Assembly: GCA_015057715.1 (NCBI GenBank)
Contig: SVDS01000037.1
Span: forward strand, 1 to 37,440
Direction of reading: 5' to 3'
From: Paenibacillaceae bacterium
GTDB lineage: Bacteria; Bacillota; Clostridia; Lachnospirales; Lachnospiraceae
DNA length: 37,440 nt
Below the pieces are notes generated by a model. It made no database searches and had not been told where the DNA came from. It was given only the letters and a program-made list of their open reading frames with translations. Each line of letters begins with the position of its first letter. Positions within the stretch are counted from its first letter, which is position 1. The translations under genes were made by a program, and so were the position numbers. Of the stretch, positions 1-37,440 are shown piece after piece.

Positions 1-791
1 CTTAACTTCTGGGAATCTACATTGGACTCCATGGCCAGCATACGGTTTACTAACTGCTCCTTTGACATCTCCAGACTGAATACCATGGCTGGAAGTCCCT
101 TCTTCACGGCGATATGGTCTACCAGATTCAATACGAATGCAGTCTTACCCATAGAAGGACGGGCCGCAATCAGAACGAAATCAGACGGCTGAAGCCCGGA
201 AGTCTTATAATCCAGATCAATAAAACCGGTTGGAACTCCCGTTACAGTTCCCTGATTCTTGGAGGCTTCCTCGATTTTCTCCAGTACATTCATGGCTACC
301 TGGCGAATGGGTACGAAATCTCCGGAATTACGGTTCTGAAGTAAGTTAAATATGGTCTTCTCTGTAGACGCCAGAATATCCTCCAGAGGTTCCTTTCCCG
401 CATAACAGGTATTGGCTATATCCTCGTTTATCTTAATCAGACGCCTTAATACAGCCTTGTCCCGCACTATTTTAGCATAGGACCTTACATTCGCGGAGGT
501 TGGAACCGTTGTAATGATGTCTCTTACAAATTCCAGGCTGGATACCTCAGGGGGAACATCTTTTTCTTTTAAACGGTTCTGCAAAGTGATTAAGTCCACC
601 GGCAGATTCTCATTAAAAAGCTCCAGCATGGCCTCAAACATGACGCCATACTGGTGCTGATAAAAATCTCCTGCTGTAACGATCTCGGAAGCAGCAATGA
701 TCGCATCCCGATCCATCAGCATGGATCCGATGACGGACTGCTCAGCCTCAATGCTGTGAGGGAGTATCCGTTTGATCAGGGCCTCATCCAT
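1..791 (-). CDS. dnaB: Replicative DNA helicase DnaB (C-terminal part beyond the window)
   Basis: Reading the minus strand from the ATG at 791 gives 263 in-frame codons that run off the left edge, so the gene is partial here. DnaB is the hexameric 5'-3' helicase that unwinds DNA at the replication fork. The N-terminal part (about residues 1-170) has the helical DnaB N-domain pattern, beginning MDEALIKRILPHSIEAEQSV. The RecA-like motor follows with a Walker A loop ARPSMGKT near residues 208-216 and then FSLEMSKEQL. An AGGAGG ribosome binding site overlaps the rplI stop codon 11 bases upstream, so translation is probably coupled to rplI. Gene order gdpP-rplI-dnaB is common in Firmicutes. Identity is secure. 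The Walker B and C-terminal motifs cannot be checked. Confidence 0.96.
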   Translation of the reverse strand, partial: MDEALIKRILPHSIEAEQSVIGSMLMDRDAIIAASEIVTAGDFYQHQYGVMFEAMLELFNENLPVDLITLQNRLKEKDVPPEVSSLEFVRDIITTVPTSANVRSYAKIVRDKAVLRRLIKINEDIANTCYAGKEPLEDILASTEKTIFNLLQNRNSGDFVPIRQVAMNVLEKIEEASKNQGTVTGVPTGFIDLDYKTSGLQPSDFVLIAARPSMGKTAFVLNLVDHIAVKKGLPAMVFSLEMSKEQLVNRMLAMESNVDSQKL

Positions 792-802
792 ATCTGTGCC
801 TC

Positions 803-1249
803 CTAGCTCTCTATTACCTTAACATTCAGTTTCGCAGTTACATCCTTATGAAGCTTAACAGGAACCTCATGGGTACCAAATGTCTTTAACGGTTCAGGAA
901 GAACCAGTTTCTTCTTATCAATGTCAAGTCCAAGCTGGTTTGTGATCGCCTGGGCAATCTCCTTACCGGATACGGAACCAAATGCTCTTCCGCCTTCCCC
1001 TGCACGGATTGTCAGGGTAATGGAAGATTCTTCAATCTTCTTACCCAGCTCTCTTGCTGCTTCCAGCTGGTCTGCTGCGATCTTCGCTTCATTGGCTTTC
1101 TGAAGCTTTAAATCATTTAAGTTTTTTGTATTTGCTTCCATTCCCAGTTTTTTCGGGAGAATGAAATTTCTTGCATATCCGTCATTGACCTTAACGATCT
1201 GTCCCTTTTTTCCCAGTGCTTTTACATCTTCTAATAATACAATATCCAT
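803..1249 (-). CDS. rplI: 50S ribosomal protein L9
   Basis: A 148-residue protein with the L9 N-terminal rRNA-binding signature ([20 protein letters not shown], then NDGYARNF), a charged connecting helix around residues 40-75, and a C-terminal domain beginning near TIRAGEGG. L9 binds 23S rRNA near the L1 stalk base and helps hold the reading frame. Length matches the family norm of about 148-150. Its ATG shares one base with the gdpP stop codon (TAATG), and dnaB begins 11 bases after its stop, so the three genes look like one translationally coupled operon. Confidence 0.98.
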
Positions 1250-3309
1250 TATGATATGTCTCCCTTCTCTATCATCTCTTTAATAACCGCTTTTACCTGG
1301 TTTCTTGCTTCTTCTATGCTTACACCGGCAAGCTGGGCACCTGCAATGGTTCTGTGTCCGCCGCCGCCAAGCTTCTCCATCATCACCTGAACATTGACTT
1401 CGTCAATGGAACGGGCGCTTAAATATACCGTATTGTTATACTCTGTCATAACCACAGAGGCCTTAATTCCCGATATATCTAACAGTTCATTGGCTGCCTG
1501 TGCGCCTACTACGGTTGGGCTGTCAATTCCCTCAGAGGGGCATGTGCTGATAGCAAAGTTTCCTTCAAAGATCTCAGCCTCTCTGACTGCTTCCGCTTTT
1601 GCCTTATAATCATCAAGATCATCCCGAAACAGCTTCCTGACACGGACAACATCTGCACCGTTCCTTCTTAAAAAGGCTGCCGCTTCAAAGGTTCTTACAC
1701 CTGTCTGATTGGTGAAATTGTGGGTATCAATAACAATTCCTGCATATAGAGCATCTGCTTCCGCAGATTTGATCTTAATTCCATCGGCAATATACTGAAG
1801 CACCTCAGCTACCATCTCACAGGCGGAGGAGGCATACGGCTCTACATAGGATAAAACCGCATTATCAATGATCTCACTGCTCTGTCTGTGATGATCCAGA
1901 ACCACGATGGTTTTCACCATACGAAGGAGCTGGGGTTCATCGGTAATGCTTGGCCGGTTCACATCTACTACAACAAGCAGGGTATTGGCATCAACCAGAC
2001 TGGCTGCTGCATCACCTTTTAAAAATAAATCCTCCGGATAATCCGGATTTCCTACAAACCGGTCCTTCATGGGACGGACGGAAGTGGTGACTTCATTAAT
2101 AACAATATTGGCCTTTTTGTCCATGGCAGTAGCAATCCGGTAGATTCCAACGGCAGCGCCAAAGGAATCGATATCGGTCAGGCGGTGTCCCATAATTAAG
2201 ATCCTGTCCTTCGTTTCCATCAGTTCCCGCAGTGCATGTGCCTTTACACGGGCTTTTACACGGGTTGTCTTCTCTACCTGGGGAGCTTTTCCTCCAAAGT
2301 ACTGGATTCGTTCTCCATCCTTGATCACTGCCTGGTCGCCGCCGCGTCCAAGTGCCATATCAATGGCAATTCTTGCAAAATCCAAGTTCTTATAGTAACT
2401 GTCACCATTCATTCCAAGACCAATACTTAATGTGACCGACATTTCATTGCCGATATTGACGGTCTTAACTTCTTCCAGAATGGAGAAACGGTTTTCTTTC
2501 AGTTCTGCAATGTAACACTGCTTGATGGCAATAAAGTACTTATCTTTCTCCAGCTTTTTTACAATTCCATTCATAGTGGTGATGTACTTTGTGATCTTCC
2601 GGTCAATGAGTGCAGTTAATAGAGAGCGGCGTACTTCTTCTACGCTTTCCAATGCCTCATCGTAGTTGTCCAGATAAATAAGACCTGCAACCATCTTCTG
2701 GTCATCTACCATCTGTTTATATGTGAGAATCTCTGTTTCATCAAATAAATAAACTGCCAGCAGCGTCTGTTCTGCATCATTCATTCCTTCAGTTTCGCTC
2801 ATCAGTTCCGATGCATCGTTCATATGCACTGCTTTGAGCTGAATCTGATACTTCCTGTCATTGCATACTCCATGAAGTGTTGCAGCTCCATCTGCCAGCT
2901 TTAGCACATCTTTTGTAATCTCAGGAAATATACCGGTTAAATTCTTTCTCGATGCCCTGATGTGCTTCTCTTCTCCCAGAACCACGGAAAATTCGTCATT
3001 CCCCCATAGAATTCTCCCGCTTTCATCTGCAATTGCGTAAGGAATCTCAAGATCATTGAGGAGCTTCTTCTGCATCCAGGAGTACTCTGCAGAGAATTCC
3101 ACAAGACCGCTTAGCAGACGTCTCTTTCTATAAAAAGAAAGCCAGAAGGCAATACCTGCATACATCAGCGTAAACAGAGCCATAATGATCCCTGCTTTTG
3201 CACTCACTGCACCGATCACTGCATTGGCAACAATTAACAGCCCGGTTAAGTAAAGAGGCCATTGCAAGTAGATCCCCAGCTGTCCCTTTATTTTAAACTT
3301 CTCTTTCAT
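1249..3309 (-). CDS. gdpP: Cyclic-di-AMP phosphodiesterase GdpP (YybT family)
   Basis: A 686-residue membrane protein that in this family hydrolyses c-di-AMP to pApA, tuning potassium and osmotic homeostasis, cell-wall stress and beta-lactam tolerance. It has two N-terminal transmembrane helices (about residues 13-60), a PAS-like domain (about 75-190), a degenerate GGDEF domain (about 205-340, no intact GGDEF) and a DHH/DHHA1 phosphoesterase. Likely metal ligands are H375, D379 and D381 (MGHRLTDID), D449, and the DHH triad at 472-474. A GGGGH motif lies near the C-terminus. The start is set at 3309 because AAGGAG lies 6 bases upstream; an in-frame extension to 3384 would run through the promoter. 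The stop overlaps the rplI start. Confidence 0.95.
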
Positions 3310-3354
3310 ATTTAACTCCTTATGGAAAAAAGGTTCTTTTTTCACTATCTTCCT

Positions 3355-3383
3355 ATTATAACATAGGATATAGGGTTCGTCCA
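3355..3383 (-). promoter_or_regulatory. Sigma-A promoter of gdpP-rplI-dnaB
   Basis: On the minus strand TGGACG (3378-3383) and a perfect TATAAT (3355-3360) are separated by 17 bases. This lies 46 bases upstream of the gdpP ATG, so the operon can be transcribed independently of the upstream response regulator. Confidence 0.65.
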
Positions 3384-3421
3384 TTAAAAAGCAAAAACGG
3401 GGAAGACACGGACCCCTTGAT

Positions 3422-3826
3422 CTATCTTGCTATTTCAGCCGTACTGTCGGCCTCTGCCCCTGACCTTTTCTCTTTATATAAGCGTATTACCTTACTGATC
3501 TGCGCCCTTGTGTATGGCTTTACAATAAATGCAAATACACGAATTTTAAATGCTTCCAGTGAAAACCCCGGGATTCCGGACAGAAGCACAACTTCTGGCG
3601 GATCAGGAAGTTCGTAAAGCTTGGAGGCCAGTGTAATACCACTGATATCCGGCATGACAATATCCGAAAAAACAAGATCGACTGGATGTTCCTTAATATA
3701 CTGCATTGCTGTAATGGCTTCCGGAAAGCTTCCGCACAATTCAATTTCAATCATATTTTTTAAAATACCCGTTAGTTTCACCAATAGTTCCTCTGAATTA
3801 TCTACAACTACAACCCTGATGCTCAT
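3422..3826 (-). CDS. Receiver-only (CheY-like) response regulator
   Basis: A 134-residue protein made of one receiver domain with no output domain. The beta1 acidic site reads VVVVDNSEE: D9 is present, but the usual second acidic residue is N10. D55 (FSDIVMPD) is the expected phosphoacceptor, S83 the switch Ser/Thr, and K103 (VKPYT) the invariant lysine, so it should still be phosphorylatable, perhaps with altered Mg2+ binding. Only about 20 residues of poorly structured tail follow, too short for a DNA- or RNA-binding (ANTAR) domain. No histidine kinase is adjacent. A GGAGGAGTT ribosome binding site precedes the ATG. Its partner and output are unknown; sitting just upstream of gdpP may or may not be functional. 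Confidence 0.85.
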   Translation of the reverse strand: MSIRVVVVDNSEELLVKLTGILKNMIEIELCGSFPEAITAMQYIKEHPVDLVFSDIVMPDISGITLASKLYELPDPPEVVLLSGIPGFSLEAFKIRVFAFIVKPYTRAQISKVIRLYKEKRSGAEADSTAEIAR

Positions 3827-3859
3827 AACTCCTCCGCTGTTCCTTTTATATTTCTTTTA

Positions 3860-3892
3860 ATCGTTATGGAAATATGATAATTATAACGATTA
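3860..3892 (-). promoter_or_regulatory. Inverted repeat overlapping the response-regulator promoter (candidate operator)
   Basis: AATCGTTAT (3860-3868) and ATAACGATT (3884-3892) are perfect 9-base inverted arms with a 15-base centre. The right arm overlaps the -10 box and the left arm lies just past the expected start site, a classic repressor position. The same bases could instead fold in the 5' UTR. No regulator is assigned. Confidence 0.5.
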
Positions 3893-3909
3893 TCTGGTTT
3901 TAATTCAAT
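3881..3909 (-). promoter_or_regulatory. Sigma-A promoter of the receiver-only regulator
   Basis: Minus-strand TTGAAT (3904-3909) and TATAAT (3881-3886) with a 17-base spacer, about 55 bases upstream of the ATG at 3826. Confidence 0.7.
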
Positions 3910-3961
3910 GGGCATATACCCCGATCTATCATATTCATTCCCATAAAAAAATGTTTCTAAC

Positions 3962-4004
3962 AAAAAAAGGCAGTAAAACTGGAAAAATCCTGCTTTACTG
4001 CCTT
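3962..4004 (-). terminator. Intrinsic terminator of amt-glnK
   Basis: Just past the glnK stop, an 11-bp perfect stem (AAGGCAGTAAA pairing with TTTACTGCCTT at 3967-3977 / 3994-4004) is followed on the minus strand by seven T (3962-3968). Confidence 0.9.
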
Positions 4005-4014
4005 ATAAAATCAA

Positions 4015-4356
4015 CTATTTAATTGCGTCATCTCCACGCTCTCCAGTGCGGATTCTGATGGCATCCTGTATATCCGATATAAAAATTTTACCGTCACCAT
4101 ACTCTCCTGTATAAGCTCGTCTGATAATTGCGGATATTACAGCCTCTGACTGATCATCGGTTACAAATAATTCTATCTTTATTTTTGTAAGAAAATTATA
4201 ATCCACCTCTGCTCCACGGACAAACTCCGTCCAGCCCTTCTGGTTTCCGCAGCCCATCACCTGCATAATGCTGAGCCCGTTTAATTTCAGTTCGTCCATA
4301 ATTTCCTTTATATCTTCCAGTTTTTCCGGACGGATAAATGCTTCAATTTTCTTCAT
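4015..4356 (-). CDS. glnK: Nitrogen regulatory protein P-II (GlnK type)
   Basis: A 113-residue PII protein: small trimeric sensors of 2-oxoglutarate and ATP/ADP that gate ammonium transport and other nitrogen enzymes. It starts MKKIEAFIRPEKLEDIKE, has the T-loop stretch GWTEFVRGAEVDYNFLTK, and the C-terminal signature TGEYGDGKIFI. The T-loop residue aligned with the classical uridylylated Tyr51 is Val51, with a Tyr two residues later (Y53), so UMP modification of the enterobacterial kind is doubtful. It lies 17 bases downstream of amt, behind a GGGGG ribosome binding site. GlnK usually plugs the Amt pore when ammonium is plentiful, which the linkage supports. Called GlnK rather than GlnB because of this linkage. 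Confidence 0.93.
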   Translation of the reverse strand: MKKIEAFIRPEKLEDIKEIMDELKLNGLSIMQVMGCGNQKGWTEFVRGAEVDYNFLTKIKIELFVTDDQSEAVISAIIRRAYTGEYGDGKIFISDIQDAIRIRTGERGDDAIK

Positions 4357-4373
4357 GTTATAATCCCCCTTCC

Positions 4374-5609
4374 TTAATCCATACCATTAAATGCAGGATA
4401 AGCAGTCTCCCCATGCTCTGAGGTATCAAGTCCTGTCATTTCGGCTCTTCCTGAAACTTTCATTCCTTTGGTTATGGCTGATGCAATTCCTGCAGCAATC
4501 AGAGTACCTGCCACTGCAATCAGGATTGTAATTACAATTGCACCAATCTGGCGAAGGAATAACTGAATCTCACCATAAACCAGACCATTGTATGGCAACG
4601 CTGGATTTATGCCTTTATTTGCAAAAATGCCGGTAGCAATTCCTCCCCAGATCCCGCCGATTCCATGACAGCCAAATACATCAAGAGCGTCATCGTACTG
4701 AAATCTTGGCTTCACCCTGGTGATGAAGAAATAACAGATGGGGCTTACGAGTGCTCCGATTATGACTGAGGCCCAGATTGGAACGAATCCCGCTCCCGGT
4801 GTAATTGCCACAAGGCCAATTACTAACCCTGTTGACGTTCCCACCAGAGTAGGTTTGCCATTTTTTATTACCTCAATCAGTACCCATGAAAGCATGGCAG
4901 AGGCTGCCGCTGTATTTGTTGTCATAAAAGCATGAGCCGCCAGTTCATTGGCTCCCAGAGCGCTTCCTGCGTTGAAACCAAACCAGCCAAACCACAAAAG
5001 GGCGGCTCCCAGAAACACAAAGGGAACATTGTGGGGATGATAAGGTGCTTTTCCAAGATTTTTACGTTTTCCAAGTATTATAGACAGAACCAGTGCACTC
5101 ACACCGGAACTGATATGTACCACGTCGCCTCCTGCAAAGTCCACAGAGCCCATCTGGAAGAGCAGTCCGCCTCCCCACACCATATGTGCCAGTGGATAAT
5201 AAATGAGAAGAGACCAGAGCACCATAAAAATAACCAGAGAGGAAAACTTCATACGCTCCGCAACCGCACCTGTGATCAGTGCCGGTGCGATAACTGCAAA
5301 CATCATTTGAAAAATAGCAAATATAAGTGTATTGGGGTAAGGAAGAGTCACATCGGTTAAGGTATCGAAAGATAGTCCGAACCAGTTAAGATTTCCAATG
5401 ACGCCTCCAATATCTCCGCTAAAGGACAGGGAAAAGCCAACCAGAACCCACATAATGGATCCGATTCCCATCATAATAGCAGAAGACATGATCATGTTTA
5501 CAACACTTTTCCGTTTTACCATACCCCCATAAAAAAATGCAAGTCCCGGGGTCATTAAAAGTACAAGAGCGGAGCTAATCAGCATCCAAGAAATATCTCC
5601 ATGATCCAT
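4374..5609 (-). CDS. amt: Ammonium transporter Amt
   Basis: A 411-residue polytopic membrane protein of the Amt/MEP/Rh family, which forms trimers conducting ammonium. Family landmarks include the N-terminal stretch TPGLAFFYGGMVKRKS, the first pore-histidine region DVVHISSGVSALV and the second, DVFGCHGIGGIWGG. The start at 5609 is chosen because GAGGTG lies 5 bases upstream; an in-frame extension to 5639 would enter the terminator part of the leader and has no ribosome binding site. It is followed by glnK in one operon. Expression is probably set by the hairpin leader at 5638-5696. Confidence 0.95.
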   Translation of the reverse strand: MDHGDISWMLISSALVLLMTPGLAFFYGGMVKRKSVVNMIMSSAIMMGIGSIMWVLVGFSLSFSGDIGGVIGNLNWFGLSFDTLTDVTLPYPNTLIFAIFQMMFAVIAPALITGAVAERMKFSSLVIFMVLWSLLIYYPLAHMVWGGGLLFQMGSVDFAGGDVVHISSGVSALVLSIILGKRKNLGKAPYHPHNVPFVFLGAALLWFGWFGFNAGSALGANELAAHAFMTTNTAAASAMLSWVLIEVIKNGKPTLVGTSTGLVIGLVAITPGAGFVPIWASVIIGALVSPICYFFITRVKPRFQYDDALDVFGCHGIGGIWGGIATGIFANKGINPALPYNGLVYGEIQLFLRQIGAIVITILIAVAGTLIAAGIASAITKGMKVSGRAEMTGLDTSEHGETAYPAFNGMD

Positions 5610-5637
5610 AAAAACACCTCTTCCGTTAATTTTGAGC

Positions 5638-5696
5638 AAAAAAATTAAGCCATAATCGTGTGCGTCTCTGCACTGATTATGGCTTCTTTGCCTTAA
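5638..5696 (-). promoter_or_regulatory. ANTAR-like two-hairpin antiterminator leader of amt-glnK
   Basis: In RNA order on the minus strand, hairpin P1 (5677-5696) pairs TTA.GGC with GCC.TAA around hexaloop AAAGAA (5684-5689). After 3 bases, hairpin P2 (5660-5673) pairs GTGC with GCAC around hexaloop AGAGAC (5664-5669). Both loops carry A at position 1 and G at position 4, the described ANTAR recognition pattern. A competing terminator pairs AAGCCATAATC (5675-5685) with GATTATGGCTT (5647-5657), 11 bp, then AA and seven T (5638-5644). The 3' arm of P1 is the 5' arm of the terminator, so stabilising P1 would block termination. The architecture is seen directly; the protein partner is inferred and is not in this window. 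Confidence 0.7.
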
Positions 5697-5721
5697 AGTT
5701 AATTATATAAATTACACTGCT

Positions 5722-5750
5722 AGACTAATACATGATTATAGTTTTGTCAA
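5722..5750 (-). promoter_or_regulatory. Probable amt promoter
   Basis: A perfect TTGACA (5745-5750) is followed after 17 bases by a weak -10, TAGTCT (5722-5727), on the minus strand. Transcription would start about 20 bases before P1. A TATAAT lies nearby (about 5736-5741) but has only a poor -35, so exact use is unsure. Confidence 0.45.
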
Positions 5751-5791
5751 GTAAATTATTAAAGTTGAATTGGTATTTTTATGAAGTAATT

Positions 5792-7498
5792 TTAAGCTAA
5801 TACATTTTCTCCAGTACTTGCTTCATTTTCGGTTTCTTTTCCCACTAATTTTTTCAAACCTTCTATGGCAACAACCACTCCCAATATTAGCAGCAGTACT
5901 GCGAAAACAAGCTGAAGTGCATTGCCAAATATAAATTTACCCGACAGAGACGAAACTAAATCCTTAATTTTTAATCCCAAAGCGGTAAAAGTAACTCCCA
6001 GCATAATGACCATTGGTCCCCACAGCATAAAGCCCTTCCGGCTGGTTTTCTTTAAGAATACTGCACATGCAATTAACGCCAATGCGGAAAGCAGCTGGTT
6101 TGCGGAACCAAATAACGGCCAGATACTGCTGTAACCAGCTCTTGATAATGCATAACATAAGATCAGGGTGATAATTGTTGCAAAGTACTTATTGGTCAGA
6201 AGCTTATTTAAGGAGCTTCTTTCCTCTTGCGGCGTATCATCGGCAAAAAATTCCTGAAAGGCAATCCGTCCAACTCTGGCCACAGAATCAAGACTTGTCA
6301 TGGCAAATGCAGAAATAGACAGAGTAATCAGTGTGTAACACAACGTTTCCGGAAGTCCGATTGTTGTTAAAAAAACAGCAATTGCCCTTGCGAAAAGCTG
6401 GGGCGGTGTTCCAGCAGGGAGTCCTTCCTTTGTGGCAACAAATCCCGCCGCGATCAGGGCTGCAATTGCAAGGAGACTCTCAAGCAGCATTGCGCCAAAG
6501 GAAACCGGAAGCATATTCTTTTCGTTCTTAATCTGTTTTGATGCTGTCCCGGAAGCCACCAGGGAATGAAAACCGGAAACTGCTCCGCAGGCAATGGTAA
6601 CAAAAAGAGTAGGAAACAGGTAGGAAATGCTTCCGCCTGCGCTTACCAGTTTAAATCCGGTAAAGGATGGAAGGTTCATGGTAGGATTATACACAATGAT
6701 TCCAATTACCGATCCCACAATCATGGCTATTAAAAGATAGCTGTTTAAATAATCCCGGGGCTGAAGCAGTGCCCATACGGGAGTTACGCAAGCAACTATT
6801 ACATAAATAAATACAAAAATAAGCCAGATATTCTGAGGGATGTAGATCGGAAAAAGCAGCCCCAGCCCGACAGATAATACAAGAAGCCCAATTGCTGTAA
6901 GCGTATTAACCATTTTGCCAAACTTGCTGTATTTTAGGAAAAACCCAAGAACCACTGCAAAGACAATAAACAGCATTGACGTGGTTGCCACTGCTCCATT
7001 GGCGGTTACCGGCGCCCCCTCAGCTGAAAAACCGTTAAATGTGCCCGCCACAATATCTGCAAACGCTGCCACTACCAGAATGGAAAACAGCCAGGTAAAT
7101 AAAAGAAACAGCCGCTTCCCCATTTTCCCTATGTAAAGCTCAATGATATATCCAATGGAACGTCCTTTGTTTTTTACAGAAGCATACATGGAGGAAAAAT
7201 CCTGTACAGCACCAAAAAATACTCCTCCAAGCAGGATCCACAGTAAAACCGGAAGCCAGCCAAACATAGCTGCCTGAATGGGGCCGTTAATAGGTCCGGC
7301 TCCGGCTATGGAAGCAAACTGATGACCGAATACAACATTGGTATCTGCAGGAACATAATCTACCCCATCCTCCAGTTCAAAAGCCGGAGTTTTTGCCTCC
7401 GGGTCAATTCCCCAGGTCTTAGCAAGATATCTTCCATAAATTAAATACGCTCCCCCAAGAAATACAATTGCAAGAACCATCATAGTTAAACCATTCAT
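5792..7498 (-). CDS. cstA: Carbon starvation protein CstA family transporter
   Basis: A 568-residue polytopic membrane protein of the CstA family (peptide / pyruvate carriers such as CstA and BtsT). Family features include an N-terminal TM helix, the segment FGHQFASIAGAGPINGP near residues 55-72, QDFSSMYASVKNKGRSIG, and many further TM helices with GFHSLVASGTASKQI near the middle. The start at 7498 follows AAAGGAGAG; an in-frame extension to 7609 lies inside the T-box leader and is not credible. The gene stands alone behind the T-box, so supply of one amino acid probably controls it, pointing to amino-acid or peptide uptake here rather than pyruvate. That substrate reading is inference. Confidence 0.92.
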   Translation of the reverse strand: MNGLTMMVLAIVFLGGAYLIYGRYLAKTWGIDPEAKTPAFELEDGVDYVPADTNVVFGHQFASIAGAGPINGPIQAAMFGWLPVLLWILLGGVFFGAVQDFSSMYASVKNKGRSIGYIIELYIGKMGKRLFLLFTWLFSILVVAAFADIVAGTFNGFSAEGAPVTANGAVATTSMLFIVFAVVLGFFLKYSKFGKMVNTLTAIGLLVLSVGLGLLFPIYIPQNIWLIFVFIYVIVACVTPVWALLQPRDYLNSYLLIAMIVGSVIGIIVYNPTMNLPSFTGFKLVSAGGSISYLFPTLFVTIACGAVSGFHSLVASGTASKQIKNEKNMLPVSFGAMLLESLLAIAALIAAGFVATKEGLPAGTPPQLFARAIAVFLTTIGLPETLCYTLITLSISAFAMTSLDSVARVGRIAFQEFFADDTPQEERSSLNKLLTNKYFATIITLILCYALSRAGYSSIWPLFGSANQLLSALALIACAVFLKKTSRKGFMLWGPMVIMLGVTFTALGLKIKDLVSSLSGKFIFGNALQLVFAVLLLILGVVVAIEGLKKLVGKETENEASTGENVLA

Positions 7499-7553
7499 AG
7501 AATCTCTCCTTTCATACTCAGACAAAAGCCACATACATTTGTCCCAGATAACG

Positions 7554-7870
7554 AAAAAAGTCCCTGCATCAAAAGATGCAGAGACGAATGAACCAATCCG
7601 CGTTACCACTCTGTTTGCTGCAAATTGCAGCCGCTTAAATCCGCCGCCTGTCGGGCAGCGGCTCTTTGCTAACGGAAAGACCCGTCCTTACTTAATCAAT
7701 CCTCCTGTCGGGAGGTCTTTCAGTTCGGAACTCCTGGGTGATGGCCTGTTCCTTCCTTTGCGCCCTTTCCATCTGACGAGCTGCTCTCTGTAAAGGAATG
7801 TGGGGAATCAGACTGTATCCCAGTCATTGCTTTTTCGATATCACATTTGCTGAAATGGAGTTTACCACTT
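7554..7870 (-). promoter_or_regulatory. T-box riboswitch leader of cstA
   Basis: The minus-strand leader holds the T-box core AGAGTGGTAACGCGG (within 7595-7612). It is followed by a terminator with 11 bp, GTCTCTGCATC against GATGCAGGGAC, and six T (7554-7585). Upstream are helices fitting a T-box: Stem I closed by AACTCC (7857-7862) with GGAGTT, a GA-rich ACAGAGAG bulge, a GAAAGACC/GGTCTTTC stem, and a GCTGC/GCAGC Stem III. Uncharged cognate tRNA would pair with the bulge and allow read-through into cstA. The specifier is not settled: ATC (Ile, 7740-7742) or GCC (Ala, 7743-7745) are the in-place candidates, each followed by A. Confidence 0.9.
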
Positions 7871-7927
7871 TACAGTGAGAAATTCAATACCTTTTCTCAA
7901 CAAAAACATACATAATATCTATACTAT

Positions 7928-9457
7928 TTATAACCTGTGGTTATATAAGCTCATACCGCCACATCGTCTTATCTCTGTATTGGGGTGATTCTTTAAATAC
8001 TCCAGTGCAAGTTGGGGAACATCTGTGCCAAATCGCTCTAACACGGGACACTGTTTGTAAACTTCATATCCTCCTGTTCCGCTTGCGCGGTAATCGCTCA
8101 TACACAGCTTCAGCTTCCGGTCCTCAATTGGTTTGCCATCAAAAAGAATGCTTACCACTCTGTCTCCTACCGGTCTTTCCAGATCAATCTCATATGTAAT
8201 GCCGGCAAAATAATCATAGTTATAATGCTCCACCTTAGGCTTTAGGAATACATCTGATATCTCAACCATACCATGATGCAAAGTGAAGTATTCTCCGCAG
8301 CGTTCCAGCGCCTGCTTTAAAACTTCCTGGGTAACCTCCAGTACCACCAGAGTATTGGAGAAAGGATAAACTCTTACAAGATCCCGCATGGTGACATGTG
8401 CAGGAAGTGCAATGGGATTATTGCCAAGTCCGATGCAGGATATATCGGCTTTGGTATATTCCATCTGTATCTGATTAAAAAAGTCAGCCACCTGACTTCC
8501 GCCAAGCGCCATTTCAAGCTTTTCTTTCTCCGGTATGGCTTCCTTTAAGCTTCCGATTTCAAGATCCAGCCAGTTTTGTACCTGTCCCTCCAACGGAAGC
8601 AATGATTCATAAGGCTCCCTGTTGTGGCAGGATCCTGCTGGCAATATGGAGGAAGATACTGTGCAGCTTCCACCTTCATATTCCATTTCAATGCAGGCAT
8701 ACTGAACAGCATTGGCAGTCAGCTGCAGAGTGTGGGTTCCAAAGCAGTCTCTCCCCTTAACTGTCATATGCTGGTGAGCCGTTAACAAAATATCGTAATC
8801 AAGCTCTTTTAAAATCCGGTATCCGATATTTTCATTGCCGGGTGTCAGCACTGCTCCGGTCTCCAGATCACATTCATAACCGCCATGATAGATACAGACC
8901 GTGATGTCAGATTCCCTTTTCAGATGTTCCAGTTCTTTCTTGGCTGCAGCAAATGCATCCGTAATCTGGATTTGCTCCAGGTGTTTGGGGTTTTCCCATA
9001 CATTTACGTAATCTGTAACAATACCGGCAACTCCCAGGCGAAGCCCGTTTTCTAATTTAAAGATATAACTGGAGGTAATTCCTGTATCCCCTTTTAAGTC
9101 ATTTGCATTGGCACAAAGGCAGACTGCATTTAGTTTTTTCATATAGCCCGCTAGCCGGTCATAACCAAAGTTAAAATCGTGATTTCCAGGAACAACTGCG
9201 TCATACAAAGCCGCATTGTACACCTGCGCCAAGGGTTCAGTTTCTAACAGTTCTCCGGCCTGTTCTGTGATAAAAGCCGCCATGGGGGAGCCGGATATGG
9301 TGTCTCCCCCATCAAAAATCAGCGTATTCCCATCCTTTTTAAAATTGGAAATACAGTTTAACAGTCCCATGGGACGTTCCGTCTTATCCCCATAACTGGT
9401 GGGAAACAGATAGCCATGAACATCCGAAGTATAATAAATTTTTGCGTTTCTTTTCAA
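7928..9457 (-). CDS. 5'-nucleotidase / 2',3'-cyclic phosphodiesterase-like metallophosphoesterase
   Basis: A 509-residue protein of the UshA/CpdB type. The N-terminal calcineurin-like domain shows the metal-binding motifs in order: D12-x-H14 (TSDVHGY), FDGGDT, GNHDFNFGYD, YHGGYE and TAHQHM. The C-terminal half matches the 5'-nucleotidase C-domain (TLHHGMVEISD, then SDYRASGTGGYEV). Family members release phosphate from nucleotides or cyclic nucleotides. UshA/CpdB relatives are usually exported, but this protein has no signal peptide and should be cytoplasmic. It starts 4 bases after the phnE stop, so it belongs to the phn operon and probably processes what that transporter imports. The exact substrate cannot be read from sequence. 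Confidence 0.88.
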   Translation of the reverse strand: MKRNAKIYYTSDVHGYLFPTSYGDKTERPMGLLNCISNFKKDGNTLIFDGGDTISGSPMAAFITEQAGELLETEPLAQVYNAALYDAVVPGNHDFNFGYDRLAGYMKKLNAVCLCANANDLKGDTGITSSYIFKLENGLRLGVAGIVTDYVNVWENPKHLEQIQITDAFAAAKKELEHLKRESDITVCIYHGGYECDLETGAVLTPGNENIGYRILKELDYDILLTAHQHMTVKGRDCFGTHTLQLTANAVQYACIEMEYEGGSCTVSSSILPAGSCHNREPYESLLPLEGQVQNWLDLEIGSLKEAIPEKEKLEMALGGSQVADFFNQIQMEYTKADISCIGLGNNPIALPAHVTMRDLVRVYPFSNTLVVLEVTQEVLKQALERCGEYFTLHHGMVEISDVFLKPKVEHYNYDYFAGITYEIDLERPVGDRVVSILFDGKPIEDRKLKLCMSDYRASGTGGYEVYKQCPVLERFGTDVPQLALEYLKNHPNTEIRRCGGMSLYNHRL

Positions 9458-9461
9458 TCAT

Positions 9462-10271
9462 TTACCCCCTTGCCAGCTTCACCCGGATTTTGGTGGAAAT
9501 ATATTCCACGATCAGAACCAGAAGTATGAGCCCAACCAGAATAGCACCAGCCTCATTCCACCGGTAGGCATTCATGGCAAAGATTAATGGAGCTCCAATA
9601 CCTCCTGCTCCAACCAGACCAAGAACTGTGGCATCTCTTAAGTTAATATCAAACCGGTATATCACCGTTGAAGCAAAGTTCGGAATCAGCTGAGGCAAAA
9701 TTCCATACCGGATCTTCTGAAACGTGTTGCAGCCGCATGCATCTAAAGATTCCAGAATTCTGGTATCCAGATCCTCTATGGCCTCTATGTACATCTTGGA
9801 AACCATTCCGATGGAACAGACCGACATGGTAAGAAGCCCTGTAAATGCTCCCGGCCCGCTGACGCGGATAAACATCAGTCCATATACAAAGGCAGGAATG
9901 GTCCGCACCGCCATAATCACCAGACGTGTCACATAAGCAATGGGGGCTGGCATTAAATTAGATGCGGATAAAAAAGACAGGGGAATTGCCAGAAACGCTC
10001 CCACAATCGTGCCTAAAAATGCAATACAGACAGTCTCCAAAAGCAGATAAGGCACTCCCTGAAGGGTAAAATTAAACAATAGCTTCCGGTCCGGATGAAA
10101 GATACCGCTTAAAATGTTTCCGGCAATCTGTACTCCGGAAAGACCGGTTTTTGATACGTCCACTGCCGATCCTGACCAGATAAGCAAAGCAAGGACAATG
10201 GCAGAGACCGTAACCTGGTACACAGTATTTCTGGGACGTTCTTCATAAGCCTTTTCAATCTGTTTATTCAT
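9462..10271 (-). CDS. phnE: Phosphonate-type ABC transporter permease PhnE (second)
   Basis: A 269-residue inner-membrane permease with about six TM helices. The cytoplasmic coupling (EAA-like) loop reads ESLDACGCNTFQKIRYGILP, followed by a C-terminal PhnE stretch VGAGGIGAPLIFAMN. Its AGGAGG ribosome binding site overlaps the stop codon of the preceding phnE at 10282, so the two permeases are translated together and probably form a heterodimer with PhnC. PhnE families carry phosphonate, phosphite or phosphate-like oxyanions. Confidence 0.92.
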   Translation of the reverse strand: MNKQIEKAYEERPRNTVYQVTVSAIVLALLIWSGSAVDVSKTGLSGVQIAGNILSGIFHPDRKLLFNFTLQGVPYLLLETVCIAFLGTIVGAFLAIPLSFLSASNLMPAPIAYVTRLVIMAVRTIPAFVYGLMFIRVSGPGAFTGLLTMSVCSIGMVSKMYIEAIEDLDTRILESLDACGCNTFQKIRYGILPQLIPNFASTVIYRFDINLRDATVLGLVGAGGIGAPLIFAMNAYRWNEAGAILVGLILLVLIVEYISTKIRVKLARG

Positions 10272-10281
10272 ATGCCACCTC

Positions 10282-11103
10282 CTATACCAGTTTCCGGCGG
10301 CAGTAACGGCTCACCGTTTCTATGAAAAATACAGTAACAAACAGCATGATAAGTATCATACCAACACTGGGATACTCTCTCCAGCCCAGCTTCTCATTTA
10401 AAATCAATCCCAGACCGCCTGCCCCCACATAACCCAGAATGGCAGCATAACGTACATTTCCCTCAAAGCAGAATAGCCCGTTAGATATATAGGATGGGAG
10501 TACCTGGGGAATAATAGCACGGACAAATGCCCGGACTTTAGTAGCTCCAATGGCTTCCATAGCTTCAAATGCACCCATATCAGCCGTCTCAATTTCTTCG
10601 TAAAGAATTTTTCCCATATAAGCAAATGTGAACACAGCAATGGCAGTGGTTCCTGCCAGAGTACCCAGTCCAAAAACGTAGGTAGCAATCAACGCAGTTA
10701 CCAGAGTCGGGAGCGTTCTCACAATACTTAAAAACAGCCTCATAATACCAACTGCTGCATTATTTTTAACAATATTAGTGGAAGCTGCCATGGCAAAGGG
10801 AATCACTGTGACAGCACCGATCACTGTTCCAAGAAGTGACATCTTTAAGGTATCAAATAACGGTTTCCAGACCTGTGCGCTGTATCCCCATTCGGGAGGT
10901 GCCATCATTCCAAGAATGACGAAAAACTGGCTTCCCCGTTCCCGTAAAACTCCTAAATCAAATCCTGTAATCTTAACGGAAAGAGCAGTGAAAAGTACCA
11001 GAATCAGTGCAATAAGAGGGAGTCTGGATGCTGGCTTTAAGACTGTTTTTCCGTTTGAAAGAACCATTTTTTTCGGCGGAAATATCTTGTCATAAATGCT
11101 CAT
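10282..11103 (-). CDS. phnE: Phosphonate-type ABC transporter permease PhnE (first)
   Basis: A 273-residue permease paralogous to the next gene. It has a cytoplasmic N-terminus of about 28 residues, TM helices, the coupling loop EAMEAIGATKVRAFVRAIIP, and the C-terminal motif GYVGAGGLGLILNEKLGW. The start codon overlaps the phnC stop by 4 bases (ATGA), implying translational coupling. Two separate phnE genes are common in Gram-positive phn loci. Confidence 0.92.
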   Translation of the reverse strand: MSIYDKIFPPKKMVLSNGKTVLKPASRLPLIALILVLFTALSVKITGFDLGVLRERGSQFFVILGMMAPPEWGYSAQVWKPLFDTLKMSLLGTVIGAVTVIPFAMAASTNIVKNNAAVGIMRLFLSIVRTLPTLVTALIATYVFGLGTLAGTTAIAVFTFAYMGKILYEEIETADMGAFEAMEAIGATKVRAFVRAIIPQVLPSYISNGLFCFEGNVRYAAILGYVGAGGLGLILNEKLGWREYPSVGMILIMLFVTVFFIETVSRYCRRKLV

Positions 11104-11858
11104 CCCACTGCCTCCTCTTCTGTTTTACCTTCATAGATTTCATCAAGAATTTCCTGGGTAACTTCTGAAGCCGGACCATCGTAAACTATCCTGCCTGCCC
11201 GGATCCCAACCACACGGCCTGCATATTGCAGTGCCAGGTCCACATGATGAATGTTTAAGAGAATGGTGATATTCATCTCCTTGTTGATCCTTAGGAAGTC
11301 ACCCATAACCTGCTTTGCCGTAACTGGATCCAGAGAAGCAACCGGCTCATCGGCCAGAATAATCTGAGGGTTCTGAGCAAGAGTTCTAGCAAGAGCAACC
11401 CGCTGCTGCTGTCCTCCGGAAAGCTGGTCAGCCCGGACAAATGCCTTGTCTAAAATTCCCACTTTATCAAGTGCCTCTAACGCTTCCAGCTTATCCTTCT
11501 TTGGAAAGATTCCAAAGAGAGCCTTAAAAAACGGAAGATCCGGTACCTTTGACATGAGAACGTTGTTAATTACCCGGGTTCTGGTCACCAGATTAAAGGA
11601 CTGGAAGATCATACCGATTCTGCGGCGGAAACGGCGCAGAGCTTTCCCTCTTAAATCCATGACATTGACTCCGTCTACCGTAAGAGTCCCTTCTGTTATG
11701 TCATGCATTCGGTTAATTGTTCTTAAAAGTGTTGATTTACCAGCGCCGGATAAACCGATTATGGCAACAAATTCTCCCTGCTCAATCTTTAAATTAACGT
11801 CTTTTAAAGCCTGAAAGCCGTTGGAATAGGTTTTTCCCACCTGATTAAATTCAATCAT
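11100..11858 (-). CDS. phnC: Phosphonate-type ABC transporter ATPase PhnC
   Basis: A 252-residue ATPase. It has Walker A GLSGAGKSTLL, Q-loop MIFQSFNLVTR, signature LSGGQQQRVALARTL, Walker B IILADEPVASLDP and an H-loop in LNIHHVDLA. It energises the two PhnE permeases. I prefer the ATG at 11858 (MIEFNQVGKTY, the usual PhnC N-terminus), with GAGGG 5 bases upstream. The in-frame ATG at 11870 has no ribosome binding site. It is separated from phnD by a terminator-like hairpin, so its expression is probably lower than that of the binding protein. Confidence 0.94.
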   Translation of the reverse strand: MIEFNQVGKTYSNGFQALKDVNLKIEQGEFVAIIGLSGAGKSTLLRTINRMHDITEGTLTVDGVNVMDLRGKALRRFRRRIGMIFQSFNLVTRTRVINNVLMSKVPDLPFFKALFGIFPKKDKLEALEALDKVGILDKAFVRADQLSGGQQQRVALARTLAQNPQIILADEPVASLDPVTAKQVMGDFLRINKEMNITILLNIHHVDLALQYAGRVVGIRAGRIVYDGPASEVTQEILDEIYEGKTEEEAVG

Positions 11859-11877
11859 ACATACCCTCATTTCCCAG

Positions 11878-11921
11878 AAAAAAACGGAGGCGCGCTTTTT
11901 CTTCCGATCACGTCGCCTCCG
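11878..11921 (-). terminator. Intra-operon attenuating terminator between phnD and phnC
   Basis: Minus-strand CGGAGGCG (11914-11921) pairs perfectly with CGCCTCCG (11885-11892) across a 21-base loop, followed by seven T (11878-11884). The phnC ribosome binding site lies only about 10 bases further on. Partial termination here would favour the binding protein over the membrane complex. Confidence 0.8.
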
Positions 11922-11939
11922 CAGCCTGTTTTATATTAT

Positions 11940-13055
11940 TTATTTGGCATTTAATTCCTTGATCATCTTCTGTGCTGCACGTTCATCATCATAATCGGAG
12001 CTCTTAGCCGCCTGATAACCCTTGTGGCTGTAAATAGCAATTACTTTCTTGCCTTCATCCGTATTTCCGATGTTGATCATAGCAGTCTGGACTGCTTTTT
12101 TGAAATTGTCATCCATGATCTTGGAAGTCTTGCTTACACTGACTGTATCATTGAAGATTGGAGGGGTTACACCAATGACATTGGTCTCTTCCCAGATTGA
12201 ACCGGTTCTGCCATACTCTGATTTCCATTTTTCCTCATAATCCCTGCGTGCATCTGCATATGTACATAAAACGTCTACCTGACCGGAAGCCAGTCTGGCA
12301 AATGCGCTGCCATAAGAATCGGACTGAACTGCATGGGAAAGATTTAAAATATTTTTCTCAAAGTTCTTCTGAAGCCATAAAGATGGGTAAATGTATCCTG
12401 CTGATGAGGAAGAGGACATTACGCTCCAGTTTACGCCGTCTAAATCTTCAAAGGTCAATGCTTGTCCGCCATTAATCTTTGCTCCCAGTGCTTTTCCTTT
12501 CTCAGAAGGTCCTGCAATGATCAGTGCCCGGTAAGAAGTTGCCTGATTTGTGGACGCCTCAGTTGCCTTGCCGTCATTCCAATCCTTTGCACTATCGGAA
12601 TTCTTGCTCAGACCATCTCTGGTTGCAGTCAGAAGTACTTCTGCTCCATCATCATAAAGGACGTAAGTTCCTCCTGGAATAAAACCGATGTCTGCGGTAC
12701 CTGCAGAAAGAGCTTCCCCCACTGCTTCATAGCTGGTTCCAACCGTAATTACCACTTCTCCGATATCATAGCCCTCTTTGCCCAGTTCTGTCTTTAACAG
12801 ACCTTTTAAAGGCTCTGTAGCGGTGACGATTTCCTGTGGCTCTCTGGAAGGTACAAAATAAACATTCAGCTTATCAATCTTCTTATTTTCTGCCTTTGTC
12901 TCCGCTGCGGTTGTTGCTCCTGCTGCTGCAGAAGTGCTTTCTGTCCCTGCTGCGGTTGTCTCTGCCGGTGCTCCGGTCTTACCTGCGCCAGAACATCCGC
13001 CAATCATTGATGCGCAGAGTGCTGCTGCCATTAATACAGAAACTGATTTTTTCAT
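11940..13055 (-). CDS. phnD: Phosphonate-type ABC transporter substrate-binding lipoprotein PhnD
   Basis: A 371-residue lipoprotein. The signal peptide MKKSVSVLMAAALCASMIGG ends in a lipobox IGGC, followed by a low-complexity Thr/Ala/Glu linker to about residue 58. The mature domain matches PhnD-type periplasmic-binding-like proteins: LNVYFVPSREPQEIV, then GTADIGFIPGGTYVLY, and SSSSAGYIYPSLWLQ lining the expected anion site. It delivers ligand to PhnC/PhnE. Family members bind phosphonates, phosphite or phosphate; I cannot assign the ligand. The ribosome binding site is AAGGAG. It begins 52 bases after the lacI stop and is probably co-transcribed with lacI. Confidence 0.93.
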   Translation of the reverse strand: MKKSVSVLMAAALCASMIGGCSGAGKTGAPAETTAAGTESTSAAAGATTAAETKAENKKIDKLNVYFVPSREPQEIVTATEPLKGLLKTELGKEGYDIGEVVITVGTSYEAVGEALSAGTADIGFIPGGTYVLYDDGAEVLLTATRDGLSKNSDSAKDWNDGKATEASTNQATSYRALIIAGPSEKGKALGAKINGGQALTFEDLDGVNWSVMSSSSSAGYIYPSLWLQKNFEKNILNLSHAVQSDSYGSAFARLASGQVDVLCTYADARRDYEEKWKSEYGRTGSIWEETNVIGVTPPIFNDTVSVSKTSKIMDDNFKKAVQTAMINIGNTDEGKKVIAIYSHKGYQAAKSSDYDDERAAQKMIKELNAK

Positions 13056-13107
13056 ACTGCTCTCCTTTTCGTGTGATTCATCGGTTTTTTCTTGGGATCA
13101 TGAGGCA

Positions 13108-14082
13108 TTACGCGCTGTCACCCACCTCCAGCTTGGTGGGAAGATAAATTGTCATATTGTCTTTCCGGCCTTCTGTAATCTGTTCCAGTAAAAGCTTGAT
13201 GGCAGTCTGCCATACAATATCAGGAAACATACGGACTTTGGTATAGGTGGGCCATTTGGATTCAATGGTCTCAATATCCTTGTAGATCACCACCGCAATA
13301 TCCTTTGGCACACGAAGCCCTGCATCCTGAAATGCTTCCAATGCTCCTTCTGCAACTTCTTCACTTCCTAAAAGAACCGCTTCCGGAAGATGACCCGATA
13401 AAATGGCTTTCTTTGCCAGCTCATAGCCGCTTTCCCGGCTGATTTCGCCTATGTAGAAATTCTCTTCCGCATAATATCCGCTCTCCATAAAGGAATCCCG
13501 GATTCCTTCCAGTCTCCGGTAACCGATCTTTACCTGTCCTTCTTCATAAAGACCGCCTATAAAGCCGACAGAACGGTACTTTTTCCGCACCATAAGATAA
13601 TCAAGCATCTCACAGATTCCCTTTGTAAAATCCATAACAATGCTGTCATACTCATAATTCTTAGGATCCGAGTTAATAAATACGATGCAATAGCTTTGCA
13701 TCCTTAAAAACTCCATCTCCTCCTGGGAAAAAACACCAAAAGCCATAATCCCGTCATATTCACCCGGCTGATTCTTATCCAGACGGCAGAATTTCACTTC
13801 CTGCTTTCCAGACATGGACTTTACTATTAAGTCCAGGGAGGATAGCCTGATATTGGTTCTGTCTGTACGGATAATATGCCAGTCAGCCACTCCTATGACA
13901 ATTTCCTTCTTTTTCTGCGCGTGACGCATTCTGGGTGGGACATATTTTAATTCGTGGGCAATTTTAAATATCCTCTTTTTTACCTCCGGGCTCACCGCAA
14001 TGGTCTCATCCTGGTTCAACACCCGGGACACTGCAGCGGCTGAAACACCCGCAAGCTTTGAAATCTCTTTAATCGTAGCCAT
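13108..14082 (-). CDS. LacI-family transcriptional regulator of the phn operon
   Basis: A 324-residue LacI/GalR protein. The N-terminal helix-turn-helix reads MATIKEISKLAGVSAAAVSR and continues VLNQDETIAVSPEVKKRIFK, with a hinge before residue 60. A periplasmic-binding-like effector domain follows (VIGVADW, YRSVGFIGG, PEAVLLGSEEVAEGAL). It is first in the transcription unit leading to phnDCEE and the nucleotidase-like gene, and probably regulates that unit and itself. LacI control is unusual for a phosphonate-type transporter, which is more often under Pho control. That may mean the ligand is an organic phosphoester with a sugar moiety, but this is inference. Confidence 0.9.
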   Translation of the reverse strand: MATIKEISKLAGVSAAAVSRVLNQDETIAVSPEVKKRIFKIAHELKYVPPRMRHAQKKKEIVIGVADWHIIRTDRTNIRLSSLDLIVKSMSGKQEVKFCRLDKNQPGEYDGIMAFGVFSQEEMEFLRMQSYCIVFINSDPKNYEYDSIVMDFTKGICEMLDYLMVRKKYRSVGFIGGLYEEGQVKIGYRRLEGIRDSFMESGYYAEENFYIGEISRESGYELAKKAILSGHLPEAVLLGSEEVAEGALEAFQDAGLRVPKDIAVVIYKDIETIESKWPTYTKVRMFPDIVWQTAIKLLLEQITEGRKDNMTIYLPTKLEVGDSA

Positions 14083-14108
14083 AATCTATATCCTCACCTT
14101 TCAAATTC

Positions 14109-14137
14109 ATTATAATAACAGTCCATGCCACCGTCAA
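14109..14137 (-). promoter_or_regulatory. Sigma-A promoter of lacI-phnDCEE
   Basis: Minus-strand TTGACG (14132-14137), a 17-base spacer and a perfect TATAAT (14109-14114), about 27 bases upstream of the lacI ATG. Confidence 0.8.
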
Positions 14138-14143
14138 TACGAA

Positions 14144-14159
14144 TAGTAAATTTTTACTA
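14144..14159. promoter_or_regulatory. Perfect 16-bp palindrome upstream of the lacI promoter (candidate operator)
   Basis: TAGTAAA and TTTACTA are inverted around a TT centre and end 6 bases upstream of the -35 box. Size and symmetry fit an operator, but it lacks the central CG typical of LacI/GalR sites, so the assigned protein is uncertain. Confidence 0.4.
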
Positions 14160-14203
14160 AACTTTTACCAAAGTATATCAAAAACTTTGCATAATTAGAA
14201 ATA

Positions 14204-14231
14204 CCGGAAAGAAATTAAAGTTTCCTTCCGG
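14204..14231 (-). terminator. Probable terminator hairpin after topB
   Basis: CCGGAAAGAAA (14204-14214) pairs with TTTCCTTCCGG (14221-14231), 11 bp with one mismatch and a 6-base loop, 15 bases past the topB stop. The minus-strand T tract after it is short and interrupted (TATTTCT), so termination may be weak. Confidence 0.55.
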
Positions 14232-14246
14232 CATCCAGGTACACTG

Positions 14247-16454
14247 TCAGTCTTTCTCTCCTCCTAAATTCAGCTTTGCAAACGCATCTGCAAAAGGAGA
14301 ATTGATGGGCTCAGCGACCTCATTTTTCTGCTTATTTAAATATTTCGCCACATCTTTCTTGGAGACTCCGGCACCTTCCTTCGTCCGGCGTTCTTTAAAG
14401 GCAGTCAGCTTTTCTTTATAACCGCATCTGCAGACAAAGATCTGTCCGTCTCCTTTTCCTTTCAGTTCCAGCTTTTTATGGCAGACCGGGCATCTGGCAT
14501 TGCTGGTTCTTGAAATCACTTCCCGATGTCCGCATTCCCGGTCCTGACAGACTAACATCTCACTGTTTTTTCCTTTGACAGAAAGCATCCGCTTTCCGCA
14601 AACGGGACATTTGGTATTGGTAAGATTATCATGACGGAAATTTCCTTCTCCACTCTTGATCATCTGAATTAATTCTTCTGAGTACAGTCTGATATCTTTC
14701 ATAAAAGAACCACGCTTCAGTTTTCCGGCTGCGATAGAAGACAGTTTCATCTCCCAGTCAGCAGTCAGCTCCGGCTTTTTTAAATCCTCCGGAACCAGAG
14801 TCAGAAGCTGCTTTGCTTTTGATGTCAGGTAAATGTCTTTTCCTTTTTTCTCAAGGAGAAAGCTGGAAAATAGTTTTTCTATAATATCCGCTCTGGTTGC
14901 CACAGTTCCCAGACCTCCGGTTTCTCCCAGGGTTTTTGCCATATCCCGGTCCTTTGTCTCCAAAAAGGAGACAGGATTTTCCATGGCTGAGAGGAGGGTA
15001 GCCTCATTAAATGGTGCCGGCGGCTTTGTCTTCCCTTCCGTCAGCAGCAGAGTAAAGCCTTTTACCGGATCGCCCTTTTTCACAGAAGGAAGATTCTGTT
15101 CTTTTACTTCCACTTCTTCATCCTCGTCTTCGTCCGGGGTTTCATAGACTTCCTTCCAGCCGGGTGCTTTTACCGTTTTTCCTCTCGCAACCAGGTTTTC
15201 TCCCCCTATCAGCACCTCAAGCTCGGTCTGTTCATATTCAAATGGGGGATACAAAACTGCCAGAAATCTTCTGACTACCAGGTCATAGACCCGCCTCTCA
15301 TCAATGGTCATATGATCCATCTGAACAAACTGTTCTGTGGGAATGATGGCATGATGATCGGATACTTTTTTATCATCTACAAAATAGGGCTTTGCTTCAA
15401 TCTTCACATTGTGCAGTTTCCCTGCAAGCTTTCTGTAAGGCCCCACACCGCAGGCTTCCAGCCTTTCTTTGATCGAGGGGACAATATCAGAGCTTAAATA
15501 CCGGGAATCTGTTCTTGGATAGGTCAGCACTTTATGATTCTCGTACAGCCTCTGCATAATATTCAGGGTTTCTTTTGCTGAATAATTAAACTTCCGGTTT
15601 GCCTCTCTTTGAAGCTCTGTCAAGTCATACAGCTGGGGAGCAAAGCTCTTTTTGGGAGTGCTTTTTACTTCGGTAATTATACCGTCTTTTCCGTTATCCA
15701 TCTGCTTAAGCAGTCCTTCTAAGCGTTCCCGGTCAAAAGAACGGTAACTTTTCGATTTTTCATCCCGCCAGATAAATGTTAACGCAGGCTGGGAAGCCTT
15801 TGCTGTTATACCATAATAGGACTTTGGTACAAAGTTTTTAATCTCTTCTTCTCTCCTTGCAATCATTGCCAGGGTAGGAGTCTGAACACGTCCGCAGCTT
15901 AACTGGGCATTGTATTTGCAGGTCAGAGCTCTGGTTGCATTGATTCCCACCAGCCAGTCCGCTTCTGCACGGCACATGGCTGCATCGTAGAGATTATCGT
16001 ATTCATGTCCGTTCTTCAGACGGGCAAAACCTTCGTTGATGGCTTTATCTGTAACAGAAGAGATCCAGAGCCTTTTAATTGGCTTTTTGTTTCCTGCTTT
16101 TTCCAGAATCAGGCGGGCTACCAGTTCCCCTTCCCGTCCCGCATCGGTTGCAATGATGATTTCTCCCACATCATTTCTGTGAATCTGTTTTTTCACCACG
16201 CTGTACTGCTTTCCGGTCTGTTTGATTACCTCAAGCCGGAACTGATCCGGCATCATGGGAAGATCTTCCATCTTCCATTCCTTATATTTAGGATCGTAAT
16301 CCTCCGGGTCTGCCAGGGTGACTAAATGGCCTAACCCCCAGGTAATCACATAGGCGTTCCCTTCCAGGACACCTCCCTGATTCTTTGTACAGTGAAGCAC
16401 CCGGGCAATATCCCGGGCGACGGATGGTTTCTCTGCTATAATTAAAGATTTCAT
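14247..16454 (-). CDS. topB: DNA topoisomerase III
   Basis: A 735-residue type IA topoisomerase that relaxes negative supercoils and decatenates DNA through a tyrosyl-DNA intermediate. The N-terminal TOPRIM domain has E8 (IAEKPSVA) and the D104 region (TDAGREGE). SCGRVQTPTLAMI lies at about residues 186-198. The catalytic tyrosine is Y312 in TYPRTDSRYL. The C-terminal part has two Cys4 zinc-ribbon-like modules (CPVCGKR with CQDRECGH, then CPVCHKK with CRCG), followed by a short basic tail. The start has GGAGG 6 bases upstream. It appears to be a single-gene unit. Confidence 0.96.
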   Translation of the reverse strand: MKSLIIAEKPSVARDIARVLHCTKNQGGVLEGNAYVITWGLGHLVTLADPEDYDPKYKEWKMEDLPMMPDQFRLEVIKQTGKQYSVVKKQIHRNDVGEIIIATDAGREGELVARLILEKAGNKKPIKRLWISSVTDKAINEGFARLKNGHEYDNLYDAAMCRAEADWLVGINATRALTCKYNAQLSCGRVQTPTLAMIARREEEIKNFVPKSYYGITAKASQPALTFIWRDEKSKSYRSFDRERLEGLLKQMDNGKDGIITEVKSTPKKSFAPQLYDLTELQREANRKFNYSAKETLNIMQRLYENHKVLTYPRTDSRYLSSDIVPSIKERLEACGVGPYRKLAGKLHNVKIEAKPYFVDDKKVSDHHAIIPTEQFVQMDHMTIDERRVYDLVVRRFLAVLYPPFEYEQTELEVLIGGENLVARGKTVKAPGWKEVYETPDEDEDEEVEVKEQNLPSVKKGDPVKGFTLLLTEGKTKPPAPFNEATLLSAMENPVSFLETKDRDMAKTLGETGGLGTVATRADIIEKLFSSFLLEKKGKDIYLTSKAKQLLTLVPEDLKKPELTADWEMKLSSIAAGKLKRGSFMKDIRLYSEELIQMIKSGEGNFRHDNLTNTKCPVCGKRMLSVKGKNSEMLVCQDRECGHREVISRTSNARCPVCHKKLELKGKGDGQIFVCRCGYKEKLTAFKERRTKEGAGVSKKDVAKYLNKQKNEVAEPINSPFADAFAKLNLGGEKD

Positions 16455-16483
16455 TCTATTCCTCCAATGGCATTTCTATCTTT

Positions 16484-16512
16484 ATTATAGCTCATTGGAC
16501 GAATTATGACAA
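16484..16512 (-). promoter_or_regulatory. Sigma-A promoter of topB
   Basis: Minus-strand TTGTCA (16507-16512) and perfect TATAAT (16484-16489) with a 17-base spacer, about 30 bases upstream of the topB ATG. Confidence 0.75.
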
Positions 16513-16579
16513 CTGGCGGCATACTTCATAGACTATCACGGTATCTTCCTGCCTCGCTTGTGTATGTGTTTTTTATACC

Positions 16580-16716
16580 AAAAAAGCCGTACTGTCATGC
16601 GGTAACAGGTACGGCTTTTTCGTAGGAGTCATGATCCCTCACGGGTCAAATGAAGGATGCAATCAGAGGGTTAGTCTGATGTTAGAATATTCACACGTAG
16701 TTAGGATTAACTAACT
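16580..16716 (-). ncRNA. Candidate structured small RNA, copy 1
   Basis: A roughly 137-nt minus-strand element in the 324-base gap between topB and the esterase. In RNA order it has a 5' hairpin, AGTTAG / CTAACT with hexaloop (16699-16716); a conserved GAATATTC; a hairpin CAGA/TCTG whose loop is CTAACCC; a hairpin GACCC/GGGATC closed by a GUGA tetraloop; a single-stranded ATGACTCCTAC; and an intrinsic terminator with 7 bp (GCCGTAC/GTACGGC) around CTGTTACCGCATGACA, ending in six T (16580-16585). Its own promoter-like sequence is immediately upstream. A second copy lies at 20356-20497. Accessible CTAACCC and UCCU-like segments would suit pairing with Shine-Dalgarno sequences. I do not recognise the family; a mobile palindromic repeat is the main alternative. 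Confidence 0.6.
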
Positions 16717-16722
16717 GTCATA

Positions 16723-16751
16723 ATAATATCATAAGGTTTTTGAAAAAACAA
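16723..16751 (-). promoter_or_regulatory. Promoter-like sequence of small-RNA copy 1
   Basis: Minus-strand TTGTTT (16746-16751), 17 bases, then TATTAT (16723-16728). The predicted start falls at the first base of the 5' hairpin. The same arrangement recurs at copy 2. Confidence 0.55.
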
Positions 16752-16778
16752 GCCCTCTTTTTAGGAAAGAATTCTCAA

Positions 16779-17579
16779 CTAAACCGGAAGCATCCATTGC
16801 AGGACATTCTTGATATACTGATCCCAGAAATCCCAGTTATGATTGCCCGGTCCTTCCTCATAAATTACATGGGCACCCTTTTCTTCCATTATTTTCTTTA
16901 CTTCTTTGTTCATTTCATAAAGGAAATCCTCCGTACCGCAGGCCTGATAAAGCTCCGGTACGATTCCCTCATTTACACAGCGGTCATACAGAACCATCAG
17001 ATCTGCACTGCTTCCAGCAATCTCATCCGGATTTTCAAAAATATTTTCCCAGGGGAACGGACCATCAATGGATCCTTTTTTAATTCCCTCAAAGGTTTTT
17101 ACAATATTAAGCGCCCCAGACATACTGGCAGCCTTGGCATACTGCTCCGGTTTTGATAATCCTAAAAACCATGCCCCATAGCCTCCCATGGACAGTCCTG
17201 CTACAAAGGTATCCTCCCGTCTTTTGGAAACCGGAAAAATACTTTTAATGAATCCAGGAAGTTCTTCTGAAAAGAAGGTAAAGTAGCGGTTTCCATGGTA
17301 CATATCCTGATAAAAGCTATTTTCCGCTGACGCCATAACTACCACGCAGCAATGCTTCTGAGCATAACGTTCGATGTTGGAAAAACGCATCCAGGAGCTG
17401 TAATCACCAAACGCTCCATGAAGCAGATACAGGACTGGAAGACCTTTTTCATAAGGAAATGCTTTCTTTGCTGATTCACTGGTGATCTGCTCATTTCCCT
17501 CTGGTGTTGGTACAAATACATTGACGTCCACTGTATGTCCCAAAGAATAACTATAATAATGACAATTCATACTGGCCAT
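16779..17579 (-). CDS. Esterase of the tributyrin esterase / esterase D family
   Basis: A 266-residue cytoplasmic alpha/beta hydrolase. The oxyanion-hole region is LYLLHGAFGDYSSW. The nucleophile is S130 in GLSMGGYGAW, the likely acid is D218 (CGTEDFLY), and the catalytic histidine is H247 (GPGNHNWDFWD). Family members cleave short-chain acyl esters, including acetylated sugars, and this gene is divergent from a GH31 glycosidase, so deacetylation of oligosaccharides is a reasonable inference. The ATG at 17579 is preferred over the internal Met4 because AAGGAGG lies 8 bases upstream. It transcribes toward small-RNA copy 1; I see no separate terminator between. Confidence 0.88.
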   Translation of the reverse strand: MASMNCHYYSYSLGHTVDVNVFVPTPEGNEQITSESAKKAFPYEKGLPVLYLLHGAFGDYSSWMRFSNIERYAQKHCCVVVMASAENSFYQDMYHGNRYFTFFSEELPGFIKSIFPVSKRREDTFVAGLSMGGYGAWFLGLSKPEQYAKAASMSGALNIVKTFEGIKKGSIDGPFPWENIFENPDEIAGSSADLMVLYDRCVNEGIVPELYQACGTEDFLYEMNKEVKKIMEEKGAHVIYEEGPGNHNWDFWDQYIKNVLQWMLPV

Positions 17580-17602
17580 GGCTGAAACCTCCTTTTTTCT
17601 TC

Positions 17603-17639
17603 ATTATATTCGTCTTCGTCTTTCAGTACTAGACAAAAA
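17603..17639 (-). promoter_or_regulatory. Esterase promoter region with GTCTAGTACT motif
   Basis: A TATAAT (17603-17608) lies 24 bases before the ATG with no good -35. At the -35 side is GTCTAGTACT (17625-17634), nearly identical to a motif in the facing GH31 promoter, suggesting shared activator control. Confidence 0.4.
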
Positions 17640-17762
17640 TTGCACTTTTTTGATATATCCTATACCTATTTTGCTCTTATATCCCCAGGTTTGCGTCTTT
17701 ATCCGGCATATTTCCCTCTGAAAGAGTGCAAGATATGTATAGTTTTGACTGACAGTCTGCAA

Positions 17763-17805
17763 TTTTAGTCTAGTATTTGATTGCCGTTTTCTTTATGATT
17801 ATATC
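17763..17805 (+). promoter_or_regulatory. GH31 promoter region with GTCTAGTATT motif
   Basis: Plus-strand TTGATT (17777-17782) and TATATC (17800-17805) with a 17-base spacer form a moderate promoter. GTCTAGTATT (17768-17777) abuts the -35 box and matches, in inverted orientation, the motif before the esterase. Confidence 0.4.
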
Positions 17806-17846
17806 ACAAACCTGTTTTTGAATTACAGCAAAGGAGTATATGCCTT

Positions 17847-20348
17847 ATGAAGCTATGTACAAACGTGAATGAAGTAAAGGAGATGGAGGGTTATTTTAAA
17901 ATTATTACCAATTCCATCGAGATCAGGGTACAGTTTTTAACAGAAACCATTTTAAGAATCCGCGCGGGATTTGACGGCGATTTTGCGGAAGAATCCTACA
18001 GTCTGGTTATGACCGCATGGGAGGACCGCATGGACGGGCTTTTAAAAGGACAGAGAAAGCGGGTTGTTCCAGCCACTGCAAGTCTCAGCCAGACCGGGGA
18101 ACAGGCCATTCTGACCGGGTCCCAGTTAAAGGTTGTGATTGAAAAAGATCCATTCCGTATCTGCGTTTATGATAAAGAAGGCACCTGTCTTCATTCTGAT
18201 ATTGTAGACCTTGGCTATTTAGAGGACAGCAATCATCGCCGGATTCACACCAGTGAGATTTCACCCCAGGACTGCTTCTACGGATTTGGAGAAAAGAGCG
18301 GGCAGTGGAATAAAGCGCAAAAGTTCCTGTCCATGAGCCCCAAGGACGCCATGGGTTATAACCCAAAGGAAACAGATTCCCTGTATAAGCACATTCCGTT
18401 TTACATTAAATTAAACCGGGACTCAAAAAAAGCAGTGGGATATTTCTATCATAATACTTATGAATGCGATTTTGATATGGGAAGAGAAAAGAGCAATTAC
18501 TGGAAACCTCACAGCCGGTATCGTACCGACGGCGGTGATATCGATTTATTCCTGATCGCCGGTCCTTCTATTCGTGAGGTTGTTTCCGGGTATACCGATC
18601 TTACAGGTAAATCCGCCATGCTTCCCCGGTATGCACTTGGATATCTTGGCTCGTCCATGTATTATCCCGAGCTGGAGGCTGACTGTGATGACGCAATCAC
18701 AGAATTTATTGACACAACCAAGGAAGAGGATATTCCAGTCGATGGTTTCCAGCTTTCCTCCGGTTATACCTCTCAGGACACCGAACAGGGCGTGAAACGC
18801 TGCGTATTTACCTGGAATGAAAAACGTTTTAAAAACCCCAGAGACTTTTTTGCACAGATGAAAAAAAGAGGAATTACCGTATCTCCAAACGTAAAACCTG
18901 GAATTCTTCTTTCTCACCCCAATCTGGAACAGATGAAAGCAAAAGATATCTTTGTAAAAGACAGCCAGAGCGACGAGCCCGGTATCGGTACCTGGTGGGG
19001 CGGAAAGGGAGTTTTTGCTGATTTTACCAAACCCGTAACCCGCAGCGTATGGAAAGAACTATTAAAGGAAAATGTTCTGGAAATGGGAACCTGCTCGGTG
19101 TGGAACGACAACTGTGAATATGACAGCATGGTGGACAAAGACTGCCGCTGTGATTTTGAAGGCAAAGGCGGTACCATCGGCCAGTTAAAATCAGTAATGT
19201 CCAACATCATGTGCCAGATCACCGATGAGGCCATTCATGAAACCTTTGACAACACAAGACCCTTTATCGTATGCCGGTCCGGACACAGCGGAATTCAGCG
19301 CTACGCACAGACCTGGGCTGGAGATAACTTAACCTGCTGGGATTCACTAAAATATAATATAGCAACCATACTGGGCATGAGTTTAAGCGGCGTCGCAAAT
19401 CAGGGCTGTGACATCGGCGGATTTTACGGTACATCTCCGGAAGCAGAGCTAATGGTCCGCTGGATTCAAAACGGTATTTTCCAGCCGAGATTTTCCGTAC
19501 ACTCCGTAAATACGGATAATACGGTAACAGAGCCATGGATGTACGGTAACCACACCGGATATATCCGGGATGCCATTAAGTTCCGCTACAGACTGATCCC
19601 TTACCTGTACTCTCTTATGGAACGTGCCCACGAAACCGGATTACCTATTATGGAACCAATGTGCAGCGCATTTCAAAATGACCCTGCCTGTTATGAAGAG
19701 GGCATTGATTTTATGATCGGGGATTCACTGCTGGTAGCTAATGTAGTGGAAAAAGGAGCTCTTACGAGAAGCGTCTACCTGCCCGAGGGCGAGACGTTCT
19801 ATGATTTCTATACCAGAGAAAGATTCGAGGGTGGACAAACCCTTGAGTTCCCGGTAACAATAGCAAGTATTCCACTCTTTGTACGGGAAGGTGCAATCAT
19901 TCCTATGGCAGCCAACCAGATGAATAACTTAACCACCGAATCTGCTACCGGTATCCATCTGCTTATTGCTGCTGGCAAAGACAATTCCTTTACACTCTAC
20001 GAGGATGACGGCACTACATTAAATTATCAGAACGGGGAGTATTTAAAAACCCAGATTGAAATGATTTCTGGTGAACAGACCGTTGTGGAATTTAAGCAGG
20101 AGGGCAGCTATCAGACTACGGTTGAAAGTATTTATTTAGATGTAATCCGCAGAGACAAGGCTCCGTTCTGGATTACATTAGACGGTAAGGAACTGCCTCA
20201 TTTCCTGTATCGTAAAAAATTCGAAGCAGCAGACTGTGGCTGGTACTACAGCCAGACATTAAAATCCGTTCAGATTAAATATCCCAATCCTAAAAAAGAC
20301 TGCAGACTTGTGATTTCATTCCAGCAGTTTGATATGATCGGAATGTAA
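17847..20348 (+). CDS. Glycoside hydrolase family 31 (alpha-glucosidase / alpha-xylosidase type)
   Basis: An 833-residue GH31 enzyme without signal peptide, so cytoplasmic. An N-terminal beta-sandwich (to about residue 240) contains DCFYGFGEKSGQ. The TIM barrel follows with LPRYALGYLGS, the nucleophile D421 in VWNDNCEYDS, and the acid/base D493 in QTWAGDNLTCW. Beta-sandwich domains follow, with YEDDGTT near 715. GH31 enzymes release alpha-linked glucose or xylose from the non-reducing end with retention; which sugar is used here is not decided by these motifs. AAGGAG lies 10 bases upstream of the ATG. The stop is followed after a few bases by the bidirectional terminator hairpin of small-RNA copy 2. 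Confidence 0.92.
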   Translation: MKLCTNVNEVKEMEGYFKIITNSIEIRVQFLTETILRIRAGFDGDFAEESYSLVMTAWEDRMDGLLKGQRKRVVPATASLSQTGEQAILTGSQLKVVIEKDPFRICVYDKEGTCLHSDIVDLGYLEDSNHRRIHTSEISPQDCFYGFGEKSGQWNKAQKFLSMSPKDAMGYNPKETDSLYKHIPFYIKLNRDSKKAVGYFYHNTYECDFDMGREKSNYWKPHSRYRTDGGDIDLFLIAGPSIREVVSGYTDLTGKSAMLPRYALGYLGSSMYYPELEADCDDAITEFIDTTKEEDIPVDGFQLSSGYTSQDTEQGVKRCVFTWNEKRFKNPRDFFAQMKKRGITVSPNVKPGILLSHPNLEQMKAKDIFVKDSQSDEPGIGTWWGGKGVFADFTKPVTRSVWKELLKENVLEMGTCSVWNDNCEYDSMVDKDCRCDFEGKGGTIGQLKSVMSNIMCQITDEAIHETFDNTRPFIVCRSGHSGIQRYAQTWAGDNLTCWDSLKYNIATILGMSLSGVANQGCDIGGFYGTSPEAELMVRWIQNGIFQPRFSVHSVNTDNTVTEPWMYGNHTGYIRDAIKFRYRLIPYLYSLMERAHETGLPIMEPMCSAFQNDPACYEEGIDFMIGDSLLVANVVEKGALTRSVYLPEGETFYDFYTRERFEGGQTLEFPVTIASIPLFVREGAIIPMAANQMNNLTTESATGIHLLIAAGKDNSFTLYEDDGTTLNYQNGEYLKTQIEMISGEQTVVEFKQEGSYQTTVESIYLDVIRRDKAPFWITLDGKELPHFLYRKKFEAADCGWYYSQTLKSVQIKYPNPKKDCRLVISFQQFDMIGM

Positions 20349-20355
20349 TAAAACC

Positions 20356-20497
20356 AAAAAGCCCGTCCCTGTCATGCGGTTACAGGGGCGGGTTTTTTGT
20401 AGGAGTCATGATCCCTCACGGGTCAATGAAGGATAATCTCAGAGGGTTAGTCTGATGTATAGAATATTCACATGTAGTTAGTTATTGCTAACTAAGT
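20356..20497 (-). ncRNA. Candidate structured small RNA, copy 2
   Basis: Paralogue of the element at 16580-16716, same orientation, about 140 nt. It has a 5' hairpin TAGTTAG / CTAACTA with hexaloop CAATAA; conserved GAATATTC; CAGA/TCTG hairpin with loop CTAACCC; GACCC/GGGATC with GUGA loop; ATGACTCCTAC; and a terminator GCCCGTCCCTGT opposite ACAGGGGCGGGT around the conserved loop. Compared with copy 1, the 5' loop and terminator stem differ in sequence but keep their pairing, which argues for selection on structure. On the plus strand the terminator hairpin lies just past the GH31 stop and probably also ends that transcript. Confidence 0.6.
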
Positions 20498-20499
20498 TC

Positions 20500-20528
20500 A
20501 TGATACCACAGGCATTAAGAAAAAGCAA
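20500..20528 (-). promoter_or_regulatory. Promoter-like sequence of small-RNA copy 2
   Basis: Minus-strand TTGCTT (20523-20528), 17 bases, then TATCAT (20500-20505), at the same position relative to the RNA as in copy 1. Confidence 0.55.
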
Positions 20529-20564
20529 GAACATTTACTGATATCATTTCTCATTAATCCTATA

Positions 20565-20593
20565 TTGATATCCGGTCATTAAAACGTTATAAT
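20565..20593 (+). promoter_or_regulatory. Sigma-A promoter of the AraC-family regulator
   Basis: Plus-strand TTGATA (20565-20570) and perfect TATAAT (20588-20593) with a 17-base spacer, about 31 bases before the TTG start. Confidence 0.75.
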
Positions 20594-20623
20594 GAAGCCA
20601 GTTATACCCATGGAGGTACGATC

Positions 20624-21466
20624 TTGATTGATACAGCAAGTTTCATTATGGCAGGAGGCCAGATGATCGCCACTGAGCGGATTCAGGGCGTGAACGATAA
20701 CATGGCCAAATCCCATTACCACGAATATTTTGAATTATATTATCTGGAATACGGAAAACGATATCATATGGTGAACGATAATATTTATTCCTTAAACTCA
20801 GGGGAATTTATTATCTTTCCTCCCTACTCCATGCATCATTCCTATGGAGATAACGACGTGCCCTTCAAACGGGTTCTGGTCTATTTTTTCCCAGAAACGG
20901 TCATTGTGCCGGAAGTTCTCCACACCCTCAGCCAGTCAGCCGGAGTGTACCGGTTTGATACAAAAGCCAGCCAGTCCGTTCATCTTCTGTTAAATGATAT
21001 TTTAAAAGAACAGTGCGATGGGGAAGGGTTTCATTCTGATGCCATGAAGATGCTGCTTAATCTTCTTTTAATTAAAATCGCCAGAAGAGCGGATGAAAAA
21101 GCAGCCCCGGAAAACCGGAGCCGCATTACGGAAATTCTTCACTACCTTCACAGCCATTCTTCAGAAAACATCACTCTGGAGGATCTGGCCTCCCGCTTTT
21201 ATTTAAGCCCTTATTACTTATGCCGGGAGTTTAAGCGCTACACCAACAGCACCATTATCCAGTATATCAATAACATTCGCATTATCCATGCTCAAAGGCT
21301 TTTTATGGAGACAAACCGGACAATCACAGATATCAGCAAAGAGGTGGGCTTTTCCAATGTAACCCATTTTAACCGTGTATTTAAGTCCATAATTGGCATG
21401 TCACCTTCTAAAAACCGCAAGCAGTATACCGACCAGAAAAAACAGAGCAATGAGAAAAGTACTTAA
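20624..21466 (+). CDS. AraC-family transcriptional regulator with cupin sensor domain
   Basis: A 280-residue regulator. The N-terminal AraC-type cupin domain (HYHEYFELYYLEYG, then GEFIIFPPYSMHHSY) probably binds a sugar. The C-terminal double helix-turn-helix runs from about residue 165 (SENITLEDLASRFYLSPYYL, then NRTITDISKEVGFSNVTHFN). The start is TTG at 20624 with GGAGG 7 bases upstream; the ATG at 20610 hits a stop at once. It follows the GH31 gene and is convergent with the alpha/beta hydrolase, with stop codons overlapping by 4 bases. It is a good candidate regulator of GH31 and the esterase, perhaps through the GTCTAGTA motif in their shared promoter region, but this is inference. Confidence 0.9.
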   Translation: MIDTASFIMAGGQMIATERIQGVNDNMAKSHYHEYFELYYLEYGKRYHMVNDNIYSLNSGEFIIFPPYSMHHSYGDNDVPFKRVLVYFFPETVIVPEVLHTLSQSAGVYRFDTKASQSVHLLLNDILKEQCDGEGFHSDAMKMLLNLLLIKIARRADEKAAPENRSRITEILHYLHSHSSENITLEDLASRFYLSPYYLCREFKRYTNSTIIQYINNIRIIHAQRLFMETNRTITDISKEVGFSNVTHFNRVFKSIIGMSPSKNRKQYTDQKKQSNEKST

Positions 21467-22458
21467 CGTACCTCTTCCCAGAAGCTGACGGCGTCCGCCA
21501 GCCAGCCATCAAGTTCCGTCCCGTTTCCAAGACCGAAGCTGTGTCCGCCATGCTCCATAAACCGAACTCTGTAAGGGACATCTAAGCGCTTTAGCTGTTC
21601 TTCCATTAAGTAGCTGGCTTCAATATTAACGACTGGATCATCCTTGCTGTGAATCAGATAGCAGGGAGGATAATCCTGATCCATAAGGTATTCCACACTG
21701 TACTCCGCCAGACCTTCTTCTGTAAAATTCTCCCCTCCGATCCGTTCTAAATACTTCACGGCTGCTGCCCGCTCGGAATCAGAAGCCCGCTCCATATCTT
21801 TTAAAAACTGAACCGTGGAAATGCTTGGATAACCAAGAAACAGAGCCCCCGGTTTATGAATGTCATAGGCCGCATATCCCTTCTCTTTCGTTCCCCATAC
21901 AGCTGCCAGATGGCCCCCTGCGGAAAATCCCGCCACTGCATAGCCTTCCATTCTGATTTGAAACTTCTCCCGATGGGCATCAAGAAATTTAATAGCCGCT
22001 GCTGTATCCTCCATAGGTTTGGGAAGAAGGTTCTTCTGACCTGTCCGGTAAATCAAGATAAATGCAGAATATCCCATTCTGTTTAACTGCTCGGCAATGG
22101 GATAGCCTTCAACCAGTACCCATTCTCTTGCATACCCCCCGCCCGGACAAACAAGTACAAAGGGCTTATCCGGGTCTCCGGGCATATGAATCAGTTTCAC
22201 CTGTTCTTTATCCGGGTCCTTTTCCCATTCCTTTTTTGGATAAACATCGTAGATAACCTGGCTGTTTTCATCCATTACCTCATAAATTCGCTTAATTGCA
22301 GGCAGTATCCCACACCGCTCATTTCCATAATCACCAATTTGACGCTTCCATACATCCTCTGTCATATGAGTGAAAAAATAATCAGAAAACTGGGAGAGCT
22401 CTTTTTTTGTGCAAAGCTCTTCAATGGTTGTATCAACGGAAACAGACTCAAACATCAT
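21463..22458 (-). CDS. Alpha/beta hydrolase, acetyl-esterase / BD-FAE-like
   Basis: A 331-residue cytoplasmic hydrolase. The oxyanion-hole motif is CPGGGYAREW, the nucleophile is the Ser of GFSAGGHLA, the probable acid is the Asp of HSKDDPVV, and the histidine is in MEHGGHSFGLG. This set matches the BD-FAE / acetyl-xylan esterase-like group. The start at 22458 is chosen because AGGAG lies just upstream; the in-frame ATG at 22482 would overlap the MATE gene and has no clear ribosome binding site. It lies 13 bases after the MATE stop and is co-transcribed with it. The context (GH31, second esterase) suggests removal of acyl groups from plant glycans or glycosides. Confidence 0.85.
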   Translation of the reverse strand: MMFESVSVDTTIEELCTKKELSQFSDYFFTHMTEDVWKRQIGDYGNERCGILPAIKRIYEVMDENSQVIYDVYPKKEWEKDPDKEQVKLIHMPGDPDKPFVLVCPGGGYAREWVLVEGYPIAEQLNRMGYSAFILIYRTGQKNLLPKPMEDTAAAIKFLDAHREKFQIRMEGYAVAGFSAGGHLAAVWGTKEKGYAAYDIHKPGALFLGYPSISTVQFLKDMERASDSERAAAVKYLERIGGENFTEEGLAEYSVEYLMDQDYPPCYLIHSKDDPVVNIEASYLMEEQLKRLDVPYRVRFMEHGGHSFGLGNGTELDGWLADAVSFWEEVR

Positions 22459-22471
22459 ACCTTCTCCTCTC

Positions 22472-23860
22472 TTATGCCTCATGGTCCAGAACGATATTCT
22501 GAATCCATACCCCTTTCTTTACCAGAACAAAACCGATGATACATTTAATAATATCTACCATCTGGCACATAAAATAAAGCGGAACAATGGGGATCTGGGT
22601 GTATCGGCTCAGCAGATACGCTGCCGGAATACTTGCCACCCACATAAACACACTGTCAAAGAAAAAGGTTACAACCGTCTTTCCTCCGGAACGAAGTGTA
22701 AAATAAGATACATTCATAAATGCATTCATCGGCATAATAAAGGCCAGAATCCGGATAAATTGAACTGCTAAGTGCTTTACCTCATCGGTTGTATTGTAAA
22801 TCATCGGGAACAGAGGTGCTACAATTGCCAGGATTGTACCCATTACAGCGCAGGATGCAACGGAAAATACGATCAATTTTGTGTCTGTATCTCTGGCTTC
22901 CTCCATCTTTCCAGCACCCAGGAGCTGTCCTACAATAATGGAAACAGACACTCCAAGAGCGAGATAAACCACATTAAACACATTGCCAATGGTGTTGGAA
23001 ATATTTAATCCTGCCACAGCAGTCAGACCCCTGATGGAATAGCATTGCATTAACATTGCCACTCCGCTTGCCCACAAAGCTTCGTTTACAATCAAAGGTG
23101 TACCCTTTACAAAGATTCTGCCGACCAGGCTCGCTGGTATATGCATGCTCTTATATGCATCCTCGATAAATGGAAAGCGTTTCTTATGCTTATGGGTCCA
23201 GACTATTACAATTATGGTCTCAATATACCTTGCCACAACAGTTGCAATCCCCGCGCCCACCACGCCAAGAACCGGTGCTCCGAATTTACCAAAGATAAGA
23301 ATATAGTTAAGAACCAGATTAACCAGCACTGCAACGATTCCTGCCTTCATGGGAATTACGGTTTCCCCGCACTCACGAAGAGTACTGGTATATGCCTGTT
23401 CAATGGCAAAGGGCAAGAGCCCCACCATCATAACAAGCATGTATTTGCGGCCATTGGTAAGAGCAACTGTAAGATCTCCGCCGCTTTCTTCTCCATGAAG
23501 GTACATGTAAATCAAGTTCTCTCCGTAAAAATAGAATATGACCGCCGCTACGGCTGCCAGGAACAGGCAGCACAAAAATTTAAACCGGAAGGTGTGCCTT
23601 ACTCCTTCATGCTTTCCACAGCCATAAAACTGGGCTCCAAAGATTCCCGCACCAGAGACGATACCGAACACACTGACATTAAAAACAAATATCAGCTGGT
23701 TTACAATCGCAACTCCGGACATCTCCCCGGTACCCACCATTCCCACCATGATGTTATCGAGAAGACTGACAAAATTAGTAATTCCGTTCTGGATCATAAT
23801 AGGAATCGCAATGGCCAGTACCATTTTATAAAACGCTTTGTTTCCAATAAATTTTTTCAT
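22472..23860 (-). CDS. MATE family efflux transporter
   Basis: A 462-residue multidrug and toxic-compound extrusion protein with about 12 TM helices. The N-terminal stretch AIPIMIQNGITNFVSLLDNI, then VGTGEMSGVAIVNQ, and the mid-protein repeat (VNEALWASGVAMLMQCYSIR) are characteristic. Such proteins expel drugs or metabolites using a Na+ or H+ gradient. The start is uncertain: MKKFIGNKAF at 23860 fits the usual N-terminus but has no clear ribosome binding site. A TTG at 23911 would add 17 residues, also with weak support. It is the first gene of a two-gene unit with the downstream alpha/beta hydrolase. Confidence 0.9.
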   Translation of the reverse strand: MKKFIGNKAFYKMVLAIAIPIMIQNGITNFVSLLDNIMVGMVGTGEMSGVAIVNQLIFVFNVSVFGIVSGAGIFGAQFYGCGKHEGVRHTFRFKFLCCLFLAAVAAVIFYFYGENLIYMYLHGEESGGDLTVALTNGRKYMLVMMVGLLPFAIEQAYTSTLRECGETVIPMKAGIVAVLVNLVLNYILIFGKFGAPVLGVVGAGIATVVARYIETIIVIVWTHKHKKRFPFIEDAYKSMHIPASLVGRIFVKGTPLIVNEALWASGVAMLMQCYSIRGLTAVAGLNISNTIGNVFNVVYLALGVSVSIIVGQLLGAGKMEEARDTDTKLIVFSVASCAVMGTILAIVAPLFPMIYNTTDEVKHLAVQFIRILAFIMPMNAFMNVSYFTLRSGGKTVVTFFFDSVFMWVASIPAAYLLSRYTQIPIVPLYFMCQMVDIIKCIIGFVLVKKGVWIQNIVLDHEA

Positions 23861-23926
23861 ACTTATGACAGTAAAAGCGTACTTTTTCTGTGCTACCTCC
23901 GTTTTTGCCAAATTTCATTCCCGCAC

Positions 23927-23956
23927 TTTAAAAAAGCAGGTTTCCTCGATTATAAT
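23927..23956 (+). promoter_or_regulatory. Possible promoter of the 48-residue ORF
   Basis: Plus-strand TTTAAA (23927-23932), 18 bases, then TATAAT (23951-23956). It overlaps the MATE promoter on the other strand, making a compact divergent control region. Confidence 0.4.
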
Positions 23957-23977
23957 AAATATAACCCCCAAAGGCAA
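23949..23977 (-). promoter_or_regulatory. Probable promoter of the MATE-hydrolase unit
   Basis: Minus-strand TTGCCT (23972-23977), 17 bases, then TATAAT (23949-23954). Confidence 0.55.
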
Positions 23978-24051
23978 TCAAAACTTCTACATAATTTCTA
24001 CAAATCAGGATATTACCATTAACTCAGAATCCAATGCAGGAGGTTGTGTCA

Positions 24052-24198
24052 ATGAAACTTGGACAGCAAATAAAAAAAGCATTTCAGAACTACCTGGCTG
24101 ATTTAGCCAAAACGAACAAAGAAACTTTTGGCAATCAGCCGATGGACTGCTGCAATCTTAACCGCAGACCAGAAAACCAGAAAAAAAGCGGCCAGTGA
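24052..24198 (+). CDS. Small 48-residue protein of unknown function (CCNLNR motif)
   Basis: An ORF with an excellent AGGAGG (24038-24043) 8 bases before ATG, encoding 48 residues. The first part, MKLGQQIKKAFQNYLADLAK, looks like an amphipathic helix with regularly spaced hydrophobic residues. Then come FGNQPMDCCNLNRRPEN and a Lys-rich tail. The adjacent Cys pair in a conserved-looking DCCNLNR segment suggests metal binding or a disulfide. No signal peptide or TM helix is seen. It has a possible promoter upstream and a bidirectional terminator right after it, so it looks like a free-standing gene. I cannot name a family. Confidence 0.7.
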   Translation: MKLGQQIKKAFQNYLADLAKTNKETFGNQPMDCCNLNRRPENQKKSGQ

Positions 24199-24202
24199 TA
24201 AG

Positions 24203-24250
24203 AAAAAAACAGAAGCCGGAGGGAAAGCATATTCCCCCGGCTTCTGTTTC
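24203..24250. terminator. Bidirectional terminator between the small ORF and the ytf-type operon
   Basis: AAACAGAAGCCGG (24207-24219) pairs perfectly over 13 bp with CCGGCTTCTGTTT (24237-24249), with extra GGGAA/TTCCC pairing inside. On the minus strand it ends with seven T, a strong stop for the transporter operon. On the plus strand the T tract is shorter. Confidence 0.9.
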
Positions 24251-24259
24251 ATTCACGAT

Positions 24260-25276
24260 TTATTTCTTTTCCTTGGCTTTTGCAAATAAACTCTGAAGAA
24301 TGATAAAAAATGCAAGCAGCGCTGCAATCGTAATCTTGGTCCACCAGGAAGACAGTGTTCCCTGGAACGTAATAAAGGTTTCGATAGTTCCCTTAATCAG
24401 AACTCCAAACAGACTGCCGAACACATTGCCCACACCTCCAGTAAGCAAGGTTCCTCCAATAACCGCTGATGCAATGGCTTCCATTTCAAAGCCCTTTGCC
24501 TGTTCAACAAAGCCTGCGCAGGTATTCAATGCAAATAAGAAACCTCCCAGCGAACATAAGAAACCATTGATCACATAAACCAGCAGCTTGGTTCGCCTGA
24601 CATTTAATCCCATCATCAGCGCTGACTGTTCGTTTCCGCCTACCGCATATATGGTTCTTCCAAACTTGGTGAACTTTAAAAGAACAAATATGCCGATCAG
24701 AACAAGCAGTGCAATGATCACACTGGGATAAATAAATGAATAATTCACCACACCTTTTTTGTTTACGGTACCGCCTAAAAAGGTTAAGTTAATTTTGCTC
24801 TTTGCCCATTTTAAAAACAGCTCATTTTTAATACTGATCATTTCCTGACTGATAATCGCCGTCAGACCTCTTGCAAAGAACATTCCGGCCAGGGTAACAA
24901 TAAAGGGCTGGATCTTTAGATATGCAATTAAAAATCCCTGTACCAGACCAAATACAATTCCCATAATCAGAACGATCACAAGAGCAGAAACAGCTCCCAT
25001 TCCCTTAATTTCCATCATCCAAGCAAGCATCATACAGGTCAGTGCCACAATGGAACCAACCGAAATATCAATTCCACCGGTTATCATAACCATTGTCATA
25101 CCCGCTGCAATTACAATCAGACCGGCGTTGGAAATAAACAGGTTTAAAAATACCTGAGGCTTTGCAAACCCTTTGCTTTTAAAGATGATCAGACCGGCTG
25201 CATACATCACCAAAAAGAGAAGGATGGTGATAATCAGTAAAAATACCTTTCCATCAATTTTTTCTCTCTTCTTCAT
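24260..25276 (-). CDS. yjfF: Furanose-type ABC transporter permease, YjfF-like
   Basis: A 338-residue permease of the BPD_transp_2 / ribose family with 8-10 TM helices. Typical segments are MITGGIDISVGSIVALT, FIVTLAGMFFARGL, YAVGGNEQSALMMGL, AIASAVIGGTLLTGGVGNVF and a C-terminal GTLSSWWTKITIAALL. The last is strongly reminiscent of E. coli YjfF, one of two permeases of the galactofuranose importer YtfQRT-YjfF. Its ATG immediately follows the stop codon of the other permease gene, so the two are coupled and probably form a heterodimer. Confidence 0.9.
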   Translation of the reverse strand: MKKREKIDGKVFLLIITILLFLVMYAAGLIIFKSKGFAKPQVFLNLFISNAGLIVIAAGMTMVMITGGIDISVGSIVALTCMMLAWMMEIKGMGAVSALVIVLIMGIVFGLVQGFLIAYLKIQPFIVTLAGMFFARGLTAIISQEMISIKNELFLKWAKSKINLTFLGGTVNKKGVVNYSFIYPSVIIALLVLIGIFVLLKFTKFGRTIYAVGGNEQSALMMGLNVRRTKLLVYVINGFLCSLGGFLFALNTCAGFVEQAKGFEMEAIASAVIGGTLLTGGVGNVFGSLFGVLIKGTIETFITFQGTLSSWWTKITIAALLAFFIILQSLFAKAKEKK

Positions 25277-26332
25277 TTATGCCACCTTCTTTCCTGACTT
25301 AACGTTCATCTGCAGTTTACTCACCATACGCTTTAACTCGGTTGACTGTAATGCTACAATTACAACAACTACGATCGCTTTATATACCGGAATCTGGTCT
25401 GGAGAAACACCCATGGCATAAAGGGTGGTGCTCAGCGCCTGAATGGTGTAAGCTCCGATGACACTTCCTAACAGTGAAAACTTTCCACCTGCAAGGCTGT
25501 TTCCTCCAAGTGCCACTGCAAGAATGGCATCTAACTCCAGATTCAGTCCAATGTTGTTGGCATCGGCAGAATAAATTCTGGAAGAGGCCACAAGTCCGGA
25601 TATACCGGCGCAGAGACCGCAGAAAACATAAGAAAGAAAAATAATCATTGCAGACTTAATTCCCATCAGCTTGGAAGCCTTTGCATTAATTCCCACAGTC
25701 TGAATATAAAGTCCCAGTGTCGTCTTCTTTAACAGAACGTAGGTGAGCAGCACCACGATCAGAGCCACAAACACGGGAGTGGGAATTGGGATGCCTGGAA
25801 TGCTGGATCCCAGCATTTTATAGGATTCCACACGGATATAGGTAATCTGGCCTTTTGTAATCAGCTGTGCAATTCCACGTCCAGCGGTAAATAAAATCAA
25901 AGTTGCCACCATGGGCTGGATCTTAAGCTTTGCAACAAGGAAACCATTAAAGCAGCCACATAAAATTCCTGCAAGAATTGCAGCCAGTACCCCCAGAATA
26001 TAAGGATTCACAAACTCATTAACAGACTGCTGTCCCCCTGAAAGAATGAAGCAGCATACTGCTCCAGCCACAGACATAACAGCCCCCACTGAGATATCTG
26101 TACCACCTGAGGCAGCAACTACCAATGTCATTCCAACAGCCAGAATAACCAGATCACTGGCACGGTTAATTACATCAATAATATAACCATAGAGTACGCC
26201 GTTTTTAATCGTTACCTCAAAGAAGCCGGGAGTCTTAATCAAATTGGAAAACAGAACAAGCACCAGACAGAAGAGGGGCAGAAACAAGCGGTATCCTGTC
26301 AGTCTTTTTATAAATGCCTTTCCCTTATTCAT
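25277..26332 (-). CDS. ytfT: Furanose-type ABC transporter permease, YtfT-like
   Basis: A 351-residue sugar ABC permease of the same family as the next gene. It includes VVAASGGTDISVGAVMSVAG, QPMVATLILFTAGRGIAQL, QTVGINAKASKLMGI and DAILAVALGGNSLAGGKFSL. The start is the ATG at 26332 with AGGAGG about 8 bases upstream; it overlaps the end of the ATPase gene by 8 bases. An in-frame TTG at 26350 is not needed. Gene order ATPase-YtfT-YjfF matches the E. coli locus. Confidence 0.9.
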   Translation of the reverse strand: MNKGKAFIKRLTGYRLFLPLFCLVLVLFSNLIKTPGFFEVTIKNGVLYGYIIDVINRASDLVILAVGMTLVVAASGGTDISVGAVMSVAGAVCCFILSGGQQSVNEFVNPYILGVLAAILAGILCGCFNGFLVAKLKIQPMVATLILFTAGRGIAQLITKGQITYIRVESYKMLGSSIPGIPIPTPVFVALIVVLLTYVLLKKTTLGLYIQTVGINAKASKLMGIKSAMIIFLSYVFCGLCAGISGLVASSRIYSADANNIGLNLELDAILAVALGGNSLAGGKFSLLGSVIGAYTIQALSTTLYAMGVSPDQIPVYKAIVVVVIVALQSTELKRMVSKLQMNVKSGKKVA

Positions 26333-27845
26333 CTGTTCCACCTCCTGCAATCGCCTTCATGATATGGTTCTGATCAAGTTCATCCTCCATAAGCTCAGAA
26401 ACCTTCTCCCGGTCTCTTAAAACTGCCATCCGGCTGCAGGTACGGATCATCTCCTCAATTTCAGAGGAGATAAACATAACAGTAACACCCTCTTTTGCCA
26501 GCTGGACCACCAGTTTCTGAATCTCAGTCTTAGTACCAACATCAATTCCTCTGGTGGGTTCATCAAGAATCAGAAAATCAGGATCAGTAAGAAGCCATCT
26601 TCCCAAAATTACCTTCTGCTGGTTTCCTCCGCTTAAACTTCTTACGGGAGTATCCAGGCTTGCGGTCTTAATCTGAAGCAGCTTCACATACTTGTTAGCC
26701 AGCTCCTCCTGTTCTTTGCTTCCGATTGGATGGAACATGCCTCTCTTAGCCTGAAGAGCCAGAATTAAATTCTCCCTTACCGATAAATCAGCAACAATTC
26801 CTTCCTCTTTCCGATTCTCCGGCAGATATGCCATTCCAGCCATCATGGCATCTAGTGGAGTATGGAGAACTACAGTCTTTCCATTGACCTTCAGCTCCCC
26901 GCTATCCGGTTTATCAGCCCCATAAAGACTTCTTGCAAGCTCTGAACGGCCAGAACCCAGGAGTCCGGTCAGCCCGATCACTTCTCCCTTATGAATCTGT
27001 AAATCAAATGGTTTTATGGTTCCCTGCCTGCCGATTCCTTTGGCATCAATGACTGCCTCACTGGATTTTCCGGCGGTTTTTCCTTCTTTTTTAATGGCTT
27101 CCAGATCGTCGAAATCCTTACCCATCATCTTGGCTACCAGCTGTACTCTGGGAAGCTTTTCTACCTCATATTCACCTACCAGACCGCCGTTTCTAAGTAC
27201 GGTTATCTTATCGCAGACTTCATAAACCTGCTCCAGAAAATGAGTAACAAAGATGATTCCCACTCCGTCTGCTTTCAGACGCTTCATTAACCGGAACAGC
27301 TTTTCTACCTCATTGTCATCTAAGGAGGAGGTAGGTTCATCAAGAATCAGAACTTTTGCTGACATATCCACAGCTCTTGCTATGGCTATCATCTGCTGCA
27401 GCGCAATGGAGTAATTCTCCAGCGCCTTTGTTACATCAATATTCATATCAAGTTTGGAAAGAAGTTCAGCTGCTTTCCGGTTCATGGTCTTCCAGTCGAT
27501 GAGACCTGCCCGCTTTGGTTCCCTTCCGATAAACAGGTTCTCAGCCACCGATAAATTGGGGCAGAGATTCACTTCCTGATATACGGTACTGATCCCATGC
27601 TCCTGGGCTTCCTGGGGAGAATGATTGATAATTGTATGGCTTTCGCCTTCAATTTTTATCTCACCTGATTCAAATTCTTCTACCCCGGTCAAAACCTTTA
27701 TGAGCGTTGATTTACCTGCTCCGTTTTCTCCCATAAGAGCATGGATCTCCCCGCTTCTTAAGGTAAAATCCACATGGTCTAAGGCACGTACCCCGGGAAA
27801 TGTCTTCGATATGTTTTTCATGCTAAGTACTATCTCGTTGGGCAT
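26325..27845 (-). CDS. ytfR: Furanose-type ABC transporter ATPase, YtfR-like
   Basis: A 506-residue tandem ATPase of the sugar (RbsA/MglA/YtfR) class. The first nucleotide-binding domain has Walker A MGENGAGKSTLIK, a divergent signature (ENYSIALQQMIAIARAV) and Walker B VLILDEPTSSLD. The second has the degenerate P-loop GLLGSGRSELARSLYG, signature LSGGNQQKVILGRWL and LILDEPTRGIDVG. The start at 27845 has AAGGAGG 6 bases upstream. An in-frame extension to 27947 would cover the spacer after the binding-protein gene and is not credible. Confidence 0.94.
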   Translation of the reverse strand: MPNEIVLSMKNISKTFPGVRALDHVDFTLRSGEIHALMGENGAGKSTLIKVLTGVEEFESGEIKIEGESHTIINHSPQEAQEHGISTVYQEVNLCPNLSVAENLFIGREPKRAGLIDWKTMNRKAAELLSKLDMNIDVTKALENYSIALQQMIAIARAVDMSAKVLILDEPTSSLDDNEVEKLFRLMKRLKADGVGIIFVTHFLEQVYEVCDKITVLRNGGLVGEYEVEKLPRVQLVAKMMGKDFDDLEAIKKEGKTAGKSSEAVIDAKGIGRQGTIKPFDLQIHKGEVIGLTGLLGSGRSELARSLYGADKPDSGELKVNGKTVVLHTPLDAMMAGMAYLPENRKEEGIVADLSVRENLILALQAKRGMFHPIGSKEQEELANKYVKLLQIKTASLDTPVRSLSGGNQQKVILGRWLLTDPDFLILDEPTRGIDVGTKTEIQKLVVQLAKEGVTVMFISSEIEEMIRTCSRMAVLRDREKVSELMEDELDQNHIMKAIAGGGTDE

Positions 27846-27995
27846 AATATCCCTCCTTTTTCTCCACTTTTTCTGCTTTTCACTGCATGTCAGGAGATTA
27901 AAACAGGTGCCTGGAGGAGGACTGACCCCGTCCTCCATTCCCTGCACCTGTTTCTCTGGCTATCATTCTGCTTTCAGCGCCTTAGTCCCAACCAA

Positions 27996-29078
27996 TTAAT
28001 ACTGTCTCTTTGGTTTTTCAGCTGCTGCTGTATCTGCCGGGAATACGCCTTCCTTTACATATGCAATCTTATCAACTTTTTCGCCCTTCTCCAGCTTCTG
28101 AATGATCTCAGCTACACGAGGACCGTGAAGAGGATTACACTCTACGGAAACGTTCATATCTCCTGCGATCATGGAGTCAAATGCTGCAGAAACTGCATCA
28201 AAGGAAATGATGATGATATCGCCCTTCGGTCCGCAAGTCTTTCCTGCTGCCTTGATTGCATCAATGGCACCAAATGCCATGTTGTCGTTCTCAGCAATTA
28301 CAACATTAATATCTTTATAGGTCTTTAAGAAGGATTCCATAACTTCCTGACCCTTTGCCTGTGTAAATTCACCAGTCTGACGCTCTAACATCTTCCACTT
28401 CGGGTGATCTTTCATCTTCTCTTCCACGCCGTTGGTACGTCCGATCTGTGCGGAAGAACCGATGGTACCCTGAAGAGTAACGATATTGATGTCACTGTCT
28501 GCTTTGTTATTCTTCTTTAAGTAATCATCAAGCCATGCTACTGCATCATAACCTTCCTGAAGGAAGTTGGAACCAACCCATGCAGTATATAAGGAATCAT
28601 CAGATACATTAATCATACGGTCAACGATGATAACCGGAATGCCTGCATCCTTAGCTTCCTGTAATACGGTATCCCAGCCAGTTTCTGTAACTGGTGCGAT
28701 AACGATATAATCAACATCCTGCTGAATAAAGTTACGAACTGCCTTTAACTGATTTTCCTGTTTCTGCTGTGCATCATCAAAAATCAGCTTGTAACCGTTT
28801 GCTTCTGTAAACGTTGACTTCATGGATTCGGTATTTGCCGTTCTCCAGTCAGACTCTGCACCAACCTGAGAAAATCCCACTACAATTTCCTTTTTCTCTG
28901 CAGGTGCTGCTGTGGTGGTTGCTGCTTCCGTTTTTGCTGCTTCCGTTGTCTCTGCTTTTTTTTCAGTAGCAGCAGGTGCTGCTGTCGTTGCTGCTGTCTG
29001 AGATCCGCTGCAACCGGATAAAATCATGGCGGTTGTCATAACCGCAGCTGTCAAAAAGCTTAAAACTCTTTTCTTCAT
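27996..29078 (-). CDS. ytfQ: Furanose-type ABC transporter substrate-binding lipoprotein, YtfQ-like
   Basis: A 360-residue lipoprotein. The signal peptide starts MKKRVLSFLTAAVMTTAMIL and ends in lipobox LSGC, followed by an Ala/Thr/Glu linker. The mature domain begins VVGFSQVGAESDWR and contains DDAQQKQENQLKAVRNFI, IAPVTETGWDTVLQEAKDA, VTLQGTIGSSAQIGR and KGQEVMESFLK. These closely resemble E. coli YtfQ, which binds galactofuranose, so a furanose or similar pentose/hexose is the likely ligand. The start at 29078 has GGAGGG about 7 bases upstream; a TTG at 29093 is unlikely. It is first in the transporter operon and just downstream of its own promoter. Confidence 0.92.
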   Translation of the reverse strand: MKKRVLSFLTAAVMTTAMILSGCSGSQTAATTAAPAATEKKAETTEAAKTEAATTTAAPAEKKEIVVGFSQVGAESDWRTANTESMKSTFTEANGYKLIFDDAQQKQENQLKAVRNFIQQDVDYIVIAPVTETGWDTVLQEAKDAGIPVIIVDRMINVSDDSLYTAWVGSNFLQEGYDAVAWLDDYLKKNNKADSDINIVTLQGTIGSSAQIGRTNGVEEKMKDHPKWKMLERQTGEFTQAKGQEVMESFLKTYKDINVVIAENDNMAFGAIDAIKAAGKTCGPKGDIIIISFDAVSAAFDSMIAGDMNVSVECNPLHGPRVAEIIQKLEKGEKVDKIAYVKEGVFPADTAAAEKPKRQY

Positions 29079-29125
29079 ATCCGTTCCCTCCAATAAGAAT
29101 AACTCACTATTAAGTAACTACCTGT

Positions 29126-29154
29126 ATCATAGACCCATCCCCCTGATTTCTCAA
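29126..29154 (-). promoter_or_regulatory. Promoter of the ytfQ-type transporter operon
   Basis: Minus-strand TTGAGA (29149-29154), a 17-base spacer and TATGAT (29126-29131), about 48 bases upstream of the binding-protein ATG. Confidence 0.65.
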
Positions 29155-29213
29155 TACAATATCTTTTGCAAAGGGTTAAGTTTCTTACGCTATTTCTATG
29201 TATTCCGGAAATT

Positions 29214-29248
29214 AAGTTGATTTTTTTCGGATAAAAGTTGATTTTTTT
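29214..29248. promoter_or_regulatory. Two direct repeats, period 21 bp: candidate binding site of the YesN-type regulator
   Basis: AAGTTGATTTTTTT occurs at 29214-29227 and again, identically, at 29235-29248, exactly 21 bp (two helical turns) apart. This is the usual layout for AraC-type DNA-binding domains. The repeats sit about 60 bp upstream of the transporter promoter, and the second overlaps the stop codon of the kinase gene. Confidence 0.6.
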
Positions 29249-30689
29249 ATACATTTCCCCATCTTACTGCCGGAATCCTCACCGTAACAGCCGTTCCGAC
29301 TCCGTACTCGCTTTCAATGGTAAGTCCATACGCCTCACCAAAATTCAGCCGGATCCGCTCTGCCACATTGGCAATCCCAAAGCCTTCCCCTACATGAAAA
29401 TCCGCTTTGCTGCCGCCAGCGATCTGATGTTCCATCTTTTTTACCTCGTCCGGTTTCATTCCAATCCCGTTATCCTCCACCTTTAAAAGAATATCTTCAT
29501 TCTCCTGCCAGCCGCTGATCCGTAAGAATCCTTTTTTTCTGCAATTCTTTATTCCATGGTAAAGTGCATTTTCCACTATGGGCTGCAGGGTAAGTTTTAA
29601 TATGGAATAATCCCGGATCCGTTCTTCAAAATCAATCTCATAATCCATAATGTCCTCGTAACGGAAATGCTGGATTAAAAGATAACTTTTTATATGCTCT
29701 GCCTCCTCTTTAATCGTAATGAAATCCCGCCCGTTGTTTAAACCAATTCTTAAAAAAGAAGACAGCGCAGTAATCATCTCCACCACCTCCTGATGCTGCT
29801 TTCCCTCAGCCAGCCAGACAATGGTGTCTAACGTATTATATAGAAAATGAGGATTGATCTGAGCCTGAAGCAGCTTCAGTTCTGTTTTTCTCTTTAGTTC
29901 CTGCTCCTCCTTGATGTGTCGGATTAATTCTCCAAGCCGGATTACCATCTGGTCATACTGCTCCCCTAAAACCTTTATCTCCCTGATATTGCTTTTTGGC
30001 GCACTGACGTCTAAGTTTCCGTCTGCCAGCTTCATGGTATATTCGCACAGTTCCTCAATGGGTTTTGTAATTCTTTTTCCAAAGGATGAAAAGGAAGCGA
30101 GTAAAAATACAATAAGATAAGAAGCAATGACAATGCAAAGAGCAATGACCTGCCTGGTCTGGGTGTCAAGCTTCTGGCGTACAGATTCCAGGGTCTTTGT
30201 CTCATTATAGATATAATCAGACATGGACTCCTGTATTAAATCAGTAATGGCATAGATGTCCTGGTCAAGACGTGCCATATTCCGATCATAATCTCCGATA
30301 ATGTTGCTGGTCTGAATATCCTCAACTCGTTTTTCCAGCATTCCGATCAAAACTACGATTCCATCCAGCCCCTTTTTGCTGGTTTCCTGGGGAGTGGTGT
30401 CTTTCAGCTCCAAAAAGATCTTTTTGGAATTTTCCAGATCCTCATAGGGGTTTAAGGATTCAAAGGTGTCTGCTCCGATCACTATCCGGTACATCTTATA
30501 ATCAATATTGGATTTAAAATCAAAATTAAACTCCGTAGCCATTGTAAGGTTACGTATGCTCTGACGATACTGTTGATTTTGCCATTCCATGGTATATAGC
30601 AATATCCCAATCATAATAATGACCGGGATAAATACAATTGCCTGCATATTTTTTATTTTCGCTTTAATCGAATCACTTTTGTACTTCAT
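29247..30689 (-). CDS. Sensor histidine kinase, YesM/LytS family
   Basis: A 480-residue membrane kinase with TM1 at about residues 17-33, an extracytoplasmic helical sensor domain of about 145 residues, TM2 at about 181-199 and a HAMP linker to about 255. The His_kinase box is LLQAQINPHFLYNTLD (phosphoacceptor H281). The ATPase domain contains VENALYHGIKNC, VEDNGIGMK and GEGFGIANVAERI. It overlaps the upstream response-regulator gene by 17 bases and so forms one unit with it. Kinases of this family usually sense extracellular sugar, often via a binding protein, and drive an adjacent ABC transporter. Here the YtfQ-like system directly downstream is the obvious target. Confidence 0.93.
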   Translation of the reverse strand: MKYKSDSIKAKIKNMQAIVFIPVIIMIGILLYTMEWQNQQYRQSIRNLTMATEFNFDFKSNIDYKMYRIVIGADTFESLNPYEDLENSKKIFLELKDTTPQETSKKGLDGIVVLIGMLEKRVEDIQTSNIIGDYDRNMARLDQDIYAITDLIQESMSDYIYNETKTLESVRQKLDTQTRQVIALCIVIASYLIVFLLASFSSFGKRITKPIEELCEYTMKLADGNLDVSAPKSNIREIKVLGEQYDQMVIRLGELIRHIKEEQELKRKTELKLLQAQINPHFLYNTLDTIVWLAEGKQHQEVVEMITALSSFLRIGLNNGRDFITIKEEAEHIKSYLLIQHFRYEDIMDYEIDFEERIRDYSILKLTLQPIVENALYHGIKNCRKKGFLRISGWQENEDILLKVEDNGIGMKPDEVKKMEHQIAGGSKADFHVGEGFGIANVAERIRLNFGEAYGLTIESEYGVGTAVTVRIPAVRWGNV

Positions 30690-32298
30690 TTTCTCCCCCT
30701 GACCGAAACGCCTTCGGTGTGATTCCGTGAATCTTCTTAAACAGGTAACTGAAATAATGGGGATCCTTATATCCCACCTGATATCCGATTTCTGAAGTCC
30801 TCAAATCCGTTTTCAACAGTAATTCCCTGGCGGCATCCATGCGCACCTTTGTTAAGTACTCCACAAATGTAATTTCCATCTCCTGGCTGAAAATGGTACT
30901 GAAATGATTGGGGCTGATATTTACCGCCGATGCCACAGCATTTAAAGAAATATCTTCATCCTGATAGTGGGCTGCTATATAATCCACTGCCTTTTCAAGA
31001 ACCAGCCGGTATTTTTTCTGGGAACAGGTGGTTCGGAATCCAATGGCCTTTGCAAGGATCTCCCTGGTATATTTAACCGCAGATTCCATGGAGTTCACAC
31101 AGGGCTGCATGGTCTTTGCATCTCCAAACTCCTTTAACACCTGTTCCGGCTCAAAACCAAGCTGAGACACAAACCCAATAACTGCCAGATACACATCCAT
31201 CAGGATGTACTGTCTGAAAATCAGTGAATTAATATTATTACCGCAGGCTTCCATATATTCCTCAACGAAATACTTCACCTCTGGAACTGATCCGTTCTTT
31301 AAGAAGTTGGGAATAATGTCACGGCTTAACTTGGTAATATCAATTCCCTCCAGGCTGATACTTCCCGTATCATTATGAATCCGCACTGCTGCCTCCGCCG
31401 TTAAAATCTGGTTGCGGTCCAGCATATAACGGCAGGCATAAGCCCTGCTTGCTGCTTTAAAGGAAGTTCGGATCTCACTGAGTCTGCACACCGGAGTCCC
31501 GATCCCTCCAAAATACTCCATATCAGGAAATGATTCCGCCAGACGTATGAGAATTTCCGAATAATATGTTACCTTCCGTTCCATATCGGATTCTTCTCCC
31601 ATAATCAGAAAGCTATATCCTTCTGAAAGCCGGTTAAATCCGATAATGTCGGCTCTTCCCTCCAGTTCTTCCTTCAACCTCTTATCAAACAGAACATTCT
31701 CATCCGAGTACTGATCCTGGCTCTCCGCTCCTTTTGCCTGAAACAAAATGAGATTGTACATAGGGGCAGATAAAGAAAGATTGTGCTCCTGACCTTTTCG
31801 AAGCAGCTCAGAAAGCCCCAGCTTCCCCGATACGATAATATCAAATAACCGGTCCCGGTCCATCTGCTTACGTTCTTCCTGCTGTTTTAGAAATTCCTGC
31901 TTGTATCCCTTCTCACTTTTTTCCTGCATGATTGTCTCACTCATACGTTCCAACGCTTCCAAAAGCTGGCTGCTGCTCACCGGCTTTAAGAGATAATCCG
32001 CAGCTCCGATCTTAATCGCCCGTTTGGCGTACTCAAAATCATCGTATCCGCTGAAAAACATAATATGTATATCCGGTAAAGCCCGTTTCGCCATCTCCGC
32101 CAGTTCCAGTCCATCCATAAAAGGCATCCGGATATCCGTAAGCAGTATATCCGGCTTTGATTTTAATATCATGGGATAAGCCAACTCTCCATCCGGCGCT
32201 TCTCCGGCAAATTCAAACCCATACTTTTCCCAGGCAATTCCGTTCTTAATTCCTTCACGGACAATTTTTTCATCCTCTGCAAGAAATATCTTAACCAT
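30673..32298 (-). CDS. Response regulator, YesN family (receiver plus AraC helix-turn-helix)
   Basis: A 541-residue regulator. The N-terminal receiver has phosphoacceptor D55 (LLTDIRMPFMDG) and K105 (DYLLKPVSS). A long poorly conserved middle region of about 300 residues is typical of the YesN group. The C-terminal AraC-type domain runs from about residue 440 (DEDISLNAVASAVNISPNHF, then RTSEIGYQVGYKDPHYFSYL). It is encoded just upstream of, and overlapping, its kinase. The 21-bp-spaced repeats before the transporter gene are its likely site. It is expected to activate sugar uptake when the kinase senses ligand. Confidence 0.94.
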   Translation of the reverse strand: MVKIFLAEDEKIVREGIKNGIAWEKYGFEFAGEAPDGELAYPMILKSKPDILLTDIRMPFMDGLELAEMAKRALPDIHIMFFSGYDDFEYAKRAIKIGAADYLLKPVSSSQLLEALERMSETIMQEKSEKGYKQEFLKQQEERKQMDRDRLFDIIVSGKLGLSELLRKGQEHNLSLSAPMYNLILFQAKGAESQDQYSDENVLFDKRLKEELEGRADIIGFNRLSEGYSFLIMGEESDMERKVTYYSEILIRLAESFPDMEYFGGIGTPVCRLSEIRTSFKAASRAYACRYMLDRNQILTAEAAVRIHNDTGSISLEGIDITKLSRDIIPNFLKNGSVPEVKYFVEEYMEACGNNINSLIFRQYILMDVYLAVIGFVSQLGFEPEQVLKEFGDAKTMQPCVNSMESAVKYTREILAKAIGFRTTCSQKKYRLVLEKAVDYIAAHYQDEDISLNAVASAVNISPNHFSTIFSQEMEITFVEYLTKVRMDAARELLLKTDLRTSEIGYQVGYKDPHYFSYLFKKIHGITPKAFRSGGENEVQK

Positions 32299-32335
32299 GT
32301 CTGATTCCCCCTGTCAGCCGCATTTCTATGATTCG

Positions 32336-32341
32336 ATTATA
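32336..32341 (-). promoter_or_regulatory. Possible -10 box of the YesN-YesM operon
   Basis: A TATAAT on the minus strand about 38 bases before the YesN ATG. No convincing -35 at 16-18 bases, so activity may need an activator. Confidence 0.35.
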
Positions 32342-32429
32342 TAAAATCCTCTATTGAAATATAAGAGAATAATTTCCGCCGCTTCATTTTCATTCGTAAA
32401 AAAATATACCTCTCCCCTTATAGTACCAC

Positions 32430-32478
32430 AAAAAAAGAGATTCGTAACTCCCGGTTTTCAGGAATTACAAATCTCTTT
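32430..32478 (-). terminator. Terminator after the carboxylesterase gene
   Basis: AAAGAGATT.GTAA pairs with TTAC.AATCTCTTT over 14 positions with one mismatch, followed on the minus strand by seven T (32430-32436). It ends the PTS / GH1 / esterase unit. The hairpin may also work on the plus strand. Confidence 0.85.
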
Positions 32479-32486
32479 CTAGACAC

Positions 32487-34238
32487 TTATTCTACGTCAC
32501 TCCAAAGGCTCTTATTTCCGTAATTTTCATCTAACACACGGCTGAACCAACGGCCGTTTAAAACATTTTTAATCATTTTATCCTTAATCTCATCAGAAAC
32601 GCTGGTATCCTGATCCATGGCTTTTATGATATCCTGGTAGGTGGTTGTTACATCTTTTTCTTCTACAACTGCATTGGTTTCTGTCCCGTCAAATACCATG
32701 GATACTTTTTTATCCGGTTTCCAGCTATTCCACGCTGCCAGCCCATCACCATTTGGATCTCCCGATTTTAGGAAGTTTGCCAGATAACTGTTGTACTGCC
32801 TGGCCATTGCCTGATAACCTGCCTTATTAAATGCATCCGGGAAAAACTCAAGATAATTATGTTTGGCAGAAAGCATGGGGACGAAGATGCCATGGAATGC
32901 ACCATAATCACCCAAATCTTTGACTGAAGACTGATCACTACCATAATTAACCTGACAGATATAAATATCGGACTGATAGTGATCAGACATCTTCACCGCA
33001 CTTTCCTGGGCATTAAAGATCCGGTACATATCACTTCCGTATTTGCTGGCAAATGCTTTGGCTGCCTTAATCTCATCCTCAGAATATCCTGCCATATCAT
33101 CACTCTTAAAATATCCGTCTCCCAGACAGAACATGGAGAATTCAGAGTTTCCCGTAAGCATCATGAGCGGAACGCTGTTATAATCTTTGGAATCAAACCC
33201 GTTTTTCGGAATGACCACTCCATCTTCATATAGATGAGGAAATACACTCATGCGGATTGCCGCATTCCCCATAAGAGGCACCAGTCGTTCTGCTGGTATG
33301 GAATAAAGGTATTCCTTAACATCAGCTGAATCTGTCATCAGCCACTGGTAAGCAGCGTTTTCATCTGCTGCCTTCTTATCCTCAACCGCAAGGGGTGCTA
33401 TGGCTTTTGCAATCTTCTTCGCACTTAGATCTTCTGAAGCTGTGGTCATACCTCCGCTGAAGGCAATTGCTTTCTGAAATTTACCCTTAAACTGAGGACT
33501 GATCAGCATAGCCATAACATCACGGCCTCCTGCTGAAAATCCAGAAATAGTAATATTACCCGGATCTCCGCCGAATGCTTCAATGTTTTCCTTAACCCAG
33601 TCAAGAGCATAGGCGATGTCCAGCATGGCAAAGTTTCCGGTTCCATTCTCTCCGGCGGTTAATGCCGGCAGGCAGTTAAAGCCTAAAAGCCCGAGACGGT
33701 AATCTACAGAAACATAAACGCAGTTATCATTCTTTACCAGATCAGCTCCGGGAATTTCTCCTGCCTTTCCAGTCTGATTATTGCCTCCGTGAATAAATAC
33801 AAGCACAGGAAGCTTTTTACTTCCCTCTTTTGCATATACATCAAGTTTTAAACAGTCCTCACTTCCCTTTACCTCAGTGCCGGAAAGCTGAAGCGCAGGC
33901 TGTGATGCTTCGGTACAATTTAATTCCTCCGTCCAGGCATCCGGTGCAGCTGGTGCCTGCCACCTTAATTCACCCACCGGTGCCTTTCCGTATGGAATTC
34001 CGTACCAGGTCAGGAGCTCCCCTTCCTGTACCCCTTTTACGGGGCCGTATGTGGTAGAAACCACTGCGGCTCCGTCTTTTGTAATGTCTGACGAAACGGG
34101 TGCTGCTTGCGTAGCTGCAGCCGTTGTTTCAGTTGTAGTCTGCAAAGCAGATGTATCTGACTTTGCGGCACTGCCACAACCAGCTGTCATAACCATGGTC
34201 ATTAAAACAAGACCTGCTGCCAAACCTCTTTTTTTCAT
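32487..34238 (-). CDS. Carboxylesterase type B, secreted lipoprotein
   Basis: A 583-residue protein with a lipoprotein signal peptide (MKKRGLAAGLVLMTMVMTAG, lipobox Cys21), a Thr/Ala-rich linker to about residue 50, then a type-B carboxylesterase fold. VKGVQEGELLTWYGIPYG and SEDCLKLDVY are family signatures. The oxyanion hole is FIHGGNN, and the nucleophile is S235 in ISGFSAGGRD (the family more often has GESAGG). The probable histidine is in GAFHGIF. It should sit on the outer face of the membrane and cleave carboxylic esters, perhaps acylated glycosides. It starts 21 bases after the GH1 gene with GGGGAG as ribosome binding site, so it is in the same operon as the beta-glucoside PTS, an informative and less usual partner. 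Confidence 0.9.
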   Translation of the reverse strand: MKKRGLAAGLVLMTMVMTAGCGSAAKSDTSALQTTTETTAAATQAAPVSSDITKDGAAVVSTTYGPVKGVQEGELLTWYGIPYGKAPVGELRWQAPAAPDAWTEELNCTEASQPALQLSGTEVKGSEDCLKLDVYAKEGSKKLPVLVFIHGGNNQTGKAGEIPGADLVKNDNCVYVSVDYRLGLLGFNCLPALTAGENGTGNFAMLDIAYALDWVKENIEAFGGDPGNITISGFSAGGRDVMAMLISPQFKGKFQKAIAFSGGMTTASEDLSAKKIAKAIAPLAVEDKKAADENAAYQWLMTDSADVKEYLYSIPAERLVPLMGNAAIRMSVFPHLYEDGVVIPKNGFDSKDYNSVPLMMLTGNSEFSMFCLGDGYFKSDDMAGYSEDEIKAAKAFASKYGSDMYRIFNAQESAVKMSDHYQSDIYICQVNYGSDQSSVKDLGDYGAFHGIFVPMLSAKHNYLEFFPDAFNKAGYQAMARQYNSYLANFLKSGDPNGDGLAAWNSWKPDKKVSMVFDGTETNAVVEEKDVTTTYQDIIKAMDQDTSVSDEIKDKMIKNVLNGRWFSRVLDENYGNKSLWSDVE

Positions 34239-34259
34239 ATTAATAACTCCCCAGTTATA

Positions 34260-35711
<1,452 letters not shown>

Positions 35712-35718
35712 TCATTTA

Positions 35719-37440
<1,722 letters not shown>

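Follow-up and report, generated by a model that had tools for sequence, protein, structure and literature searches.

Two related elements, here called A and B, lie on the minus strand of the window, the whole 37,440-nucleotide stretch of DNA that was analysed, at 16580-16716 and 20356-20497, where the earlier note had placed them. Element A has an esterase gene on one side and topB on the other (gene names assigned by eye); all three are on the minus strand, with topB approximately 125 nt downstream of A. Element B is flanked by a GH31 gene that converges on it and by an AraC-type gene that diverges from it. The AraC-type gene starts at 20624, and a Fur-like box of B (20539-20553), approximately 70 bp upstream, could control it.

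A and B share 88% identity (blastn, A as query) and present the same parts in the same order. Read 5′ to 3′ on the minus strand, these are an upstream box beginning TGAGAA, a −35 hexamer, 17 nt, a −10 hexamer, the palindrome AGTTAG-N6-CTAACT, the sequence ACRTGTGAATATTC (hereafter the core), hairpin 2, hairpin 3, the linker ATGACTCCTAC and an intrinsic terminator. The CTAACCC loop, the third hairpin, the linker and the terminator loop ACCGCATGACA are common to both. A 43-nt inner pattern allowing up to three mismatches, with a chance expectation of 0.00, matched A alone; B was missed because of a 1-nt indel inside the pattern.

All features described below are on the minus strand. The promoter of A is TTGTTT-17-TATTAT with a TATG extension (16723-16751), and that of B is TTGCTT-17-TATCAT with a TGTG extension (20500-20528); both were assigned from their hexamers and from conservation across copies. 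As the earlier note had proposed, the promoter sits at the same place in the copies, and it is conserved.

A small-RNA gene family in Lacrimispora

A blastn search of 116 genomes found matches in 27, comprising all 25 Lacrimispora genomes and one each of two other genera, with 1 to 3 matches per matching genome and two strong copies in the source genome of the window. Among 26 sequence records containing the hairpin-2 string, 24 also matched the element by blastn, under the labels Lacrimispora, Clostridium, Hungatella and, for a few, Paenibacillaceae; in the other two (L042 and L065) the string was taken as a chance occurrence, blastn to the element having given no match. The Paenibacillaceae labels of L047, L057 and L058 look wrong, as the counterparts G017:C14 and G019:C36 were placed in Lacrimispora by the genome search.

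A covariance-model search of relatives had been suggested in the earlier note, which also named many scattered copies as the mark of a mobile repeat. By blastn the copies were few per genome, and no plasmid record matched A and no phage record matched B. Of 397 Lachnospiraceae genomes sampled, nine matched the model, seven of them outside Lacrimispora in six genera. The model was then rebuilt with distant members and matched seven of 392 genomes sampled from the order, namely five Lacrimispora, G240 and G687; both scans used stricter filters, at which weak matches are lost. The G687 match (E 4e-4) was judged to be chance, with neither operator nor core in the stretch inspected. Weak model matches in the source genome (E 0.07 to 8.75) were not counted as copies; one of these, at C92, overlaps the operator of a feo promoter. 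Together, the blastn and covariance-model scans place the family in every Lacrimispora genome examined and sporadically elsewhere in Lachnospiraceae.

Rfam 15 returned no match at the gathering threshold across the whole window, and at E values up to 10 the region 16300-20900 gave three chance-level, implausible matches, none over A or B, in keeping with the earlier view that no known family is present. A search of titles and abstracts found no iron-regulated small RNA of Lacrimispora or Lachnospiraceae. Sequence comparison supports the proposal of two paralogous small-RNA genes on the minus strand, and A and B appear to be copies of an apparently undescribed family that extends throughout Lacrimispora.

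In several species that lack the GH31-esterase block, a single copy is bordered by topB and a MATE gene, in some with an additional gene towards MATE. Where the block is present (the window, G016, G024 and G007), it has a copy on either side, a flanking pattern that local duplication would explain most simply.

Some copies are unusual. G012 (L075:2950-3058) retains only a 3′ remnant, which has lost promoter, operator and core and continues into the terminal part of the MATE gene. G022 (L079:3981-4326) has two tandem copies approximately 70 nt apart and a third elsewhere. In the G428 copy (L094:1408-1632) the core is separated from hairpin 2 by an insert of approximately 90 nt that contains two near-repeats, with the remaining RNA kept.

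The predicted RNA is structured and terminated

Both elements fold better than dinucleotide-shuffled sequences (z −5.64 for A and −4.77 for B), with none of 200 shuffles as good. In a MAFFT alignment of 25 distinct copies, 15 of the 29 pairs changed on both sides, compared to a shuffled mean of 5.1, and none of 500 shuffles reached this count. The covariation test that the earlier note had called for therefore exceeded shuffles, and the helices with double-sided changes were hairpin 2, hairpin 3 and the terminator. Pairing was found in 91.9% of cells and in 29-47% when the 3′ partners were slid by 1 to 3 columns, a control that leans towards the structure because the structure was drawn from the same sequences. 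Partial copies 14 and 41 were left out of one alignment, the truncated copy 45 (G012) out of the model alignments, and L094, with its insert, out of one alignment.

The conserved core of A, ACGTGTGAATATTCTAACAT (16679-16698), is predicted to be unpaired from alignment and folding, as is that of B, ACATGTGAATATTCTATACAT (20455-20475), in the centroid fold. It is followed by hairpin 2, which in A reads TCAGA-CTAACCC-TCTGA (16663-16679, folding and covariation) and in B occupies 20439-20455 (folding). The CTAACCC loop, claimed earlier to be exposed, is so in the Lacrimispora copies; in distant copies AACC(C) lies in the stem or is lost (by eye).

Hairpin 3 spans 16634-16658 in A, where folding and covariation place UGACCC in its loop, and 20411-20434 in B (folding). 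The earlier note described a GUGA-capped hairpin; the hairpin stands and its stem covaries, whereas a UGACCC-type loop fits most copies better than the proposed cap. Distant copies keep this loop (UGACCA in one) on differing stems, and its sequence is lost in two Lacrimispora copies, L069 and L070. The linker, assigned from the alignment, follows at 16622-16632 in A and 20399-20409 in B, and its ACTCCT, noted before as conserved, is kept in all 25 aligned copies. The distance from core to ACTCCT is 57 nt in 14 of these, 56 nt in four and takes other values in seven, one of which (28) stems from an earlier ACTCCT string in L067.

Folding places the intrinsic terminators at 16580-16620 in A, with the loop ACCGCATGA, and at 20356-20398 in B. 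Changes between the A and B terminators do keep pairing, as had been stated, with a bulge in A, and the terminator was unconditional in all folds seen. Read on the plus strand, the hairpin of B could also end the convergent GH31 gene. The loop (16580-16620 and 20356-20398) is invariant in the Lacrimispora alignment and degenerate in distant copies. A pairing of core to terminator loop proposed by RNAalifold is doubtful, as it had no convincing covariation and was broken or shortened in some distant copies (by eye).

Judged by fold z-scores, covariation, terminators and the lack of a conserved reading frame, the elements are predicted to encode a discrete, terminated, structured non-coding RNA.

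The 5′ palindrome is shared with iron-uptake genes

The palindrome lies at 16699-16716 in A (AGTTAGTTAATCCTAACT) and at 20476-20493 in B (AGTTAGCAATAACTAACT), as located by palindrome comparison. It was initially described as a 5′ hairpin in which changes keep pairing. This does not hold: the six pairs of AGTTAG/CTAACT are identical in A, B and all 25 distinct aligned copies, and only the 6-nt spacer and the flanks vary. Since the pairs never vary, they offer no evidence for an RNA stem, and the pattern is that expected of a protein-binding site. The palindrome is best read as the putative DNA operator of a regulator.

Of 38 sites found when eight genomes were scanned for the gapped palindrome, 36 had exactly 6 nt between the half-sites. 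The reversed pattern gave 32 sites in the same genomes, so the number of sites is not in itself unusual and the case rests on spacer and neighbours. When spacings of 0 to 14 were allowed for GTTAG..CTAAC in G024 (1.6 Mb), ten sites had a spacer of 6, one had a spacer of 5 and the 13 other spacings had none; nine of the ten spacer-6 sites were intergenic.

Nine of the 36 spacer-6 sites in the eight genomes are copies of the small RNA. The 27 others, classed by Pfam or by eye, lie at feoB (5), siderophore-type ABC transporter (6), AhpC-like (3), superoxide dismutase (1), ZIP (1) and DUF3793-flavodoxin (1) genes, AraC-type regulators (3), ABC exporters (2) and other or unclear genes (5). Metal, oxidative-stress or flavodoxin genes thus account for 17 of the 27 by these assignments, and the promoters of feoB, siderophore-type ABC transporter, peroxiredoxin, superoxide dismutase and DUF3793-flavodoxin genes have the palindrome in common. 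In the feoA-feoA-feoB operon of the source genome (named by eye), the palindrome covers the −10 and a Fur-like box adjoins it. Each of the seven copies found outside Lacrimispora has a further TTAG-N6-CTAA that overlies the −10 and precedes any likely start. With the 5′ palindrome read as an operator common to iron-uptake genes, the small RNA would belong to the iron regulon, with no evident link to the esterase/GH31 pair.

DUF3793 (PF12672) genes lie directly downstream of distant RNA copies in two genomes (L092:132-1419 and L093:1742-2344) and of the operator in a third (L132:1832-2846). A flavodoxin-like gene follows DUF3793 in L092 and L132, and a ZnuA-type gene follows it in L093. This placement points to DUF3793 as a likely part of the iron-starvation response.

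Candidate regulators and an upstream Fur-like box

The TTAG-type palindrome is shared by a candidate DtxR-family regulator gene and a feo operon. In G024, feoAB and a 120-aa gene point away from each other, with GTTAG-N6-CTAAC between them; the 120-aa product is near-identical to the protein that the DtxR-family model detected in G016. The palindrome resembles the classical DtxR box, with a different spacing. The iron regulator IdeR is also a DtxR-family protein. A DtxR-family gene is found just beyond feoB in G200, G217 and G321, with a Fur-family gene between the two in G200 and G321 (by eye), and the source genome has four FUR-domain and three DtxR-family matches. Short DtxR-family genes beside feoB recur in several Lachnospiraceae (L156-L158, L163 and L211), sometimes with a Fur-like gene between, and form a candidate two-regulator iron switch.

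The box upstream of the promoter was compared with the 7-1-7 Fur pattern, whose consensus is TGANAATNATTNTCA. The box of B, TGAGAAATGATATCA (20539-20553), has one mismatch to this pattern. That of A, TGAGAATTCTTTCCT (16763-16777), is weak, with three mismatches and a score of its own no better than background; its left half is conserved across copies. A match with at most two mismatches occurs at 21 of 29 distinct sites, compared to 37 of 600 windows in a best-in-window background. In most copies, 24-26 nt separate the first T of TGAKAAWTNNTNTCA from the −35; the exceptions are two copies that lack the box by the pattern used, one in which an earlier TTG served as the anchor, and L095. The spacing of promoter and upstream box is thus nearly constant among copies whose neighbouring genes differ. 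A box with at most one mismatch was found within approximately 100 bp of six of 26 other operator sites, compared to four of 600 random genome windows that were not matched for intergenic location, and in the source genome a strict Fur pattern matched 14 sites, including two at feo operons, compared to six matches of the control. The box is degenerate, and we call it Fur-like rather than Fur. Sites for CcpA, AgrA/LytTR and CodY were considered as readings of the upstream motif and provisionally set aside.

A proposed iron-sparing role

Sequence comparison supports a conserved gene with a promoter, a common operator, a covarying body and a terminator; we infer transcription, a metal response, the identity of the binding protein, repression as opposed to activation, base-pairing and targets. 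The reading that we favour, with rather more confidence than doubt, is that A and B each represent a copy of an iron-responsive small non-coding RNA gene of the iron regulon, whose product would act in trans to spare iron. Because the promoters share a switch sequence with iron-uptake genes, the RNA is probably made when iron is short.

We propose a model in which, with sufficient iron, a DtxR-family regulator would occupy AGTTAG-N6-CTAACT at the transcription start, possibly alongside a Fur-family protein at the upstream 7-1-7 box, and keep the promoter off. When iron falls, the promoter would be derepressed and an RNA of approximately 125-140 nt made, ending at the intrinsic terminator. It could then pair with mRNAs through its predicted unpaired segments, namely the ACAUGUGAAUAUUC core, the UGACCC-type loop and the ACUCCU linker, and the outcome would most likely be lower translation of iron-using proteins, an iron-sparing response. 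The switch half of this model draws on the operators in common, and the mRNA-pairing half on analogy with IsrR, FsrA and MrsI as outlined in PMC9410917.

The energy metabolism of Lachnospiraceae leans on Fe-S enzymes. Six segments of the RNA were tried against 1292 ORFs of G024, of which 11 carried Fe-S motifs (chosen by cysteine motifs, not Pfam). The Fe-S ORFs showed better predicted pairing than the others with three segments, namely the hairpin-3 loop (p 0.011), the core (p 0.023) and a long linker (p 0.025); the ACTCCT linker showed no Fe-S preference in these ORFs (p 0.46). The best of 20 mononucleotide-shuffled segments gave p 0.010 in the case of the core and p 0.046 in that of the hairpin-3 loop. 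The Fe-S signal was not reproduced in a small hold-out of 330 ORFs with six Fe-S (core p 0.35, hairpin-3 loop p 0.23). In a pooled set of 17 Fe-S and 350 sampled other ORFs, the core gave p 0.032, a value reached by none of 24 dinucleotide-shuffled segments, and the hairpin-3 loop gave p 0.031, reached by 11 of 24. Two of the three best core partners in G024 look like hydrogenase-type Fe-S genes (by eye). The hndC pairing string TTCACAYGTA is present at 23 of 23 Lacrimispora loci and also in G039 (no model match) and G045 (24 bits only); as the pairing also occurs where no convincing RNA copy was found, hndC is uninformative as a target.

A wider proposal, on which we are evenly divided, is that this is an iron-starvation RNA family of Lachnospiraceae that evolved independently of RyhB, FsrA, IsrR and MrsI, that it would be switched by a DtxR-family protein (possibly with Fur) through the TTAG-N6-CTAA that marks the iron regulon, and that it would retune Fe-S metabolism, for example hydrogenases, in these strict anaerobes.

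Alternative readings

The same operator might instead serve a metal- or redox-regulated RNA with another job, such as zinc or manganese homeostasis or a peroxide response, which we consider unlikely while taking it seriously. Another metal is possible because a distant copy (L093) is followed by DUF3793 and then the ZnuA-type gene and because one operator site lies at a ZIP gene; the sites at AhpC-like and superoxide dismutase genes point the same way, and the target tests do not establish Fe-S targets. Against this, feoB and siderophore-type ABC genes form the largest groups among the 27 other sites.

It is improbable, in our estimate, that an iron-controlled RNA acts without base-pairing, for example by binding a protein through its invariant core or terminator loop. 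The core and, within Lacrimispora, the loop are conserved but not C-rich, and RNAalifold did propose that the two pair; however, the ACTCCT kept throughout the alignment is the complement of the Shine-Dalgarno sequence AGGAGT.

That the elements are read-through terminators or mobile palindromic repeats instead of genes seems very improbable. Strong terminators end both, and that of B may serve GH31 as well, but promoter and upstream box are conserved, the copies are few in each genome and absent from the plasmid (A) and phage (B) records searched, and their arrangement fits local duplication. We give still less credence to a 5′ leader or riboswitch of a downstream gene: topB follows A on the same strand and other copies precede topB or a LysR-like gene, but B has only the convergent GH31 gene downstream, downstream genes vary among copies and the terminator appears unconditional. 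A small protein-coding gene on either strand is hardly credible, for although short reading frames can be picked out by eye (one in B opens at the GTG of GTGAATATTC), the copies differ by indels that are not multiples of three.

Comparison with known small RNAs

For the favoured reading, an iron-sparing RNA, the role can be likened to that of FsrA, IsrR, MrsI or RyhB, without detectable homology. PMC9410917 names iron-sparing small RNAs for Proteobacteria, Bacillus, staphylococci and mycobacteria. If the reading is true, a candidate in the anaerobic Lachnospiraceae would extend this convergence to another large bacterial group. The analysis also puts forward TTAG-N6-CTAA as a specific operator of the Lachnospiraceae iron regulon, together with a candidate regulator, and both can be tested directly.

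IsrR of Staphylococcus is described there as an iron-regulated RNA with stem-loops, a terminator, Fur boxes, three C-rich regions predicted to be single-stranded and demonstrated targets (PMC9410917). The RNA described here resembles it in its stem-loops, terminator and genus-wide conservation together with regulator boxes; it differs in its probable DtxR-type operator, its weaker C-richness and in having at most candidate targets, with homology judged through Rfam. FsrA of Bacillus subtilis is repressed by Fur, is helped by FbpABC and acts on Shine-Dalgarno regions through a C-rich motif (PMC9410917); it likewise is a Gram-positive iron-sparing RNA, as ours would be, and ACUCCU might act on Shine-Dalgarno regions. 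The window has no Rfam match, and the likeness is to the description of FsrA.

MrsI of Mycobacterium tuberculosis, for which IdeR control is predicted (PMC9410917), comes closest to the type of switch that we propose; unlike the present RNA it is actinobacterial, and it is likened by description, not by sequence. RyhB and PrrF of Proteobacteria are given as Hfq-dependent iron-sparing RNAs, PrrF as two paralogs (PMC9410917). They share the functional idea of iron sparing, and A and B are paralogs as in PrrF, whereas the window again has no Rfam match. The LhrC-type RNAs of Listeria are multicopy and induced by cell-envelope stress (PMC4132741); the family described here can likewise have several similar copies in one genome, and unlike LhrC its operator points to metal control.
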